The notes beneath the pieces are model-generated. The model was given only the letters and a program-made list of their open reading frames with translations. It searched no databases and was not told the origin of the DNA. The translations under genes and the position numbers were made by a program. 64,000 nt of DNA from Rhizobium sp. NXC14 (lineage in GTDB: Bacteria; Pseudomonadota; Alphaproteobacteria; Rhizobiales; Rhizobiaceae): positions 709,016-773,015 of the forward strand of contig NZ_CP021032.1 of NCBI RefSeq assembly GCF_002117485.1, given 5' to 3'. Position 1 is the first letter of the stretch; each line of letters begins with the position of its first letter. Below are positions 1-64,000 of the stretch, one piece after another.

Positions 1-143
1 GCGCTACCCCAGCTTGGGGCGCTATACCTCATCCGGCGGCAGAGGCCGCTTCAAGCACGATATTGTCATTGATTGCAGGAGCCCCGGCTTCTACCCCGAC
101 GATTTTGCGCGTCGGCCGCGGGTATCCGCATGAGGAGGAAGAC

Positions 144-1175
144 ATGGATTATCGCAAGCTCGGTCCGAGCGGGACCGTCGTCACCGCCTATTGCCTCGGC
201 ACCATGACCTTTGGCGCGGAGGCCGACGAAGCGGCCTCGCACAAGCTGCTCGACGATTATTTCGCCTGGGGCGGCAATTTCATCGACACCGCCGACGTCT
301 ACAGTGCCGGCAAGTCGGAAGAGATCATCGGCCGCTGGCTGAAGGCGCGCCCGACCGAGGCCCGCCAGGCGATCGTCGCCACCAAGGGGCGTTTTCCGAT
401 GGGCAACGGACCCAACGATATCGGCCTGTCGCGCCGGCATCTCGGCCAGGCGCTCGACGACTCGCTGCGCCGCCTCGGCCTCGAGCAGATCGACCTCTAC
501 CAGATGCATGCCTGGGACGCGCTGACGCCGATCGAAGAGACGCTGCGCTTCCTGGACGATGCGGTTTCATCAGGCAAGATCGGCTATTACGGCTTCTCCA
601 ATTATGTCGGCTGGCATATCGCCAAGGCTTCGGAGATCGCCAAGGCGCGCGGTTATACGCGTCCGGTGACGCTGCAGCCGCAATACAGCCTGTTGGCGCG
701 CGACATCGAGCTCGAAATCGTCGCGGCCTGCCAGGATGCCGGCATGGGTCTCCTGCCGTGGTCGCCGCTCGGCGGCGGCTGGCTCACCGGCAAGTACAAG
801 CGGGACGAGATGCCGACCGGCGCCACCCGCCTTGGCGAGAACCCCAATCGCGGCAGCGAATCCTATGCGCCGCGCAACGCTCAGGAACGCACCTGGGCGA
901 TCATCGGCGCGGTCGAGGAGATCGCCAGAGCCCGCGGTGTCAGCATGGCGCAGGTGGCGCTCGCCTGGACGGCGGCGCAGCCGGCCGTGACCTCGGTCAT
1001 CCTCGGCGCCCGCACCCCCGAACAGCTCGCCGACAATCTCGGCGCGATGAAGGTCGAACTCTCCAAGGAGGAGATGGCGAAGCTCAACGAGGTCAGCGCC
1101 CCGCAACCTCTGGACTATCCCTACGGCAAGGGCGGCATCAACCAGCGCCACCGCAAGATCGAAGGCGGCCGCTGA
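144..1175 (+). CDS. Aldo/keto reductase
   Basis: A 343-residue NAD(P)H-dependent oxidoreductase of the aldo/keto reductase family, which reduces carbonyl groups on small sugars or aldehydes; the substrate cannot be read from sequence. It opens with the typical MDYRKLGPSG strand, followed by GNFIDTADVY carrying the catalytic Asp and Tyr, a Lys in the VATKGR strand, and YQMHAWD holding the catalytic-type His. The C-terminal SVILGARTPEQL segment is the usual cofactor-binding region. The ATG at 144 is chosen because GAGGAGGA lies just upstream and the family fold starts here; a longer in-frame start at 63 would add a tail unlike the family. It stands alone and is convergent with the LuxR-type gene downstream. 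Confidence 0.85.
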   Translation: MDYRKLGPSGTVVTAYCLGTMTFGAEADEAASHKLLDDYFAWGGNFIDTADVYSAGKSEEIIGRWLKARPTEARQAIVATKGRFPMGNGPNDIGLSRRHLGQALDDSLRRLGLEQIDLYQMHAWDALTPIEETLRFLDDAVSSGKIGYYGFSNYVGWHIAKASEIAKARGYTRPVTLQPQYSLLARDIELEIVAACQDAGMGLLPWSPLGGGWLTGKYKRDEMPTGATRLGENPNRGSESYAPRNAQERTWAIIGAVEEIARARGVSMAQVALAWTAAQPAVTSVILGARTPEQLADNLGAMKVELSKEEMAKLNEVSAPQPLDYPYGKGGINQRHRKIEGGR

Positions 1176-1245
1176 GCCCTCCGGCCGCAACTGAACGAAG
1201 CCTGTCTGCTTCATGCCGAAGCGGACAGGCCGTCCGGGTCGAGGC

Positions 1246-2100
1246 TTATCGACTCGTGCTTTGGGCTGCTGGTCGGTCGCCCGTGCTGCCGATTGTCTTC
1301 AGGTAGATCGATAAAAGCTGCGTCTGCGAGGAGATGCCGAGCTTGCGGTAGACGTTGCGGCGATGGACCTTCACCGTGCCCGTCGAGATGTTGAGCCTGA
1401 GGCCGATCGATTCCGAGGAATGTCCCTGCAATACCAGATCGACGATCGCGGTTTCGCGGCTCGTCAACTTGAGGTCGCGCCAGACAGTGTCGGCCGGCTG
1501 CAGCGCCTGCGCCGCCGCACCGCTTTTCCTCCCCTTTCGCAAGCCGGCATCGCGTTGCGCGTCGAAGCGGGCGCCGAGCCGCGGCCAGAAATGCCGGACA
1601 AGGCTCGCCACCAAAGGTTCGGCCTTTTTCAGAAGCGCGAATTCAGCCGGCGGAAACGGGCCGGTCTTTTCCCGGCGCATCAGCGACAGCACGACGGTGA
1701 TATCGTCGTCGAGTGTCACGAAGAAGCCGATCTCCTCGGCAAGTCCCGTCTGGACATAATAGCTCCGGTAATATTCGCTGGAGAAGAAGCGGTCGGGCGC
1801 CAGCTCGCGCATGCGGAAGACGCCCGGGCGGCGCGCGCGGGCGGTATGGTAAAATGGATCGAGCAGGTACGGACCAACCTGATAGAGGGTGACGAAAACG
1901 ACGTTTTCCTCTGGATCGAAGGTGCTGTAGAGATCAATCGGCCGCTCCTTGCCGCGATAGGCAAAAACCACGACATAATCGAAGCGCACCAGAGCCGCCA
2001 TCATCCGGCGGAACGTCTCACCAAACTCCGCATCCGCCATGGCGGGCTTTCCGACGGTGACGTCGAAAGCCTGAAACAGCGCCTCGAGATCAATGCTCAT
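1246..2100 (-). CDS. LuxR-family transcriptional regulator
   Basis: A 284-residue DNA-binding regulator. The last 65 residues form a LuxR/GerE helix-turn-helix (LTSRETAIVDLVLQG, then STGTVKVHRRNVYRKLG). The first 200 residues are a sensory domain without a recognisable acyl-homoserine-lactone pocket or receiver domain, so it is better described as an orphan LuxR-type regulator than a quorum sensor. The ATG at 2100 is preferred over 2115 because GGAGAG lies seven bases upstream. It is divergent from the PotABCD-like transport genes that begin at 2294, and the 193-bp spacer contains the dyad ATACC-N8-GGTAT at 2178-2195, so it probably controls that importer. The inducer is unknown. Confidence 0.8.
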   Translation of the reverse strand: MSIDLEALFQAFDVTVGKPAMADAEFGETFRRMMAALVRFDYVVVFAYRGKERPIDLYSTFDPEENVVFVTLYQVGPYLLDPFYHTARARRPGVFRMRELAPDRFFSSEYYRSYYVQTGLAEEIGFFVTLDDDITVVLSLMRREKTGPFPPAEFALLKKAEPLVASLVRHFWPRLGARFDAQRDAGLRKGRKSGAAAQALQPADTVWRDLKLTSRETAIVDLVLQGHSSESIGLRLNISTGTVKVHRRNVYRKLGISSQTQLLSIYLKTIGSTGDRPAAQSTSR

Positions 2101-2293
2101 CGATAGCCTCTCCAAACCGTCTCAGCAGGAATACGCTAAGTTTCATATACACCTTCCACGAAGAGATGTGAGGCAGAATACCTCTTTCGGGGTATATACC
2201 GCGCCGACGGCCCTGGCTTACTGTTTCCCCAACGACGGTGGCAAAAAGGCAGCGCTAGACTGCCCATACCAACCAACCGCAGGGAACAGACGC

Positions 2294-3403
2294 GTGGCAT
2301 CCGCTTCGACGAACGATATCGAATTCCGTTCGGTCACCAAGAATTATGGCGCGGTGACCGCCGTGACCGACATAAATCTGAATGTACCGAAGGGGGCTTT
2401 TCTCGCTCTGCTCGGCCCTTCCGGCTGCGGCAAGACCACGTGTCTGCGCATGATCGGCGGCTTTGAGCAGCCGAGCGAGGGCGCCGTGCTGATCGACGGG
2501 CGGGAGATGAACGGCGTTCCGGCCTATCGTCGCCCCGTCAACATGGTCTTCCAGCATTATGCCCTGTTTCCGCATTTCAACGTGGAACAGAACGTCGCCT
2601 ATGGCTTGCGGCAGATGCGGCCAAGGATTGCGGCGGCCGAGATCAATCGCCGCGCGGCAGAAGCGCTCGAGATGGTGCGGCTTGGCGGTTTCGCCAAGCG
2701 GCGCATCCACGAGATGTCCGGCGGCCAGCAGCAGCGGGTGGCCTTGGCGCGCGCGATCGTCAACCGGCCTTCGGTGCTGCTGCTTGACGAGCCGCTGGCC
2801 GCGCTCGACAAGAAGCTGCGCTCGGCCATGCAGATCGAATTGCAGACGTTGCAGCGCGAGCTCGGCATCACCTTCGTGCTCGTCACCCACGATCAGGAAG
2901 AAGCGCTGTCGATGGCGGACGTCGTCTGCGTCATGAGCGCTGGGCGCATTCGTCAGCTCGGTACGCCGCAAGAGGTCTACGACCGCCCGGCCGATCTTTT
3001 CGTCGCCGATTTCGTCGGCAAGACCAACCGGATCGGTGCGACGATGGAAACCGGTGGCACGACGCTGCGCCTTGGCGACGGTTCGGCGCTTGCAGCCATT
3101 GCCCGCCCTGGCCTTGCGACGGGCGACGTGATCGTTGCGATCCGTCCCGAGGCGATCCGGCTGACGCGGGCTGCGGTCGGCAGCACGTCCTTTGCCGGCA
3201 CGGTCACGCACCGCATCTTCCTCGGCTCCTCGGCCGAATATGCCGTCACTGTTCCGGGTCTCGGCGATTTCCTCGTCACCGCCGACCGGCGCAGCATGAA
3301 TGAGAGCGATCTGGTCGAGCCAGGTGAAGCGGTTTTCCTCGGCTTCGATCCCGATATGGCCCACGTTTTTCCAGGCGAGGTTTCTTCACCCCAAGTTTCA
3401 TAA
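2294..3403 (+). CDS. ABC transporter ATP-binding protein, PotA-like
   Basis: A 369-residue cytoplasmic ATPase that drives a binding-protein-dependent importer. The nucleotide-binding domain shows Walker A (GPSGCGKTT), the ABC signature in degenerate form (MSGGQQQRVALARAI), Walker B (VLLLDEPLAALD) and the H-loop (LVTHDQEEA). The last 110 residues form the TOBE-type regulatory domain typical of the spermidine/putrescine and iron importer group. The GTG at 2294 is chosen because CAGGGA lies upstream and the product then starts near the family position; the open frame extends to 2093 without a good ribosome site. It is the first gene of a four-gene transport operon followed by an SDR gene. The substrate is probably a polyamine or other small amine, by analogy only. 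Confidence 0.88.
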   Translation: MASASTNDIEFRSVTKNYGAVTAVTDINLNVPKGAFLALLGPSGCGKTTCLRMIGGFEQPSEGAVLIDGREMNGVPAYRRPVNMVFQHYALFPHFNVEQNVAYGLRQMRPRIAAAEINRRAAEALEMVRLGGFAKRRIHEMSGGQQQRVALARAIVNRPSVLLLDEPLAALDKKLRSAMQIELQTLQRELGITFVLVTHDQEEALSMADVVCVMSAGRIRQLGTPQEVYDRPADLFVADFVGKTNRIGATMETGGTTLRLGDGSALAAIARPGLATGDVIVAIRPEAIRLTRAAVGSTSFAGTVTHRIFLGSSAEYAVTVPGLGDFLVTADRRSMNESDLVEPGEAVFLGFDPDMAHVFPGEVSSPQVS

Positions 3404-3440
3404 GCATCGAATGCATAAACCAGAACAAGGGAACAGCATC

Positions 3441-4601
3441 ATGAGCAAGGACTACAAGGATCATCTGCCTATTACGCCTGAAGGCTTCATGGACGAGTTC
3501 ATGCGCCTGAAGCGCGGCTCCGTCAGCCGCCGCCACTTCCTCGGCGTCACCGGCCTCGGGCTTGCGACCGCCGTGCTGTCGCGTTTCCCCGGTGCCCTGT
3601 CGACGCCCGCCTACGCCGAGGACCTCGGTACCCAGATGTCGATCGCCACCTGGCCGAACTACCATGACCCTGCGACCTTCGAGAATTTCAAGGCGGCGAC
3701 TGGCGTTGCCGTGGAGGTCAACGTCTTCGGCTCCAATGAGGAAATGCTGGCCAAGCTCCAGGCGGGCGCCTCCGGCTGGTCACTCTTCGTGCCGACCAAC
3801 TACACGATCTCCACCTACCACAAGCTCGGCCTGATCGACGAACTCGATCTCTCCAAGATACCGAATTTCAGCCAAGCGACGGAAAATCCGCGCTTCACCA
3901 AGGAAGGCATGATCGACGGCAAGACCTATGCCGTGCCGAAGAACTGGGGTACGACCGGGTTCTCGGTCAATACCGCGAAGATCAAGACCAAGCTTTCGAG
4001 CTGGAAGGACTTCTTTGACATCGCCCAGACGGAAGCCGACGGCCGCGCCATGGTGCACGACTATCAGTTGACGACGATCGGCAGCGCGCTGGTGTCGCTC
4101 GGCTACGATTTCAATTCGATCAAGGCGGACGAACTCGCCAAGGCCGAGGAACTGCTGATCAAAGTCAAACCGCACCTTTTCGCCATCAACAGCGACTACC
4201 AACCGGCCATGCGCGCCACCGACGCCTGGCTCACCATGTGCTGGACCAATGACGGGGCGCAGCTCAACCGTGACGTTCCGGAGATCGCCTATGTGCTTGG
4301 CACCGACGGCGGCGAGATCTGGACCGACTATTACGCCATCCCGAAGGACGCGCCGAACAAGGCGGCGGGTTACGCGCTGCTCAACTACCTCATGGATCCG
4401 GCCAATGCCGTCAAGGAGCACGTCGCCAATGGCGCACCGACGACCGACAGCCGGGTCATCGCGCTGCTGCCGAAGGAGATCACGGCGAACAAGATCGTCT
4501 ATCCGGATGAGGCTTCATTGACGCCGCTGGAATTCGGGGCGGCGGTTACATTGACCGATCCCGGCCGGGCGGAGCTGATGGCGCGTTTCAAGTCGGCTTG
4601 A
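3441..4601 (+). CDS. ABC transporter substrate-binding protein, PotD-like (Tat signal)
   Basis: A 386-residue periplasmic solute-binding protein of the spermidine/putrescine type (SBP_bac_8-like), which delivers ligand to the two permeases encoded next. The N-terminus has a cytosolic lead of about 28 residues, then SRRHFLGVTGLGLATAVL, a twin-arginine export signal, with cleavage likely after STPAYA. Export of a folded protein by Tat is less usual in this family than Sec export. The ATG at 3441 has AAGGGA upstream; earlier in-frame starts overlap the ATPase gene and would bury the signal. It lies 37 bp after the ATPase. Ligand specificity is unknown. Confidence 0.87.
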   Translation: MSKDYKDHLPITPEGFMDEFMRLKRGSVSRRHFLGVTGLGLATAVLSRFPGALSTPAYAEDLGTQMSIATWPNYHDPATFENFKAATGVAVEVNVFGSNEEMLAKLQAGASGWSLFVPTNYTISTYHKLGLIDELDLSKIPNFSQATENPRFTKEGMIDGKTYAVPKNWGTTGFSVNTAKIKTKLSSWKDFFDIAQTEADGRAMVHDYQLTTIGSALVSLGYDFNSIKADELAKAEELLIKVKPHLFAINSDYQPAMRATDAWLTMCWTNDGAQLNRDVPEIAYVLGTDGGEIWTDYYAIPKDAPNKAAGYALLNYLMDPANAVKEHVANGAPTTDSRVIALLPKEITANKIVYPDEASLTPLEFGAAVTLTDPGRAELMARFKSA

Positions 4602-4683
4602 TCGCCGTTCCCAACTCCGGCCCCGCCGCCTTGGCGCGAGGGGCCGGTCTCGTGCCTAGAATCGTCGGATAAAGAACCTTTCG

Positions 4684-5550
4684 ATGCCTTTTGCTCCTGA
4701 AACCAATCGGCGCCTTGTCACCGCGGCTCTTGTCGGTCCGGCCAGCATCTGGCTGTTCGTGTTCCTGGTGCTGCCCTTCATCGCCATCATCGTCTTTGCC
4801 TTCGGCGAGCGGGCGCCCGAAGGTGGTTATCAGGCGGCTTTTACCTTTGCGCAATTTGCCAATCTTGGTTCGCGCGCCGCAGCCTTCAAGAACACGCTGA
4901 TCCTTGCGCCGATCGGCGCCTTCGCCTGCCTGCTCGTCGCCTATCCGGTTGCTTATTACCTCGCCGTCAAGGCGAGCGCCAAATACCGGCTGCTGCTGGT
5001 CTCCCTCGTCGTCGTGCCCTTCTGGACGAGCCTTCTCGTGCGCACCTACGCCTGGATGTACATCTTGGGCGCCCGCGGCATTCCGCATCTCCTGGAGATG
5101 GTCGGCATCGAAAATGTCAGGCTGCTGAACACACCGGGCGCCGTGCTGCTAGGCATCGTCTACGGCTACCTGCCGCTGATGATCATGCCGGTCTATGTGA
5201 GCCTCGAAAAGCTCGACCGCCGCCTTCTGGAGGCCTCCGCCGATCTCGGCGCGCGGCCGCTTTCGACCTTTTTCGGCATCACGCTGCCGCTGTCGCTTCC
5301 CGGCGTGATGACCGGCATCGCCCTCGTTACCATCCTGCTGCTCGGCGAATATCTGATCCCGCAGTTGCTTGGCGGCGGCAAAGTCTTCTTCATCGGCAAT
5401 GCGCTGGTCGATCTCTTCCTGCAGTCGCGCAACTGGCCGTTCGGCTCTGCGATCGCCGTCACTCTCGTCGTTGTCGTCGTCATCGTGCTGTTGATTGCCA
5501 TGCGCATCGCCTGGCGCGTTGCCGGTACGCGCCAAGTGGATCTCGTCTGA
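4684..5550 (+). CDS. ABC transporter permease, PotB-like
   Basis: A 288-residue inner-membrane permease with about six membrane helices, starting at VGPASIWLFVFLVLPFIAIIVFAF. The cytoplasmic EAA-type loop that docks on the ATPase is visible as EASADLGARPLSTFFGITLPLSLPG. Family and order match PotB of spermidine/putrescine importers. Its last base is the first base of the next permease gene, which indicates translational coupling. Together with the ATPase, the binding protein and the second permease it makes a complete importer. Confidence 0.88.
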   Translation: MPFAPETNRRLVTAALVGPASIWLFVFLVLPFIAIIVFAFGERAPEGGYQAAFTFAQFANLGSRAAAFKNTLILAPIGAFACLLVAYPVAYYLAVKASAKYRLLLVSLVVVPFWTSLLVRTYAWMYILGARGIPHLLEMVGIENVRLLNTPGAVLLGIVYGYLPLMIMPVYVSLEKLDRRLLEASADLGARPLSTFFGITLPLSLPGVMTGIALVTILLLGEYLIPQLLGGGKVFFIGNALVDLFLQSRNWPFGSAIAVTLVVVVVIVLLIAMRIAWRVAGTRQVDLV

Positions 5551-6359
5551 TGCGCGCGCTGGTCACCGCAGTCTACCTGTTCCTCTATACGCCGATCGCG
5601 CTTGTCGTGCTGTTCTCCTTTAATGCCGGCCGCAATGCCAGCGATTTCACCGGCTTCTCGACTCAATGGTATGGCAAGGCGCTTGCCAACACCTTCCTGA
5701 TGGAAGCGCTGCAGAACAGCCTGGCCATCGCCTTTACCAGTGCCGGGCTGGCGGCCATTTTCGGCACAATGGCGGCGATCGGCATGGAGCGGCTCGGCGC
5801 CCGGGCGCGAGCGGTCTTCGACGGGCTGTTCGCTGCGGCGATCGTCGTTCCCGGCGTCGTTATCGGCATTGCGACCCTGGTGGCGCTGGTCGAGGTCTTC
5901 GGCTTCGTCAATCCGCTGATTGCCGCCGTATGGCCAGGCGAACAGGCGCCGAAGCTATCACTCGGCTATGGCTCGATCATCGCCGCCCACGGCCTCTTCA
6001 CCATGGCGCTGGTGACAATGATCGTCAAAGCACGCATCGCCAGCCTCGGCCGTGACATCGTCGAAGCGTCGAGCGATCTCTACGCCACGCCATTGACCAC
6101 TTTTCGCCAGATTGTGCTGCCGCAGATCCTGCCGTCAATCCTGGCCGGTTTTCTGCTCGCCTTCACCTTCTCCTTTGACGATTTCATCATCGCCTTTTTC
6201 GTCGCAGGCTCGAACACGACACTGCCGATTTATGTCTTCGCCTCGATCCGTCGTGGCGTGACGCCGGAGATCAACGCCATCGCCACGATGGTGCTTGTCG
6301 CATCGCTGGGACTAATCCTCATCGCGCGCTTTCTGATGCGCGAGAAAACAACAAACTGA
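5550..6359 (+). CDS. ABC transporter permease, PotC-like
   Basis: A 269-residue inner-membrane permease, the second half of the translocation channel. It has six predicted helices and the EAA loop EASSDLYATPLTTFRQIVLPQILP. The start codon overlaps the TGA of the first permease. A conserved FTFSFDDFIIAFF helix typical of PotC follows the loop. The downstream SDR gene begins 13 bp later, so the dehydrogenase is probably in the same transcript and acts on the imported compound or a product of it. Confidence 0.88.
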   Translation: MRALVTAVYLFLYTPIALVVLFSFNAGRNASDFTGFSTQWYGKALANTFLMEALQNSLAIAFTSAGLAAIFGTMAAIGMERLGARARAVFDGLFAAAIVVPGVVIGIATLVALVEVFGFVNPLIAAVWPGEQAPKLSLGYGSIIAAHGLFTMALVTMIVKARIASLGRDIVEASSDLYATPLTTFRQIVLPQILPSILAGFLLAFTFSFDDFIIAFFVAGSNTTLPIYVFASIRRGVTPEINAIATMVLVASLGLILIARFLMREKTTN

Positions 6360-6372
6360 ACGGGAAACACCA

Positions 6373-7134
6373 ATGATTCTTGAAAATCGCGTCGCGATCG
6401 TCACCGGAGCGGGCTCGGGCATCGGCCAGGCCGGCGCGCAGATCATGGCAGGAGAAGGTGCTTTCGTCGTCGTGGCCGACCTGAATGCCGCCAGTGCCGC
6501 CGAAACCGTCCGCCGGATTGAGGCCGCCGGCGGCAGGGCTGAGTGCCTTGTTCTCGACGTCACCGACGACACGGCACTCGAAGCCGGCATCGCTGCGGTC
6601 GCCGAACGTCACGGCCGGATAGACATCCTCCACAATCACGCCGGCGCACAGGTGGCGGGCGATCTGGAGCAGGTCGCTGTCGAGGGTTTCGACAGGTCCT
6701 GGACCCTGAATGTCCGAGCGCATTTCATGGCGGCTCGCTTCGTCATGCCGCTGATGAAGAAGGCGGGCCGCGGCGTCATCCTCAACACCTCTTCCTCGTC
6801 GGGCGTACTCTACGATCGCGAGATGATTGCCTATACGACGACGAAACATGCGGTCATCGCGATGACCCGGCAGATGGCCGGCGACTACGCCAGGTTCGGC
6901 ATCCGCGTCAACGCGCTCTGCCCGGGCTGGGTGGATACGCCGTTCAACGAACCCTTCATCGCCCAGATGGGCGGCCGCGGCGCGATCGAGGCCTATGTCG
7001 CCGAGAAGGTGCCGCTCGGACGCTGGGCTGATGTCTCCGAAATCGCCGAGCCCATTCTCTTCCTGGTCTCGGACCGCTCGTCCTACATGACCGGGCAGAT
7101 TCTCGTCGTCGACGGCGGCGAGACCATTGTCTGA
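6373..7134 (+). CDS. SDR-family dehydrogenase
   Basis: A 253-residue short-chain dehydrogenase/reductase. It shows the nucleotide-binding TGAGSGIG near residue 11 with an acidic VVADLN that favours NAD(H), NHAG after strand 4, the Ser around residue 142, and a YTTTKHA active-site Tyr/Lys pair. The C-terminal YMTGQILVVDGG is standard for the family. It is the last gene of the PotABCD-like operon, which suggests oxidation of an alcohol group on the imported substrate. No specific substrate can be assigned. Confidence 0.85.
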   Translation: MILENRVAIVTGAGSGIGQAGAQIMAGEGAFVVVADLNAASAAETVRRIEAAGGRAECLVLDVTDDTALEAGIAAVAERHGRIDILHNHAGAQVAGDLEQVAVEGFDRSWTLNVRAHFMAARFVMPLMKKAGRGVILNTSSSSGVLYDREMIAYTTTKHAVIAMTRQMAGDYARFGIRVNALCPGWVDTPFNEPFIAQMGGRGAIEAYVAEKVPLGRWADVSEIAEPILFLVSDRSSYMTGQILVVDGGETIV

Positions 7135-7211
7135 CGGTGGTGGAATGGGTTTGCCCCTAGGTCGGATCGGCTGACCCTCATCGGATCAAATCAAAGAATC
7201 AGCGTATGAAA

Positions 7212-7237
7212 AAGCCGCCATGTTTCCATGGCGGCTT
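7212..7237 (-). terminator. Rho-independent terminator between convergent genes
   Basis: A perfect 11-bp stem (AAGCCGCCATG with CATGGCGGCTT) with a 4-nt loop. Read on the minus strand the stem is followed by TTTTTC, so it should end transcription of the APC permease gene; on the plus strand a weaker T run follows, so it may also serve the SDR operon. Confidence 0.8.
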
Positions 7238-7264
7238 GGTGGCTTTTCTGCTTGGGAGGCGATT

Positions 7265-9049
7265 TTAAGCCGGAAGCTGAAAGAACCAATTGGCGAAAAG
7301 GACGATTGCCAGGCCGCCTACAAGTGCGAGATAGGGCAGCATGCCGGCTTTCCTGACGCCGAGATCCTGGCCGATGAGGCCGAGATCCTCCATCGCGCCT
7401 GCCGGGAACTTGCCGCCGTCGCGGACATAGTGGCGATAGGCGAAGACCGGCAGGATCAGGGCGGCGAAGATGAAGCCGACCCAGAGCGCATTGGAGTAAC
7501 CCCAGACCTTGGCGCCGGCGCCGAGGAAGAGCGCGTTGACAAAGGCGAGCACGGTGTTGAGGCCGATCAGCCAGCTCGGCGCCTTCCAAGGGCGTTCGAT
7601 ATGGCCGGAATCTATCCGGTGGATCCAGCCGGAATTCAAGTTCAGGAAGTTGAAGATGATGTAGCCGACATTCGAGACGGCAAGCACGAAGAAATAGCCG
7701 CCGGCATCCGAAGCGATCGCCAGGAGGAAGAGGTTAAAGGCGAAGTCGGTCCACATGGCCCGCGTCGGGGCTCCGTGCTCGTTGGCATGGTCGAGATATT
7801 TCGGCAGCCAGCCGTCCTTCGAGCCCTGGTAGAGCGTGCGCGAGGAACCGGCCATCGCCGTCATGATGGCGAGGAAGAGCGCCAAGATCATGAGGACGAC
7901 GAGCAATTGGGTGATGACCCGGCCCGCGCCGATCAGGCCGCCGAGCGCTTCGGCAACGCCCGTGCCGTCGACGATGCCCGGGGCGAGCATACCGGCATGG
8001 CCGAGAACGCCCTGGAAGGCGAAGGGTACCAGGAAGAAGAACAGGCAGCAGGCAAGGCCGGAATAGAAGATCGCCTTGAATGTGTCGGTCTTCGGGTTCT
8101 TCAGTTCCCGGGTGTAGCAGACCGCCGTCTCGAAGCCGTAGGTCGACCAGGCGGCGATGTAGAGACCCCCGAGGAAGAGCGTCCAGCCGCCGTTGCTCCA
8201 GGTGCCGTCGGAGGCAGTATAGGCGGCCGTCGGCGGCAACAGGCCGGTGACGTTGGCGGCGACGACCTGGCCGCTGATGATCGGGTAGAGGCCGATGATC
8301 AGCAGCGGCACCAGCACGATGATCGCCAGCCACTTCTGCACGCTTGCGGTTTCCGAGATGCCGCGATGCTGGATCGCGAAGATGATCAGCATCAGGATGC
8401 CGCCGATGAAGAAGGTGGCGTTGATGTTGGCGGTGGCGAGGTATGGAATGCTGAAGCTTGCGAGCGACCAACTGCGGATCGCCGGCGTAAGCGCCGCGAC
8501 GCCGTCGGCGCCGAGCAGCGCCTTGACGGCATCATCAGGCGTCGTGCCGGCATGGGCTGCAATATATTCGGCGACGCGGGGGCTGTCGGCCGCAACGGAA
8601 GCGGCATGCGCGGCGATCCAGTCGAGGACCATTTGCGAATCGGCTGCGGGAATCGGGAAAAATGCATTGAGAATATAACCGGCGGCGATGGCGCAGCCGA
8701 GCGAAAGCACCGGCGACCAGGCAAACCAGTTGCACCAGACCGACAGGGGCGCGATGAATTTTGAATAGCGCAGCCAGGCGGTGGCGCCGTAGACGGAGGC
8801 TCCGCCGGATTTGTTGCCGAACATGCCGGCGATCTCGGCATAGGTGAAGGATTGCAGGAAACCTATCACCATCGAGATGATCCAGACGACGAAGGCGAGC
8901 TTGCCCGTCGTGCCTGCGATGCCGCCAATGGAGAAGAGAACGAGAGGCGGCACGCCCGCAGCCACCCAGAATGCGCCCTTCCAGTCCAGTGCGCGTATAA
9001 GCTTACCTTCGGTGCCGGATGCAATTCCGGCCTCCACAATATCTGTCAT
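7265..9049 (-). CDS. APC-family amino acid/amine permease
   Basis: A 594-residue inner-membrane transporter of the amino acid-polyamine-organocation superfamily. About twelve hydrophobic helices are visible, the first carrying a Gly-rich segment (SIGGIAGTTGKLAFVVW) like helix 1 of the family, and a YAEIAGMFGNKSGGASVYGATAWLR stretch corresponding to helices 2-3. A large extracytoplasmic loop of about 100 residues lies after helix 4. It is divergent from the Tdm-type gene (start 9299) with a shared 249-bp control region, so uptake of TMAO, a methylated amine or a related quaternary amine is the likely role. That substrate is inferred from position only. Confidence 0.85.
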   Translation of the reverse strand: MTDIVEAGIASGTEGKLIRALDWKGAFWVAAGVPPLVLFSIGGIAGTTGKLAFVVWIISMVIGFLQSFTYAEIAGMFGNKSGGASVYGATAWLRYSKFIAPLSVWCNWFAWSPVLSLGCAIAAGYILNAFFPIPAADSQMVLDWIAAHAASVAADSPRVAEYIAAHAGTTPDDAVKALLGADGVAALTPAIRSWSLASFSIPYLATANINATFFIGGILMLIIFAIQHRGISETASVQKWLAIIVLVPLLIIGLYPIISGQVVAANVTGLLPPTAAYTASDGTWSNGGWTLFLGGLYIAAWSTYGFETAVCYTRELKNPKTDTFKAIFYSGLACCLFFFLVPFAFQGVLGHAGMLAPGIVDGTGVAEALGGLIGAGRVITQLLVVLMILALFLAIMTAMAGSSRTLYQGSKDGWLPKYLDHANEHGAPTRAMWTDFAFNLFLLAIASDAGGYFFVLAVSNVGYIIFNFLNLNSGWIHRIDSGHIERPWKAPSWLIGLNTVLAFVNALFLGAGAKVWGYSNALWVGFIFAALILPVFAYRHYVRDGGKFPAGAMEDLGLIGQDLGVRKAGMLPYLALVGGLAIVLFANWFFQLPA

Positions 9050-9078
9050 CGGTGAAATTCCCCATTCGATTGTTCCGG

Positions 9079-9125
9079 ACGTATCTCTGTACGTCTCCCT
9101 GAACGTGTCTCCCTGACCGTCTCAA
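9079..9125. repeat. Degenerate tandem repeat in the permease/tdm control region
   Basis: Roughly three imperfect copies of a 12-14-nt unit (consensus ACGT-TCTCCCTGA) occur in tandem just upstream of the permease start, in the intergenic region shared with the divergent Tdm-type gene. The phasing is irregular. They could be binding sites or slippage products. Confidence 0.45.
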
Positions 9126-9298
9126 GCCCGCTCGGATGATTTTGGTGATCCGCGCTCCCGACGGACCCTCCGAGTCTGAACTCTTGATGCATAGTGAAGA
9201 TATTTTCTTTTTAGTCAACATCACTTTACTTTCCACAGGCATTTTGTAACCTGTATGGGTGTATGCCGAAGGGCATGCCGATCGCCCAAGAGGGTAGA

Positions 9299-11668
9299 AT
9301 GCGAGAACTTTATCCTGTCATGTCGGGCCCCCGAACGGTCGTTCCGAGCCTCGTCCATTATCCCGGTAATCCCGCCCTGCCGGAGGGCATGGAACGTTAC
9401 CGGGCAAAGGGTGGCGGATCGGTCGTCGTGCGCGTGGAGGTGGGGGACCGCGTGAGCGTCATCGACAGCGAAGGCGGGCAGATCTGCGAACTCTCCTTCC
9501 TTGACGAAAAAGGCCGCTTCCAGGCAGCCGGTCTCGGAACGCCATTCAGCAATTCAGCCGAGGGTTTGAAGGCCATTCTTCAGGCGGAGGATGAGAGTGC
9601 TGCCCGCACGCGCGCGGCACTTCAACGGCGCGGGGCCGATCTCGCAGCCGCCGGAGCGCTCCGCATCTTCGGAGCAGGATCGACCCCGGGCAGCCCGGCA
9701 GAGTTCACGATTGCCATGAAGGGTCTGCTGATCGTTGCGGCACCCGCCAGCGCCATGTCGCCAGAGGCGCAGGATACGGCGACGCCGATTGAGATCCGGA
9801 TCAAGCGCAGCCTGCTCATTCGCGACTATGCCTCCGCCCTGCCGGAACCGGCGGCCGATCCGATCGAGGACATCCGCATCCGGGCGGCAAGCGCAGCCGC
9901 TTATTTCGTGCGCGCCGGCGAATTCATTCAGATCATCGACGTCTATGGGCGCCAGTGTACCGATTTCCAGGCCTTTGCCGCCCGCAAGGTCGACAAGGGG
10001 CTCGATCTTGCGCTCGATTCGACCGTCACCCGCACCCTGCTCGGCCGCAGCTATCCCACGCCCGGCCTGCCGTCCAAGGCCTTCGACCGTGACTTCGAGC
10101 CGCTGGTCGAGGTCGTCCAGGATACCGTCGGCCGCCACGACGCTTTCGCGACCGCCTGCAATTCGCGCTATTACGACGACATGGGTTATCCCGGCCACGT
10201 CAACTGCACGGACAACTTCAACGCGGCGCTGGCGCCTTACGGCATCGCCGGGCGCAAGGGCTGGGAAGCGCTGAACTATTTCTACAACACCAATATCGAT
10301 CCCAACAACCAGCTCTATCTCGACGAGCCCTGGTCGCGTCCCGGCGATTACGTGCTGATGCGGGCGCTGACCGATCTCGTCTGCGTCTCATCGTCCTGCC
10401 CTGACGATATCGATGCGGCGAACGGCTGGGATCCGACGGATATCCACGTCCGTACCTTTTCCGGAAAAGAGAAATTCTCACGAGCGGTAGCCTATCGCAT
10501 GACCCCAGATGCCGAAGCCGAACTGACGCGCGAAACAGCCTTCCACCCACGCCTGTCGGCATTGACGCGAGATTTTACGGAATATCGCGGCTACTGGTTG
10601 CCGAACCGCTTCTCGTCCGAAGGTCCGGTCGAGGAATACTGGGCCTGCCGCGAGCGCGCCGCCGTCATCGATCTCTCGCCCTTGCGGAAGTTCGAAGTGA
10701 CGGGCCCGGACGCCGAGGAACTGCTGCAATACTGCCTGACGCGCGATGTTCGCAAACTCTCGACCGGCCAGGTCGTCTATTCCGCGATGTGCTACGAAAA
10801 TGGCGGCATGATCGATGACGGCACGCTCTTCAGGCTCGGCGACAAGAACTTCCGCTGGATCGGCGGCGATGATTTCAGCGGCATATGGCTGCGTCAGCAA
10901 GCCGAGAAGAAGGGCTTCAAGGCCTGGGTTCGATCATCGACCGACCAATTGCACAATATCGCGCTGCAAGGCCCGAGGAGTCGCGATATCCTGAAGGAGA
11001 TCATCTGGACGGCGCCGCGCCAGCCTGCGATCGGCGAGCTCGAATGGTTCCGCTTCGCGGTCGGCCGCATCGGCGGCTTCGAGGGCGCCCCGGTCGTGGT
11101 CTCGCGCACCGGCTATACCGGCGAACTCGGCTACGAGATCTTTTGTCATCCGAAGGATGCGCTGACGGTGTTCGACGCCGTCTGGGAGGCAGGCCAACCG
11201 CACGGGCTGAAGCCGATGGGGCTGGAAGCGCTCGACATGGTCCGCATCGAGGCGGGCCTGATATTTGCCCACCACGAATTCACCGACCAGACGGACCCCT
11301 TCGAAGCCGGCATCGGCTTCACCGTGCCGCTGAAATCCAAGCAGGACGATTTCATCGGCCGCGAAGCGCTGATCCGGCGCAAGGAGCATCCGCGCCATCT
11401 GCTCGTTGGCCTTGATATCAAGGCCAACGAGGCGGTCGGCCATGGTGACTGCATCCATATCGGCCGGGCCCAGATCGGCGTCGTCACCAGCGCCACGCGC
11501 TCGCCTGTTCTCGGCAAGACGATCGCGCTCGCCCGTATCGACGTGATGCATGCAAGCCCGGGCACCGAGGTCGAGATCGGCAAGCTCGACGGCCACCAGA
11601 AGCGCCTGCCGGCGACGATCGTGCCGCTTTCGCATTACGATCCGCAGAAGGCGCGCCCGCGATCGTAA
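9299..11668 (+). CDS. tdm: Trimethylamine N-oxide demethylase-type protein (DUF1989-GcvT fusion)
   Basis: A 789-residue two-domain protein. Residues about 190-385 form a DUF1989 domain with the metal-type cysteines in ATACNSRYY, GHVNCTDNF and SSSCPDDID; residues about 425-789 form a GcvT-like tetrahydrofolate-binding domain (for example ALQGPRSRDIL and SRTGYTGELGYEIF). This architecture is that of bacterial TMAO demethylase, which splits TMAO to dimethylamine and formaldehyde and can pass the carbon to tetrahydrofolate. The ATG at 9299 has AAGAGGG just upstream; ATG codons at 9263 and 9275 are alternatives. tmm and dmm genes lie 3-10 kb away, which supports the call. A general DUF1989/aminomethyltransferase role cannot be excluded. 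Confidence 0.78.
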   Translation: MRELYPVMSGPRTVVPSLVHYPGNPALPEGMERYRAKGGGSVVVRVEVGDRVSVIDSEGGQICELSFLDEKGRFQAAGLGTPFSNSAEGLKAILQAEDESAARTRAALQRRGADLAAAGALRIFGAGSTPGSPAEFTIAMKGLLIVAAPASAMSPEAQDTATPIEIRIKRSLLIRDYASALPEPAADPIEDIRIRAASAAAYFVRAGEFIQIIDVYGRQCTDFQAFAARKVDKGLDLALDSTVTRTLLGRSYPTPGLPSKAFDRDFEPLVEVVQDTVGRHDAFATACNSRYYDDMGYPGHVNCTDNFNAALAPYGIAGRKGWEALNYFYNTNIDPNNQLYLDEPWSRPGDYVLMRALTDLVCVSSSCPDDIDAANGWDPTDIHVRTFSGKEKFSRAVAYRMTPDAEAELTRETAFHPRLSALTRDFTEYRGYWLPNRFSSEGPVEEYWACRERAAVIDLSPLRKFEVTGPDAEELLQYCLTRDVRKLSTGQVVYSAMCYENGGMIDDGTLFRLGDKNFRWIGGDDFSGIWLRQQAEKKGFKAWVRSSTDQLHNIALQGPRSRDILKEIIWTAPRQPAIGELEWFRFAVGRIGGFEGAPVVVSRTGYTGELGYEIFCHPKDALTVFDAVWEAGQPHGLKPMGLEALDMVRIEAGLIFAHHEFTDQTDPFEAGIGFTVPLKSKQDDFIGREALIRRKEHPRHLLVGLDIKANEAVGHGDCIHIGRAQIGVVTSATRSPVLGKTIALARIDVMHASPGTEVEIGKLDGHQKRLPATIVPLSHYDPQKARPRS

Positions 11669-11683
11669 CCCACTTCGTGTTCA

Positions 11684-11715
11684 GGAGACGACGATCGGTT
11701 CCGTCCGTCGTCTCC
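11684..11715. terminator. Hairpin between tdm and minE, possible bidirectional terminator
   Basis: A perfect 10-bp stem (GGAGACGACG with CGTCGTCTCC) with a 12-nt loop lies in the 59-bp gap between the converging tdm and minE genes. There is no good T run on either side, so termination is inferred from position and stem strength. Confidence 0.5.
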
Positions 11716-11727
11716 CGGATCTTGCCC

Positions 11728-11988
11728 TCAAGCGGCCTGTACGGCTGCGTTCAGCGGGATTTCCACGTCGATCTCAAGAGTGGAGACAAACTCGTTGCGG
11801 TCGATCGTCACCTGCACCTTGTCGTGGTCGAGCTCGACATGCTTTGCGATTACCGCAAGGATTTCCTCGCGCAGCAGCGAAACAAGGTCCGATCCTGCCG
11901 ATGAGCGTTCGTGTGCAAGGAGCACCTGCAAGCGTTCGCGGGCGGCGGGTGCCGTTCTCTGCTTGTTGAATAGACGGAAAATGTTCAT
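11728..11988 (-). CDS. minE: Cell division topological specificity factor MinE
   Basis: An 86-residue protein that binds MinD, stimulates its ATPase and drives MinCD oscillation, so that the division inhibitor is kept away from midcell. It begins MNIFRLF, the membrane-binding amphipathic start, followed by the anti-MinCD helix region with [15 protein letters not shown] and a C-terminal topological domain ending in LEIDVEIPL. Length is normal for the family. Its ATG overlaps the minD stop by four bases, and it is the last gene of minCDE. Confidence 0.96.
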
Positions 11989-12800
11989 GCTGCCCTCCGT
12001 CCGAAGATCTTGCCGAAAAGATTGCGCTTTTCCTCGGGGATCGTGATCGGCAAGGTTTCGCCGGCGAGCCGGCGAGCCGCATCGAAATAAGCCATCGCAG
12101 CCGCGCTGCGGCTTTCCGCCAGCGTCACCGGCGCACCGATGTTGGAGGCGCGCAGCACATCCATGCTCTCCGGCACGATGCCGAGGAGCGGGATGGAGAG
12201 GATCTCCAGAACGTCGTCGACCTTCAGCATGTCGCCGCGCTCAGCGCGGTTGGCGTCGTAGCGGGTGAGCAGCAGATGCTTTTCCATCCGCTCGCCGCGT
12301 TCGGCCTTGGCGGTCTTGGCATCGAGCAGGCCGATGATCCGATCGGAATCGCGCACCGACGAGACTTCCGGATTGGTGACGACGACGGCTACGTCGGCAT
12401 GGCGCATGGCAAGTGTCGCGCCACGCTCGATCCCGGCGGGGCTGTCGCAGATGATCCAGTCGAAGTAGCGCTTCAGATCGTTGATGACGCGCTCGACGCC
12501 CTCGGCTGTCAGATTGTCTTTGTCCCGGGTTTGGGAGGCCGGCAGCAGGAACAGCGTCTCCAACCGCTTGTCGCGGATCAGCGCCTGGGTGAGCTTGGCG
12601 TCGCCCTGGATGACGTTGATCAGGTCGTAGACGACCCTGCGTTCGGCGCCCATCACGAGGTCGAGATTGCGCAAGCCGACGTCGAAATCGACGACGACGA
12701 CCTTTTCATTGCGTTGCGCCAGCGCCGCTCCCAATGCGGCGGTCGAGGTCGTCTTTCCGACCCCGCCCTTGCCTGACGTGACGACGATCACTTTCCCCAT
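11985..12800 (-). CDS. minD: Septum site-determining ATPase MinD
   Basis: A 271-residue membrane-associated ATPase of the ParA/MinD class. It has the deviant Walker [10 protein letters not shown] at residues 11-19, switch-type [10 protein letters not shown], and ICDSPAGIE for Walker B. The last residues ([11 protein letters not shown]) form the amphipathic membrane-targeting helix. With ATP bound it recruits MinC to the membrane; MinE releases it. The start has GGAGAGAGAA immediately upstream. It lies 31 bp after minC and overlaps minE. Confidence 0.97.
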
Positions 12801-12831
12801 TTCTCTCTCCTTTGCCGTGGCCGCAGCCGAG

Positions 12832-13557
12832 TCAGATCAGTTTTTCCGCCATGATCGCGTCCTCTTCGAGCCAGAGCTGAACAGCCTGTCCACGAAGATT
12901 GGGGGCCATGTCTTCCGCCATTTTGTAGATGCCGTCGATTGCGACGAGCTCAGCCTCGAGCTTGCGGCAAAAGATTCGCGCCGATGCGTTTCCGATGGAG
13001 CCGGCCATGGCTCGGCCGCGCAACGCGCCGTAGATATGGACGGAGCCGCCGGCGATCACCTCGGCGCCCGAGGCGACCGAGCCAACGATGGTGACGTCGC
13101 CTTCCGGGAAGATCACCGACTGCCCCGAGCGCACCGGTTCCCTGATGACGATGGATTGCGTTGTCGTTACGCGGCGGGTCTCGGTCGCTGCCGGCTTGGC
13201 CGCCGAATCGGCAGGCTCGTTCGGCTGAACCTCAATGTCGGAGGCGGAGCGGCCGCCTTTCAGCGCCGGAGGCATGCCCGCGCCCAGAATCGACGGCCGG
13301 GCGCCCTCGATCCCCATGATGCTGACATTGCGCTTGGCAAGTTCGGCGATCAGATCCTTCAGCTGCGGCCGGTCGATTTGCAGGTCCGACAAATCGAGCA
13401 CGACGGGCCGTCCGAGGAAGAAGCCGGCCGAACGGGCAGCCAGATCGTCTAGTCTGGTCAGCCAATCATCGATCGGCAGATCTGGGGTTAGCATGACCGC
13501 CAGGAAAGAGCGGCCCTTGATGCGGATAGAGCGAGCGTCTGTTAGCACTTTGGTCAT
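12832..13557 (-). CDS. minC: Septum site-determining protein MinC
   Basis: A 241-residue inhibitor of FtsZ assembly. The N-terminal domain (about residues 1-100) is the FtsZ-acting part; the region around residues 100-135 is a Pro/Ala-rich linker; the C-terminal domain (SGQSVIFPEGDVTIVGSVASGAEVIAGGSVHIYG and onward) shows the repeating strands of the MinC beta-helix that dimerises and binds MinD. It is the first gene of minCDE. Two overlapping CtrA-like boxes lie 42-67 bp upstream of its start, suggesting cell-cycle control. Confidence 0.96.
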   Translation of the reverse strand: MTKVLTDARSIRIKGRSFLAVMLTPDLPIDDWLTRLDDLAARSAGFFLGRPVVLDLSDLQIDRPQLKDLIAELAKRNVSIMGIEGARPSILGAGMPPALKGGRSASDIEVQPNEPADSAAKPAATETRRVTTTQSIVIREPVRSGQSVIFPEGDVTIVGSVASGAEVIAGGSVHIYGALRGRAMAGSIGNASARIFCRKLEAELVAIDGIYKMAEDMAPNLRGQAVQLWLEEDAIMAEKLI

Positions 13558-13598
13558 CTATGTGAAGAAATCGTTGACCATGTCTACCGCCGGTATGG

Positions 13599-13624
13599 TT
13601 AACAAAAGGTTAACGCGGCCTTAA
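13599..13624. promoter_or_regulatory. Two overlapping CtrA-like boxes upstream of minC
   Basis: Three TTAA blocks occur at 13599-13602, 13610-13613 and 13621-13624, each separated by exactly seven bases. This gives two overlapping copies of the alphaproteobacterial CtrA motif TTAA-N7-TTAAC, both ending in TTAAC on the plus strand. They sit where the minC promoter should be. The motif is well established for CtrA; its action here is inferred. Confidence 0.7.
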
Positions 13625-13767
13625 CATTCCCTGCAACGGCACGAGCTTTTTCGCGGGCGGGATTGTACCAACTCATTGGAATTACAGCGCGACTAGAAGA
13701 TGCTCGACATAGTTAACCGGACGGCCTTCATCGTGAGCCGCAAATTCAACCATCGCTTGGGTAACGA

Positions 13768-14370
13768 TCAGCCTTGCGCCTTGCGTTGGGCGTCGGAAAT
13801 GGCGCGTGCGGCCTCTTCCGAGGAGTTGGCGAGCGTTCGCATCTCGGCGGCAAGCACCGCAAAGCCCGATCCGGCGGTCCCGGCGCGCGCGGCCTCGATG
13901 CCAGCATTGACGGCGAGCAGCTTGAGATAGCGCAGCGACTGCAGGATCTCGTTGGTTTTCGAGGCGGTGACGCGCATGTCGGCGGTCTGTTCGTCGATTC
14001 GCTGATAGAGCGATTCGATATTGATGATGCTGCCCTCGAGATAGAGAAGTTCACCCTTCTCGTCCCAGATGCCGCCACCGGTCTCGGTCACCCAGATGAG
14101 ATGGCCCTTGGCGTGGCGGATGCGGTATTCCATCGTCCAGTCCGTCCGCTGCTCGAGCGCCCGCCCGACCACCTCGTCCATCAAAGGCACGTCTTCCTCG
14201 TACATGATCGAGGTGAAAGTCCGTGTCCTGTTGCCGATGATTTCGTCGGCGGGGTAACCGAAAATGCGCTCGATGCCGTTGGTCATCTCTAGCATCGTGT
14301 AGTTTTCGTCGGCGCGGCAGCGGTAAAGAAAACCGCTCATGCGCCCGAGAATGCTCGTTTGGAAATCCAT
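13768..14370 (-). CDS. PAS-domain protein with a truncated chemoreceptor signalling tip
   Basis: A 200-residue soluble protein. Residues about 15-125 form a PAS/PAC domain (ENYTMLEMTNGIERIFGYPADEI, then WTMEYRIRHAKGHLIWVTETG). Residues about 130-200 match only the hairpin tip of methyl-accepting chemotaxis proteins (LLAVNAGIEAARAGTAGSGFAVLAAEMRTLA). There is no membrane segment, HAMP domain or full coiled-coil bundle, so it is far shorter than a normal receptor. It may be a cytoplasmic redox or ligand sensor that joins receptor arrays, or a shortened relic; the frame looks intact. It lies alone between min and the tmm operon. Confidence 0.72.
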   Translation of the reverse strand: MDFQTSILGRMSGFLYRCRADENYTMLEMTNGIERIFGYPADEIIGNRTRTFTSIMYEEDVPLMDEVVGRALEQRTDWTMEYRIRHAKGHLIWVTETGGGIWDEKGELLYLEGSIINIESLYQRIDEQTADMRVTASKTNEILQSLRYLKLLAVNAGIEAARAGTAGSGFAVLAAEMRTLANSSEEAARAISDAQRKAQG

Positions 14371-14489
14371 GAAGGCCTCGCTCGAAAGGAGGAGTTGCGA
14401 ATTGGATTACTCACTTCACTTTAAACGTTGGAGGAGCCGCAACGAACGGCTCTCTTCCTGCCATGCGGGGCCGTAGCACATTGAATTTG

Positions 14490-14519
14490 CCGAATGATTT
14501 TATCCGAAAATCGATTCGG
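14490..14519 (-). terminator. Hairpin downstream of tmm
   Basis: CCGAATGATTTT at 14490-14501 pairs with the segment ending ATTCGG at 14519, giving about 12 bp with one bulge and a short AT-rich loop, starting 28 bp after the tmm stop. It is the likely end of the long methylamine transcript. There is no T run, so the call is tentative. Confidence 0.45.
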
Positions 14520-14546
14520 ACCTAATAAATATGCGGCATGCCGTCT

Positions 14547-15884
14547 TCAGTTGCGCAGATATTCCTCCATGGAATCGTCCAGCGCCTCGACCCACGGCGT
14601 ATGATGCTTCGGCGACATGTTGCCGGTCATGAGCGACCGGTAGGCATGGTCGCGGAAGCCCATGATGTTGTGGGCCTTGTGATGTTCCCATTCCATGAAG
14701 GTCCGGTTGGTACCCTCGATGTCGAAGGAGGGATAATCGGTCTCGGCGAGCAGTTCCTTCACGTAGTCGCCCTGATACCAGATCATCTGCTCGGCATCTT
14801 CGAGCGTCTCCTCGCGGGCGCGCCACATGTCGAAATTCGCCTTCAGTTCCTCTTCCGGCGGCAGGGTGATGCGGCCCATCATCACGTCGCGCGCCCACCA
14901 GGCCTGAACGTCGAACATGTTGAAAGTATAGAACTGGTCCTGCATGCCGATATAGAAGAGCTGCGGGTTCTTGTCGAAGATCACGCCCTTGTAGAGGCTG
15001 TCGGCCCACAGGCGGTTGGCCGTCTTCAGCCGGAGGTCGTCGGGCAGGAAGGGGAAATGGTGCTGGTATCCGGTGCAGAGGATCAGGGCGTCGACTTCCT
15101 TACTCGACCCGTCGAGGAAATGCGCGGTGCGGTTTTCGAGCTTGGTCAGCAGCGGCCGTTCTTCGAAATTCTCCGGCCATTTGAAGCCCATCGGCTTCGA
15201 GCGGTAGCTCGTCGTCACCGATTTCGCGCCGTATTTCCAGCACTGCGAACCGATGTCTTCCGCCGAATAACTGCGGCCGACGATCAGGATGTCCTTGCCC
15301 TTGAACTCGAGTGCGTCGCGGAAATCATGAGCGTGCAGGACGCGGCCGTTGAAGGTCTTGACGCCCTCGAAATAAGGCACGTTCGGGGTCGAGAAATGGC
15401 CTGATGCAACGACGACATAGTCGAATTCCTCGTCATACATCCGGTCTTCGATGCGGTTATGCGCCGTCACCGTGAATTTCTTCGTGGCCTCATCGAAGCG
15501 GACCATGCGCACCGGCGTGCTGAAGCGCACCCAGTGACGGACATTCGCCTTCTCGACGCGGCCCTTGATATAGTCCCAGAGCACGGCGCGAGGCGGATAG
15601 GAGGCGATCGGTTTGCCGAAATGCTCCTCGAAGGAATAGTCGGCGAATTCGAGGCATTCCTTCGGGCCGTTCGACCAGAGATAGCGATACATGCTGCCAT
15701 GGACCGGTTCGCCATATTCGTCGAGGCCGGTGCGCCAGGTATAGTTCCAGAGCCCGCCCCAGTCCGACTGCTTTTCGAAGCAGACAATCTCCGGGATTTC
15801 GGCGCCCTTCTGGGCAGCCGATTGAAAGGCGCGCAGCTGCGCAAGCCCGGAAGGACCGGCACCGATCACGGCTACTCTTGTCAT
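14547..15884 (-). CDS. tmm: Trimethylamine monooxygenase (flavin-containing)
   Basis: A 445-residue flavoprotein that oxidises trimethylamine to TMAO with NADPH and oxygen. It shows the FAD motif [17 protein letters not shown] at the N-terminus, the FMO identity-type motif [11 protein letters not shown], the NADPH site [13 protein letters not shown] and the C-terminal [13 protein letters not shown]. Length and the [12 protein letters not shown] segment are like characterised bacterial Tmm proteins, not generic cyclohexanone-type monooxygenases. AAAGGGGAA lies upstream of the ATG. It is the last gene of the minus-strand methylamine run, after dmmC, which fits the role. Confidence 0.88.
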
Positions 15885-15992
15885 GAAGCATTCCCCTTTT
15901 GATTATATGGCATCGTCTCCTGGATAATTCCTCGAATTGAAATCGAAGGAAGATCTAATTATCCAGAAATTCAAAATGTTACGGCATTTCTC

Positions 15993-17033
15993 TCAATCCG
16001 GATAAATACCGGGGCTGGTCGGAGCCCCGTCGTCATATTTGGAAAGCCAGTCGATCGTGGTCTCGCGGTAGCGGGTGAGGCCCTTATAGTCGATGAGTTC
16101 CGGCGGCAGCGTCTTCAGCACCCGCGGGAAGCGCCGCGCCCATTTAGGCACAGTGATGAGCTCTTCCATGTTCATCAGGTAGCAGCGGATGACGAAAAGG
16201 ATGGCGTTGGAGCGTGGCAGGCGCCAGAGGCTTTGCAGCTCGACCCGCAGATGCACCTTCTCGCCGACATTGTCAGGCGTCACCGTCGTGCGGTCGGGAC
16301 CCCATTTGTGATAATTCTCCGGGCTGGTGTCGAGCCGCGGATTGATCGTCATCGTCCAGTTGAAACGCCGCGTTGGCTTGCCCTGCTGAAGGTTCAGAAG
16401 GAATTTCAGCGCCCGGTCGAAGACGCCGATCTGATGGGCGAGCGGCACCGGCCCGTGCCATTCCATGAAGTTCATGCCGATGTCGAAATCGAGCGACCAG
16501 TCGGCCTGCGTCGTCACCATGCCGGCATCCATCCACAGATTGCCGTCGCGCTGATCGACGATGCAGAAATCGCCCTGGGCCTGGCGGGTGATATATTCGA
16601 AGGGCTCATAGGGCAGCGTCGAGGCATCGCCGAAGGTGAAGCTGTCGTCGATGCCGAGCGGCCGGTTGATCCAGCGCCACTGGTCGCCGTTGCGGATCAG
16701 CGTGAAGTGGTCGGGATAACCCGCCGCCTGCTCTTCCATCAGAAGTTCGAGCGTATCCCATTGCGCACTCATCATGTGCGGCAGCGCCTGGTAGCGCAAC
16801 GGATCTTCCTTCAGCACCAGCGCCCGATCCTGCATCTCGGCGACGTAATGCTCGTCGACATCGATCAGGTTTTCGTAGACGGTTCCCGCCCGGCCGCGCA
16901 CATGCGGCTCCATGTTGACCGAATACATGTATTCGTCGCGGTCGAAGGGGAACGGGAAACGACGGATGTTCCCGGGGCTGTTCCGGTAGCTGAAATCATC
17001 CCGGAATGTTTCTTGCTTGAAGGCGATTGCCAT
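15993..17033 (-). CDS. dmmC: Dimethylamine monooxygenase heme subunit (DUF3445 family)
   Basis: A 346-residue protein of the heme-dependent oxidative N-demethylase (DUF3445) family. DmmABC removes a methyl group from dimethylamine, giving methylamine and formaldehyde; this subunit is the likely catalytic one, receiving electrons from the reductase encoded just upstream. Family-like segments include NIRRFPFPFDRDEYMY near the N-terminus and WMDAGMVTTQADWSLDFDIGMNFMEWHGPVP in the middle. The gene order GcvT-like, small protein, reductase, DUF3445 matches dmmDABC, from which the letter is taken; letters may differ between annotations. It lies 24 bp after dmmB. Confidence 0.75.
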   Translation of the reverse strand: MAIAFKQETFRDDFSYRNSPGNIRRFPFPFDRDEYMYSVNMEPHVRGRAGTVYENLIDVDEHYVAEMQDRALVLKEDPLRYQALPHMMSAQWDTLELLMEEQAAGYPDHFTLIRNGDQWRWINRPLGIDDSFTFGDASTLPYEPFEYITRQAQGDFCIVDQRDGNLWMDAGMVTTQADWSLDFDIGMNFMEWHGPVPLAHQIGVFDRALKFLLNLQQGKPTRRFNWTMTINPRLDTSPENYHKWGPDRTTVTPDNVGEKVHLRVELQSLWRLPRSNAILFVIRCYLMNMEELITVPKWARRFPRVLKTLPPELIDYKGLTRYRETTIDWLSKYDDGAPTSPGIYPD

Positions 17034-17057
17034 GTCCGGTTTCCTTTTCCGATGCCG

Positions 17058-18023
17058 TTAGAGATCAAGATGCAGCGTGTTTCCCTCGAAGCGGGAAACA
17101 CAGATCATCACCTTGCTGCCGGATGCCTTTTCTTCGCTCGTCAGATAGACGTCGTTGTGCAGCAGTTTGCCCTCGCAGGCGGCGACCGCCGTTTCGCATT
17201 GACCGCAGGCGCCGCCGCGACAGAGGAAGGGGGCATCGACGCCGGCCGCCTCGATCGCCTCCAGCATGCTTTCGTGATGGCCGACCTTCACGGTCTTGCC
17301 GGAGCGTAGAAGCTCGATCGTGAAGGGCTTCCCGGGCAGAGAGGAAAGAAACCGTTCCGAATGCAGGTTCTGCTCCGGCCAGCCGGCGTCGAGACCCGCT
17401 TTCATCACGCCGTCGATCATGCCGGAGGGGCCGCAGACATAGAGATGCGTGCCGAGCGGCTGGCACTCGAGCAGACGCGTCAGCGGGATGGCGGCGCCTT
17501 CCGCGTCGCAATAGATCTTGATGCGATGCGGACGATAGCGCTCCAGGAGTTCCCGCCAGTAGGCGCCGCGGTCGCGCGTTCGGATGGCGTAATGCAGCTC
17601 GAAGGCGGCGCCTTCGCGGGAAAACTGCTCCATCATCGCAATGAAAGGCGTAATGCCGATGCCGCCGGCGATCAGAAGATGCTTGCGCCCGCGCCAGTCG
17701 GGCTGGAAGAGGTTGACCGGATAGCTGACCTTCAGCTCGTCGCCTTCGCTGACCTTCTCATGCATGAAGGTGGAGCCGCCGCGTGAATCCTCGACATGCA
17801 GAACGCTGATTTCGTAGGCCGCGCAGTCGTGCGGCGGAGACATCAGCGAATAGGCGTTGCGGCGCATATGGCCGCCATCGTTCATCGACACGATGATATG
17901 GGCGCCGCCTGAAAAATACGGCATCGGCTTGCCATCGAGGCGCTCGAACCGGAAACGCTTGACACGCTCGGCGATCGGAGTGATCCGCGCTACGCGCACG
18001 GGAATTTCAGTGCCGCCGCTCAA
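17058..18023 (-). CDS. dmmB: Dimethylamine monooxygenase reductase subunit (flavin and 2Fe-2S)
   Basis: A 321-residue electron-transfer protein of the phthalate-dioxygenase-reductase type. RRNAYSLMSPP binds the flavin, LIAGGIGITPFIAM binds the pyridine nucleotide, and the C-terminal CRGGACGQCETAVAACEG plus a later ICVSRF supplies the four cysteines of a plant-type 2Fe-2S cluster. It should pass electrons from NAD(P)H to the heme subunit encoded next. The start is a TTG that overlaps the dmmA stop (TTGA), with AGGAG upstream; no better ATG lies nearby. Confidence 0.8.
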   Translation of the reverse strand: MSGGTEIPVRVARITPIAERVKRFRFERLDGKPMPYFSGGAHIIVSMNDGGHMRRNAYSLMSPPHDCAAYEISVLHVEDSRGGSTFMHEKVSEGDELKVSYPVNLFQPDWRGRKHLLIAGGIGITPFIAMMEQFSREGAAFELHYAIRTRDRGAYWRELLERYRPHRIKIYCDAEGAAIPLTRLLECQPLGTHLYVCGPSGMIDGVMKAGLDAGWPEQNLHSERFLSSLPGKPFTIELLRSGKTVKVGHHESMLEAIEAAGVDAPFLCRGGACGQCETAVAACEGKLLHNDVYLTSEEKASGSKVMICVSRFEGNTLHLDL

Positions 18024-18625
18024 AGGAACAACTCCTCTGGCTGAGGCGCGCTGCCTGGCTCTTCAGCGTCGATGTTGACGCCCTGGAATGCGGCGAGCCG
18101 CCGCGAATAGTGATCGCGGACGAGAAGCGTCAGCCCGCAATGGCTGCAGGCGAAGGGGCTGGTGGTGACGTCGTCCGTGATGCCCTTGCAATGGACGCAT
18201 TGTACCCGCCTGGCCAGCGAGCCGCGATGCTCGGTGACGATGGAGGCGTGGTCCATGCCGTAATCAAGCGCCACGAGCATCGCCTGGCCGATGAAGCCTT
18301 CCGTCCCGGAGATATAAAGCCGGGTGCCCATATGGGCCGTCCCAAGCGAGCCCTTCAGCCGGAAGAGCAGCGTTGCGATCGTCGGCGCGGTGAAGAACAT
18401 GTCGGCGCCGAGGCCGCGCAGCGTCTCGCCCAGGCCGGACCCTTGAGAGCCGCGGGCGACATAGAGGATCTCGCTGCGGGAAAGCGCCGTTTCGTCAAGC
18501 GCCGGCTGCTGGTCGAGGAGAGCCTTGGCGCCCTCCCCTTCGAGTGCGAAAATGTGCCGCCGGGCGCGCGGCTGGATGGTCAGGCCCTTGTAGACTGGTC
18601 GGCTCTTGATGCCTGCAATGAGCAT
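18020..18625 (-). CDS. dmmA: Dimethylamine monooxygenase small subunit (zinc-ribbon protein)
   Basis: A 201-residue protein with a central nucleotide-fold-like region (LFRLKGSLGTAHMGTRLYISGTEGFIGQAML) and a C-terminal four-cysteine ribbon (CVHCKG, then CSHCG) that probably binds zinc or a metal cluster. It matches the small DmmA-family subunit that accompanies the reductase and the DUF3445 protein in methylated-amine users. The exact biochemical role of this subunit is not clear from sequence. The ATG at 18625 has AAGGAG upstream. It overlaps dmmB and follows dmmD by 11 bp. Confidence 0.7.
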   Translation of the reverse strand: MLIAGIKSRPVYKGLTIQPRARRHIFALEGEGAKALLDQQPALDETALSRSEILYVARGSQGSGLGETLRGLGADMFFTAPTIATLLFRLKGSLGTAHMGTRLYISGTEGFIGQAMLVALDYGMDHASIVTEHRGSLARRVQCVHCKGITDDVTTSPFACSHCGLTLLVRDHYSRRLAAFQGVNIDAEEPGSAPQPEELFL

Positions 18626-18636
18626 TGGCGTGCTCC

Positions 18637-19770
18637 TTAACCCACGGCAGTCCTCTTCTTCTTGTCCGGATCGTCGAAGGGAAGCGTGTGGGCGGTGGCG
18701 CTTGCCTTCACGGTCTTGCCGCGGACTTCGAGTTTCGTCCCATGCACCGCCTTGTCAACGTCGAGACGGGCGATCGCCATGGATTGTTTCGTCAGCGACG
18801 AATAGCTCGGGCAGGTGATGACGCCGACCTTCTTGCCGTCGGCAAAGACCTCGTCGCCGAGATCGGCCGGTCCGTCGGCGTCGATCAGCATGCCGAAGAT
18901 CTTGAAACGCTCCTTGCCCTTGAGACGCGCATGTTCCTCGGCGCCGCGGAATCCCGTCTTGCCGGGGCTGACGGTGAAGTCGAGGCCGAGTTCCCAGAGA
19001 CTGTCGCCGGGCGGCTGGTCGGCGAAGGGATACATCTGCGAATTGTCGTAGGGATAGAACAGCAGGTAGCTTTCGACGCGCAGCATGTCGAGGACCGAGA
19101 AGCAGCAGGGGATGATGCCCATCTCCTTGCCTTCCGAGATGATCCTGTCCCAGACCATGACGGCGTCCTGGCCGCGCACGAAGATCTCGTAACCGCGCTC
19201 GCCGGTATAGCCGGTGCGCGAAATCATCACGGGCGCGCCGAACAGCGTCGTCTGCATGTGGTGGAAATATTTGAGCTCGCGGATGCCGGGCACATATTTG
19301 GCGAGGTAGTCGACCGCAAGCGGACCCTGAAGCGACAGGTCATGCAGGTCGTCGTCGAAGAGTACCGCGCAATTGCGGCCCGCCGCCTGCTTGACGACTT
19401 CCTCGTGACCGGAGCCGGATCCATGCACGAGCATCCAGGAATTCGGGCCGGTGCGATAGACGATGCAATCGTCGGTAAAGTGGCCGCGGTCGTTCAGCAT
19501 GGTCGCGTAAACCGAGCGGCCGGGATAGATCTTCGTCAGGTCGCGGGTCGTGATGTAGTCGAGGACGGCGATGGCGTGCGGGCCGACCAGATGCACCTTC
19601 TTCAGCCCCGAGACATCCATGATGCCGGCCTTGGTGCGGACCGCGACATGCTCTTCCGACATGTCCTTCTCGTAGGTCCAGGCGGTTCCCATACCGCTCC
19701 AGTCTTCGAGCTTCGATCCCAGAGCGCGATGCCGATCCGCCAAGGCGGAGAAACGCCATGATAGAGCCAT
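18637..19770 (-). CDS. dmmD: GcvT-like tetrahydrofolate-dependent aminomethyltransferase (DmmD)
   Basis: A 377-residue protein of the glycine-cleavage T-protein fold. Typical features are AGIMDVSGLKKVHLVGPHA, the folate-site region SLQGPLAVDYL, and ISRTGYTGERGYEIFV. In the dmmDABC arrangement the GcvT-like protein is thought to capture the formaldehyde released from dimethylamine as methylene-tetrahydrofolate. It is not the housekeeping GcvT, because no gcvH or gcvP is near. GAGGGAACGG lies upstream of the start, and folD lies 91 bp upstream in the same direction. Confidence 0.75.
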   Translation of the reverse strand: MALSWRFSALADRHRALGSKLEDWSGMGTAWTYEKDMSEEHVAVRTKAGIMDVSGLKKVHLVGPHAIAVLDYITTRDLTKIYPGRSVYATMLNDRGHFTDDCIVYRTGPNSWMLVHGSGSGHEEVVKQAAGRNCAVLFDDDLHDLSLQGPLAVDYLAKYVPGIRELKYFHHMQTTLFGAPVMISRTGYTGERGYEIFVRGQDAVMVWDRIISEGKEMGIIPCCFSVLDMLRVESYLLFYPYDNSQMYPFADQPPGDSLWELGLDFTVSPGKTGFRGAEEHARLKGKERFKIFGMLIDADGPADLGDEVFADGKKVGVITCPSYSSLTKQSMAIARLDVDKAVHGTKLEVRGKTVKASATAHTLPFDDPDKKKRTAVG

Positions 19771-19861
19771 TTCCGTTCCCTCTTATTTCCTCTACGGAAT
19801 ATTTATTTCCTGACTATATAAATCTTTCGCGTCATGGCAAGCCCACCAGACGGCATTCCAC

Positions 19862-20761
19862 TCAAAACTTTGGCGGCACCTGCCCTGCGGCCCGGTGGGC
19901 GGCGATGACGGTGTTGGCCATCAGCATGGCGATGGTCATCGGCCCGACACCGCCTGGAACCGGCGTGATGGTGCTGGCGATCTCGGAGACTTCGCGGAAG
20001 GCAACGTCGCCGACGAGCCGGGTCTTGCCCTCGCCTTTCTCAGGAGCCGGGACGCGATTGATGCCGACGTCGATAACGGTTGCGCCGGGCTTGACCCAGT
20101 TGGCCTTGACCATCTCCGGCCGGCCGACGGCGGCGACCAGGATATCGGCGTTGCGGCAGGCCTCGGCGAGATTCCTGGTTCTGGAGTGCGCCATCGTCAC
20201 CGTCGCATTGGCGTTGAGCAGCAATTGCGCCATCGGCTTGCCGAACAGGTTGGAACGGCCGATGACGACGGCATTGAGCCCGGAGAGATCCTCGCCATGG
20301 GTGCGGCGGACGAAGACCATGGCGCCGGCCGGCGTGCAGGAGACCAGCCCGGTCTTCAGGTCGCCGGTGGCGAGCTTGCCGGCATTGACGACGCTGAGGC
20401 CATCGACATCTTTTTCTGGCAGGATCGACTGGATGATCGGTTCACTGTCGAGCGGTTTCGGCAAGGGCAACTGCACCAGGATGCCGTGGATCGACGGATC
20501 GGCGTTAAGCGTGGCGACAAGCGCTGCGAGCTCTTCCTGCTTCGTGTCCGCCGGCAGCGTGTGCTGGACGGACTTGAAGCCGCATTCCTTGGCCATGCGG
20601 CTCTTGGAGCCGACATAGGCATGGCTTGCCGGATCGTCGCCGACGATGATGACCGCAAGGCCTGTCGTGACGCCGCTCATCTTTTCCAGCGCTGCCGTCG
20701 CACTCTTGACCGTCTCGATTACGGTTGCAGCAACAAGTTTGCCGTCGATGACCTCGACCAT
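19862..20761 (-). CDS. folD: Bifunctional methylene-THF dehydrogenase/methenyl-THF cyclohydrolase FolD
   Basis: A 299-residue cytosolic enzyme that converts 5,10-methylene-tetrahydrofolate to 10-formyl-tetrahydrofolate. Family motifs visible are [13 protein letters not shown] with the catalytic Lys, [15 protein letters not shown] followed by [23 protein letters not shown] and [16 protein letters not shown]. It lies three bases after purU in a methylamine operon, so it should oxidise methyl-derived carbon delivered by the GcvT-like proteins. It may be a catabolic paralogue of a chromosomal folD. Confidence 0.93.
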
Positions 20762-20764
20762 CTC

Positions 20765-21649
20765 TCAGCCCATGCGTTCTGAGGCGTAGCTTCCGGGGCT
20801 GGCCGGGAAGACGACGGTGCGATTGCCGTTGATGAAGGTGCGGTGATGGATATGGGCGTGGATGGCGCGCGCCAGCACCTGGCTTTCGACGTCGCGGCCG
20901 ATCGAGACATAGTCGTCGGGCGACTGCGCATGGGTGATGCGGGCGGTGTCCTGCTCGATGATCGGGCCTTCGTCGAGGTCGGCGGTGACGTAATGGGCGG
21001 TTGCGCCGATCAGCTTGACGCCGCGCTGGTAGGCCTGCTTGTAAGGGTTGGCGCCCTTGAAGCTCGGCAGGAAGGAGTGGTGGATGTTGATGATCTTGCC
21101 CGACATCTGCTTGCAGAGCTGGTCGGAGAGGACCTGCATGTAGCGGGCAAGCACGATCAGTTCGGTGCCGGTCTGCTCGACGAGGTCGACGAGCTGTGCT
21201 TCGGCCTGCGGCTTGTTCTCCTTCGTCACCTTGATGTGGTGGAAGGGGATGTCATGATTGACCACAACCTTCTGATAATCGAAATGGTTGGAGACGACGC
21301 CGACGATGTCGATCGGCAGGGCGCCGATCTTCCAGCGGTAGAGCAGGTCGTTGAGGCAATGGCCGAAGCGTGACACCATCAACAGCACCTTCATGCGGCT
21401 CTCGCTGTCGTGGAAGTCGTATTCCATCTCGAAGGGCGCGGCGACGGCGGCAAAATCGGCGCTGATCGCGGAACCGGAAAGTCCTTCCTCGGAAATGAAG
21501 CTGACGCGCATGAAGAACCTGCCGGTATCGAGATCGTCGAACTGCGAGCTGTCGATGATGTTGCAGCCCTTGTCGGCCAGATAGCTCGAAATCGCCGCAA
21601 CGATGCCGCGCGTCGACTTGCAGGATACGGTAAGTATGAAGCTCTTCAT
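20765..21649 (-). CDS. purU: Formyltetrahydrofolate deformylase PurU
   Basis: A 294-residue hydrolase that releases formate from 10-formyl-tetrahydrofolate. The N-terminal 85 residues form an ACT domain (FILTVSCKSTRGIVAAISSYLADKGCNIID), and the C-terminal part is a formyltransferase-fold domain with NIHHSFLPSFKGANPYKQAYQRGVKLIGATAHYV holding the catalytic His and a later Asp. With FolD it completes the THF route from methyl groups to formate, which can be oxidised for energy. It follows gmaS by 89 bp. Confidence 0.93.
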   Translation of the reverse strand: MKSFILTVSCKSTRGIVAAISSYLADKGCNIIDSSQFDDLDTGRFFMRVSFISEEGLSGSAISADFAAVAAPFEMEYDFHDSESRMKVLLMVSRFGHCLNDLLYRWKIGALPIDIVGVVSNHFDYQKVVVNHDIPFHHIKVTKENKPQAEAQLVDLVEQTGTELIVLARYMQVLSDQLCKQMSGKIINIHHSFLPSFKGANPYKQAYQRGVKLIGATAHYVTADLDEGPIIEQDTARITHAQSPDDYVSIGRDVESQVLARAIHAHIHHRTFINGNRTVVFPASPGSYASERMG

Positions 21650-21738
21650 GCTGTCTCTTCCTTCGCCCTTTCAGGTACAGAGAGTCCGGTCATGCCGAGC
21701 TGTTCAACCCGGCATGGCGAAGACGTCGGTCCGGCTGC

Positions 21739-23046
21739 TCAGATATCGAGCGTGCTGTCGCGTTCCCACTGGGTGAAATGCGAGCAGTAGGCATTCCATT
21801 CCAGGTGCTTGAGCTTGAGATAGGCGGAGGAAAACTCAGCCCCGATTGCCGCCTTCAAGCCCTCGTCGGCATCAAAGGCGCGCAGCGCATCGAGCAGGTT
21901 GAGCGGCAGGCGCGGCGCGTCCTTCACCAGGTGGCCCTCGGCATACATATCGATATCGTAGTGCTGGCCGGGGTCCGCCTTGCTGCGGATGCCGTCGAGG
22001 CCGGCCGCGATGATAATCGCCTGTAAGAGGTATGGATTGACCGCGCCGTCCGGCAGGCGCAGCTCGAAGCGCCCCGGTCCCGGCACGCGCACCATGTGAG
22101 TGCGGTTGTTGCCCGTCCATGTCACGGTGTTCGGCGACCATGTGGCGCCCGAGGTGGTGCGCGGCGCGTTGATGCGCTTGTAGGAATTGACCGTCGGATT
22201 GGTGATCGCGGCCAGCGCCGAGGCATGCTTCATGATGCCGCCGAGGAAGGTTTTACCCTGAGCCGAGAGCCCAAAGGCCATTTCCCTGTCCGCGAAGGCG
22301 TTTACCCTGCCATCGACGTCCCAGACCGAGATGTGCGCATGGCATCCGTTTCCGGTCAGGCCCTTGAAGGGCTTCGGCATGAAGGTAGCGCGAAGGCCGT
22401 GCTTTTCGGCGACCGACTTGACCATGAACTTGAAGAAAGAGTGCTTGTCGGCGGTCTTCAGGACATCGTCATATTCCCAGTTCATCTCGAACTGGCCGTT
22501 CGCATCCTCGTGGTCGTTCTGATAGGGCTTCCAGCCGAGTTCCAGCATATAGTCGCAGATCTCGGCGATGACATCGTACCGACGCATCACGGCCTGCTGG
22601 TCGTAGCAAGGCTTCTCGGCGGTATCGAACTGGTCTGAAATCACCGAACCATCAGCAGAGATGAGAAAGAACTCGGGCTCCACGCCGGTCTTCACCCGCA
22701 GCCCTTCCTTCGCAGCTTCAGCCACCAGTCTTTTCAGCACGACACGCGGCGCCTGTTCAACAGGCCGTTCGTCCATGACGCAGTCGGCGGCGACCCATGC
22801 AACGTCCTTCTTCCAGGGCAATTGGATGACGGAGGAAGCATCGGGAATCGCAAACAGGTCCGGATGGGCCGGCGTCAGATCGAGCCAGGTTGCAAAGCCT
22901 GCAAAACCGGCACCATCCTTCTGCATGTCGGCGATGGCTTCTGCCGGGACCAGCTTGGCGCGTTGGCCGCCGAACAGGTCGGTATAGCTGATCATGAAAT
23001 ATTTGATGCCTTTGTCTCTCGCAAAAGCAGCAAGGTCCAGTGTCAT
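21739..23046 (-). CDS. gmaS: Gamma-glutamylmethylamide synthetase (GlnT-type glutamine synthetase)
   Basis: A 435-residue glutamine-synthetase-fold ATPase. In the N-methylglutamate pathway GmaS joins methylamine to glutamate using ATP. Visible motifs are GVEPEFFLIS, NDHEDANGQFEMNWEYDD, KPFKGLTGNGCHAHISVW (metal and ammonia-site strand) and the NRTHMVRVPGPGRFELRLPDG active-site region. Rhizobial annotations call this gene glnT; its position between mgsC and purU argues for methylamine, not ammonia, as substrate. AAGGGGAACG precedes the start. A true glutamine synthetase III-like role is the alternative. Confidence 0.85.
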   Translation of the reverse strand: MTLDLAAFARDKGIKYFMISYTDLFGGQRAKLVPAEAIADMQKDGAGFAGFATWLDLTPAHPDLFAIPDASSVIQLPWKKDVAWVAADCVMDERPVEQAPRVVLKRLVAEAAKEGLRVKTGVEPEFFLISADGSVISDQFDTAEKPCYDQQAVMRRYDVIAEICDYMLELGWKPYQNDHEDANGQFEMNWEYDDVLKTADKHSFFKFMVKSVAEKHGLRATFMPKPFKGLTGNGCHAHISVWDVDGRVNAFADREMAFGLSAQGKTFLGGIMKHASALAAITNPTVNSYKRINAPRTTSGATWSPNTVTWTGNNRTHMVRVPGPGRFELRLPDGAVNPYLLQAIIIAAGLDGIRSKADPGQHYDIDMYAEGHLVKDAPRLPLNLLDALRAFDADEGLKAAIGAEFSSAYLKLKHLEWNAYCSHFTQWERDSTLDI

Positions 23047-23126
23047 TCTCGTTCCCCTTTGGATTTCTTCGAGACACTTTGGTTTATGGATATGAGACGG
23101 CCGGGATATTGCCCGGCCGGTAGAAA

Positions 23127-24455
23127 TCAGAAGCCTCCCTTGCCGGGGATCCAGTTGGTGCCGGCGAGCGGCACCTGCGCCATGGCCGATGCCTCGATTG
23201 TCAGTGCGACGAGGTCTTCCGGTTCGAGATTGTGCAGGTGGTTCTTACCGCAGGCGCGTGCGATCGTCTGAGCTTCGAGCGTCATGACCTTGAGGTAGTT
23301 GGCGAGGCGGCGCCCGGCCGCAACCGGGTCGAGGCGTTTTGCCAGCTCCGGGTCCTGTGTGGTGATGCCCGCCGGATCCTTGCCTTCATGCCAATCGTCA
23401 TAGGCGCCGGCCGTCGTTCCTAGCTTCTGATATTCCTCTTCCCAGCGCGGATCGTTGTCGCCGATGGCGACGAGCGCCGCCGTTCCGATCGCGACCGCGT
23501 CGGCGCCGAGCGCCAGCGCCTTCGCCACGTCGGCGCCCGAGCGGATACCGCCCGAGATGATCAGCTGCACCTTTCGGTGCATGCCGAGATCCTGCAGCGC
23601 CTGGACGGCCGGACGAATGCAGGCGAGCGTCGGCATGCCGACATTCTCGATGAAGACGTCCTGGGTCGCCGCCGTGCCGCCCTGCATGCCGTCGAGCACC
23701 ACGACGTCGGCGCCAGCCTTCACGGCAAGAGCGGTGTCGTAGTATGGACGCGCTCCGCCGACTTTGACGTAGATCGGCTTTTCCCAGTCAGTGATCTCGC
23801 GCAACTCCATGATCTTGATTTCCAGATCGTCGGGGCCTGTCCAGTCGGGATGGCGGCAGGCCGAGCGCTGGTCGATGCCCTTCGGCAGGTTGCGCATATT
23901 GGCGACGCGGTCGGAGATCTTCTGGCCGAGCAGCATGCCGCCGCCGCCGGGCTTGGCGCCCTGACCGACGACGACTTCGATCGCGTCGGCGCGGCGCAGG
24001 TCCTTCGGGTTCATGCCATAGCGCGACGGCAGATATTGATAGACCAGAGTCTGCGAATGCCCGCGTTCCTCATCCGTCATGCCGCCATCGCCTGTCGTGG
24101 TCGACGTGCCCGCGATCGTCGCACCCCGGCCGAGCGCTTCCTTGGCGTTGCCGGAAAGCGCACCGAAACTCATGCCGGCGATGGTAATCGGCGTCATGAG
24201 CGTGATCGGCTTCTTGGCGAAGCGGGAGCCGAGCACCACCGTCGTATCGCACTTCTCTCGGTAGCCTTCGAGCGGATAGCGTGAGATCGAGGCGCCGAGG
24301 AACAGCAGATCGTCGAAATGCGGAACCTTGCGCTTGGTGCCGGCGCCGCGGATGTCATAGATGCCGGTGGCGGCCGCGCGGCGGATTTCGGCGAGCGTAT
24401 AATCGTCGAAAGTCGCGGACTTGCGTGGCGGGGTATAGGGGTTGTGATAGCTCAT
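23127..24455 (-). CDS. mgsC: N-methylglutamate synthase subunit C (GlxD, glutamate-synthase-like FMN protein)
   Basis: A 442-residue protein matching the FMN and iron-sulphur synthase domain of glutamate synthase as a free-standing subunit. The stretch VVGQGAKPGGGGMLLGQKIS is the FMN/2-oxoglutarate-site signature; IISGGIRSGADVAKALALGADAVAIGT is the phosphate-binding part of the barrel. With MgsA and MgsB it makes N-methylglutamate. It has 80 bp to gmaS downstream and 14 bp from mgsB. Rhizobial annotation usually names it glxD. Confidence 0.85.
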   Translation of the reverse strand: MSYHNPYTPPRKSATFDDYTLAEIRRAAATGIYDIRGAGTKRKVPHFDDLLFLGASISRYPLEGYREKCDTTVVLGSRFAKKPITLMTPITIAGMSFGALSGNAKEALGRGATIAGTSTTTGDGGMTDEERGHSQTLVYQYLPSRYGMNPKDLRRADAIEVVVGQGAKPGGGGMLLGQKISDRVANMRNLPKGIDQRSACRHPDWTGPDDLEIKIMELREITDWEKPIYVKVGGARPYYDTALAVKAGADVVVLDGMQGGTAATQDVFIENVGMPTLACIRPAVQALQDLGMHRKVQLIISGGIRSGADVAKALALGADAVAIGTAALVAIGDNDPRWEEEYQKLGTTAGAYDDWHEGKDPAGITTQDPELAKRLDPVAAGRRLANYLKVMTLEAQTIARACGKNHLHNLEPEDLVALTIEASAMAQVPLAGTNWIPGKGGF

Positions 24456-24469
24456 GAGTGTCCCTCGCC

Positions 24470-25156
24470 TCAGTACGCATCTGCGTTGTCGATGTTGAAA
24501 TTGTAGAGCTTGCGGGCGGAGCCGTAGCGCTTGAACTCTTCGGGTCTGACGTCCGTCACGCCTGCCTTGCCGAGCAGTTCGGCCAGCTTCTCCAGATGCT
24601 CCGGCCGCATCTCTTTCTCGATGCAGTCGGAGCCGAGGCTCTTCACCTCGCCGCGGACGAACAGCTTGGCTTCGTAGAGCGAATCCCCAAGCGCATCGCC
24701 GGCGTCGCCAAGGACGACGAGATGCCCGGACTGGCCCATGAAGGCCGACATGTGGCCGATGCTGCCGTGGACGACGATGTCGATGCCCTTCATCGAAATG
24801 CCGCAGCGCGAAGCGGCATTGCCCTTGATGACGAGCAGGCCGCCGCGGCCGGTGGCCCCGGCATATTGGCTGGCGTCGCCCTCGATGACGACGGTGCCCG
24901 ACATCATGTTTTCGGCAACACCCGGACCGGCCGAGCCATGAACCGTCACCTTGCCGCCGTCATTCATGCCGGCGCAGTAATAGCCGACAGATCCCCTGAC
25001 AGCGACCGTCACCGGGCTGTCGATCCCGACGGCGACGGCATGGCTGCCGCGCGGGTTGATGACCTCGAATTCAGTGTCGTTGGCGCCTTTGGAAAGAGCG
25101 TGCAGCGCGCTGTTCAATTCGCGAAGAGGCGTGTTGGAAAGATCGAATGTCGGCAT
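24470..25156 (-). CDS. mgsB: N-methylglutamate synthase subunit B (GlxC, GXGXG protein)
   Basis: A 228-residue protein made almost only of the right-handed beta-helix repeat of the glutamate synthase C-terminal domain (YYCAGMNDGGKVTVHGSAGPGVAENMMSG, GATGRGGLLVIKGNAASRCG). It is a structural subunit of N-methylglutamate synthase, encoded separately. It lies 55 bp after mgsA and 14 bp before mgsC, in the same transcript. The rhizobial name is glxC. Confidence 0.85.
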   Translation of the reverse strand: MPTFDLSNTPLRELNSALHALSKGANDTEFEVINPRGSHAVAVGIDSPVTVAVRGSVGYYCAGMNDGGKVTVHGSAGPGVAENMMSGTVVIEGDASQYAGATGRGGLLVIKGNAASRCGISMKGIDIVVHGSIGHMSAFMGQSGHLVVLGDAGDALGDSLYEAKLFVRGEVKSLGSDCIEKEMRPEHLEKLAELLGKAGVTDVRPEEFKRYGSARKLYNFNIDNADAY

Positions 25157-25211
25157 TGAATCCTCGTTGGTCCGGGAGACGGTCCGCGCCGCCTCTTGGC
25201 TTTAGCGCGCC

Positions 25212-26117
25212 TCAGGCCGCCTTGTCGTGATCCCAGAAGTAGACCGTTGCCGGCTCCGGCTCCCAGACGCGGGCATTCTCGATGCCGGGAAGATTGACCA
25301 GCGCGCGGTATTCCGAGCCGAAGGCGACATACTGGTCGGTCTCGGCCATGACGGCGGGCTTGCAGGCGATCGGGTCGCGCACCACGCCGAAGCCGGACTT
25401 GGTGCCGACGACGAAGGTGAAGAAGCCGTCGAGATCGTCGAGCGCACCGGTCAGCGCCTGGCCGAGATCCTTGCCCTTGGCCATTTCGGCCGTCAGATAG
25501 GCGGCGGCGACTTCCGAATCATTCTGCGTCTCGAAGGTCATGCCTTCGCGCGTCAGTTCGCGTCGCAGATTGTTGTGGTTTGACAGCGAGCCATTGTGCA
25601 CGAGGCACTGGTCGGCGCCGGTCGAGAATGGATGGGCGCCGAGCGTGGTGACGGCGGATTCCGTCGCCATGCGGGTATGGCCGATGCCGTGGGTTCCGCT
25701 CATCGCGCGGACTCCGAAGCGCGCCACGACCTCTTTCGGAAGGCCGATTTCCTTGTAGATCTCGACGCTCTCACCCGAGCCCATAAGACGAACTGCCGGG
25801 CGAATCCGTTCGAGCGCCTCGCGCACTGCTACAAGCTTGGAGGCATCAAGCTCAATGACCGCGTGCGTGCTCTTGATCCACACATGGGCCTTGATGCCGG
25901 CCGCCTCGAGGTCAGTGGCGAGGCCCTCGAAGTCCGCGCCTGGATTGCTGGACTGGATAGTGATTTTCGCCTTGCCCTCTGCAGAGCCGCCATAGATCGC
26001 GATACCGGCCGAGTCCGGCCCGCGATCCGTCATGGTGATCAGCATATCCGAAAGCAGGTTTCCGAGCTGAGGCTCAAGGCTCTTGTCCTTGAGGAACAAT
26101 CCAACAATGCCGCACAT
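25212..26117 (-). CDS. mgsA: N-methylglutamate synthase subunit A (GlxB, class II amidotransferase)
   Basis: A 301-residue class II glutamine amidotransferase. The mature protein would begin with the catalytic Cys (MCGIVGLF), and GTHGIGHTRMATES plus LVHNGSLSNHNNLRREL form the glutamine pocket. In MgsABC this domain is thought to release methylamine from gamma-glutamylmethylamide for transfer to 2-oxoglutarate. The start has a strong AAGGAGG site that lies in a small hairpin (26128-26148). It is preceded in the same direction by a cupin regulator. The rhizobial name is glxB. Confidence 0.86.
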   Translation of the reverse strand: MCGIVGLFLKDKSLEPQLGNLLSDMLITMTDRGPDSAGIAIYGGSAEGKAKITIQSSNPGADFEGLATDLEAAGIKAHVWIKSTHAVIELDASKLVAVREALERIRPAVRLMGSGESVEIYKEIGLPKEVVARFGVRAMSGTHGIGHTRMATESAVTTLGAHPFSTGADQCLVHNGSLSNHNNLRRELTREGMTFETQNDSEVAAAYLTAEMAKGKDLGQALTGALDDLDGFFTFVVGTKSGFGVVRDPIACKPAVMAETDQYVAFGSEYRALVNLPGIENARVWEPEPATVYFWDHDKAA

Positions 26118-26127
26118 CGCCTGTGCC

Positions 26128-26148
26128 TCCTTTCATGTTGAGAAAGGA
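26128..26148 (-). promoter_or_regulatory. Hairpin covering the mgsA ribosome binding site
   Basis: TCCTTTC and GAAAGGA form a perfect 7-bp stem with a 7-nt loop in the mgsA leader. The 3' arm contains the first part of the AAGGAGG ribosome site of mgsA, so the hairpin could reduce translation of the first enzyme gene of the operon. No ligand-binding domain is visible. Confidence 0.4.
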
Positions 26149-26206
26149 CTAGCAGGTCTATGGATGGACTTCAACTGGTAGGAATAAACTTTTCTTCTAA
26201 GGCAAG

Positions 26207-26890
26207 TCAGCTTCGCGAGTTCTGCTGGGGATAGCTGATAATCGAGAGGTACCTGCTCGGCAGTTTTACCAGTTGCTCCGGCCCATGCGGCGCATCGGCG
26301 TCGAAGAACAGGCTGTCGCCCGGCTGCATCTGGAAAAGCTGGTCTCCGTGGCGGTAGATGACCTCGCCTTCGAGCATGTAGAGAAACTCCATGCCCTCAT
26401 GCTGGAAGGTCGGGAAAACATCGGAATCGGCCGTCAGCGTGATGAGATAAGGCTCGACGATGACGCCGCTGGTGTTGTTGTCGATATGGCCGAGCAGATT
26501 ATATTGATGGCCGGCGCGGGTGCCGCGCCGTTCCAGCTCGACGCCCTGCCCCGCCTTGACGAAGACGGCGTTGCGCGGTTCCTCATAGCGGCGAAAAAAG
26601 GCCGTCAGCGGCACGCCGAGCGCCCTCGACAATGACTGCAGCGTCGTCAGCGACGGCGAGATGTTGCCGTTCTCGATCTTCGACAGCATTCCGAGTGAAA
26701 TGCCGGTCGCAGCCGCGAGATCGGTGACGGTGATGCCGAGTTTCTTGCGGTAGGCCCGCACCTCATGGCCGATCGCCATTTCGAGGTTGTTTTCCTTCGG
26801 TTCGCGAACGGCGTGCGGGTCCTGGGAAAAGGGGGTGCGTCCGCCCTGCGCCTGTTCCGGTTGGTCTGCCGCTTCACCTTTGGCTTTCAT
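26207..26890 (-). CDS. XRE-family regulator with C-terminal cupin sensor
   Basis: A 227-residue regulator. Residues about 40-97 are a Cro/C1-type helix-turn-helix (VTDLAAATGISLGMLSKIENGNISPSLTTLQSLSRAL); residues about 150-220 are a small cupin barrel (EGMEFLYMLEGEVIYRHGDQLFQMQPGDSLFF) that probably binds the inducer. It lies 89 bp upstream of mgsA in the same direction and probably controls the methylamine genes, with methylamine or a glutamyl derivative as a plausible signal. Binding sites and sign of control are not visible. Confidence 0.83.
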   Translation of the reverse strand: MKAKGEAADQPEQAQGGRTPFSQDPHAVREPKENNLEMAIGHEVRAYRKKLGITVTDLAAATGISLGMLSKIENGNISPSLTTLQSLSRALGVPLTAFFRRYEEPRNAVFVKAGQGVELERRGTRAGHQYNLLGHIDNNTSGVIVEPYLITLTADSDVFPTFQHEGMEFLYMLEGEVIYRHGDQLFQMQPGDSLFFDADAPHGPEQLVKLPSRYLSIISYPQQNSRS

Positions 26891-26968
26891 CGGATTTACT
26901 GCTGCCTTCTCTTTTGGGTCAAGGCAACGCTATCGCCATAGTGAAAATTTCTCAACCGTGAAGAAAAC

Positions 26969-27928
26969 TTATTCCCGCCGCGCCTCTCGCGGGGCGATGC
27001 CGTAGACGACACGGAACATCCGGGAAAAATGGCTGAGGCTGGAAAAACCAGTGGCAACAGCGATCTCCGAGACGGAAAGCGGGCTCTGCTTCAGCAGGCG
27101 ATGGGCATGCTGAAGCCTGATCCTGCGGTATTGATCGAGGAAGCTGGTGCCGAGATAGGCCGCAAAGAGCCGGTCGAGATGGCGGGTGGTGACACCGGCG
27201 ATCCGCGCCATGGCGGCGCGCTCGAGCGGCATCTCGATCGTCTCCTCCATCCGTTCGAGAACGCTGAGCAGGCCAGGGTGGTGGACACCGTATCGCTCGG
27301 CGAGAGACGCACGCTGCGGAGCAGCGGGTTCGTTGACCTCGGTGTGAAGATACCAGTCGCTGACCCGGCGGGCGAAATCCGGCCCCATCCGCTCGGCGAT
27401 CAGCACATGCATCATGTCAAGTGGAGCGATACCGCCGCCGCAGGTGATCCTGTTGCCGTCGATCACGAAGCGCGCCTGGCGCGGCGTGAGATCCGGGAAG
27501 GCTTCGAGAAGGGCGGCCGCATGCTCCCAATGGATAGTGAAGTCGCGGCCCCCAAGCAGTCCGGCGGCGGCCATCAGATAGGGGCCGCCGGAAATGCCGC
27601 CGATCCGCATGCCTTCGCGCGACAACTGCCTCAGGCAGGCAAGCACGCCAGGATATCGCCAATCCCGAGGCAAGCCGCCGGCGCAGACGAAGGCGGTACT
27701 AAGGCCCGATCCCCTCATGGGAAGGGGATCGGCGGGCACGCTGACGCCGGAGGAGGAAAGGGCGGGCGCGCCATCCGGAGAATAGGTGGAGACACGATAG
27801 ATCTCGCGGCCAGCCAGCAGATTTGCCGCCCGCAGCGGCTCCGTCGCCGAGGCATAGGACATCAGCGCAAATCCCGGAATCAGGATGAAGCCGATCGTCT
27901 GAACATTTCTGCCATCAAGTGAGGACAT
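26969..27928 (-). CDS. glxA: AraC-family regulator with amidotransferase-like domain (GlxA)
   Basis: A 319-residue regulator. The first 190 residues are a DJ-1/PfpI-like glutamine-amidotransferase fold (GFILIPGFALMSYASATEPLRAAN) without an obvious active enzyme; the last 100 residues hold the two helix-turn-helix motifs of AraC proteins (AMARIAGVTTRHLDRLFAAYLGTSFLDQYRRIRLQHAHRLL, then SVSEIAVATGFSSLSHFSRMFRVVYG). Regulators of this class often sense carnitine, betaine or sarcosine-type amines. It is divergent from mgdABCD, with an 86-bp spacer carrying the perfect palindrome GACATATGTC. Confidence 0.85.
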   Translation of the reverse strand: MSSLDGRNVQTIGFILIPGFALMSYASATEPLRAANLLAGREIYRVSTYSPDGAPALSSSGVSVPADPLPMRGSGLSTAFVCAGGLPRDWRYPGVLACLRQLSREGMRIGGISGGPYLMAAAGLLGGRDFTIHWEHAAALLEAFPDLTPRQARFVIDGNRITCGGGIAPLDMMHVLIAERMGPDFARRVSDWYLHTEVNEPAAPQRASLAERYGVHHPGLLSVLERMEETIEMPLERAAMARIAGVTTRHLDRLFAAYLGTSFLDQYRRIRLQHAHRLLKQSPLSVSEIAVATGFSSLSHFSRMFRVVYGIAPREARRE

Positions 27929-27942
27929 GTCCCTTTCTTAGC

Positions 27943-27952
27943 GACATATGTC
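27943..27952. promoter_or_regulatory. Palindrome between glxA and mgdA, candidate operator
   Basis: GACATATGTC is a perfect 10-bp palindrome in the 86-bp divergent promoter region, 15 bp from the glxA start and 63 bp from the mgdA start. It could bind GlxA or the cupin regulator. A single short palindrome is weak evidence. Confidence 0.35.
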
Positions 27953-28014
27953 TGTTCTGTGCAAGTCTCGTCGATTCTTTCTGGCATCATGCGGCTGTTC
28001 TTTCCGGGTGACCC

Positions 28015-29265
28015 ATGCGCTATTCCGCTCTTTCGATTTTTCTGAACGGCCTTCGCGGCAACAAGGGCTGGGCGCCCGCCTGGCGCGATCCGGCGCCGAA
28101 GCCGCATTACGACGTCGTCATCGTTGGTGGCGGCGGTCATGGTCTGGCCACTGCCTATTATCTTGCCAAGGAGTTCGGCATCACCAATGTCGCCGTCCTG
28201 GAAAAGGGCTATCTCGGCTCCGGCAATATCGGCAGGAACACGACGATCATCCGTTCGAACTACCTGCTGCCTGGCAACAATCCCTTCTACGAACTGTCGA
28301 TGAAGCTTTGGGAAGGGCTGGAGCAGGACTTCAACTTCAACGCCATGGTTTCGCAGCGCGGTGTGTTGAACCTCTTCCATTCCGACGCGCAGCGTGACGC
28401 CTATACACGTCGCGGCAACGCCATGCGGTTGCACGGCGTCGATGCCGAGCTGCTCGACCGGCAGGCTGTGCGCAAGAAGCTTCCCTTCCTCGATTTCGAC
28501 AATGCCCGCTTTCCCGTCATGGGCGGTCTGTACCAGCCGCGCGGCGGCACGGTGCGCCACGACGCGGTCGCCTGGGGTTATGCCCGCGGCGCCGACAGCC
28601 GCGGCGTCGATATCATCACCCAATGCGAAGTCACCGGCATTCGCACGGAAAATGGTGAAGTCACAGGCGTCGAGACTAGCAGAGGCTTCATCGGCTGCGG
28701 CAAGCTGGCGCTGGCGGCGGCCGGCAATTCCACCGTGGTCGCCGATATGGCCGGCCTTCGCCTGCCGATCGAGAGCCATGTGCTGCAGGCCTTCGTCTCC
28801 GAAGGGCTGAAACCCTTCATCGACAATGTCGTCACTTTCGGCGCCGGTCATTTCTACGTCTCCCAGTCCGACAAGGGCGGCCTCGTCTTCGGCGGCGACA
28901 TCGACGGCTATAATTCCTATGCGCAGCGCGGCAATCTCGCCACCGTCGAGCACGTCGCCGAAGCCGGGATCGCGATGATCCCGTCACTGTCGCGCGTGCG
29001 CTACCTGCGCTCCTGGGGCGGCGTCATGGACATGAGCATGGATGGCTCGCCGATAATCGACCGCACCCATATCGACAATCTCTATCTCAACGCCGGCTGG
29101 TGTTACGGCGGCTTCAAGGCCACGCCCGCCTCCGGCTTCTGTTACGCCCATCTGATCGCCCGCAACATGCCGCACCAGACGGCACGTGCCTTCCGGCTCG
29201 ACCGTTTCGCGCGCGGCTATCAGATCGACGAAAAGGGCGTCGGCGCCCAGCCCAACCTGCACTGA
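28015..29265 (+). CDS. mgdA: N-methylglutamate dehydrogenase subunit A (sarcosine oxidase beta-like)
   Basis: A 416-residue flavoprotein of the D-amino-acid oxidase/sarcosine oxidase beta fold. The FAD motif is VVIVGGGGHGLATAYYLAKE, followed by EKGYLGSGNIGRNTTIIRSNY typical of SoxB. The C-terminal INNLYLNAGWCYGG-type segment (here DNLYLNAGWCYGGFKATPASG) closes the substrate site. In the N-methylglutamate pathway it oxidises the N-methyl group. True sarcosine oxidase has the same four-subunit plan, but linkage to gmaS and mgsABC favours N-methylglutamate. It heads mgdABCD. Confidence 0.82.
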   Translation: MRYSALSIFLNGLRGNKGWAPAWRDPAPKPHYDVVIVGGGGHGLATAYYLAKEFGITNVAVLEKGYLGSGNIGRNTTIIRSNYLLPGNNPFYELSMKLWEGLEQDFNFNAMVSQRGVLNLFHSDAQRDAYTRRGNAMRLHGVDAELLDRQAVRKKLPFLDFDNARFPVMGGLYQPRGGTVRHDAVAWGYARGADSRGVDIITQCEVTGIRTENGEVTGVETSRGFIGCGKLALAAAGNSTVVADMAGLRLPIESHVLQAFVSEGLKPFIDNVVTFGAGHFYVSQSDKGGLVFGGDIDGYNSYAQRGNLATVEHVAEAGIAMIPSLSRVRYLRSWGGVMDMSMDGSPIIDRTHIDNLYLNAGWCYGGFKATPASGFCYAHLIARNMPHQTARAFRLDRFARGYQIDEKGVGAQPNLH

Positions 29266-29278
29266 GGACATTTAGACA

Positions 29279-29560
29279 ATGGCAAGCCTGATTTCATGTC
29301 CCCATTGCGGCGTCCGCCCCAAGGAGGAATTCTCGATCCGCGGCGATGCGAACCTTGTCCGGCCGGCGCCGGATGCCGGCGCAGATGCCTGGTACGACTA
29401 TGTCTACCTGCGCGACAATCCGAAGGGCCGCCACAGCGAATATTGGCACCATTCCTCCGGATGCCGCCGCTGGCTGATCGTCGAGCGTGACACCGTCACC
29501 CATGCGGTCCACGGCGTCAGGGATGCCGCCCTTGCCAAGCTCGGCGGAGAACCGGCATGA
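29279..29560 (+). CDS. mgdB: N-methylglutamate dehydrogenase subunit B (sarcosine oxidase delta-like)
   Basis: A 93-residue zinc-binding subunit. It has the CPHCGVRPKEEF start and the HHSSGCRRW motif, which together hold the zinc in heterotetrameric sarcosine oxidases. The length is normal for SoxD. GAGGA lies upstream of the ATG. The stop overlaps the mgdC start (ATGA), indicating coupled translation and equal subunit supply. Confidence 0.85.
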   Translation: MASLISCPHCGVRPKEEFSIRGDANLVRPAPDAGADAWYDYVYLRDNPKGRHSEYWHHSSGCRRWLIVERDTVTHAVHGVRDAALAKLGGEPA

Positions 29561-32511
29561 CGAGCTTCCGTCTTTCCACCGGCGGTCGCATCGACCGCGA
29601 CAAGACACTCGGCTTCACCTTTGACGGCAAGGCGCTGCAAGGCCATCCGGGCGACACGCTCGCCTCGGCGCTGCTTGCCAACGGTATCCAGCTCGTCGGA
29701 CGCAGCTTCAAATATCACCGCCCGCGCGGCATTCTGACGGCGGGGGCCGCCGAACCGAACGCGCTGGTGACGACAGGCAGCGGCGGGCGCACCGAACCGA
29801 ATACGCGCGCGACGATGATCGAGCTCTATCAGGGGCTGACGGCCATGAGCCAGAACCGCTGGCCGTCGCTCGGTTTCGATGTCGGCGCGGTCAACGGCCT
29901 GCTCTCGCCTTTTCTCAGCGCCGGCTTCTACTACAAGACCTTCATGTGGCCGGCAGCGCTCTGGGAAAAGCTCTACGAACCGGTGATCCGCAAGGCTGCG
30001 GGCCTCGGCAGAGCCTCTTACGAGGCTGATCCCGATTCCTATGAGAAATGCTGGGCGCATTGCGATCTACTGGTGATCGGCGCCGGCCCTGCCGGCCTTG
30101 CTGCAGCGCTGACCGCCGGCCGCGCCGGCGCGCGCGTCATTCTTGCAGACGAGGGACCCGAACTCGGCGGCAGCCTGCTTTGCGAAAGCGGCGCAGTTGA
30201 CGGCAAGCCGGCGGGGAGCCTTCTCGGCGAGCTGCTTGCCGAGCTGGAGGGCCTGGAAAATGTGCGCCGACTGCCACGCACGACTGTTTTCGGCTGGTAC
30301 GACGACAATGTTTTCGGAGCCGTCGAGCGCGTCCAAAAGCATTTAGCGCTGCCCGACCCGGATCGTCCGGTGGAACGGCTGTGGCGCATCATTGCCCGGC
30401 AGGCGATTCTTGCGACGGGGGCCGAGGAACGGCCGCTGGTCTTCGGCGGCAACGATATTCCCGGCGTGATGATGGCAGGCGCCATGCGCAGCTATCTCAA
30501 TCGGCAGGCGGTCGCGCCAGGCCAGACCACGGTGATCTTCACCACCAACGATACCGGATATCACACCGCCGGCGACCTTGAAGCCGCCGGCCTTCGAGTT
30601 GCGGCGATCGTCGACAGCCGAGCCGATGGCGGCGAGAGCTGGCCGGGCCGCGCCGAGGTGCTGAGGGGCGCGCGGATCATCGATGCCCATGGCGGCAGGC
30701 GTCTGCGCGGCGTCAGCGTCAAAACCGAAGAGGGTGTTCGCCGGATCGAAGCCGATGCGCTTGCCGTGTCGGGCGGCTGGAGCCCGATCATCCATCTTGC
30801 CTGCCATCGCGGCGGCAAACCGCAATGGTCGCGGGAGGCCGCGGCGTTCCTGGCGCCGGCTGCGCAGGATGGTCTTGCCGTTGCCGGCTCGGCTGCCGGC
30901 CTTTCGCAGATTGCCGCCTGCCTCGGCGATGGAGCGGGAAAGGCTGCCGCCGCATTGAAGGCAATCGGCCTTGCAGCGGAACCGGCCTTTGCCTCAGCCA
31001 CCGAGACGGCACAGCGCACGAAGCCGCTCTGGTCGGTCAAAGGCTCGAAGGGCAAGGCTTTCGTCGATTACCAAAACGACGTGCATCTCAAGGACCTCGG
31101 CCTCGCCGTCCGCGAAGGTTACGGCCATGTCGAACTTGCCAAGCGTTACACCACATCAGGCATGGCGACCGATCAGGGCAAGCTTTCCAACGTCAACGCC
31201 ATCGGCATTCTTGCCGAGGCGCGCGGCGTGTCGCCCGCCGAGGTGGGAACGACGACCTTCCGGCCCTTTTATACGCCGATCTCCTTCGGCGCTTTGACCG
31301 GGGCGTCCCGCGGCAAACATTTCCAGCCGGCGCGCAAATCGCCGCTGCACGGCTGGGCGAAAAAGAATGGCGCGGTCTTCGTCGAAACCGGCCTCTGGTA
31401 CCGCTCCTCCTGGTTTCCGCGCGCGGGCGAAACGACCTGGCGCCAAAGCGTCGATCGCGAGGTGCTGAACATCCGGAAGAATGCTGGCCTCTGCGACGTC
31501 TCGACCCTTGGCAAGATCGAGATCTTCGGCCGCGATGCCGCAGCCTTCCTCGACCGCATCTATTGCAACGGTTTTGCCAAGCTGGCCGTCGGCAAGGCCC
31601 GTTACGGCATCATGCTGCGCGAGGACGGTTTCATCTATGACGACGGCACCACCAGCCGTTTCAGCGACGATCATTTCTTCATGACGACGACGACGGCGCT
31701 TGCCGCCGGCGTGCTCACCCATCTCGAATTCTGCGCGCAGACGCTCTGGCCGGAACTCGACGTCTGCTTCGCCTCCTCGACCGATCAATGGGCGCAGATG
31801 GCGGTTGCCGGGCCCAAGTCGCGCGCGATCCTCTCGGAAATCGTCGACGAGGATCTTTCCGATGCGGCCTTCCCCTTCATGAGTGCCCGCAAAGTGTCGC
31901 TATTCGCAGGCAGCCTTGAAGGCCGGCTCTTCCGGATTTCCTTCTCCGGTGAACTTGCCTACGAACTCGCCGTCCCGGCCGGCTACGGCGAAAGCGTTGC
32001 CGACGCCATCATGGCATCAGGCGAAAAACACGGCATCTGCGCCTACGGCGCGGAAGCGCTCGGCGTCATGCGCATCGAAAAGGGCCACGTCACCCATGCC
32101 GAGATCAATGGCACGGTCACACCGGACGATCTCGGCTTCGGCCGCATGGTCTCATCGACCAAGCCGGATTTCATCGGCAAGGCGATGCTCGCCCGCGAAG
32201 GCCTGCAGGATCCCGATCGCCCGCGCCTCGTCGGGGTCAAGCCGCTCAACCCGGCAAGCGGCTTCCGCACCGGCTCGCATATCCTTGCCGAGGGCGCTGC
32301 GGCGACGCTCGAAAACGATCAGGGCTATGTCACGTCGAGCGCGTTTTCGCCGAGCCTCGGCCATACGATCGGCCTGGCGCTCGTCCGGCGCGGGCCCGAG
32401 CGCATCGGCGAGAAGGTGACGGTCTGGAACGGCCTGCGCAATGAATTCACCGAGGCGGTGCTCTGCCATCCCGTCTTTATCGATCCCGGAAACGAGAAGC
32501 TCCATGCCTGA
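29557..32511 (+). CDS. mgdC: N-methylglutamate dehydrogenase subunit C (sarcosine oxidase alpha-like)
   Basis: A 984-residue multidomain subunit. The N-terminal 100 residues are a 2Fe-2S-like domain (GKALQGHPGDTLASALLANG, HRPRGILTAGAAEPNALV). Residues about 170-480 form a nucleotide-binding domain (LLVIGAGPAGLAAALTAGRAGARVILADEG, RQAILATGAEERPLVF). The last 380 residues are a GcvT-like folate domain (DVSTLGKIEIFGRDAAAFLDRIY, AVAGPKSRAIL). The protein passes the methyl carbon to tetrahydrofolate. The start overlaps mgdB and the stop overlaps mgdD. Confidence 0.85.
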   Translation: MTSFRLSTGGRIDRDKTLGFTFDGKALQGHPGDTLASALLANGIQLVGRSFKYHRPRGILTAGAAEPNALVTTGSGGRTEPNTRATMIELYQGLTAMSQNRWPSLGFDVGAVNGLLSPFLSAGFYYKTFMWPAALWEKLYEPVIRKAAGLGRASYEADPDSYEKCWAHCDLLVIGAGPAGLAAALTAGRAGARVILADEGPELGGSLLCESGAVDGKPAGSLLGELLAELEGLENVRRLPRTTVFGWYDDNVFGAVERVQKHLALPDPDRPVERLWRIIARQAILATGAEERPLVFGGNDIPGVMMAGAMRSYLNRQAVAPGQTTVIFTTNDTGYHTAGDLEAAGLRVAAIVDSRADGGESWPGRAEVLRGARIIDAHGGRRLRGVSVKTEEGVRRIEADALAVSGGWSPIIHLACHRGGKPQWSREAAAFLAPAAQDGLAVAGSAAGLSQIAACLGDGAGKAAAALKAIGLAAEPAFASATETAQRTKPLWSVKGSKGKAFVDYQNDVHLKDLGLAVREGYGHVELAKRYTTSGMATDQGKLSNVNAIGILAEARGVSPAEVGTTTFRPFYTPISFGALTGASRGKHFQPARKSPLHGWAKKNGAVFVETGLWYRSSWFPRAGETTWRQSVDREVLNIRKNAGLCDVSTLGKIEIFGRDAAAFLDRIYCNGFAKLAVGKARYGIMLREDGFIYDDGTTSRFSDDHFFMTTTTALAAGVLTHLEFCAQTLWPELDVCFASSTDQWAQMAVAGPKSRAILSEIVDEDLSDAAFPFMSARKVSLFAGSLEGRLFRISFSGELAYELAVPAGYGESVADAIMASGEKHGICAYGAEALGVMRIEKGHVTHAEINGTVTPDDLGFGRMVSSTKPDFIGKAMLAREGLQDPDRPRLVGVKPLNPASGFRTGSHILAEGAAATLENDQGYVTSSAFSPSLGHTIGLALVRRGPERIGEKVTVWNGLRNEFTEAVLCHPVFIDPGNEKLHA

Positions 32512-33049
32512 TCTTCCGCAACACAGACCGGTTCTTGCCGGCATGGCATATCGCAGCATAACCGGGGCCGGCATTCGGCTGGAAGCCTTACCGGAAGGCC
32601 ATCTGCTGCACGTGCTCGGCGGAATTGAGCCGGCGGCGCTTGCCGCTGAACTGACGAAGGCGGGCTTTGCGGAAAGTTCGATCCGTCAGGCCGGTTTCCG
32701 GCAATGGTTCGTCGCCGGCGATGAGCCGCTTCCGCCCGCAAATCTGGATGCTCTCAAGGCAGCACTCGCCGGAAAAGCCTTCGTCACCGACCAGAGCCAC
32801 GGGCGTGTCCGCATTGGCGTGTCCGGCCCCTCCTCCCGGCTGCTTCTTTCCAAAGGCACGGCGGTCGATCTCGATCCCGGCGTCTTTGCGGAAGGCAGTT
32901 CTGTGATGACGATGGTCGGTCATATCTCCGTGCAGGTCGCCCGCACCGGCGACGACAGTTTCGAACTCACGGTCCTGCGCAGCTTCGCCGAGAGCCTCTG
33001 GGAGGATCTTAGGCATATGGCGGCGAGCGCCGTGAAGGACGGGGCATGA
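32504..33049 (+). CDS. mgdD: N-methylglutamate dehydrogenase subunit D (sarcosine oxidase gamma-like)
   Basis: A 181-residue subunit of the SoxG type, itself a short GcvT-related fold (GVSGPSSRLLLSKGTAVDLD; SVMTMVGHISVQVARTGDDSFELTVLRSFAESLW). It completes the heterotetramer. The ATG at 32504 overlaps the end of mgdC and has GAGAAG upstream; the longer frame from 32441 would be wholly inside mgdC. It is the last gene of mgdABCD. Confidence 0.82.
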   Translation: MPDLPQHRPVLAGMAYRSITGAGIRLEALPEGHLLHVLGGIEPAALAAELTKAGFAESSIRQAGFRQWFVAGDEPLPPANLDALKAALAGKAFVTDQSHGRVRIGVSGPSSRLLLSKGTAVDLDPGVFAEGSSVMTMVGHISVQVARTGDDSFELTVLRSFAESLWEDLRHMAASAVKDGA

Positions 33050-33164
33050 GCTACAGCGCTGCATGCCTTGTTCAGGCGGATGCTGCGGCGCTTCCAACCC
33101 GCGTCGGCCGATTCGCTCAGTGCGTCGCATCGAATTCGAATCATACCCTTCCGGGCGACATGCT

Positions 33165-34442
33165 TTAGCCTCGAAAAGTATAGTCGCGGATCGAAGCCGG
33201 CTTCATCTCGATGGAAAATCCCGGCAGGCTGGGCGGCATGTAGGCGGCGTTCTCGATCCGGCAGGGATCGAGGAAATGTTCGTGCAGGTGATCGACATAT
33301 TCGATGACGCGCCCTTGCTTGGTGCCCGATACGGCGGCGTAGTCGATCATCGACAGATGCTGCACATATTCGCAAAGTCCGACGCCGCCGGCATGCGGCC
33401 AGACCGGCAGGCCGAATTTGGCGGCGACCAGCAGGACGGAAAGGACTTCGTTCAGCCCGCCCATGCGGCAGGAATCGATCTGGACGATGTCGATCGCGCC
33501 TTCGGCAATGAACTGTTTGAACATGATGCGGTTCTGGCACATCTCGCCGGTTGCGACCTTCACCGGGCCGATTGCCTGGCGGATCTTGCGGTGGCCGGCG
33601 ACATCGTCGGGGCTTGTGGGCTCCTCGATGAAGAAGGGCTTGGCGAAGGCAAGCGCCTTGACCCAGTCGATCGCCTGACCAACGTCCCAGACCTGATTGG
33701 CGTCGATCATCAGGTAGCGATCGGGACCGATCACCTCGCGGGCGATCCGCAGACGCCGGATATCGTCTTGCAGGTCGCGGCCGACCTTCATCTTGATATG
33801 GTTGAAGCCGGCATCGATCGCTTCCTGGCAGAGCCGGCGCAATTTCTCGTCTTCATAACCCAGCCAGCCGGCCGACGTCGTGTAACAGGCGTAGCCTTCC
33901 TTTTCGAGGATGGCGATCCGTTCCGCCTTGCCCGCTTCTGCCTTCTTGAGGATAGCGACCGCTTCATCGCGCGTCAGCACGTCGGTGAGATAGCGGTAGT
34001 CGACGATATCGGCGATCTCTTCCGGCGACATGTCGGCGACGAGCCGCCAGACCGGCTTGCCGGCCTGTTTGGCGAGCAGATCCCAGACGGCGTTGACGAC
34101 CGCACCGGTCGCCAGGTGAATGGCGCCCTTTTCGGGGCCTATCCAGCGCAACTGGCTGTCGCTGGTCAGATGCCGCCAGAATTTGCCGGGATGGGCAAGC
34201 ACCTCGCCGAGATCGGCGCCGACGACGAGGTGGCGCATCGCTTCGATCGCCATGCAGCAAATGTCGTTGCCACGGCCGATGGTGAAGGTCAAGCCATGGC
34301 CGGCAAGGCCCGGGACATCCGTGTCGAGAATGACATAGGCGGCCGAATAGTCGGGATCGGGGTTCATCGCATCGGATCCGTCAAGGCTTTGCGAGGTGGG
34401 AAAGCGGAGATCGAAGACGCGAAGGTCGGTGATGCGGGTCAT
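33165..34442 (-). CDS. L-fuconate dehydratase (enolase superfamily)
   Basis: A 425-residue enzyme of the mandelate racemase/enolase superfamily that dehydrates L-fuconate to 2-keto-3-deoxy-L-fuconate. The catalytic KMK occurs in FNHIKMKVGR, metal ligands in MIDANQVWD, FIEEPTSPDD and VATGEMCQN, and the His in WPHAGGVGLCEY. Overall length and the FDLRFPTSQSLDGSDAMNPDPDYSAAYV start are typical of fuconate dehydratases, distinguishing it from other acid-sugar dehydratases. GGGAGGAA precedes the ATG. It is the second gene of a minus-strand pair with the SDR at 34523. Confidence 0.85.
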   Translation of the reverse strand: MTRITDLRVFDLRFPTSQSLDGSDAMNPDPDYSAAYVILDTDVPGLAGHGLTFTIGRGNDICCMAIEAMRHLVVGADLGEVLAHPGKFWRHLTSDSQLRWIGPEKGAIHLATGAVVNAVWDLLAKQAGKPVWRLVADMSPEEIADIVDYRYLTDVLTRDEAVAILKKAEAGKAERIAILEKEGYACYTTSAGWLGYEDEKLRRLCQEAIDAGFNHIKMKVGRDLQDDIRRLRIAREVIGPDRYLMIDANQVWDVGQAIDWVKALAFAKPFFIEEPTSPDDVAGHRKIRQAIGPVKVATGEMCQNRIMFKQFIAEGAIDIVQIDSCRMGGLNEVLSVLLVAAKFGLPVWPHAGGVGLCEYVQHLSMIDYAAVSGTKQGRVIEYVDHLHEHFLDPCRIENAAYMPPSLPGFSIEMKPASIRDYTFRG

Positions 34443-34522
34443 GTTGTTCCTCCCGATTTAAGGTGCCAATTGCGATAGCCGGGGTCGGCCGGCACTCTGC
34501 CGGCCGCCTCACGAAGCCGACG

Positions 34523-35257
34523 TCAGATCGTCCAGCCGCCGTCGATGGCGATCGCCTGGCCCGACGTGTAGGTGGCGCCGGCGAGATAGACGGCGAGATC
34601 GGCGATCTCTTCCGGCGAACCGAGCCGGCCCATCGGCTGGCGGGCGATGAAGGCGGCGCGGGCCGCATCGTAATCGCCCTGTGCGCGCATGCGGTCCTGC
34701 AAGGACGGACTTTCCACCGTGCCGGGGCAGATGGCATTGCAGCGGATGCCTTGAGCAACATAATCGGCGGCGACCGATTTGGTGAGGCCGATGACCGCCG
34801 CCTTGGTGACGCCATAGGCGAAGCGATTCGGCACGCCCTTGATGCTGGAAGCGACGGAGGCCATGTTGATGATCGACCCGTCCTTGCGTTCGAGCATGCC
34901 GGGCAGCACCGCCCGGATGGTGCGGATCATCGCCTTGACGTTGAGGTCGAAAGCGAATTCGAGATCGGAATCCGGCATTTCCAGAATCGAGCCGGCATGG
35001 ACGAAGCCGGCGCAGTTGAACAGAACGTCCACAGTGCCGATTTCGGCGACGAGCGCCGTGACCGCATCCCCGTCGAGCACGTTGAGCTTATGGGTGAAGA
35101 CGCCGGTTTCCGCGGCAAGGGTTGCCAGCGCATCGGTGTTGATGTCGGTTGCATGGACCTTGGCGCCGGCCGCGGCAAAGGCTGCCGCCGTCGCCCGGCC
35201 GATGCCCTGGCCGGCGGCGGTAATGAGAACGGTCTTGCCGGAAAGTCTGTTTGTCAT
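34523..35257 (-). CDS. SDR dehydrogenase, probably 2-keto-3-deoxy-L-fuconate dehydrogenase
   Basis: A 244-residue short-chain dehydrogenase with TAAGQGIGRATAAAF for NAD binding, NCAGFVHAG, NMASVASS and YGVTKAAV with the active-site Tyr/Lys. Placement 80 bp upstream of fuconate dehydratase, in the same direction, points to oxidation of 2-keto-3-deoxy-L-fuconate in the non-phosphorylated L-fucose route. The identity of the substrate is inferred from context. Confidence 0.75.
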   Translation of the reverse strand: MTNRLSGKTVLITAAGQGIGRATAAAFAAAGAKVHATDINTDALATLAAETGVFTHKLNVLDGDAVTALVAEIGTVDVLFNCAGFVHAGSILEMPDSDLEFAFDLNVKAMIRTIRAVLPGMLERKDGSIINMASVASSIKGVPNRFAYGVTKAAVIGLTKSVAADYVAQGIRCNAICPGTVESPSLQDRMRAQGDYDAARAAFIARQPMGRLGSPEEIADLAVYLAGATYTSGQAIAIDGGWTI

Positions 35258-35451
35258 GTCACGGGCCTCTTCTGGATTGTCTACATGAGACGATGCATGC
35301 GGTTATCTTGCCGAAGGCCGCGCGGTGATGGAATAGGACGTCCATCAGGGCCTGCCATTTTCTCTCTTTGCGCCTTTCGGCCGGCGTAGGGCAAAGCGCG
35401 AAGCCCCGCCTCTCGTCGTTTCTGCTGATTGGCTGTCTTCAACTATGATTT

Positions 35452-35473
35452 GTCTGTTTATAGACAAACAGAC
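35452..35473. promoter_or_regulatory. Nested inverted repeats upstream of the IclR-type gene
   Basis: GTCTGTTT and AAACAGAC form a perfect 8-bp dyad with a 6-nt spacer; a second dyad, TTTGTC and GACAAA (35449-35468), overlaps it. It lies in the 300-bp divergent region between the fucose-type SDR and the IclR gene, about 85 bp from the latter. The rest of that region shows no gene. Confidence 0.5.
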
Positions 35474-35518
35474 GATTGGCCAAGGGTCAAGCGCGAAGTT
35501 TTCCTTTTCCGGCCATGG

Positions 35519-35536
35519 TTCTGCGTATATGCAGAA
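35519..35536. promoter_or_regulatory. Dyad close to the IclR-type start, candidate self-operator
   Basis: TTCTGC-GTATAT-GCAGAA is a perfect 18-bp dyad ending 21 bp before the start codon. IclR-family proteins often bind such dyads next to their own gene, so self-control is likely but untested. Confidence 0.5.
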
Positions 35537-35557
35537 TAATATTCACAGGAGGAAGGA

Positions 35558-36340
35558 ATGGAGACCGACGAGTCAGACCGCTATCGCGCTCCTGCTCTGG
35601 ACAAGGGCCTCGATATCCTGGAGCTGCTCGCCGGCGTCGACAGCGGCCTCACCCAGGCGGAGATTGCCAAGCGGCTCGACCGCAGTCCCAATGAATTCTA
35701 TCGTATGCTCGACCGGCTGGTGCGTCGCGGTTACGTCACCCGGCTGGATGGCGATCGCTACTCGCTGACGCTGAAGCTCTTTGGCCTTGCGCAATTGCAT
35801 GCGCCTGTGCGCCGGCTTGCCTCCTATGCCACGCCGCTGATGCGCGACCTCGCCCAGCGCACCCGTCAGGCCAATCATCTCGCCGTCTTTGACCGTGGCG
35901 CCGCCGTTGTCATCGCCCAGCAGGAAGCGCCGGACTATTGGGGCTTCTCGATCCGCATCGGCGCCCATATCAGCCTGTTCGACACCGGCTCGGGGCATGT
36001 GCTGCTCGCCTTCCGCAGCGACGAGGAGCGGGAGATGATGATATCGGAACATGCGCGCAACCGCGCCGAGATCGACCTCGGCGCCGAATTTTACGATCGC
36101 CTCGACCAGATCCGCGAGCGCGGCTACGAGATGATGGCGAGCGCCCAGACATCGGGCGTCTACAATCTGTCGGCGCCCGTTCTTGGGCCGGACCGGCGTT
36201 GTATCGCCGCCCTGACCTGCCCCTTTATCGCCCTGGTCAATGCGCCGTCCGCCCCCGACATCACCCAAACGATCACGCTGGTGCAGAAGACCGCCGCTCA
36301 GCTTTCGCTGCTGGCCGGGGCGGATGTCAGCCCGACCTGA
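35558..36340 (+). CDS. IclR-family transcriptional regulator
   Basis: A 260-residue regulator with an N-terminal winged helix (LDKGLDILELLAGVDSGLTQAEIAKRLDRSPNEFYRMLDRLVRRGYVTR) and a C-terminal IclR effector domain (NHLAVFDRGAAVVIAQQEAP, HISLFDTGSGHVLLAF, VYNLSAPVLGPDRRCIAALTCPF). It lies between the fuconate genes and the lactonase gene and most likely controls both. AGGAGGAAGG lies before the ATG. The effector is probably an acid sugar. Confidence 0.85.
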   Translation: METDESDRYRAPALDKGLDILELLAGVDSGLTQAEIAKRLDRSPNEFYRMLDRLVRRGYVTRLDGDRYSLTLKLFGLAQLHAPVRRLASYATPLMRDLAQRTRQANHLAVFDRGAAVVIAQQEAPDYWGFSIRIGAHISLFDTGSGHVLLAFRSDEEREMMISEHARNRAEIDLGAEFYDRLDQIRERGYEMMASAQTSGVYNLSAPVLGPDRRCIAALTCPFIALVNAPSAPDITQTITLVQKTAAQLSLLAGADVSPT

Positions 36341-36353
36341 GCATCGCGCTGCG

Positions 36354-36528
36354 GCCCCTCATCCGGCTGCCGCCACCGACCGGGGTCGAGCCACGGGTCT
36401 CGACCCATCCTCCGGACCCCCGCAGGCGGGGCGAAGGTGATATGCCGCGGCCTCTCCGTCCCTCTCCGACCTGTCACAAGGCACGTCCCCTCGCCCCGTT
36501 TTACGGGGAGAGGGTTAGGATGAAGGGC
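36354..36528. repeat. RIME-like rhizobial intergenic mosaic element
   Basis: A 175-bp element bounded by near-perfect 11-bp inverted ends (GCCCCTCATCC and GGATGAAGGGC, one mismatch). Inside are an 8-bp dyad (GGGTCGAG with CTCGACCC) and a hairpin around CCCCGTTTTACGGGG. Composition and plan match the short palindromic repeats common between rhizobial genes. It fills most of the 304-bp gap before the lactonase gene; no gene is seen there. Confidence 0.7.
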
Positions 36529-36644
36529 ATGCTTTACGGCATGCCAGACTGAGGCAGCCATGCCCAGGCAGCAGAAATTTCTATTTGAATAATCCATTCA
36601 CGAGAAATAGGTTGCGGCAAAGACCATTCCTGGAGGAGGAAAAC

Positions 36645-37481
36645 GTGCTCATCGACACCCATTTGCATGTCATCGACCGGTCGGCGCTTTCCTATCCCTG
36701 GCTCTCCGGCGTGCCGGCTCTCGACCATGACTTTCTCTATGAGACCTATGCGGCCGAGGCGCGGCGCTGCGGCATTATGACGGCGCTGCATATGGAGGTC
36801 GATGTCGATCCGGTCGTCATGCAGGCCGAGACCGACCACATTGCCTCGATCGCCAAAAGGCAAGGCAGCCTGATTGCCGGGGCGATTGTCTCCTGCCGTC
36901 CCGAGGAGGAAGGCTTTGCCGCCTATCTCGAGCTGCAAAAAGCCGATCCCTTCGTCAAGGGCTTCCGCCGCGTGCTGCATGTCGTGCCCGACACCGTCTC
37001 GGAAGGCGTCCTGTTTCGAGACAACATCCGGCGCATCGGTGGCAGCGGCCTGACCTTCGACCTCTGCACATTGCCGCATCAGGCTGGTCGCGTCACCGCT
37101 CTCGTCGATCTCGCGCCCGATGTGCAGTTCGTCCTCGATCATTGCGGCGTGCCGGATATCCGCTCCGATGCCTTCGAGCCATGGAAGGCCGGCATATCGG
37201 AGATCGCCCGCCGGCCGAACGTGATCTGCAAGATATCAGGCGTCGTCGCCTATGCGGATGCGCAGTCATGGACAGCACAGACGCTGACGCCCTATATCGA
37301 ACATGTGATCGCAAGTTTCGGCTGGGATCGTGTCGTCTGGGGCAGCGACTGGCCGGTCTGCACGCTCGGCGGCGGCCTTTCCACCTGGGTTGCAGCGACC
37401 CATGCCGTGCTCGCCGGCAGCAGCGAGGTGGAGCGTTCCAAGCTGCTCTTCGGCAATGCCCAGCGTCTCTGGTCATTGTAA
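36645..37481 (+). CDS. Amidohydrolase, probably L-fucono-lactonase
   Basis: A 278-residue amidohydrolase-2-family TIM barrel. It begins LIDTHLHVIDRSALSYPWL, contains FVLDHCGVPDI and ends with WGSDWPVCTLGGG, the arrangement found in fucono- and related sugar lactonases. It would open L-fucono-1,5-lactone to L-fuconate, the substrate of the dehydratase encoded nearby. The GTG at 36645 is chosen because GGAGGAGGA stands four bases upstream and the family starts here; the ATG at 36585 would add a non-conserved tail. Confidence 0.78.
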   Translation: MLIDTHLHVIDRSALSYPWLSGVPALDHDFLYETYAAEARRCGIMTALHMEVDVDPVVMQAETDHIASIAKRQGSLIAGAIVSCRPEEEGFAAYLELQKADPFVKGFRRVLHVVPDTVSEGVLFRDNIRRIGGSGLTFDLCTLPHQAGRVTALVDLAPDVQFVLDHCGVPDIRSDAFEPWKAGISEIARRPNVICKISGVVAYADAQSWTAQTLTPYIEHVIASFGWDRVVWGSDWPVCTLGGGLSTWVAATHAVLAGSSEVERSKLLFGNAQRLWSL

Positions 37482-37684
37482 CTTTTATTTACGCCGTGCC
37501 GATCCTTCGGCTGAAAGGTCCGCAGCAAACTACCATGCTCGGCACCCTGAAATCGGATGATGTAACCCCCCAAAAGTGCTACTTTGGCATGTTTTTTGCT
37601 GCTGCTAATATGAAGCGATGCGATGTTTCGGTTTGGGACGACTTTCAGCCAGACAATTGCTAGCTTTGTGTGTCTCAGTTAAAA

Positions 37685-37725
37685 GTGTCAGACACGGATA
37701 TGGCGAATAACCTCATGTCCGTGTC
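37685..37725 (+). promoter_or_regulatory. Competing inverted repeats in the leader of the XRE-type gene
   Basis: GACACGGATATG (37691-37702) pairs with CATGTCCGTGTC (37714-37725), 11 of 12 positions matching, with an 11-nt loop. The same GACAC can also pair with GTGTC at 37685-37689. The structure ends a few bases before the AGGAGGG ribosome site. It could be an operator for the encoded regulator or an RNA switch. Confidence 0.5.
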
Positions 37726-37741
37726 CTCAGGAGGGAAACAA

Positions 37742-38146
37742 ATGAAAGAAGAACCGCACGCAGTGGATGTTCATGTCGGAAAGACGATCCGCATACAGCG
37801 TCTGCTGCGCAAAGTTTCGCAGACGGAATTGGGCGATCGTGTCGGCGTAACGTTTCAGCAGATCCAGAAATACGAAAAAGGCTCCAACCGCGTTTCCGCC
37901 AGCATGCTGGTTGAAATCGCCGGCGCGCTGAACGTCGACGTCAGGACGTTCTTCGACGACCTCTCAACGCCCGAGACGGCTAACGACAACCCCGCTCCAA
38001 GCGAGGAATTCGTCATTTCGCGCGAGGGTGTGCTTCTGAATGCGGCGTTCTTCTCGATCAAAAACGAAGCTCTTCGCAAGAAGATCCTGAAGCTTGTTCA
38101 GGCAATCGCCCACACCGAACAGGTCGAGGGTGAAGCGGCCGAATAG
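37742..38146 (+). CDS. Small XRE-family regulator, PraR-like
   Basis: A 134-residue DNA-binding protein. Residues about 10-65 form a Cro/C1 helix-turn-helix with the stretch LGDRVGVTFQQIQKYEKGSNRVSASML, close to the PraR/SinR-like regulators found in many copies in rhizobia. The remainder is a short helical tail (REGVLLNAAFFSIKNEALRKKILKLVQAIA). AGGAGGG precedes the ATG at 37742; an upstream in-frame start at 37670 would run through the hairpin region. It converges with the 88-residue protein gene. Confidence 0.82.
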   Translation: MKEEPHAVDVHVGKTIRIQRLLRKVSQTELGDRVGVTFQQIQKYEKGSNRVSASMLVEIAGALNVDVRTFFDDLSTPETANDNPAPSEEFVISREGVLLNAAFFSIKNEALRKKILKLVQAIAHTEQVEGEAAE

Positions 38147-38187
38147 GCCGGATCTCCTTCACGCGATTCTAACGGACGGCATGAAGG

Positions 38188-38454
38188 TCAATGGCGATCG
38201 ATCAGGATTAGATTCTCGCTAGCGTCCTTCATTGCGATCTTGGCCTTGCTGCCGAGCAGTTTCTCGAGGTTGACGTCAAGTTCCCTGTCCGGATCTATGC
38301 CGTCCCAATCGATTACGACCTGCAGCAGTGCCATGTTCGTCAGGTGCATCAGATTACGCAGCTGAAGCTTTTCAGCCTCCTCCTTGGCTGCCGACAGCAG
38401 CCGGAAGATCCTTGCGTATTCGCTGCCTGTACCTTCGTTACGTTGTTCAAACAT
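38188..38454 (-). CDS. Hypothetical 88-residue protein downstream of tfuA
   Basis: I do not recognise the family. It is a small soluble, acidic protein with a helical N-terminal part (YARIFRLLSAAKEEAEKLQLRNLMHLTNMALLQVV) and no membrane segment or cysteine. It follows tfuA by 65 bp on the same strand, so it may be an accessory of the YcaO-TfuA locus. AAAGGGGCGGGAA before the ATG and a codon use like its neighbours support it as real. A function cannot be given. Confidence 0.6.
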   Translation of the reverse strand: MFEQRNEGTGSEYARIFRLLSAAKEEAEKLQLRNLMHLTNMALLQVVIDWDGIDPDRELDVNLEKLLGSKAKIAMKDASENLILIDRH

Positions 38455-38519
38455 TGTTCCCGCCCCTTTGGCCGTGAAGCCTCAGATTCCATCACCCCTA
38501 CATCATCTAGCCGAGACCG

Positions 38520-39263
38520 TTATTCAAGCGTTACAGGAGTCACGTTGCGGGTGACTTCGGCGTGCAAAAGCTCCCAATGCGAGGTTGCGGCAAAGCGCCA
38601 GTCACGGTTGACGGGTGCGAATTGCTCGCGGTGCAGCCACTCCAGCACTAGCCGCGCGTCGTCATGTTTGCGTTCGACCCTATTCTTGCGGAGAGCGGCG
38701 AGGAGGAGATCACGACGCGGCTTGCGGAAATGGCACTCGTCTACCACGCGCGCATAGGTGCGCTCGGAGAAATGCAGGAAGCGGCCGGCGAGCAGTAGTT
38801 TCTTGCGCTCGGCCGTGGAGATCTCGCCGCGGGCATGAAGCGCATCAACCGTGGGCTCGAAATCGACCCAGGGTACGGAAAGCGGGAGCCAGCCAAGCGC
38901 CTGCGGCGCATGCACAAGTGCGACGGCCTCATCGTCGAGCAGCCGACCGGACTCGTAATCCTCGAAGATCGAGCCGAGCCCGACCATGCCGAACGGAGCG
39001 CATTCTGCAGCCCGCAATGCGCCCATGCTGGCGCCGCCGGCTACGGCGACATCATGTTCGAGCGCGTAGAGAATTTCCTTGTGCCAGACCGATGGCAGCT
39101 CGCCGAAATAGCCGTCGACAAGGCCGATCGCGGTGGCGCCGTCTTCTACTGCCTTCAGGATGTCGCCGCGGGCGGCAGGCGGGCGGAAATCAATGCAGGG
39201 AGACATGTTTCTCGCTGCGGCAAGACCGCCACCAAGGCTCGGACCGACGAACAGAACCTTCAT
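38520..39263 (-). CDS. tfuA: TfuA-like protein
   Basis: A 247-residue protein of the TfuA family, named from the trifolitoxin locus of rhizobia. TfuA proteins act with YcaO enzymes, and in peptide-backbone thioamidation are thought to supply or activate sulphur. The family core is visible: KVLFVGPSLGG, IDFRPPAARGDILKAVEDGATAIGLVDGYFG, HKEILYALEHDVAVAGGASMGALRAAE and FGMVGLGSIFEDYESGRL. Its start codon overlaps the ycaO stop (ATGA), so the two are translated together. Confidence 0.9.
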   Translation of the reverse strand: MKVLFVGPSLGGGLAAARNMSPCIDFRPPAARGDILKAVEDGATAIGLVDGYFGELPSVWHKEILYALEHDVAVAGGASMGALRAAECAPFGMVGLGSIFEDYESGRLLDDEAVALVHAPQALGWLPLSVPWVDFEPTVDALHARGEISTAERKKLLLAGRFLHFSERTYARVVDECHFRKPRRDLLLAALRKNRVERKHDDARLVLEWLHREQFAPVNRDWRFAATSHWELLHAEVTRNVTPVTLE

Positions 39264-40522
39264 GACTGGGCTCCTCTCATGGTGTTGACGGCGCGCAGGC
39301 CGAGCTGGACGTACTGGCCTGATATATCGACCTCCAGGCCCGGCACGATCACCCTGACGACCGAGACTGGCAAAGTCGGATGGGCAAAGGGCACGGCGAC
39401 GATCTGTTCGATCCCGCTCGCCACCAGCCGGTCGGCTATGTGGCGGATGGTCTCCTGGATCGTCGCCGCACGGCGATGGCGGTTCTGAAAGGCGCGCATC
39501 CGGCCGTCGCTCTCGCAGAGTTCGACCAGCTGCTGCATAGCCGCACTCCGATCGAGCCGCTGGTAGATGCGCGGCGAGAAATCGTCGCGGCTGCCGGCGA
39601 TCGCCGTCAGCCGGCTCTGGGCCGCTTCGGTGATGGCGCGCAGTGCGGCGCGCACAGGATCGGGATGGCAGCCGCAGCCCCCGCAGACATGTGACCAGCG
39701 CGCATCGGCGCGGTCGGAAAGATTGCCAGGCATGATGACGGCCAGAAAAGCCGGAACGCCGATATCTGTGGTCATGTCGAGCAGCAGCAGCCGCATGCCG
39801 GCGCGTGTGATCCGGTCGGTCATGACGTCGATGACCGCATCGCCGAAGGAGGCGGGGTCGATGCGGCTCTCCTTCAGGCGCTGTGGTGATTTCAACTGGG
39901 TCAGAGCCCAGGCGTCGCGCTCGACCAGCTCGCAAAGTCCGTGCAGGACCGCTTCGGACGGCGCATTGCCGGAGGCAAGCCCATCGCTCGATTGCTCGAA
40001 GCCCGGCGGCCGCTCGCCGCGATGGTCGAGGCCGACAAGCCACCAGGGGACGAAGACGCTGCTGCCGGACAGAATGTCGAGGCCGGAGCACCAGGGGATG
40101 GGGTCACCGCCGATTTCATCGGGCGCGCATCGTGCGACGTTGTCGAGATCGATCATGGCGGCGCCTTCCGCCCGCATGCTCTCCACCGTCGCCTGCGTCA
40201 GGTCGGCGGGCGGAATTTCCGCGATCCGCGTCTCGATCGCCTCCATGGCGGCCGAGGCCATGGCGGCATCATTGTCGATGCCTTTGCCCTGGAAGACCGA
40301 AAGCGTGTGGCTGTTCGGCCTCGTCGCGAAGGCGACGGGGATATTCAGCACGTCGAGAGCGGTCAGCAGGCCGACGCGCGTGATGCCGAATTCGCGCAGA
40401 TGCGGCCTGATGGCCGCAAGTGTCTGCGCCGGCGTGATTGCACGGTCGTGATAGTCGCTGACGCCAGCCGATGATCGTCTGAGATCATCGGCTAGCGTTT
40501 CAAGATCGGCGAAGGCGGACAT
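39260..40522 (-). CDS. YcaO-domain ATP-dependent backbone-modifying enzyme
   Basis: A 420-residue YcaO protein. YcaO enzymes use ATP to activate peptide amide bonds and form azolines, amidines or thioamides. Typical parts are AMASAAMEAIETR and AVLHGLCELVERDAWAL (nucleotide and metal ligands) and the C-terminal FAHPTLPVSVVRVIVPGLE. It lacks a fused E1-like or C-protein domain and lacks a proline-rich C-terminus, which fits the TfuA-partnered class more than the azoline-forming class. AAGGGG precedes the ATG. A 47-codon ORF ends 15 bp upstream. Confidence 0.88.
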   Translation of the reverse strand: MSAFADLETLADDLRRSSAGVSDYHDRAITPAQTLAAIRPHLREFGITRVGLLTALDVLNIPVAFATRPNSHTLSVFQGKGIDNDAAMASAAMEAIETRIAEIPPADLTQATVESMRAEGAAMIDLDNVARCAPDEIGGDPIPWCSGLDILSGSSVFVPWWLVGLDHRGERPPGFEQSSDGLASGNAPSEAVLHGLCELVERDAWALTQLKSPQRLKESRIDPASFGDAVIDVMTDRITRAGMRLLLLDMTTDIGVPAFLAVIMPGNLSDRADARWSHVCGGCGCHPDPVRAALRAITEAAQSRLTAIAGSRDDFSPRIYQRLDRSAAMQQLVELCESDGRMRAFQNRHRRAATIQETIRHIADRLVASGIEQIVAVPFAHPTLPVSVVRVIVPGLEVDISGQYVQLGLRAVNTMRGAQS

Positions 40523-40537
40523 ACCGATCTCGCCCCT

Positions 40538-40681
40538 TTAGCGGAACTTCAGCGCATGGGTCAGGTTTTCGAGAGCATTTGCCGTAACATTGAGTTCGTC
40601 CTGCTTCATCGCAGCCTTGGCTGCGGCCGAGAAGCGCGGCTGGGAAGGCATTGCTGCATGGGTTTCAACAGTGGTTTTCAT
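40538..40681 (-). CDS. 47-residue peptide, candidate YcaO-TfuA substrate
   Basis: A short reading frame directly upstream of ycaO. It starts ATG at 40681 with GGAGA six bases upstream and ends TAA at 40538, so 15 bp separate it from the ycaO start; the AAGGGG ribosome site of ycaO begins at its stop codon. The product starts MKTTVETHAAMPSQPRFSAA, has a Lys/Ala-rich middle, and ends ANALENLTHALKFR. It has no Cys and no membrane segment. Size, charge and place match a precursor peptide of a ribosomally made, modified product. The leader/core border cannot be read. A translation-coupling leader ORF is the alternative. Confidence 0.62.
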   Translation of the reverse strand: MKTTVETHAAMPSQPRFSAAAKAAMKQDELNVTANALENLTHALKFR

Positions 40682-40784
40682 TGTCCATCTCCAATGGGAT
40701 AGGCAGCCGGCTGCCGTTAACCATTGCAGAGGAACATTGTCTGCGTCATTTAACCGTTACAGGCTTCGTTAAAAGGCCATGCAA

Positions 40785-42740
40785 TTAGGGAAGTCCGGCC
40801 AGTTGGAGGCCATGAATCAGCGTTTCCGTATAGCGGGGATCGCGGTCGGGAACGAAATGACGGATGTCCTCGCTGCGGAAATCCGGGAAATTTTCCAGGA
40901 CGACGTTAGCGTATTTGCCGGCCTTTTTCATATCGCCCGCCATGGCGTGGGCGGCTGCCAGCAGTCGCGCGGTCGCCTGTTTCGACTGCACCGGCTCAAG
41001 CGCCTCGATCGCCTGATTATATTCGCCGCGGTCGAAGTGGATGCCGCCACGATTCCAGTAGTAATAATCCGGCGGCAGCGGATTGAGCTTGAATGCCGCA
41101 TTGTTCAGATCCAGCGCCTTGTCAAAGTCGCCGTAGTGGCAAAGCGCGTCGGCGTAATCGGCGAGGATGTCGGCGTCGTTGGGATTGAGATCCTGGGCCT
41201 GCTGGAAATAGTCCAGGCTTTCGTCGAAACGGCGGCGGTACAGCGCCACGAAGCCGAGCTCGCGATAGGCCCGGCCGCTGTTCGGGTCGGACTGTTGCGC
41301 CAGCCGGGCGGCGCCATTCGCCTCGTCGAGCAGTTCGGTGTCCTGCATGCCGCGGATCAGCCATTCCATGCCGAGCGCACGCGACACGCCGGCATGGGCA
41401 GCCGAGAAATTCTCATAACGATTGAGCGAGGATCTGAACCATTTGCGCGCCTGGCGCAGATGCTGCAGATCGGTCTGGGCGATCAGCCGCTTGCCTTCGA
41501 GATAGAGACGGTAGGCGGATGGCGGCGCCTCGCCGATCGGCATCGCCAGCTCGTGGCGTTCGACGGTGTCGGCGAGCGAGGAGACGATGCGCCGTGTCAG
41601 ATGCGCGAAGGATTCGCTGATCTTCTGCATGACCAGCGGCAGTTCCAGAGCCCAGATCACCTCCGATGTCGTCGTCCGCGTCAGACGGCAGGTCGCATAG
41701 ACATCCTCCTCGCGGCCCTGGATGGTGACGTAAACCGCGTAATCGAAGCTGAGGTCGAGCGCACGGGGCACAGCTCGGGCCGGATCGACCGAACGGCTGA
41801 GGATTTCGAGGCTCGTATGGGCTGCGATCACCTTGAAGCCGCGCTGCTGGCTGAGGCCGATGGTCACGTCCTCAAGAAGGGCTCTGCCGACGCGCTCCAT
41901 CAGCGGATCGGTGAAAATGCTTTCCGGCGGCAGGATGATGATCCGCGGCTGGCCGAGCAGATCGGCGAAAGCGCCGGGCGCTGGCGATGGACGTTCGGCG
42001 GCCGCGGGCTGAGCTGCCGGGATCAGGCCGAGTTCGCGGGCAAGCGCGGTGGTGCTTTCCTCCGGTTCGGTTTCGAACTCGTCCTTCAGCTGGCTCTTGC
42101 ACTTCAGATAGGACTGCCGGGCCGCGGCCGGGTCGTTCATCCTGACATAAATGCGCATCAGGGCCCGATAGGCCGTCTCGCTGGCGGGGTCGAGCTCCAG
42201 CAGGCGACGGGCAAAGGCCACCTGCTCTTCGTCCGATCTGTCGTCAGCAGTTTCGACCAGCCGCGTCAGATGGGCGGCGCGCAGTTCATCGATACGCTGG
42301 CGTTCGAAGGTCAGCCAGTCCTCGGCGCCCTGCGTCGGCGACTTGGCGCCTTCTAGCAATTCGCCATTCAGAATGTCGCCGTCTTCGGCTGCGAGCGGCG
42401 CTTTCTGTTTGAGTATATGGATATCGACTTCCCAGCCGTCGGCAAGGCCAATATGGGTTCGGGTCGCTTTCAGCAGCGGCGGAAGGCCGGCGGGAATGCT
42501 TTGCTCGATGCGCGCCAGCAACTGGCGCAAACTGCCTGCGCGTTTTTCCGGCGCTTCCGATTGCCAGAGCTGCCGCCTGACGGTTTCCCGGTCGAGTTCG
42601 AGATCGGCTTCGGCGGCGAGCATGGCGAAAAGAAAATAAGACTTCTCCGGCAAAGGGAGTTCCCTCCCCGCTGCCAGCAATCGCGGTCTTCCGAGCAGGC
42701 AGAGCCTGTTCGTCGACATCTGTTCGGATGTCCGTTGCAT
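40785..42740 (-). CDS. BTAD/SARP-like regulator with TPR repeats
   Basis: A 651-residue protein (from the ATG at 42740; 42719 is an alternative). Residues about 10-95 resemble the winged-helix start of SARP-type activators (LCLLGRPRLLAAGRELPLPEKSYFLFAMLA); residues about 100-250 are a bacterial transcriptional activation domain (FARRLLELDPASETAYRALMRIYVRMNDPAAARQSYLKC). A middle alpha/beta domain follows (PRIIILPPESIFTDPLMERVG). The C-terminal half carries several TPR repeats (AYRELGFVALYRRRFDESLDYFQQAQDLNPNDADI). It precedes the 47-residue peptide gene on the same strand and is the likely local activator of the YcaO locus. Confidence 0.75.
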   Translation of the reverse strand: MQRTSEQMSTNRLCLLGRPRLLAAGRELPLPEKSYFLFAMLAAEADLELDRETVRRQLWQSEAPEKRAGSLRQLLARIEQSIPAGLPPLLKATRTHIGLADGWEVDIHILKQKAPLAAEDGDILNGELLEGAKSPTQGAEDWLTFERQRIDELRAAHLTRLVETADDRSDEEQVAFARRLLELDPASETAYRALMRIYVRMNDPAAARQSYLKCKSQLKDEFETEPEESTTALARELGLIPAAQPAAAERPSPAPGAFADLLGQPRIIILPPESIFTDPLMERVGRALLEDVTIGLSQQRGFKVIAAHTSLEILSRSVDPARAVPRALDLSFDYAVYVTIQGREEDVYATCRLTRTTTSEVIWALELPLVMQKISESFAHLTRRIVSSLADTVERHELAMPIGEAPPSAYRLYLEGKRLIAQTDLQHLRQARKWFRSSLNRYENFSAAHAGVSRALGMEWLIRGMQDTELLDEANGAARLAQQSDPNSGRAYRELGFVALYRRRFDESLDYFQQAQDLNPNDADILADYADALCHYGDFDKALDLNNAAFKLNPLPPDYYYWNRGGIHFDRGEYNQAIEALEPVQSKQATARLLAAAHAMAGDMKKAGKYANVVLENFPDFRSEDIRHFVPDRDPRYTETLIHGLQLAGLP

Positions 42741-43010
42741 CCCGCTTCTCACCCCTGAAGACCAGGCGCGCATGCACACCGGCCGCGCAGGAACATGTTA
42801 GAGCGTTAATTGGCCCGCGCATAGCGCAAAAAGAGGTTTTTACACCGAATATTTGCATTTTCTCACATGAGCCGGCCGGAAATGCTTGCCAACACTTTGC
42901 CCCCGGACCTGATTTGGCGCAGTTATTTCCGCTGCGGCCTCCATAGCCGCAACCAATAGCAAGCGAGCTTAATCGATCACAGTATTCGGTGCGATCTATT
43001 TGGTGCTGGT

Positions 43011-43877
43011 TTACGCCGCGCTGGCGGCCTCGACGAAATCGAGGCCGATATCCAGCACGGGCGCGCTGTGCGTTAGCCAACCGACCGAAATGAGGTCGAC
43101 TCCGGAAGCGGCGATTGCCGCGGCCGTTGCCGGCGTCACCCGGCCCGAAGCCTCGGTGATCGCCCGCCCGGCGACGATGGCGACGGCCTCGCGCAGCTGA
43201 TCCGGCGTCATATTGTCGAGCAGAACGGCATCGACACCGACCGCCATCGCTTCCTGCAGCTGATCGAGCCTGTCCACCTCGACCTCGATCTTTACCAGAT
43301 GGCCGACGCCGGCCCGCGCCCGGCGGATCGCCTCGGCCACGCCGCCTGATATGGCCACGTGATTATCCTTGATCAGCACCGCGTCATAAAGCGCGAAACG
43401 GTGGTTCATGCCGCCGCCGGCCCGCACTGCATATTTCTCCAGCGCCCGCAGCCCGGGAGTCGTCTTGCGCGTGCAGGCGACTGAGGCCCTCGTGCCGCGG
43501 ATAGCGGCGGCAATCCCGGCCGTGACGGTGGCGATGCCCGAGAGATGGCTGAGGAAATTCAGCGCGGTGCGCTCACCGGTCAAGAGTCCGCGCGAAGGGC
43601 CTTCGATGGTGGCGATGACGTCACCTGATTTGACCGCATCGCCGTCCTCGATGTGGCGGCGCATGACGATTTCGGGATCGACGAGCGTGAAGGCGAGGTC
43701 GGCCGCATCAAGGCCGGCGATCACGCCGGGCTGGCGGGCGGCCATCACCACCGTGGAGCGGTGATCCGAGGGAACGACCGACGCCGAGGTGATGTCGCCG
43801 GCAAGGCCGAGATCTTCGAGCAGGGCTGCCCGCACCAAGGGTTCAATAATCAGGCGCGGAAGGGGGGCTAGGCTCAT
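43011..43877 (-). CDS. nadC: Nicotinate-nucleotide pyrophosphorylase (carboxylating) NadC
   Basis: A 288-residue cytosolic enzyme converting quinolinate and phosphoribosyl pyrophosphate to nicotinate mononucleotide, CO2 and pyrophosphate. Motifs include LLEDLGLAGDITSASVV, ALNFLSHLSGIATVTA, CTRKTTPGLRALEKYAVRAGGGMNHRF and KIEVEVDRLDQLQEA. The ATG at 43877 is one base past the nadB stop; the longer frame to 43964 lies inside nadB. It is the last gene of nadABC. Confidence 0.93.
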   Translation of the reverse strand: MSLAPLPRLIIEPLVRAALLEDLGLAGDITSASVVPSDHRSTVVMAARQPGVIAGLDAADLAFTLVDPEIVMRRHIEDGDAVKSGDVIATIEGPSRGLLTGERTALNFLSHLSGIATVTAGIAAAIRGTRASVACTRKTTPGLRALEKYAVRAGGGMNHRFALYDAVLIKDNHVAISGGVAEAIRRARAGVGHLVKIEVEVDRLDQLQEAMAVGVDAVLLDNMTPDQLREAVAIVAGRAITEASGRVTPATAAAIAASGVDLISVGWLTHSAPVLDIGLDFVEAASAA

Positions 43878-43878
43878 G

Positions 43879-45423
43879 TCAGGCGCTCCTGGCAAGCGAA
43901 TAGGGTGGTGTGGCGCGGGCAATCTCCAGCGCTTGGGAAAGGCGCATCCGGCGGCGCTGCGCATCGGCGAGCTTCAGGGGAAAATCGGTGCGGGCGTGGG
44001 CGCCACGCGATTCCATCCGCAGGCTGGCAAAGACGGCGACCAGCAATGCGACGATGGCCGGATCGGAGGCAGGACCGTCGGCATCGACAAGTGGCAGCAA
44101 TGCGGCGATTGCACCGTGAAGGGCATCGGCATTGCGCAGCACGCCGAGATGACGCGAGACAGTCATGCGGATGGAGGATGCGTCGGCCGGCGCCGGTAGC
44201 TGTTCTGCGAGGATCGGGCCGGTGCGGTCTGCTGGCATGGCCGATATGTCGCGCGCCGCCCGCATGCCCATGACAGCTGCCTCGAGCAGCGAATTGCTGG
44301 CAAGTCGGTTCGCGCCGTGCAGACCGGTCGACGCGGCCTCGCCGGCGACCCAGAGGCCGGGAACCGAGCTGCGGCCATTGTCATCCGTCGCGACGCCGCC
44401 CATGTGGTAGTGAACGGCTGGGCGCACCGGCACGAGGTCTTTGGCCGGATCAATGCCGGCCTCGCCGCAAAGGGCTGATATGACGGGGAAGCGTGCGGCA
44501 AAGCGGCTGCCGAGCGCCTTGCGGGCATCGAGGAAGACGCGGCCGCCGCGGGCGATCTCGGCACTGATGGCACGCGCCACCACGTCGCGAGGCGCAAGTT
44601 CGGCGCCCGATATGCGGGCCATGAACCGTTCGCCGCGTTCGTTGACGAGCAAGGCCCCCTCGCCGCGCACCGCCTCGCTGACAAGCGCCAGGGGCCTGCG
44701 GCGTGAATCGAGCGCCGTCGGATGGAACTGCACGAATTCCATATCCGCAAGCTCGGCACCCGCCCTTGCCGCGAGCGCAATCCCCTGACCGACATTGCCC
44801 ATCGGATTGGTGGTCGCATCATAAAGCCCGCCGATCCCGCCGGTGGCGAGCACGAGCCTCGCAGTCGGTAGGACGGCGGCCCCGCCGCTTGCGGTCGCGC
44901 AAAGCAGGCCGGCGACGCGCTCGCCGTCCATCAGAATACGCCGCGCCTCGAAGCCTTCGAGCATGGTGATGGCGGGCGTCCGCGCCACCGCCCGCACCAA
45001 CGCTGCGATGATCGCCGCACCCGAGCCGTCGCCTTCGGCATGGACGATGCGGCGGCGACTATGGGCGGCCTCCAACCCGAGCGAGAGTTGTCCGGCGTCA
45101 TCGCGGTCGAAGCGAACGCCGGCGCGCTCCAGTGCGGCAATGGCTGCCGCCGCCTCGGCGGTGATGCCCGCGGCAATGCTCCGGTCGCAGAGCCCGTCGC
45201 CGGCCGCAAGCGTATCGGCCAGATGCAGCGCGGCGCTGTCGTCGGCGCCGATGGCGGCGGCAATGCCGCCCTGTGCCCAGGCGCTCGAGGTCTCGGCACC
45301 GAGCGCGGCGCGTGTGACGATGACGGAAGGTTCCGGCGCCAGCGTCAGCGCCGTCATCAGCCCGGCAAGGCCGCTGCCGACGATGACGGTGCGGCCACTC
45401 AACTGTTCGAGGATCTCGGTCAT
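43879..45423 (-). CDS. nadB: L-aspartate oxidase NadB
   Basis: A 514-residue flavoprotein that oxidises aspartate to iminoaspartate for NadA. FAD binding is shown by [48 protein letters not shown] and [10 protein letters not shown] are family segments; [45 protein letters not shown] is the C-terminal FAD-site region shared with fumarate reductase. Its start overlaps the nadA stop (ATGA), and its stop is one base from the nadC start. Confidence 0.94.
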
Positions 45424-46391
45424 ATCGCCAGCATCCTCTCGACGGCGCGGCGGGCGGCCATGGCGATGGCCGGATCGACCGTCACTTCATGGCGATTTTC
45501 CTCAAGTGCGGCGCGGATATTGGCAAGCGTGATCCGCTTCATGTGGGGGCAGAGATTGCAGGGGCGGATGAACTCGACGTCAGGATGATGCACGGCGACG
45601 TTGTCGCTCATCGAGCATTCCGTCAGCAGTACCACTCGTGCCGGCTTCTGCCTGCCGACATAATCGGACATGACAGCGGTGGAGCCGGCGAAATCGGCCT
45701 CTGCCACCACGTCGGGCGGGCATTCCGGGTGGGCGAGCACCGTCACGCCGGGATGGTTTTCACGCAGCTGGCGGACATCGTCAGCGGTAAAGAGTTCGTG
45801 CACTTCGCAGTGTCCATGCCAGGCGACGATCTCGACATCGGTCTCGCGGGCGACGTTGCGGGCGAGATATTCGTCGGGGATCATCAGCACCTTCGGCACG
45901 CCGAGCGACTCCACTACCTGTTTGGCATTGCCCGAGGTGCAGCAGATGTCGGAGGCTGCCTTCACCGCGGCCGAGGTATTGACATAGGTGATGACGGGGA
46001 CGCCGGGATGGGCTTGGCGCAGCAGCGCGATATCCTCAGGCGTGATCGAATCAGCCAGTGAACAGCCGGCGCCGAGATCGGGGATCAGCACCGTTTTTTC
46101 AGGATTGAGAAGCTTGGCGGTCTCGGCCATGAAATGCACGCCGGCCAGCACGATGACATCGGCATCGACCTCGATCGCCTTGCGGGCGAGCGCCAAGCTG
46201 TCGCCGACGATATCGGCCACGCCGTGAAAAATCTCGGGCGTCTGATAATTGTGGGCGAGAATGACGGCGTTGCGGCGGCGCTTGAGCTGGAGAATGACGT
46301 TGACGTCATCCTCGAACGACATCCATTCGGCTTTGGGAATTACGCGGCTGACGCGGTTGTAGAGTGAGGATGCGGAAACTGGATGATTCAT
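45420..46391 (-). CDS. nadA: Quinolinate synthase NadA
   Basis: A 323-residue 4Fe-4S enzyme that condenses iminoaspartate with dihydroxyacetone phosphate to quinolinate. Three cluster cysteines are visible in [17 protein letters not shown] and [23 protein letters not shown] is a substrate-site strand. The ATG at 46391 is chosen because the family starts here; the longer frame to 46457 would extend through the operators. It is the first gene of nadABC, with two operator-like dyads immediately upstream. Confidence 0.94.
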
Positions 46392-46405
46392 GACCGGCTC
46401 CAAAT

Positions 46406-46424
46406 TATGCTCGGTTTGAGCATA
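46406..46424. promoter_or_regulatory. Operator-like dyad 1 upstream of nadA
   Basis: TATGCTC-GGTTT-GAGCATA is a perfect 7-bp inverted repeat with a 5-nt spacer, 15 bp upstream of the nadA start. The half-site recurs in dyad 2 at 46436-46462 with the same spacer length. The regulator encoded next door is the obvious candidate to bind. Confidence 0.68.
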
Positions 46425-46435
46425 TCTTGGACAAA

Positions 46436-46462
46436 GACATATTCTCGCTGTGAGCATATGTC
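46436..46462. promoter_or_regulatory. Operator-like dyad 2 upstream of nadA
   Basis: Arms GACATATTCTC and GAGCATATGTC (10 of 11 positions complementary) flank a 5-nt spacer; the centre is the same CTC-N5-GAG element as dyad 1, 30 bp away centre to centre, about three helical turns. Its end overlaps the stop codon of the regulator gene. Confidence 0.68.
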
Positions 46463-47399
46463 AATTGCGGGAGAGCGGTAATTTCGTTCCTGCGAGCGCC
46501 CGTTCTTCGAGCACGGTGTGGCGGAAGCGGAAGAGCTTGGCCGGCCGGCCGCCGGTTTCGCTTTCCGTTCCACCGGTTTCCTCGACCAGTTCCTGCTGTT
46601 CGATGAGGCGGCGGAAATTCTGCTTGTGCAGCGTCAGTCCAGCCAGCGCCTCAATCGTGCGCTGCAGCCGCAGAAGCGTAAAACTCTCCGGCATGAGTTC
46701 GAAGACGACAGGGCGGTATTTGATTTTGGCCCGCAGCCGGGCGATCCCGGTCGCCAGAATGCGGCGGTGATCGGCAAACATCGCTCGCCCAAGATTGGCT
46801 TCCCCCCCGCATCCGGCTTCGGCCACAAGGCCGGCTTCATACAGCAGTTCGTAGCGCTGCAAGGCCAGATCCTCGTTCCAGCCGCCGCCGTCGAGCCCGA
46901 AGGTGAAGTCGGCGCGGCGATGGCGATGATCGCGGCGGGCCGGATCGGCATCTGCCCAGGTTTTGAGGCGTGCCACGATCTCGTCCAGCACGGCCGGCCG
47001 GCCCTGCCGATGGTCTTCCCAGGGAAAATAGTCGTACCAGCCGTGCCACCCCGGCCGGCCGGCGCCCGCCTGCTCGTTGACGAGGCCGAGATAGCTGATC
47101 GAGATCGTCCGCCCGCCAAGAATCTCGTTGTTCCGGTCGCGGTCGGCGAAGGTATAGAGTTGTTCGAGATAACCGACCGGGTGTTCGGTCTGCTCTTGCA
47201 CCCATTCGCGCAGGCCCGATTGCAGGGTTCGATGGCCCATTTCGAACGGACCTGACGGCAGCGCATTGCCGGAGCGTATGGTCATGACGCGCGGCTCATC
47301 CCCCGTCACCGCGACGAGCACTGCAATCAGTTCCGCATGCGCAAAGCCGATCGTCACAGGGGGCCGAATACTCCGTTCTAAATGAATCGAACGGATCAT
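46461..47399 (-). CDS. nadQ: Nudix-like transcriptional regulator of NAD synthesis
   Basis: A 312-residue regulator with a Nudix-fold N-terminal part (IAVLVAVTGDEPRVMTIR, then a REWVQEQTEHPVGYLEQLYTFADRDR segment in which the catalytic Nudix box is not intact) and a C-terminal winged-helix part (FRRLIEQQELVEETGGTESETGGRPAKLFRFR). Such proteins sense NAD-related nucleotides and control nad genes; in alphaproteobacteria this type is called NadQ in comparative genomics. The ATG at 47399 is chosen; a GTG at 47408 is possible. It is upstream of nadABC in the same direction, with the dyads between. Confidence 0.75.
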   Translation of the reverse strand: MIRSIHLERSIRPPVTIGFAHAELIAVLVAVTGDEPRVMTIRSGNALPSGPFEMGHRTLQSGLREWVQEQTEHPVGYLEQLYTFADRDRNNEILGGRTISISYLGLVNEQAGAGRPGWHGWYDYFPWEDHRQGRPAVLDEIVARLKTWADADPARRDHRHRRADFTFGLDGGGWNEDLALQRYELLYEAGLVAEAGCGGEANLGRAMFADHRRILATGIARLRAKIKYRPVVFELMPESFTLLRLQRTIEALAGLTLHKQNFRRLIEQQELVEETGGTESETGGRPAKLFRFRHTVLEERALAGTKLPLSRN

Positions 47400-47487
47400 T
47401 CCTGCCACAGGCGGCGACGGAAGCCAATGGAACTTTCCCCCTCTCCCCGCTGGGCCCCGCTGGGAAGCAGGGAGTCGCCGGTAAGCG

Positions 47488-48303
47488 TCAGCGCTTTCCT
47501 GTCTCGTTGGTCAACCGGTCGAGGAAAATCTTCAGTTCGGCCTCGTCGATACCGACGCAATGACGCTTTTCCGGATAGGCGCCGGTCCTGACATCCTCGG
47601 CGAATTCGGTGAAGGCGGCGATGCGTTCGCGCTGCAGGCTGTCATATTCAGCGGCGAAGTTGCGGTAGACCTTGGCATGACGCGGATAATGGTCGCGATT
47701 GGCGCCGAGCACATCGTCGGCGAAGAGATATTGGGCGTCGCAGCCGCTGCCTGCCCCCATGGAGATCATCAGCATCGAGGTCTTGCTGCTGATGGCGGCG
47801 GCGACATCCCCCGGCACGACTTCGATTTCGGCGGCGAAGGCGCCGGCCTCTTCCAGCGCCTTGGTCTGCCGCCAGATCTCGGCCGCACTTGCCGCCGTCT
47901 TGCCGACGGCGCGAAAGCCGCCCGTCCAGGTCGCTTTCGAGGGGATCAGCCCGAGATGGCCGCAGACGGGAATGCCCTCGTCGCGCAGGCGCCGAATCGT
48001 CTGCAGACTGGCGGCGCAATAGACGGCATCGCCGCCGGCCTTCAGCGCCGCGAATGCGGCGCGCAGATAATCTTCCGCCGAGACATGATCGCCATATTCG
48101 AGACCTGGAATGGCAAAGGGCGTGGGGGCGATCTCGCGGAAGACCGGACCGAGCAGCGACGGCGGCACCGAGACAATGTCGATCCCGGCCTTTTCGGCGG
48201 CTTCGGCCTCCTCGAGCGAGGTGACGCGCAGCATGGTCAGCTGGCGCTTGCCCCTTTCCGCAAGCAGATCGGCAACGGTTGCACGCTTATGTTTTTTCAT
48301 CAT
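47488..48303 (-). CDS. panB: 3-methyl-2-oxobutanoate hydroxymethyltransferase (PanB) family protein
   Basis: A 271-residue TIM-barrel enzyme of the ketopantoate hydroxymethyltransferase family, which moves the carbon of methylene-tetrahydrofolate to 2-ketoisovalerate in pantothenate synthesis. Family segments are ATVADLLAERGKRQLTMLRVTSLEEAEAAEKAGIDIV, PVCGHLGLIPSKATWTGGFRAVGKT, EIEVVPGDVAAAISSKTSMLMISMGAG. There are departures from typical PanB (for example CGHLGLIP for the usual GHVGLTPQ), and no panC is near. It follows the MocF-like gene by only 26 bp, so it may be a diverged paralogue with another acceptor. Confidence 0.72.
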   Translation of the reverse strand: MMKKHKRATVADLLAERGKRQLTMLRVTSLEEAEAAEKAGIDIVSVPPSLLGPVFREIAPTPFAIPGLEYGDHVSAEDYLRAAFAALKAGGDAVYCAASLQTIRRLRDEGIPVCGHLGLIPSKATWTGGFRAVGKTAASAAEIWRQTKALEEAGAFAAEIEVVPGDVAAAISSKTSMLMISMGAGSGCDAQYLFADDVLGANRDHYPRHAKVYRNFAAEYDSLQRERIAAFTEFAEDVRTGAYPEKRHCVGIDEAELKIFLDRLTNETGKR

Positions 48304-48329
48304 CAATTCCTTTAAAAATATCGGGAGGC

Positions 48330-49556
48330 TCAGGCGGCCAGAAGGGATTTCAGCTTGATGTTGCTTGCTGCCAGCGCAGCAGGGTCTGGATGGGCGCCAG
48401 CCGCGATCAACATCTCAGCAAGTCTGATGTCACGCGCCACGGCGTTGCCCGGTCCGATGCCGCTGGCGGCGACCAACCGGCCATCGAGGTTGAGGTGAAA
48501 GAGAATGAAGGCGTCCGGGCCGAGGTCGCGACGCGGATGCAGCACCGCCCCTTCGGCGAGGCCCGCTATCTGCAGCGTCATGTCATATTGATCCGACCAG
48601 AACCACGGCACGGATGAAACGGGTTCGCCGAGGCCGAGCATGTTGGCTGCGGCCAGCGTGCCCTGCTCCTGGGCATTGCGCCAGGATTCGAGCCTTACCC
48701 GCCGGCCACCATAGACCGGCAGCGGAAAGGAGCAGCAGTCGCCGGCGGCAAAAACATCAGGCGCGGAGGTCCGCAGATAGGCGTCGACGGCAATGCCGTT
48801 TTCGATTGCAAGCCTCGCCCTTTCGGCGATGTCGACATTCGGCCGCGCGCCGATGCCGACCAGGGCGAGATCGGCCTCTACCACCTCGCCAGTCGATAGT
48901 TTGACGACGGCCTTCCCGCTTTCCTCGGTCAATGTCTCGATCGAGACGCCGCAGCGGATATCGACACCTTCGGCCCGGTGGCGTTCGGTGAGCAGATGGG
49001 CGATCTCCTCGGGCACACCGCGTTTCAGCACCCGCTCCAGCCCCTCGATAACCGTGACGTCGGCGCCAAGCAAGCGCGCCGTCGCGGCAAGCTCCAGCCC
49101 GATGAAGCCGCCGCCAATAATGGCGATATGCCGCCCCGGCTTCATGGCTTCGCGCAGGGCGGCCGCATCATCGTGGGTGCGAAGCGAACGAATATGCGGA
49201 TTGCCTTCCGGGGCGCCGGGAAACGATCGGGCGGCCGCGCCCGTCGCCAGCAGAAGCTTGTCGTAGGAGAGCGTGGTGCCATCCGCAAGCATGACGGTCC
49301 GGGAGGCAGGATCGAAATCCCTGGCCTCAATGCCGGTCAGTAGCCGGATGGCGCTTTCGGCGTATTTTTCCGCAGCGGCGATGAATTTCGGATCGCCGGC
49401 ATCGGCAGCAGACGCCTTGGAAAGGGGCGGTCGCTCATAGGGGTGAAGGGGTTCGGCGCCAACGAGCGTTATCTCGCCGGCAAAACCTTTTTCCCGCAGA
49501 GCGAAAGCGGCGCGGACACCGCATTCGCCCGCGCCGAGGATGACGAAATGAGCCAC
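48330..49556 (-). CDS. FAD-dependent ferredoxin reductase, MocF-like
   Basis: A 408-residue flavoprotein that passes electrons from NAD(P)H to the Rieske ferredoxin encoded just upstream. FAD and NAD motifs are VILGAGECGVRAAFALREKG, LLLATGAAARSFPG and IAIIGGGFIGLELAATARLLGADVTVIE, with DVFAAGDCCSFPLP near the C-terminus. The GTG at 49556 is chosen because GGGAGG stands five bases upstream; a GTG at 49571 overlaps the ferredoxin stop. With the MocD-like and MocE-like proteins it forms a three-component oxygenase. Confidence 0.8.
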   Translation of the reverse strand: MAHFVILGAGECGVRAAFALREKGFAGEITLVGAEPLHPYERPPLSKASAADAGDPKFIAAAEKYAESAIRLLTGIEARDFDPASRTVMLADGTTLSYDKLLLATGAAARSFPGAPEGNPHIRSLRTHDDAAALREAMKPGRHIAIIGGGFIGLELAATARLLGADVTVIEGLERVLKRGVPEEIAHLLTERHRAEGVDIRCGVSIETLTEESGKAVVKLSTGEVVEADLALVGIGARPNVDIAERARLAIENGIAVDAYLRTSAPDVFAAGDCCSFPLPVYGGRRVRLESWRNAQEQGTLAAANMLGLGEPVSSVPWFWSDQYDMTLQIAGLAEGAVLHPRRDLGPDAFILFHLNLDGRLVAASGIGPGNAVARDIRLAEMLIAAGAHPDPAALAASNIKLKSLLAA

Positions 49557-49567
49557 ATCAGCCTCCC

Positions 49568-49882
49568 TCACACCGCGATGAAGACGGTGTCGCCTTCGAC
49601 CTTTACCGGATAGGTCCTGAGATTGACGCAGACCGGCGCACCCTTGGCTTCGCCCGTCTTGTAGTTGAAGCGGCCGTTATGTTTCGGGCATTCGATGATT
49701 TCATCCATGACAAGCCCGTCGGCAAGATGGATATGTTCGTGTGTGCAGAGCCCGTCGGTGGCGAAGAATTCGTCGTCGGGGCTGCGGTAGACCGCGAAGG
49801 TGCGCCCGCCATGATCGAAGCGGATGACATCCTCTTCGTCGATCTCGTCCTTGCCGCAAACTTCGATCCAGTTTCCGCTCAT
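49568..49882 (-). CDS. mocE: Rieske 2Fe-2S ferredoxin, MocE-like
   Basis: A 104-residue soluble Rieske protein. The two cluster-binding loops are visible as CTHEHIHLADG and CPKHNGRFNYKTG, giving the Cys-X-His and Cys-X2-His ligands. It carries single electrons from the reductase to the membrane oxygenase. GAGGAAAATGAAAG precedes the ATG. Size and setting match the ferredoxin MocE of rhizopine catabolism, though the gene name rests on gene order. Confidence 0.75.
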   Translation of the reverse strand: MSGNWIEVCGKDEIDEEDVIRFDHGGRTFAVYRSPDDEFFATDGLCTHEHIHLADGLVMDEIIECPKHNGRFNYKTGEAKGAPVCVNLRTYPVKVEGDTVFIAV

Positions 49883-49904
49883 CTTTCATTTTCCTCGATT
49901 GTGA

Positions 49905-50993
49905 TTATTGCGCCGCCGGGGCGAGTTCGTTGTGGAATTCCTCGCGGTAGGGCCGCGCGGTGGCCGGCAGTTCCCGCTTCAAGAAATAATCCTCGTTGCG
50001 CAACTGGCGCAGGAAAGCCGGGATCATCTCGCGGTAGCCCGACCAGATCGATCGGTTCGGCGTCGGCAGATCGTGCTTGATCATTGCGTGCAGCCGGGGC
50101 AGCGCGTGATAGGGCACCATCGGGAACATGTGATGTTCGACGTGGTAGTTCATGTTCCAATAAATGAAACGGCTGATGGGGTTCATATAGACCGTGCGGC
50201 TGTTCAGCCGGTGATCGATGACGTTGTCAGCTAGGCCGCCATGCTGCAGGAGCCCGGTCAGCACGTGGTGCCAGGCGCCGTAGAGGCGCGGCAGGCCGAT
50301 CAGCATCAGCGGCAGGATCGAGCCGGTGGCGACCGCGACGGCGATCGTCGCCAGATAGATTGCCAGCCAGATACGGGCGAAGCGGATCGCCTTCGGCTGC
50401 TCCATCTCCGGAATGAAGGTCTTTTCCGCCGCGCTGATGACGCCGAAGGCGTTGCGCAGCATATCGACCATCGCATGCCAGACATCGAGGATGCCGAAGA
50501 AATTAAGAACCAGCCGGAAGAGATCCGGCGGCCGCATGACGGCGATTTCCGGATCGCGGCCGACGATGACCGTATCGGTGTGGTGGCGCGTATGGCTCCA
50601 GCGCCAGGTCACCGGATTGCGCATGATCATGAAGCAGGCGATCTGGTAGACGGCATCGTTCATCCAGCGTGTTTTGAAGGCGGTGCCATGGCCGCATTCG
50701 TGCCAGCGGCTGTCGGAGGCTGAGCCATAGAGCACGCCATAGGCGAGAAAGAAGGGCAGCGCGATCCAGGAACCCCAAAAATAGATGCCGAGACCGGCAA
50801 AGACGACCATGCTGCCGAGCCAGATGGCGGTGTCACGGATCGCCGGCGCATTGGAGCGCTGCATCAGCGCCTTCATCTCCTTGCGCGGAATCTCCGTGTG
50901 ATACCATTCGGCAGCCGCCAGTCCCGTCTCCACCGCGATGCGACCGCTTTCCCCGAGCAGGTCGTAGTCACGCTTCTTTGTCTGGCTCGCCAT
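49905..50993 (-). CDS. mocD: Di-iron membrane oxygenase/desaturase, MocD-like
   Basis: A 362-residue membrane protein of the fatty acid desaturase/alkane hydroxylase class. Three histidine boxes that bind two irons are present: HECGHG, HTRHHTD and YHVEHHMF, with hydrophobic helices between (IWLGSMVVFAGLGIYFWGSW). With a ferredoxin and reductase it would hydroxylate or O-demethylate a small substrate. In rhizobia the similar MocD-MocE-MocF set removes the methyl group from the rhizopine 3-O-methyl-scyllo-inosamine. Other substrates are equally possible, since mocA, mocB and mocR are not in the window. Confidence 0.7.
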   Translation of the reverse strand: MASQTKKRDYDLLGESGRIAVETGLAAAEWYHTEIPRKEMKALMQRSNAPAIRDTAIWLGSMVVFAGLGIYFWGSWIALPFFLAYGVLYGSASDSRWHECGHGTAFKTRWMNDAVYQIACFMIMRNPVTWRWSHTRHHTDTVIVGRDPEIAVMRPPDLFRLVLNFFGILDVWHAMVDMLRNAFGVISAAEKTFIPEMEQPKAIRFARIWLAIYLATIAVAVATGSILPLMLIGLPRLYGAWHHVLTGLLQHGGLADNVIDHRLNSRTVYMNPISRFIYWNMNYHVEHHMFPMVPYHALPRLHAMIKHDLPTPNRSIWSGYREMIPAFLRQLRNEDYFLKRELPATARPYREEFHNELAPAAQ

Positions 50994-51055
50994 TATCCGC
51001 CTCCTATGCTGTTGCCGAGAGATTAGGTTGACTTTGGGCGACGCTCAATGCAGGC

Positions 51056-51072
51056 TTGATGTAATCTATCAA
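51056..51072. promoter_or_regulatory. LacI-type operator-like dyad
   Basis: TTGATGTAATCTATCAA is an imperfect dyad (TTGAT/ATCAA arms) in the 128-bp divergent region between the MocD-like and LacI-type genes, where the LacI-type protein would be expected to bind. Confidence 0.45.
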
Positions 51073-51121
51073 AAGCCATCATGCATGGCTCGCATCCATG
51101 AGCGAATACATCAGGGATACC

Positions 51122-52150
51122 ATGCGCCGCCCCACCATCTCCGATCTCGCCCGCGCCTCCGGCGTCAGCGTCGCCACCGTCGACCGCGTTCTCAACGCCC
51201 GTCATCGTGTGCGGGAGGAAACGGCGCGGCGGGTCTACGATGCGGCGCAGGAGATCGGCTATCACGCCGTCGGCCTCATCCGGCAGCGCGTCTTCGAAGA
51301 TTTGCCGCAATACAAGCTCGCCTTCCTGTTGCAGAAGCCGACGCAGGCCTTCTATCAGACCTTCGCCCGCGAAATCGAAACAGCGGCGCGCGCCGTCACC
51401 ACCGCCCGTCTCCAAATCCAGATTGAATACCCGTCTGCGACGACCCCTGCCGCCATCAATGAGAAGATCAAATCGCTCGGCGCCCGCAATCAGGCCGTAG
51501 CCGTCGTCGGCCCGGACTATCCCGCGGTGACCACCGCGGTGGAGGAATTGAAGGAGCGCGGCATTCCCGTCTTCTCGCTGCTCTCCGATCTCGCCACCGG
51601 CGTGCGCGACGCCTATGTCGGGGTCAACAACCGCAAGGTGGGACGCACCGCCGCGTGGATGATTGCGCGCACGGCGCACAGGCCAGGCAAGGTCGCCTGT
51701 TTTGTCGGCAGTCACCGCTTCCACGGCCATGAACTGCGGGAGATCGGTTTCCGCTCCTATTTCCGGGAGAACGCGCCGGAATTCGATGTCGTCGAAACAT
51801 TGATCAACCTGGAGACCGCCGAAATCACCCATGAGGCAACGCTGACGCTGCTGCAGAAACATCCCGACCTCGTCGGCCTTTATGTCTGCGGCGGCGGCAT
51901 GGAGGGGGCAATTTCGGCGTTCCGTGAAGAAGGTGTCGGCGGCCGGATCGTGCTTGTCGTCAATGAGTTGACGCCGGAGAGCAAGGCCGGTCTCGCCGAC
52001 GACATCGTCACCATGGTGGTCGCCACGCCCCTGCCCGCGCTCTGCAAGGAGCTTTTATCGCTGATGCTCGGCGCGATAGAGCATGGTGAGGCCGCCGTTC
52101 CCGGCCAATCCTTCCTGCCTTTCGATATCTACATTTCCGAGAATATCTGA
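51122..52150 (+). CDS. LacI-family transcriptional regulator
   Basis: A 342-residue repressor with the LacI helix-turn-helix at its start (TISDLARASGVSVATVDRVLNARHRVREETARRVYDAA) and a periplasmic-binding-protein-like sensor of two lobes (for example GRTAAWMIARTAHRPGKVACFVGSH and PDLVGLYVCGGGMEGAI). The sensor type is used for sugars or cyclitols. The ATG at 51122 has CAGGGA upstream and is preferred to 51098. It is divergent from the MocD-like operon and precedes the isomerase, so it probably controls both. Confidence 0.86.
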   Translation: MRRPTISDLARASGVSVATVDRVLNARHRVREETARRVYDAAQEIGYHAVGLIRQRVFEDLPQYKLAFLLQKPTQAFYQTFAREIETAARAVTTARLQIQIEYPSATTPAAINEKIKSLGARNQAVAVVGPDYPAVTTAVEELKERGIPVFSLLSDLATGVRDAYVGVNNRKVGRTAAWMIARTAHRPGKVACFVGSHRFHGHELREIGFRSYFRENAPEFDVVETLINLETAEITHEATLTLLQKHPDLVGLYVCGGGMEGAISAFREEGVGGRIVLVVNELTPESKAGLADDIVTMVVATPLPALCKELLSLMLGAIEHGEAAVPGQSFLPFDIYISENI

Positions 52151-52176
52151 GGAGTGATGGAATTCTCTCATCTCGG

Positions 52177-52191
52177 CTGAAATTCTTTCAG
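52177..52191. promoter_or_regulatory. Short dyad upstream of the isomerase gene
   Basis: CTGAAA-TTC-TTTCAG is a perfect 6-bp inverted repeat in the 162-bp gap before the isomerase gene. It may be an operator or a weak hairpin. Confidence 0.3.
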
Positions 52192-52312
52192 CAATGAGGG
52201 CGAGCGCCGGCGATGACGGATGGTTTGCCCGACAAATTGAGATAGAGATTCGCTCGCCCATTCACGAATACCGCTCCGCTTATGTCGCGGAGATGAGGAG
52301 GAGATATCCGTC

Positions 52313-53125
52313 ATGACTTCGATCCGTTTTGCGCTGAACCATATGGCTGCGCCGTCCCTCGCAATCGATGATTTCTTCGCGCTGGCAAAGTCGCTCGGCA
52401 TCGACTCGGTCGAGATCCGCAACGACCTTTCCGGCAATGCCATTCTCGACGGCACCAAGCCCGAAGCGATCAGAGAGGCCGCCGCCCGCCACGGCCTGAC
52501 GATCATTTCGATCAACGCCCTGCAGCGCTTCAACGAATGGAATGAAACGCGCGCCAGGGAAGCGCAGGAATTGATCGACTATGCCAGCGCATCGGGCGCC
52601 AAGGCGCTCGTCCTCGTTCCGAAGAACGACGGCACAGGCTGCGCGGACGGCGAACGGCAGGCCAATCTGCGTGAGGCCTTGTCCGCACTGAAGCCGATGC
52701 TGGATAAGGCCGGCATTATCGGCCTCGTCGAGCCGCTCGGTTTCGAGATCTGCTCGCTGCGCTCAAAAACCGAGGCGGCCGAGGCGATCAAGGAACTCGG
52801 CGCGCAATCGACCTTCAAGCTCGTTCACGACACCTTCCACCAACACCTTGCCGGCGAAGCCGCAACCTTCCCCGAACTGGCCGGTCTCGTGCATATTTCC
52901 GGCGTCAGCGATCCCTCGGTTTCCGTTGCCGATATGCGTGACTCCCATCGCGTGCTCGTGGACGGCGACGACCGACTCGACAATGCCGGGCAGATCAAGG
53001 CGCTGCTGCAGGCGGGCTATAAGGGTCCGTTCTCCTTCGAACCCTTTGCTGCGGAAGTTCATGCGGTCAAGGACCCGGCCGCTGCGCTGCGCGCCAGCAT
53101 GGATTATCTGACCACGCGGGTCTGA
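52313..53125 (+). CDS. Sugar/inosose isomerase-like TIM-barrel protein (IolI/MocC-like)
   Basis: A 270-residue xylose-isomerase-like TIM barrel. Metal-binding and catalytic positions are seen in VEIRNDLSGN, GLVEPLGF with a Glu, LVHDTFHQHL with Asp and His, and the C-terminal FSFEPFAAEV. Closest functional parallels are 2-keto-myo-inositol isomerase (IolI) and the MocC protein of rhizopine use. It sits behind the LacI regulator near the MocDEF-like set, in keeping with inositol-derivative catabolism. GAGGAGGAGATA precedes the ATG. Confidence 0.72.
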   Translation: MTSIRFALNHMAAPSLAIDDFFALAKSLGIDSVEIRNDLSGNAILDGTKPEAIREAAARHGLTIISINALQRFNEWNETRAREAQELIDYASASGAKALVLVPKNDGTGCADGERQANLREALSALKPMLDKAGIIGLVEPLGFEICSLRSKTEAAEAIKELGAQSTFKLVHDTFHQHLAGEAATFPELAGLVHISGVSDPSVSVADMRDSHRVLVDGDDRLDNAGQIKALLQAGYKGPFSFEPFAAEVHAVKDPAAALRASMDYLTTRV

Positions 53126-53183
53126 GGCCCGATGCACGCTTCTCTTCACGATCGGCCGCCGGCGAGCGGTCGATCGTAACCTA

Positions 53184-53942
53184 CTATTCCCGGCTTCGGA
53201 ATCGACGCTGATAGGCCGGATCATAGAGCGAGCTCTCGCGAAAATCTTCCGCCTCGAGCGACGGTCCGACGAAGATGATCGCCGTGCGTTCGATCGGTTC
53301 GGCCGCAACCTTTGCCTCGATATCGAACAGCGTACCGCGCAGGATGCGCTCATCCGCCCAGGAGGCCTTGACAACGATGACGACCGGGCAATCGGCGCCG
53401 TAGAGCGGCGTCAGTTCCTCCACGACCTGCTTCAGCGCATGGATTGCCAGATGGATCGCGAGTGTGGCGCCCGTCGCGCCGAATTTCGCCAGCGTCTCGT
53501 CGTTCGGCATCGGCGAGGCGCGGCCGGAAACGCGGGTGAGCACCAGGCTTTGGGCGACGGCCGGGATCGTCAGTTCTCGTCCGAGTGCCGCGGCCGCGGC
53601 CGCAAAGGCTGGAACGCCCGGTGTCATCGTATAGGCGATTCCGTGCTTCTGCAGCCGGCGCACCTGTTCGGCGACCGCGCTCCAGACGGAGAGGTCGCCG
53701 GAGTGCAGCCGGGCGACATCCTGGCCCGCGGCGGCAGCGCGCAGATATTCCGCCTCGATCTCATCGAGCGACATCGGGGCAGTATCGATAATGCGCGCCC
53801 CAGGAGGGCAATATTGCAGCAGTTCCGGCGAGACGATCGAGCCGGCATAGAGGCAGACCGGGCAGCGGGCCACGAGATCGCGGCCACGCACTGTGATCAG
53901 ATCCGCGGCGCCCGGCCCCGCTCCAATGAAATGCACCGTCAT
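53184..53942 (-). CDS. cobM: Precorrin-4 C11-methyltransferase CobM
   Basis: A 252-residue S-adenosylmethionine-dependent methylase of aerobic cobalamin synthesis. It begins [21 protein letters not shown], the family glycine-rich loop, with [15 protein letters not shown] and the [24 protein letters not shown] segment typical of CobM/CbiF. It forms precorrin-5. It lies four bases after cobL and is the last gene of the minus-strand block. Confidence 0.92.
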
Positions 53943-53946
53943 CCCG

Positions 53947-55179
53947 CTATCCTTTCGTCCAGCGCCATTGCGTCACCGGCATCGCCGGCCGCCAGCCGCT
54001 CATGCTGCCGAGCGGCGCAGCGCGCGATATTTCGATCCGCGTGAGGGAGCCGCCGCGTTTGCCATGTTCGCAGATCAATGCCGCCTCCATGTCAAGCGTC
54101 ACGCCATTGGCGACGAGCCGCCCTCCCCGCTTCAGCGCAGTGATGGCAGTGTCGATGACATCAGGTACGCTGCCGCCGCCGCCGAGGAAGATCGCATCCG
54201 GTTCCGGCAGGCCTCTCAGCGCATCGGGCGCTGAACCCTCGACAACGGCCAGATGCGGCACGCCGAGGGCAGTTGCGTTGCGGGCAATCCGCGCCGCCCG
54301 CTCGGGCGATTGCTCGACGGCGATCGTCTTCAGCGATGGATCGGCCAGCATCCATTCGATGCCGATCGATCCCGAGCCGGCGCCGATATCCCAGAGCAGT
54401 TCGCCGTGACGTGGCGCAAGCGCCGAAAGCGTCATCGCCCGGATTTCCCGTTTGGTGATCTGACCGTCATGCTCGAACAAATCGTCCTCGAGACCTGCGG
54501 CAAAAGGCAGGATGCGAGCCCCCTTCCCTGCCGTAACCTCGAGCGCGCAGACGTTCAGGGGATCGATGTCAGTGAGATCGAAATCCGACGCCACGGCGTG
54601 TCTCTGTCGTTCCCGCGCACCGCCCAACGCTTCGAGTACGGTAAGTCTCGACTGACCGAAGCCGCTGGCGACAAGCAAGGCAGCAAGCTCGCCGGGTCCA
54701 TTTTCATCAGAGGTCAGAGCAATGATGCGCCGCCCGGGGTGCAGATGCGGTCGGACAAGGTCGATCGGGCGTCCATGCAGCGAGATCGTCGTCACGTCCT
54801 GCTGCGGCCAGCCGAGCCGGGAGGCGGCAAGGCTGAAGGCCGAAGGCGCGGGAATGACGCGCATCTCTTCCGCCGCGACACGGCGGCAGAGGGTTGCGCC
54901 GACTCCGTAGAGAAACGGATCGCCGGAGGCGAGCACGACGACAGGCGTGCCGCGCCGTTCAAGGACGGCATCGACCGAGCGCTCGAACGGGCTCTGCCAG
55001 GCAAGTTTTTCGCCCGATATCAGCGATGCGGCAAGCGCGTGGTGCCGCGTTCCGCCGAACACCGCCGGTGCGGTGGCGATCAGCCTCTTCGCCTCCTCGC
55101 CCAGCCCTGCTGGACCATCTTCGCCGATGCCGATAATAGTCAGCCAGCGCTTGCTGCAAGTGGGAAAGACATCAGACAT
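53947..55179 (-). CDS. cobL: Precorrin-6Y C5,15-methyltransferase (decarboxylating) CobL
   Basis: A 410-residue bifunctional methylase. The N-terminal half ([40 protein letters not shown]) is a CbiE-type methylase; the C-terminal half ([19 protein letters not shown]) is a CbiT-type methylase/decarboxylase. Together they methylate C5 and C15 and remove the acetate carboxyl at C12. The ATG at 55179 shares two bases with the divergent cobK start; the longer frame to 55347 is antisense to cobK. Confidence 0.92.
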
Positions 55180-55948
55180 GGGAAGACTTCGCATCCTGAT
55201 TCTCGGCGGCACGAGCGAAGCGCGCCTGCTCGCCGAAGCGCTCGCGGCGCGTGATGATTGCGATATTCTGCTGTCGCTGGCAGGACGTACCGAGAAACCG
55301 GCCGAGCAGCCTGTTCCGGTCCGTATTGGTGGTTTCGGCGGTGCCATGGCGCTGGCCGACTTTTTGAAAGCCGGCGGCTACGGGCTGCTTATCGACGCCA
55401 CGCACCCTTTCGCCGAACGAATTTCCGAAAATGCCGCCATCGCGGCCGCGGCCTCCCCTCTCGCTGCGATCGCTCTGCGTCGTCCGGAATGGCAACGCTT
55501 GCCGGGCGATCGCTGGCGGGAAGTGCAGAGCATCCCGGCAGCCATCGAGGCGCTCGGCCAATCTCCCCGCCATGTCTTCCTGGCGACGGGCCGGCAGGGC
55601 GCTCACCACGCAGAAGTGGCGCCGCAACATCAATATCTCATCCGCAGCGTCGACCCCGTCGAACGGCCGCTTAGGCTTGCGAATGCCGAATACATCCTCG
55701 ATCGCGGCCCCTTCACGCTGGAAAGCGAATGCACTTTGCTGAGGCAGCATCATATCGACGTCGTCATTGCCAAGAACAGCGGCGGCACCGCCACCTATGC
55801 GAAGATCGAGGCGGCGCGCCTGCTCGGCATCGAGGTGATGATGGTGGCGCGCGCGCCGTCGCCGATCATCACATGGGTCGAAACCGTCGAGGCGGCGCTT
55901 GCGGCGGTCGATCACCTCTTTCCTCCCGCCATGAAACGCGGCGTGTAG
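55178..55948 (+). CDS. cobK: Precorrin-6A reductase CobK
   Basis: A 256-residue NADPH-dependent reductase. Family motifs are ILILGGTSEARLLAEALA at the N-terminus, LIDATHPFAERISENA, and VIAKNSGGTATYAKIEAARLLGIEVMMVARAP. It reduces precorrin-6A to dihydro-precorrin-6. It is the only cob gene on the plus strand: its start overlaps that of cobL and its end overlaps cobJ by 37 bp. GGAAAG lies nine bases before the ATG. Confidence 0.92.
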   Translation: MGRLRILILGGTSEARLLAEALAARDDCDILLSLAGRTEKPAEQPVPVRIGGFGGAMALADFLKAGGYGLLIDATHPFAERISENAAIAAAASPLAAIALRRPEWQRLPGDRWREVQSIPAAIEALGQSPRHVFLATGRQGAHHAEVAPQHQYLIRSVDPVERPLRLANAEYILDRGPFTLESECTLLRQHHIDVVIAKNSGGTATYAKIEAARLLGIEVMMVARAPSPIITWVETVEAALAAVDHLFPPAMKRGV

Positions 55949-56676
55949 ACCAGGTCGGGCTTGCCGGAACGCGCGACGATTCGCGTTTCGGCGGAGCCGA
56001 TGATGATGCAGGTCGCCATATCGGCGATCGATGCATCCGCTTGCGATAGCGGCTGCACCGCGATGTGCTCGTTTGCCCGCCCGGCCGCGCGCCCGAAAAT
56101 CACCGGGGTTGTTGCCGGCAGATGGTCGCGCAGCAGCTTGAAAGCCTCGCCGAGTTGCCACGGCCGCGCCCGGCTGATCGGATTATAGAGCGCGATGACG
56201 AAGCCCGCCTTTGCCGCCAGTTCAAGCCGAGTTTCGATGATATTCCAAGGCTTTAGGTTATCTGATAGCGATATTGCGCAGAAATCGTGCCCAAGCGGCG
56301 CCCCGGCTCTTGCTGCCACCGCCAGCATCGCCGTGACGCCGGGAAGCACGGTAAGATCGACGGCGCGCCACGCCGCCGGCCCGTTCTCGATTGCCTCGCA
56401 GACGGCAGCGGCCATGGCGAAGACACCGGGATCGCCGCCGGAGACGATGCAGACGTTGGCGCCATCCGCTGCCATGGAAAGCGCCGCCCCTGCCCTGTCG
56501 AGCTCCTCGCGATTGTCCGACGCATGCCGCAGCTGATCGGAGCGGAGCTGCAGCCGTTCGAGATAAGGTCCGTAGCCGAAGAAATCCGTCGCCGCATCGA
56601 CGGCGGCCAGCGCTTCCGGCGTCATCTGCTCGGGATTACCGGGACCGGTGCCGATGACGAAAAGCCTGCCACTCAT
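55912..56676 (-). CDS. cobJ: Precorrin-3B C17-methyltransferase CobJ
   Basis: A 254-residue ring-contracting methylase. The start LFVIGTGPGNPEQMTPEALAAVDAATDFFGYGPYLERL, the loop IVSGGDPGVFAMAAAV and DFCAISLSDNLKPW are characteristic of CobJ/CbiH. It makes precorrin-4. The stop lies inside the 3' end of the convergent cobK gene, and its ATG overlaps the cobI stop. Confidence 0.93.
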   Translation of the reverse strand: MSGRLFVIGTGPGNPEQMTPEALAAVDAATDFFGYGPYLERLQLRSDQLRHASDNREELDRAGAALSMAADGANVCIVSGGDPGVFAMAAAVCEAIENGPAAWRAVDLTVLPGVTAMLAVAARAGAPLGHDFCAISLSDNLKPWNIIETRLELAAKAGFVIALYNPISRARPWQLGEAFKLLRDHLPATTPVIFGRAAGRANEHIAVQPLSQADASIADMATCIIIGSAETRIVARSGKPDLVYTPRFMAGGKR

Positions 56677-57404
56677 CGGCTGCCCTCCCAGCCCGGCACC
56701 AGCACGAGCGAGAAATAGGGCGCATCGCCGTCGCTCCTGTCGGCAAGCCTTTCCATCGCCGCGTTCGCCATGGTGCCGCGCTCGACATAGAGGGCGTCCG
56801 CAAGCCGGCCGGCTGCCGAAAGCGCCCGGCGGATTTTCGGCAGATTGCGGCCGACCTTCATGATGACGGCAGCTTGGGTATCGACAAGGCGCCGCGTCAG
56901 TTCGCCTTCGGCCATCGTACCGGGCAGTACGGAAAGCACGTCGTCGCCCTGGACGATCGGCATGCCGGCCAGCGACCAGCAGCCCGACATGGCGCTGATG
57001 CCGGGGATCACTTCAGTGGGGTAGTGCGTGGAAAGCCTGACGTGCAGGTGCATATAGGAGCCGTAGAAGAGCGGGTCGCCTTCGCTGAGAACGGCGACGG
57101 TCCGCCCGGCGTCGAGATGCCCGACAATGTCTCTTGCAGATCGGTCGTAGAACTCGGTGATCAGGCTCTGATAGCGTTCGTCATTCTTGTCGATCTCGGT
57201 GGTGACGGGATAGTAGAGCGGCAGCAGAGTGACCCAAGGTTTCAGCAGCGGCTCAACGATCGCCTTGCCGTTACCGCCCCTGCCCTGCTTGGCAAAGTAA
57301 GCGATGACATCCGCGCGTTCGATGGCGCGCACGGCCTTGAGGGTCAGAAGCTCGGGATCGCCGGGACCCGTGCCGACGCCGATGAGACGGCCTGGTGTCG
57401 TCAT
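56673..57404 (-). CDS. cobI: Precorrin-2 C20-methyltransferase CobI
   Basis: A 243-residue methylase that forms precorrin-3A. It shows LIGVGTGPGDPELLTLKAVRAIERADVIAYF, the loop LSEGDPLFYGSYMHL and VIPGISAMSGCWSLAGMPIVQG. Length is normal. The start overlaps the cobH stop and the stop overlaps cobJ, so cobH-I-J are translated in a chain. Confidence 0.93.
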   Translation of the reverse strand: MTTPGRLIGVGTGPGDPELLTLKAVRAIERADVIAYFAKQGRGGNGKAIVEPLLKPWVTLLPLYYPVTTEIDKNDERYQSLITEFYDRSARDIVGHLDAGRTVAVLSEGDPLFYGSYMHLHVRLSTHYPTEVIPGISAMSGCWSLAGMPIVQGDDVLSVLPGTMAEGELTRRLVDTQAAVIMKVGRNLPKIRRALSAAGRLADALYVERGTMANAAMERLADRSDGDAPYFSLVLVPGWEGSR

Positions 57405-58033
57405 AGGCCCGGCCTTGCCAGCGCATTGATGGCGGCAGCCGTCACGGCGCTGCCGCCGAGCCGGCCTCGCACGATGGCGAAGGGAACGCCATAGGAATTT
57501 TCTGCCAGCGCATCCTTCGATTCGGCTGCGCCGACGAACCCGACGGGCATGCCGAGGATCGCCGCGGGTTTCGGCGCGCCGTCGCGCAGGAGTTCGAGCA
57601 GATGAAAGAGCGCGGTCGGGGCGTTACCGATCGCGACGATGCTCCCGCCGAGCCGATCGAGCCAGAGATGCATGGCGGCGGCCGAGCGTGTATTGCCGAT
57701 CTCGCGTGCGAGCTCCGGCGTTGCGGGATCGCGCAACGTGCAGACCACCTCGTTCAGCGCCGGCAGCCGCGCCCGTGTGACGCCATGCGACACCATTTCC
57801 GCATCGCAGAAGATCGGCGCGCCGGCCTTCAGCGCATCGCGTGCGGTGCTGACGAAATCGGTGGAAAAGAGGAAATTCTTCGCCGCTTCCACCAGGCCGC
57901 AAGCATGAATCATGCGAACGGCAATTTCAGCCTCGTCTTCGGTGAAAAGCGAAAGATCGGCCTCGGCGCGGATGATCGCAAAGGAACGCTCGTAGATCGC
58001 GTCGCCGCTGCGGATGTAATCGTAGTCTGGCAT
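57401..58033 (-). CDS. cobH: Precorrin-8X methylmutase CobH
   Basis: A 210-residue enzyme that moves the C11 methyl to C12, giving hydrogenobyrinic acid. The catalytic His lies in AEMVSHGVTRARLP; RMIHACG and IGNAPTALFHLLELL are family segments, and AILGMPVGFVGAAESKDAL closes the active site. It has two bases to cobG upstream and overlaps cobI downstream. Confidence 0.94.
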   Translation of the reverse strand: MPDYDYIRSGDAIYERSFAIIRAEADLSLFTEDEAEIAVRMIHACGLVEAAKNFLFSTDFVSTARDALKAGAPIFCDAEMVSHGVTRARLPALNEVVCTLRDPATPELAREIGNTRSAAAMHLWLDRLGGSIVAIGNAPTALFHLLELLRDGAPKPAAILGMPVGFVGAAESKDALAENSYGVPFAIVRGRLGGSAVTAAAINALARPGL

Positions 58034-58035
58034 TC

Positions 58036-59415
58036 TTATTCCTGTCGCGGCGCCTTCGAAACGCCGGTTGCGCCAAGCCGTGTAAGGCAGGCGGCGGCCG
58101 ATTCGCCAGCGTTCCTGTTGTCTTCGATGAACCGGGCGAGCCTCTCTATAGCGAAATCGATCCGACTGCCAGCGATCCGTTCATCCGGCAGATCTGAAGC
58201 AAGCCCGTTGAGAATGAGACCGAAACCATCCGCCGATCCGGTCAGCGTCAGCGCCGGCCCGGCATGGGCGCAGCCTTTCGAACAGCCGGAGAGATGGAAC
58301 GTCAGAGATCCGTCGAAGAGAACGGGTGCTGCGGTAATGAGGCGGTGCGCCAGGGCTCTCGTCTCGTAAAAAGCGGAGCCGCAGGCGCCGGCGCCGGCGC
58401 AGGCCGCGACATATTCGCTTTTCTCGCCGGGTTGCACGGTGAAGCCATGTTTGCTCGAAGTTATCTGCAGAGCAGGCGCGGCCCCTGCCGGAAAGCCGGT
58501 GAAGAAGAAGCCGCGGCCGGGCGCAAGTCGGATAGCTGTTGCGCCGTGAGCTGTTGCGTCGTCGAGCAGGGCGGTCAAATCGGGGGCCCGCATCTGGCCG
58601 AATTCCGGCCGCACACCAAGCACGTGTTTTCCGTCCTTCAGCCGGTGCAAGCCGGAAAGCGGCGTCTGTTTTTGATGTGACGGAAGAAATCGGATGATGT
58701 CCATAGCGGGAAAGCGCGCTCGCAGAAGGGCCGGATCGATATCCCTCGCTCGCAGGCTCTGCCTGACCGCCAGCAGATCGAAAATTTCGCCAACGGCCGA
58801 TATCGCCGCTTCTGCTGCACCCTTCGCCACAGGCGTTGCCGTCTCGTCATCGCCGTTGATCGCTACGAGCCATTGTGCGCCGGGCTGTGCGACGATACGG
58901 ATATCGGCCGAGAGCGCCGACAAACCGAACGCTCCGCCGCCGTCGATAATGAGGGAGAGTTTTGGCGCGAGCCGCGGCGAGGCGAGCAGCTGTGCGAGCT
59001 TGCTGCGCAAGGTCTTTTCCAGTGCTGCTGGATCGCCTGTCTCCTCAGGATCGATACCGTGCAGTGGCGATATTTCGATTGCCGGACCGTCCGGCACGGC
59101 GATCCCGGCGGCATCGATATCGGCGGCGAGCCGCTTGACGGTTTCAGCCCGCAGTCCGCGGATCTGCAGGTTGCCGCGGGCGGTGATTTCCAAGATGCCG
59201 TTTCCATGCTCTGCAGCCGAGCGGGCAAGCGCTGAGAATTGCGCTAGCGTCAAGGCGCCACCGGCCGGACGCAACCTTACGAGCAAACCATCGCCGGTCG
59301 GCATCGGTGCGGCAAGGGCCGGGCAGGCGCCGCGCGGGCGTGGCTTCGCCGTCGGCCGATCATCGAGATCCGCCTCGCCTGTCCTGTCGATTGCCTTGGC
59401 GGCCTTCGTGCCCAT
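58036..59415 (-). CDS. cobG: Precorrin-3B synthase CobG
   Basis: A 459-residue oxygen-dependent monooxygenase with a 4Fe-4S cluster, of the nitrite/sulphite reductase fold. Cluster cysteines are seen in ACAGAGACGSAFYE and LSGCSKGCAHAGPALTL. Its presence, with no CbiD-type gene seen, marks the aerobic cobalamin route. The ATG at 59415 is chosen because AGAGGA lies six bases upstream and the length then fits known CobG; 59433 is the alternative. Confidence 0.9.
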   Translation of the reverse strand: MGTKAAKAIDRTGEADLDDRPTAKPRPRGACPALAAPMPTGDGLLVRLRPAGGALTLAQFSALARSAAEHGNGILEITARGNLQIRGLRAETVKRLAADIDAAGIAVPDGPAIEISPLHGIDPEETGDPAALEKTLRSKLAQLLASPRLAPKLSLIIDGGGAFGLSALSADIRIVAQPGAQWLVAINGDDETATPVAKGAAEAAISAVGEIFDLLAVRQSLRARDIDPALLRARFPAMDIIRFLPSHQKQTPLSGLHRLKDGKHVLGVRPEFGQMRAPDLTALLDDATAHGATAIRLAPGRGFFFTGFPAGAAPALQITSSKHGFTVQPGEKSEYVAACAGAGACGSAFYETRALAHRLITAAPVLFDGSLTFHLSGCSKGCAHAGPALTLTGSADGFGLILNGLASDLPDERIAGSRIDFAIERLARFIEDNRNAGESAAACLTRLGATGVSKAPRQE

Positions 59416-59478
59416 TCTCAATCCTCTGATCATCTCTTACATGATCGCGGCCGGTGCGGCAAAACATGACGGCGCCGG

Positions 59479-60243
59479 CTATTCCTCGAAGTCGCGTCCC
59501 TTACGCAGCAGATATATGTCCATGATCCAGCCGTGCCGCTGTCTCGCCTCGGAACGCAGCGCCTGAATATCGGCGGCGATGTCTGCGAGCCGTCCCGACC
59601 GGATGATCTCGTCCCCGGTGCCGAGATAGGCGCCCCAGAAGATCTCTGCGTCTGGATCGTCGATCTTCGTAAAGGCCTGTTCGCCATCGAGCATGACGAC
59701 CGTTGAAGCAGCCTGGAGCCCGTCGCGCGCTAGCCTGCGCCCGGTGGTGATCTCAACCGGCTTGCCGACGAGGTTGAGCGGGATTTTGTGGCTGGCCGCC
59801 AGGGCCTGGATGCTGGTGATGCCGGGAACGACGCTGAAGTCGAAATCCAGGCCGGCGGCCTGCCGCACGCGTTCGATGATGCGGATCGTGCTGTCGTAGA
59901 GGCTGGGATCACCCCAGACGAGAAAGGCGCCGCTGCCTTCATCGGGGAGGCTGGAGATCAGCTGTAGATAGATGCGGGCGATTTCGCCATGCCATGCGTC
60001 GACGCTTTCCGCATAGGTTCTCTCTGCTGTCTGCCGTTGCGGCACCTCGAATTCCGATATCCTGACGCCTGGCCGGGTGATGTAGCGCTCGCAGATGTCA
60101 CGCCGAACCGCGGCGAGCTCTTCCTTGCCTGCGCCCTTGACCGGTAGGAAGATCGCATCGGCGGCGTTCATCGCCTTGATCGCTTGCATGGTGAGATGCT
60201 CCGGGTTGCCCGTGCCGATGCCGATGATAAGGATGTGCCTCAA
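59479..60243 (-). CDS. cobF: Precorrin-6A synthase (deacetylating) CobF
   Basis: A 254-residue methylase that methylates C1 of precorrin-5 and removes the acetyl unit. It begins RHILIIGIGTGNPEHLTMQAIKAMNAADAIFLP and has WGDPSLYDSTIRIIERV and FSVVPGITSIQALAASHKIPLNLVG. The start is taken as TTG at 60243, with GGGAG eight bases upstream; the next upstream TTG at 60297 would give a non-conserved tail. It is the first gene of the cobFGHIJ run and is divergent from repA. No B12 riboswitch is visible upstream. Confidence 0.88.
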   Translation of the reverse strand: MRHILIIGIGTGNPEHLTMQAIKAMNAADAIFLPVKGAGKEELAAVRRDICERYITRPGVRISEFEVPQRQTAERTYAESVDAWHGEIARIYLQLISSLPDEGSGAFLVWGDPSLYDSTIRIIERVRQAAGLDFDFSVVPGITSIQALAASHKIPLNLVGKPVEITTGRRLARDGLQAASTVVMLDGEQAFTKIDDPDAEIFWGAYLGTGDEIIRSGRLADIAADIQALRSEARQRHGWIMDIYLLRKGRDFEE

Positions 60244-60311
60244 GCCGATACTCCCGTGGTTCCTGGCGGTCTTGCCGAAAAAGCCGGCTCGCTGCAAGGG
60301 CAGAGCAGCGA

Positions 60312-60327
60312 GTTGGCCGCGGCCAAC
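60312..60327. other. parS-like centromere site 1
   Basis: GTTGGCCGCGGCCAAC is a perfect 16-bp palindrome that fits the repABC parS form GTT-N4-GC-N4-AAC. It lies 116 bp upstream of repA. An identical copy occurs at 61687. RepB should bind here for partition. Confidence 0.8.
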
Positions 60328-60443
60328 CGAGCCTGTGGACGCGCCGGAGCCCTATTCTTGCTGCAAATGCCGAATCGTGTCACTTTCGATACGCTTTTTG
60401 ACGCTATGTTGACAGAAAAGCGCATCGAAAAGGATTGGGTGTT

Positions 60444-61640
60444 TTGGACAACATTAGCGTATCGACGACGGACGTGCGGATCGAGCGGCATGCGAACCAG
60501 CTTTCGCGCCAACTGAAGCTTCTCCGCGACAAGCTGTTTCCGCCGCTTGCGCAGAAGACGCTGCGCACATTTTCTTCCGGCGAAGCCGCCCAGATGATCG
60601 GCGTTTCCGATGGTTATCTTCGCCAGCTTTCGCTGGATGGCAAGGGGCCGCAGCCGGAGCTTTCCTCAAATGGTCGACGCTCCTATACGCTCGGGCAGAT
60701 CAATGAATTGCGCCACTACATGGCGAACCTCAAGCCGAAGGACGCGCTGAGTTATCTCCCGTGGCGTCGCCCCGGCGAAAAGCTGCAGACGGTCGCCGTC
60801 ACCAATTTCAAGGGTGGTTCGGCCAAGACGACGACGACACTCTATCTGGCGCAATATCTGGCGCTGGAGGGCTACCGGGTACTGGCGATCGATCTCGACC
60901 CGCAGGCCTCGCTCTCCTCCATGCTGGGCGTTCAGCCGGAATTCGATCTTTCCGACGGCGATACACTTTATGGTGCCATTCGCTACGATGCGGCTCGTAA
61001 GCCGCTGAAGGAGATCGTCCGCAAGACCTATTTCGACGGACTCGATCTGGTGCCCGGCAATCTCGAACTGATGGAGTTCGAGCATGAGACGCCGCGGGCG
61101 CTCAATGATCGCCAGAAGCCGGCCGAGCTGTTTTTCCGCCGCGTCGGCGTCGCGATTGCCGAGGTCGAGGCCGATTACGACGTGGTGGTGATCGACTGCC
61201 CGCCGCAGCTCGGCTACCTCACCCTCGGTGCCGTTTGCGCTGCCACGTCGCTGCTCATCACCATCCATCCGCAGATGGTCGATGTCGCCTCCATGTCGCA
61301 GTTCCTGTTGATGACCTCGGATCTTCTCTCTGTGGTTCGCAGGGCCGGCGGCGACCTGCAGCACGACTTCATCAAATATGTCGTCACCCGCCACGAACCC
61401 TTTGATGCGCCGCAGTCGCAGATCGTCGCGCTGCTGCGCAGCCTCTTCGGTGACGACGTGCTGACGGCAACCATCCTCAAATCGACAGCAATCGCAGATG
61501 CCGGGCTGACGAAGCAGACGCTTTACGAAATTGAGAAGGGGCAGGTGCGCCGCTCGACGTATGACCGGGCACTGGAATCAGTCAACGCTGCCAATGGCGA
61601 GGTTCTTGCCGGCATTCACAAAGCCTGGGGCCGCACATGA
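60444..61640 (+). CDS. repA: Plasmid partitioning protein RepA
   Basis: A 398-residue ParA-type ATPase of repABC replicons, which moves plasmid copies apart and represses the operon. The N-terminal part carries a helix-turn-helix (FSSGEAAQMIGVSDGYLRQLSLDGKGP); Walker A is FKGGSAKTTTT, followed by IDLDPQASLSSMLG and VVIDCPPQLGYLTL. No ATG is available at the expected position. TTG at 60444 is chosen, with AAAAGGA nine bases upstream; TTG at 60435 abuts that site and is less likely. Its stop overlaps the repB start. Confidence 0.92.
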   Translation: MDNISVSTTDVRIERHANQLSRQLKLLRDKLFPPLAQKTLRTFSSGEAAQMIGVSDGYLRQLSLDGKGPQPELSSNGRRSYTLGQINELRHYMANLKPKDALSYLPWRRPGEKLQTVAVTNFKGGSAKTTTTLYLAQYLALEGYRVLAIDLDPQASLSSMLGVQPEFDLSDGDTLYGAIRYDAARKPLKEIVRKTYFDGLDLVPGNLELMEFEHETPRALNDRQKPAELFFRRVGVAIAEVEADYDVVVIDCPPQLGYLTLGAVCAATSLLITIHPQMVDVASMSQFLLMTSDLLSVVRRAGGDLQHDFIKYVVTRHEPFDAPQSQIVALLRSLFGDDVLTATILKSTAIADAGLTKQTLYEIEKGQVRRSTYDRALESVNAANGEVLAGIHKAWGRT

Positions 61641-62632
61641 GTAGACGCGATCGCCTAAAAGGTCTTTTCGACGATACGGCGCAGGAGTTGGCCGCGGCCA
61701 ACTACGAGGAGCCGTCTTCGCGCGGATCGGCCGGGCCGGTGCGGACAATGGCGCTGACCCTCGGCCGCATGGAGGAAGAGAGCAGGGCGATGCAGGAAGC
61801 TTTGCTCTCCGGCGAGCGCATCGTAGAACTCGATCCCGATCTGATCGATTCTTCCTTCGTCCGCGACCGCCTTGCCGACCAGCCGCTCGATCTTGAGGAC
61901 GAGCTGGTGCAGTCGATTGCCGACAATGGCCAGGAAGTGCCGATCCTTGTTCGGCGACATCCCGAAGTCGGCGAGCGTTACCAGATCGCCTACGGCCATC
62001 GCCGGCTGCAGGCCGTCAAGCTGCTCGGACGCAAGGTGCAGGCGATCGTCCGTCAGCTCGACGACACCGATGTCGTTATTGCGCAGGGCATCGAGAATTC
62101 TGCGCGCCGGAACCTTTCCTATATCGAACGCGCCGTCTTCGCTCTCAATCTCGAGCTCAAGGGTTTTGAGCGTCCTGTCATCATGAAGGCGCTGTCTACA
62201 GACAAGACGGAGCTATCGAAGCTGTTGTCGGTCGCCAAGGCCATTCCGGCCGAAATCATCAGGTCGGTGGGGGCCGCGCCCGGTATCGGACGACGCAAGT
62301 GGATGGCGCTTGCCCAAGACTGGAATGGGACGGCGGCGCCGCGGCTTGCGAAGCTTATCGCCTCGGATGGGTTCAGGGCGGAGGAGAGCGACCGCCGATT
62401 CGAGCTTCTGGTCGCCGAACTCGCCAGGAAAGAGGCGAAGCCGGAGCCCTCCGAATATGACTGGAAGCCGAAGAACGGCGGCAAGATTGCCGGCCGAATC
62501 AGACGCGCCGGCAATTCCTTCACGATCGCGTTGAAAACAGGCGATGCGCCGGATTTCGGCGCTTACATTTCACGCCGTCTCGATGAGCTTTACGAAGCCT
62601 ATCAGGCCGGCAAGTTGCAAGCAGGAGAGTAG
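61637..62632 (+). CDS. repB: Plasmid partitioning protein RepB
   Basis: A 331-residue ParB-type DNA-binding protein. The ParB/Srx box is GERYQIAYGHRRLQAVKLLGRKVQAIVR, preceded by NGQEVPILVRRHPE; the helix-turn-helix part follows (NLSYIERAVFALNLELKG and TDKTELSKLLSVAKAIP). It binds the parS palindromes, one of which lies inside its own 5' coding part. The start codon overlaps the repA stop (ATGA). Confidence 0.94.
   Translation: MSRRDRLKGLFDDTAQELAAANYEEPSSRGSAGPVRTMALTLGRMEEESRAMQEALLSGERIVELDPDLIDSSFVRDRLADQPLDLEDELVQSIADNGQEVPILVRRHPEVGERYQIAYGHRRLQAVKLLGRKVQAIVRQLDDTDVVIAQGIENSARRNLSYIERAVFALNLELKGFERPVIMKALSTDKTELSKLLSVAKAIPAEIIRSVGAAPGIGRRKWMALAQDWNGTAAPRLAKLIASDGFRAEESDRRFELLVAELARKEAKPEPSEYDWKPKNGGKIAGRIRRAGNSFTIALKTGDAPDFGAYISRRLDELYEAYQAGKLQAGE
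61687..61702. other. parS-like centromere site 2, inside repB
   Basis: A second, identical 16-bp palindrome GTTGGCCGCGGCCAAC occurs 50 bp into repB, encoding part of the ELAAANYE segment. Exact repetition of the site upstream of repA makes chance unlikely. Confidence 0.78.
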
Positions 62633-62635
62633 GCC

Positions 62636-62692
62636 GCAAAAGAAAAAAGCCTCCGAACGTTGCCGTCGCGGAAGCCTTTCTCATATCTGGAC
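62636..62692 (-). ncRNA. Antisense counter-transcribed RNA (incA-type) controlling repC
   Basis: The repB-repC gap holds a minus-strand promoter (TTGACA, 17-nt spacer, GATTCT) and, about 50 nt further on, a terminator hairpin with a T run. The predicted RNA is about 55-60 nt, the size known for repABC ctRNAs. It would pair with the repC leader and reduce RepC synthesis, setting copy number and incompatibility. The ends are estimates. Confidence 0.75.
62648..62676 (-). terminator. Terminator of the ctRNA
   Basis: An 8-bp stem with two G-U pairs (GGCTTCCG with CGGAGGCT on the minus strand) is followed by TTTTTTCTTTT. It gives the 3' end of the antisense RNA. Confidence 0.7.
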
Positions 62693-62698
62693 AATCTG

Positions 62699-62727
62699 AG
62701 AATCGCACTTCCTCGAATCAGTGTCAA
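62699..62727 (-). promoter_or_regulatory. Promoter of the ctRNA
   Basis: On the minus strand the -35 element TTGACA (62722-62727) is separated by exactly 17 bases from GATTCT (62699-62704). The -35 is a perfect consensus. Transcription would begin near 62692. Confidence 0.7.
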
Positions 62728-62785
62728 GCATCTTCGGCATCCTTTTGGGTGGTAGATTTCTTTTGCCTTGAAAAAGGTGAAGGAC

Positions 62786-64000
62786 ATGGAGCCTCAATAT
62801 GTATCGACGCCCTTCGGGCGGCGATCGATGACGCTTGGCATGCTGGCAAGTCAGGAAAGCGCCAGCAGGATCGATGCGGACGCATCGGTCGACAAATGGA
62901 AGATCTTTCGCGCGCTCTGCGAAGCAAAGAGCATGATCGGCGTGTCCGACCGTGCGCTTGCCGTTCTCAACGCGCTGTTGACCTTCTATCCGAAGAACGA
63001 GATTGCCGAGGCCAACGGTTTCGTCGTCTTTCCGTCGAATGAGCAGTTGTCGCTGCGCACCCATGGCATGGCCGGAACGACGCTGCGGCGAAATCTGGCG
63101 ATGCTGGTGGAGGCAGGCCTGATCATCCGGCGCGACAGTCCGAACGGAAAACGTTTTGCCCGCCGCAACGGCGAGGGCGGGCTTGGGGAAGCCTTCGGCT
63201 TCAGCCTGGCGCCACTCCTCGTGCGCGCTCGCGAGATCGAAGCCCAGGCAGCGCAGGTGCTTGCCGACAAGCTTGAATGGAAGCGTCTGAGGGAGCGGCT
63301 GAGCCTTTGCCGGCGTGATATCGCCAAGCTCATCGAGATCGCGCTGGAAGAGGAAATTGCCGGCGAATGGATCGAGATGCAGCAGCATTTCAATCACCTC
63401 TCGGCAAGCCTGCCGCGCCGTCCATCGACCGCGGATATCCGGAGCCTGCTGACCGATCTCGAAGGCTTCCGCGAACTGATCGTCAAGACGCTGGAATCGA
63501 AGACAAAAGTAGAAAAAACAGACGCCAATGACAGCCAAAACGGTCGGCACATACATAATTCAAACCCACATCCCATCTCTGAACTTGAACCAAGCTTCGA
63601 ACCGAAGCAGGGCGCAAAGCCGGAGGAAGAACCGCGGCCGCGGCGGGAGCCACCGAAATCCTTCCCCCTTGCCATGGTGCTGCAGGCTTGCCCCGAGATT
63701 GTTGCCTATGGGCCGGGTGGCAGGATCGGCAGCTGGCGGGATTTGATGGTCGCCGCCGTCGTCGTCCGTTCCACTCTCGGCGTCAGTCCCAGCGCCTACC
63801 AGCAGGCCTGCGATGTTATGGGGCCGGAAAATGCTGCCACGGTAATCGCCTGCATTCTCGAACGCGGCGGCCATATCAATTCGGCGGGCGGCTATCTGCG
63901 TGATCTGACGCGGCGGGCGGAGCGCGGTGAATTCTCGCTCGGTCCGATGCTGATGGCGTTGATGCGGGCCAATGGTCCGATGGCGAGAAAAACCGGATGA
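62786..64000 (+). CDS. repC: Replication initiator RepC
   Basis: A 404-residue initiator protein of repABC replicons. The N-terminal domain (TPFGRRSMTLGMLASQE, then KWKIFRALCEAKSMIGVSDRALAVLNALLTFYP and THGMAGTTLRRNLAMLVEAGLIIRRDSPNG) is a winged-helix DNA-binding part; the linker is acidic and Pro-rich (KQGAKPEEEPRPRREPP); the C-terminal part (RIGSWRDLMVAAVVVRSTLGVSPSAYQQAC) is the RepC-specific domain. AAGGTGAAGG precedes the ATG at 62786; a TTG at 62768 is the longer option. The window ends at its TGA, so the gene is complete. Confidence 0.94.
   Translation: MEPQYVSTPFGRRSMTLGMLASQESASRIDADASVDKWKIFRALCEAKSMIGVSDRALAVLNALLTFYPKNEIAEANGFVVFPSNEQLSLRTHGMAGTTLRRNLAMLVEAGLIIRRDSPNGKRFARRNGEGGLGEAFGFSLAPLLVRAREIEAQAAQVLADKLEWKRLRERLSLCRRDIAKLIEIALEEEIAGEWIEMQQHFNHLSASLPRRPSTADIRSLLTDLEGFRELIVKTLESKTKVEKTDANDSQNGRHIHNSNPHPISELEPSFEPKQGAKPEEEPRPRREPPKSFPLAMVLQACPEIVAYGPGGRIGSWRDLMVAAVVVRSTLGVSPSAYQQACDVMGPENAATVIACILERGGHINSAGGYLRDLTRRAERGEFSLGPMLMALMRANGPMARKTG
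63497..63600. other. AT-rich segment within repC, candidate oriV
   Basis: Bases 63501-63600 are about 43% G+C by hand count, clearly below the surrounding GC-rich sequence. In repABC plasmids the replication origin lies within repC, usually in such a segment. No repeated initiator boxes were recognised. Confidence 0.5.

Follow-up and report, generated by a model that had tools for sequence, protein, structure and literature searches.

The YcaO-TfuA locus and its conserved neighbours

The window analysed here, a stretch of 64,000 nucleotides from Rhizobium sp. NXC14, carries a cassette of six genes that is found in many root-nodule bacteria: a SARP/BTAD-TPR regulator, a 47-aa peptide, ycaO, tfuA, orf88 and an XRE-family regulator (Table 1). 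An earlier note on this DNA had described the first five, all on one strand and with ycaO and tfuA overlapping. These five ORFs lie as described, on the minus strand, and the overlap is 4 nt, but the unit was incomplete in that the XRE gene beyond orf88 had been overlooked. Both orf88 and the adjoining XRE gene are present in 67/67 of the loci L002-L068. Together with the window these loci form the type-A set (n = 68); the counts leave out L001 and L082-L094, and L070-L081 were set aside as distant relatives, L070 having a match to neither the regulator nor the peptide. No relative of orf88 was found at the Aureimonas locus L069, where one flanking ORF encodes a FAD-dependent oxidoreductase (DAO).

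Table 1. Genes and sequence features of the cassette, in positions of the window
Feature	Position	Strand	Basis
SARP/BTAD-TPR regulator, 644 aa: winged helix and BTAD, middle domain, C-terminal TPRs	40785..42719	-	Pfam, AfsR profile match, model
Dimorphic block: regulator codons about 520-644, gap and peptide gene	40541..41160	-	Divergence profiles, strain pair TP25/TP5
Candidate SARP-type operator, two 7-mers in 11-bp register (GTAACGG-TTAA-ATGACGC)	40743..40760	-	Pattern counts
Putative precursor peptide, 47 aa	40538..40681	-	Conservation, selection, co-occurrence
YcaO, 420 aa	39260..40522	-	Pfam, nearest solved relative, invariant residues
TfuA, 247 aa	38520..39263	-	Pfam, nearest solved relative 6xp8
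orf88, predicted all-helical, probable partner protein	38188..38454	-	67/67 in L002-L068, three-helix model
XRE-family regulator, 134 aa, convergent with orf88 (start taken from annotated orthologue RHE_RS26290)	37742..38146	+	HTH_3 49 bits, 67/67

Neither the 47-aa nor the 88-aa protein matched any Pfam family. RREs are winged-helix folds, and we rejected an RRE-type recognition domain for orf88 because its three-helix model (pLDDT 81.6, pTM 0.70) is all-helical and matched no solved fold at E ≤ 0.001. The orf88 and XRE proteins are probably accessory and regulatory partners in the system. A defence system was also rejected, as PADLOC, given five proteins with the peptide left out, returned only generic HTH matches for the XRE protein and none for the other four. 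The conserved six-gene unit holds neither an exporter nor an importer, and dedicated export was rejected as a fixed part of it, an ABC-2 exporter adjoining only L043, L044, L049 and L058.

The 47-residue peptide and its likely modification

The earlier note had proposed a RiPP-type locus with the 47-codon ORF as precursor, a proposal that gains support from the conservation of this ORF and its co-occurrence with tfuA; the lack of conservation that the note had named as speaking against it is clearly not what the related genomes show. The ORF lies between the regulator and ycaO in 68/68 type-A loci and ends 15 nt before ycaO. Among 148 Rhizobium genomes, the peptide and type-A tfuA are both present, and always adjacent, in 91 and both absent in 57. 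Differences among 40 distinct 47-codon sequences number 4527, 5703 and 14105 at the first, second and third codon positions, and the median dN/dS of the ORF is 0.159 (736 of 780 pairs kept within dS limits). Purifying selection is strong over codons 16-47, where dN/dS is 0.073, a value comparable to that of ycaO (0.102) and orf88 (0.076) in the 15 of 42 loci that are gap-free in all four genes. On the codon-position pattern, the dN/dS values and the co-occurrence in 91 genomes we rejected a chance ORF.

As the first step of a mechanism, the peptide would be the dedicated substrate of the neighbouring YcaO-TfuA pair, which these patterns strongly support. We consider it very improbable that the enzymes modify a cellular protein, like the archaeal YcaO-TfuA acting on McrA, and that the ORF is a regulatory micropeptide. 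The strong conservation, a unit devoid of export genes and the precedents of McrA and uL16, as given in the available parts of the sources, would suit such a role, but the ORF is exclusive to the cassette in the genomes searched (91/91), it stands immediately before ycaO, and the same slot of the sister cassette holds an unrelated small ORF.

YcaO and TfuA are recognised by Pfam at 230.7 bits (cut-off 25.7) and 129.3 bits (cut-off 30), respectively, and the nearest solved relative of YcaO is MJ1094 (6pe3). The YcaO residues G79-K80-G81, E94, E97, S184-G185-N186, E198, E201-R202-D203, E299 and R304 are invariant in 69 loci and presumably belong to the ATP/Mg site. Against YcaO, the McrA-thioamidation model of NCBIfam scores 200.9 bits (cut-off 365), and the SagD model, which ranks lower, scores 119.2 bits (cut-off 219); the archaeal McrA models are the closest for the pair, which misses both equivalog cut-offs for McrA-glycine thioamidation (200.9 bits where 365 are required, and 171.4 where 235.2 are). 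As in TfuA-related RiPP loci, a YcaO domain is accompanied by tfuA adjacent to ycaO and by a conserved adjacent precursor ORF. Three ThiS-family genes are present in the genome.

The hallmarks of linear azol(in)e peptides were absent from the regions scanned: the 13.4-kb region of the CFN42 orthologue, with 14 annotated features, includes no E1-like gene and no nitroreductase-type dehydrogenase, 18 flanking ORFs of six other loci (some of them without any match) gave no Pfam match to either family, and the C-terminal part of the peptide has no conserved Cys, Ser or Thr in 74 distinct sequences. A core of this kind makes a family-wide azoline unlikely, and its combination with YcaO-TfuA points to a thioamide, which family knowledge suggests as the likeliest outcome. 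Azolines as in trifolitoxin, or a macroamidine, are an improbable product: YcaO chemistry is diverse, and the available part of PMC9670871 places tfuA among the genes for the azol(in)e peptide trifolitoxin, but the composition of the core, the gene content of the CFN42 orthologue and the NCBIfam ranking all weigh against them. By analogy with the enzyme families, YcaO, with TfuA delivering sulfide, would likely as a second step install at least one thioamide in the conserved C-terminal part of the peptide. The C-terminal tryptic peptide of the window allele, QDELNVTANALENLTHALK, has a computed mass of 2093.075 when unmodified, and a single thioamide would raise it to 2109.053.

The earlier note had also proposed that the system is undescribed and a minimal, different type, a view that finds no support. 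More than 500 TfuA-related clusters have already been counted in Rhizobium (PMC8120280) and thioamitide-related clans have been reported on Rhizobium plasmids (PMC10434180), according to the available parts of both papers, and the RiPPER study reports varA, varY and varT to be sufficient for thiovarsolin B (PMC6511847, available part). With the class catalogued in rhizobia and precursor-YcaO-TfuA a known minimal pathway, a different type is unsupported. The TfuA-related families of Malit et al. 2021 (PMC8120280) and the plasmid-borne clans (PMC10434180) very probably contain the present locus; the main text of the former contains neither of the terms BTAD and SARP, and the available sections of the two papers do not assign the present 47-aa precursor. 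The cassette shares precursor, YcaO and TfuA with the thiovarsolin-type var loci, but its precursor is another one and is matched to the regulator, and SARP-TPR, XRE and orf88 are fixed parts of it. It shares the overlap of ycaO and tfuA with the archaeal system for McrA thioglycine (PMC5589413, available part), from which it differs in lying below both equivalog cut-offs and in having a dedicated small peptide in place of McrA.

The SARP-TPR regulator and a candidate operator

The regulator combines a BTAD domain (Pfam, 48.8 bits, cut-off 22.1) with TPRs. A profile of its family aligns with AfsR structures over residues 4 to 230-255 (E about 1e-7). In its model (pLDDT 80.6, pTM 0.50), the N-terminus shows a winged-helix-like pattern and the TPR helices start at about residue 400. 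The pairing of winged helix and BTAD that characterises SARPs is thus present; because the rows listed by Foldseek for the whole regulator were mostly TPR-type proteins, this assignment rests on Pfam, the model and the AfsR profile. Pfam detected no nucleotide-binding domain in the middle of the protein.

Direct repeats in the 11-bp register expected of a SARP target promoter lie before the peptide gene; no -10 element was identified, the promoter and terminator scan staying at or below shuffled expectation. The pattern GTMACG-N5-ATRACGC has one match in the window against 0.01 expected, and two in the 6.7-Mb genome. An initial, narrower pattern, TNACG-N6-TNACG, occurred in 61/73 loci (60/68 type-A plus L069) and was missing in eight Neorhizobium-side loci, L059-L066, and in L073, L076, L078 and L079; the shuffles used for it preserved single-base composition only. 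Widened after inspection of the Neorhizobium sequences to T[AC]ACG-N6-T[AG]AC[AG], the pattern is found in the gap between regulator and peptide gene in 68/68 loci. The narrower pattern was found in 0/67 loci within the 200 nt before the regulator. As a third step, the regulator would activate pep-ycaO-tfuA-orf88 through this candidate operator, which the sequence patterns make quite likely. The SARP domain, the C-terminal TPRs and the 11-bp register of the repeats are shared with AfsR-type large SARPs as described in the available part of PMC10936776, whereas the middle lacks a Pfam nucleotide-binding domain and the TPR end varies with the adjacent peptide gene.

A dimorphic block of regulator end and peptide gene

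A new finding is that the peptide, together with the final ~125 residues of the regulator, makes up a single dimorphic block with sharp boundaries. Peptide residue 45 is either K or R, and with these labels read from the block itself, 32 discordant close pairs differ by a median of 22.5% in the block versus 4.0% and 6.5% in the flanks, and 56 concordant pairs by 6.9% in the block. The R. johnstonii strains TP25 (K45/Cys527) and TP5 (R45/Ser527) differ at 134/621 positions (21.6%) in the block and at 11/2822 (0.4%) over ycaO-xre; their peptide alleles differ, and their annotated TfuA, orf88 and XRE proteins are identical. One end of the block coincides with the peptide stop codon; the other lies about 375-410 nt inside the regulator gene, and this inner boundary is shared by several pairs. 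No such block was seen in 27 close pairs of other clades, nor in the type-B sister cassette used as control (22 loci compared in 31 pair profiles, with L076 and L108 the same sequence).

Across the 68 loci, residue 45 of the peptide matches residue 527 of the regulator, a position chosen after looking, without exception: R45 goes with Ser527 (41/41) and K45 with Cys, Leu or Val527 (27/27). Among 42 loci, six regulator columns separate K45 from R45, all at 527-636, and no column of YcaO, TfuA or orf88 does so; 527 and 633 still separate all 68. Independent supported pairs agree on the ycaO tree (7/7, p 0.016) and on the tree of regulator residues 1-500 (6/6, p 0.031), and the regulator-end tree has only two changes and the peptide tree four (3/3 supported pairs), too few for significance. 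Physical linkage accounts for much of the match. The two trees agree incompletely, nearest-exemplar labels of regulator end and peptide being concordant in 38/42 loci (not L023, L037, L039 and L051). L023/L051 and L039 have peptide DNA that clusters with that of R45 relatives, but they carry K at residue 45 and a regulator end of the K type. Their codon 45 is AAA; since the same codon is found in L004, which belongs to the main K group, codon choice gives no argument for an independent origin.

As a fourth step, the regulator may use its C-terminal TPR end to recognise its own peptide at the C-terminus, and the product would then control its own production; given the covariation, we put this at about an even chance. 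The reading as a whole, in which the SARP-TPR regulator senses a thioamide-type peptide of its own cassette, appears to us equally balanced. It is possible but unlikely that the locus makes an ordinary thioamidated RiPP, such as an antagonistic peptide, in which the dimorphism concerns the peptide alone and recombination carried the adjacent regulator end along. Rhizobia offer precedents for antirhizobial azol(in)e peptides (PMC9670871, available part), the two genes adjoin, and with two changes on the regulator-end tree most of the K/R match falls to shared ancestry. Against this, the block halts at the peptide stop codon but extends far into the regulator, with an inner boundary identical in several pairs; the match at residue 45 holds in L023/L051 and L039 despite peptide DNA of the other background; the peptide core is conserved; and the six conserved genes include no exporter, one standing beside four loci only.

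The possible sensing of the peptide by its regulator allows a more specific and tentative proposal, a pherotype-like signalling system of rhizobia. The thioamidated peptide would be the ligand of the TPR end, and two specificity groups, K45 with non-Ser527 and R45 with Ser527, would segregate within species and be exchanged as one ligand-receptor cassette of ~620 bp, with the modification enzymes shared. The coexistence of matched K45 and R45 versions within species fits what is expected of a self/non-self signal. In the Gram-positive HTH-TPR peptide receptors (Rap-Phr, PlcR-PapR) and exchangeable pherotypes (ComC-ComD), the peptide gene lies beside that of the receptor and the alleles are co-inherited. 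The present locus resembles them in both respects, but differs in its SARP DNA-binding domain, its predicted YcaO-modified peptide, its Gram-negative host and the lack of a known import route. The earlier note had missed the XRE gene, the direct repeat of SARP type and the block of regulator end and peptide inherited together, and it is the block that changed the functional reading.

We know of no earlier YcaO-TfuA product with a signalling role, and the present one would be the first. With a precursor, an operator and a natural two-allele system named, the proposal can be put to a direct test in ordinary strains. Should the peptide be read by the regulator, a signalling role would be added to those of thioamidated RiPPs, and SARP-TPR proteins would gain a class of ligand.

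Composition and conservation of the cassette

The five ORFs described in the earlier note were all found in place on the minus strand (Table). Plasmid p42e of R. etli CFN42 carries an annotated relative, and there RefSeq lists the 47-aa ORF as a 'hypothetical protein'. DNA resembling the query was present in 121 plasmid records (120 from Rhizobium, one from Sinorhizobium), 113 of them covering at least 80% of the query. Among the best 80 related loci, which we retained for comparison, 67 (L002-L068) keep the order regulator, peptide gene (pep), ycaO, tfuA, orf88; these and the window are the 68 loci analyzed below. An Aureimonas locus (L069) has the same arrangement minus any recognisable orf88, and L070-L081 are remoter relatives, in which the small ORFs that were read belong to other families. 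Because an XRE-family gene is convergent with orf88 in all 67 loci L002-L068 and the genes farther out (nadBC, amidohydrolase, IclR) vary by clade, we consider the cassette to consist of six genes. The earlier extent was thus right for five genes and ended one gene, that for the XRE protein, short. In L119-L122 the six-gene unit is constant and the upstream neighbour of the regulator is strain-variable: L119 and L121 have cytosine deaminase, L120 has an IS110 element followed by cytosine deaminase, and L122 has nadC. An ABC-2 type exporter adjoins the cassette in four loci: L043 (8808-12694), L044, L049, and L058.

Table. Features of the YcaO-TfuA cassette and of the second such cassette in the genome
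Feature	Length	Position	Strand	Remarks
Regulator, SARP/BTAD-TPR	644 aa		minus	BTAD and TPR recognised by Pfam/NCBIfam
Small ORF (peptide)	47 aa		minus	no Pfam/NCBIfam family above cut-off
YcaO	420 aa		minus	recognised by Pfam/NCBIfam
TfuA	247 aa		minus	4-nt overlap with ycaO; recognised by Pfam/NCBIfam
orf88	88 aa		minus	no Pfam/NCBIfam family above cut-off
Candidate SARP-type operator		40743-40760	minus	GTAACGG-TTAA-ATGACGC, in the regulator-peptide gap
Sister cassette (type B)		L095 4864-9661 = own genome C1 ~3415363-3420160		XRE, TPR regulator, 70-aa precursor, ycaO, tfuA, 84-aa protein

The small ORF that the earlier note had placed beside ycaO-tfuA is conserved in relatives: it recurs in L002-L068, and its peptide profile matched 91/148 Rhizobium genomes. 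TfuA of the cassette's type (62-100% identity) is likewise found in 91/148, and the two sets of genomes are identical, with starts 1.4-2.1 kb apart in every case and both genes absent from 57; TfuA of some kind occurs in 142/148. The 47-aa ORF shows the codon pattern of a gene under selection. Residues 1-15 are variable (dN/dS 0.41) and residues 16-47 nearly invariant (0.073), the latter value being similar to those of ycaO (0.102), tfuA (0.14), and orf88 (0.076) over 15 loci. Conserved parts are R-F/L-S-A-A-A and the C-terminus N-A/G-...-H-A-L-K/R-F-R; the C-terminus deviates in 2/58 homologous peptides (P0057 and P0058), possibly through frameshifts in short contigs.

Co-variation of peptide and regulator within a dimorphic block

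In pairs of close Rhizobium loci, strong difference is confined to a sharply bounded block comprising regulator codons ~520-644, the gap, and the peptide gene to its stop. We compared 88 pairs in which neither flank differed by more than 9%, taking the allele labels (K45 or R45, after peptide residue 45) from the block itself. The block differed by a median of 6.9% (2.4-11.4) in same-allele pairs (n=56) and of 22.5% (15.4-24.9) in discordant pairs (n=32), as against 4.0% and 6.5% in the flanks of the latter. Between R. johnstonii TP25 and TP5, both with complete plasmids, 134/621 positions differ in the block, 11/2822 over ycaO-xre, and 51/1617 in the initial part of the regulator. R. leguminosarum 22B has the same annotated peptide as TP25 and 10/2822 differences from TP5, and the TfuA, orf88, and XRE protein accessions are identical in all three strains. 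TP25 and 22B are K45/Cys527 (527 being the regulator residue); TP5 and strain 23B are R45/Ser527. This comparison establishes that both alleles coexist inside one named species, with the same TfuA. No comparable block was seen in 27 close pairs of other clades (flanks at most 16%).

The sister cassette served as a control. Its regulator is related to that of the window (28%; TPR recognised by Pfam, BTAD below threshold) and its 84-aa protein resembles orf88 (hhalign probability 77). Its 70-aa precursor (MAKAVIIGIPGEEGLW...SGHVDG) belongs to a family unrelated to the 47-aa peptide, with a match in 138/148 Rhizobium genomes. We found no dimorphic block in the end of the sister regulator and its peptide (31 pair profiles, 22 loci), hence the block is no general property of such cassettes. 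Relatives of the 70-aa precursor end in tandem repeats (L071 4416-4790, three AFSGH.Y units; L073 4560-4799; L078 4452-4730, four FSGKL units), which suggests that each precursor carries several copies of the core.

At peptide residue 45, 27/68 loci have K and 41/68 have R. Regulator residue 527, a position selected after looking at the data, is Ser in 41/41 R45 loci and Cys, Leu, or Val in 27/27 K45 loci. A column scan of 42 loci of the R. etli/leguminosarum side (window, L002-L041, L051) gave six columns separating K45 from R45, all within regulator residues 527-636, and two of them (527 and 633) hold in all 68 loci. There was none in these 42 loci among the variable columns of YcaO (173), TfuA (114), or orf88 (30), nor in the regulator before 527. 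On the ycaO tree both traits show 9 changes, and independent supported pairs were concordant in 7/7 cases (p 0.016); the tree of regulator residues 1-500 gave 6/6 (p 0.031). The regulator-end tree has only 2 changes and the peptide tree 4 (3/3 supported pairs), neither significant, as adjacent genes travel together. Most informative are L023/L051 and L039, which combine a K-type regulator end and K at residue 45 with peptide DNA that groups with R relatives. A small gene conversion could also account for them, and codon choice at residue 45 speaks neither for nor against it.

Predicted chemistry, regulation, and peptide sensing

The C-terminal part of the peptide has no conserved Cys, Ser, or Thr over 74 distinct sequences, and no E1-like partner or nitroreductase-type dehydrogenase is annotated in the neighbourhood of the CFN42 orthologue. 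Together with the presence of TfuA, this makes backbone thioamidation more likely than the formation of azolines. Archaeal TfuA is reported to deliver sulfide from thiocarboxylated ThiS (PMC8153245, PMC13063428); three ThiS-family genes were identified in the NXC14 genome, all outside C3, the contig of the window. The locus had been put forward as a candidate undescribed system that would be a minimal, different type, a description we do not uphold: chemistry class and locus type are already known, as three papers count >500 TfuA-related clusters in Rhizobium (PMC8120280), place thioamitide-related clans on Rhizobium plasmids (PMC10434180), and provide a precedent in the minimal var pathway (PMC6511847). 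A search of the open-licence literature, supplements being outside its scope, found no paper joining SARP, BTAD, and YcaO; the precursor may already stand in published supplements.

The regulator profile matches AfsR structures across the first 230-255 residues, and in the predicted model a winged-helix-like N-terminal part is followed by BTAD helices, a middle domain, and TPR helices at the C-terminus. SARPs are described as binding direct repeats with an 11-bp period, made up of a heptamer and a spacer of 4 nt (PMC10936776, PMC5930380). The pattern GTMACG-N5-ATRACGC has one match in the window, versus 0.01 expected, and two in the 6.7-Mb genome. The other one (L097 1501-1518, C1:2722080-2722097) is probably not a promoter because it sits within an ORF (1020-1898), AraC-type regulator-like by eye. 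The repeat T[AC]ACG-N6-T[AG]AC[AG], a pattern spotted by eye and broadened one time, is present in the regulator-peptide gap of 68/68 loci with a clade-dependent spacer; the narrower TNACG-N6-TNACG occurs in 0/67 loci within 200 nt upstream of the regulator.

As the most likely mechanism, we propose that the SARP regulator would activate pep-ycaO-tfuA-orf88, a step well supported at the sequence level. The C-terminal part of the peptide would then be modified, probably to a thioamide. Finally, we hypothesize, with support from the population genetics, that the TPR end of the regulator may recognise the modified peptide C-terminus and so sense the product of its own cassette.
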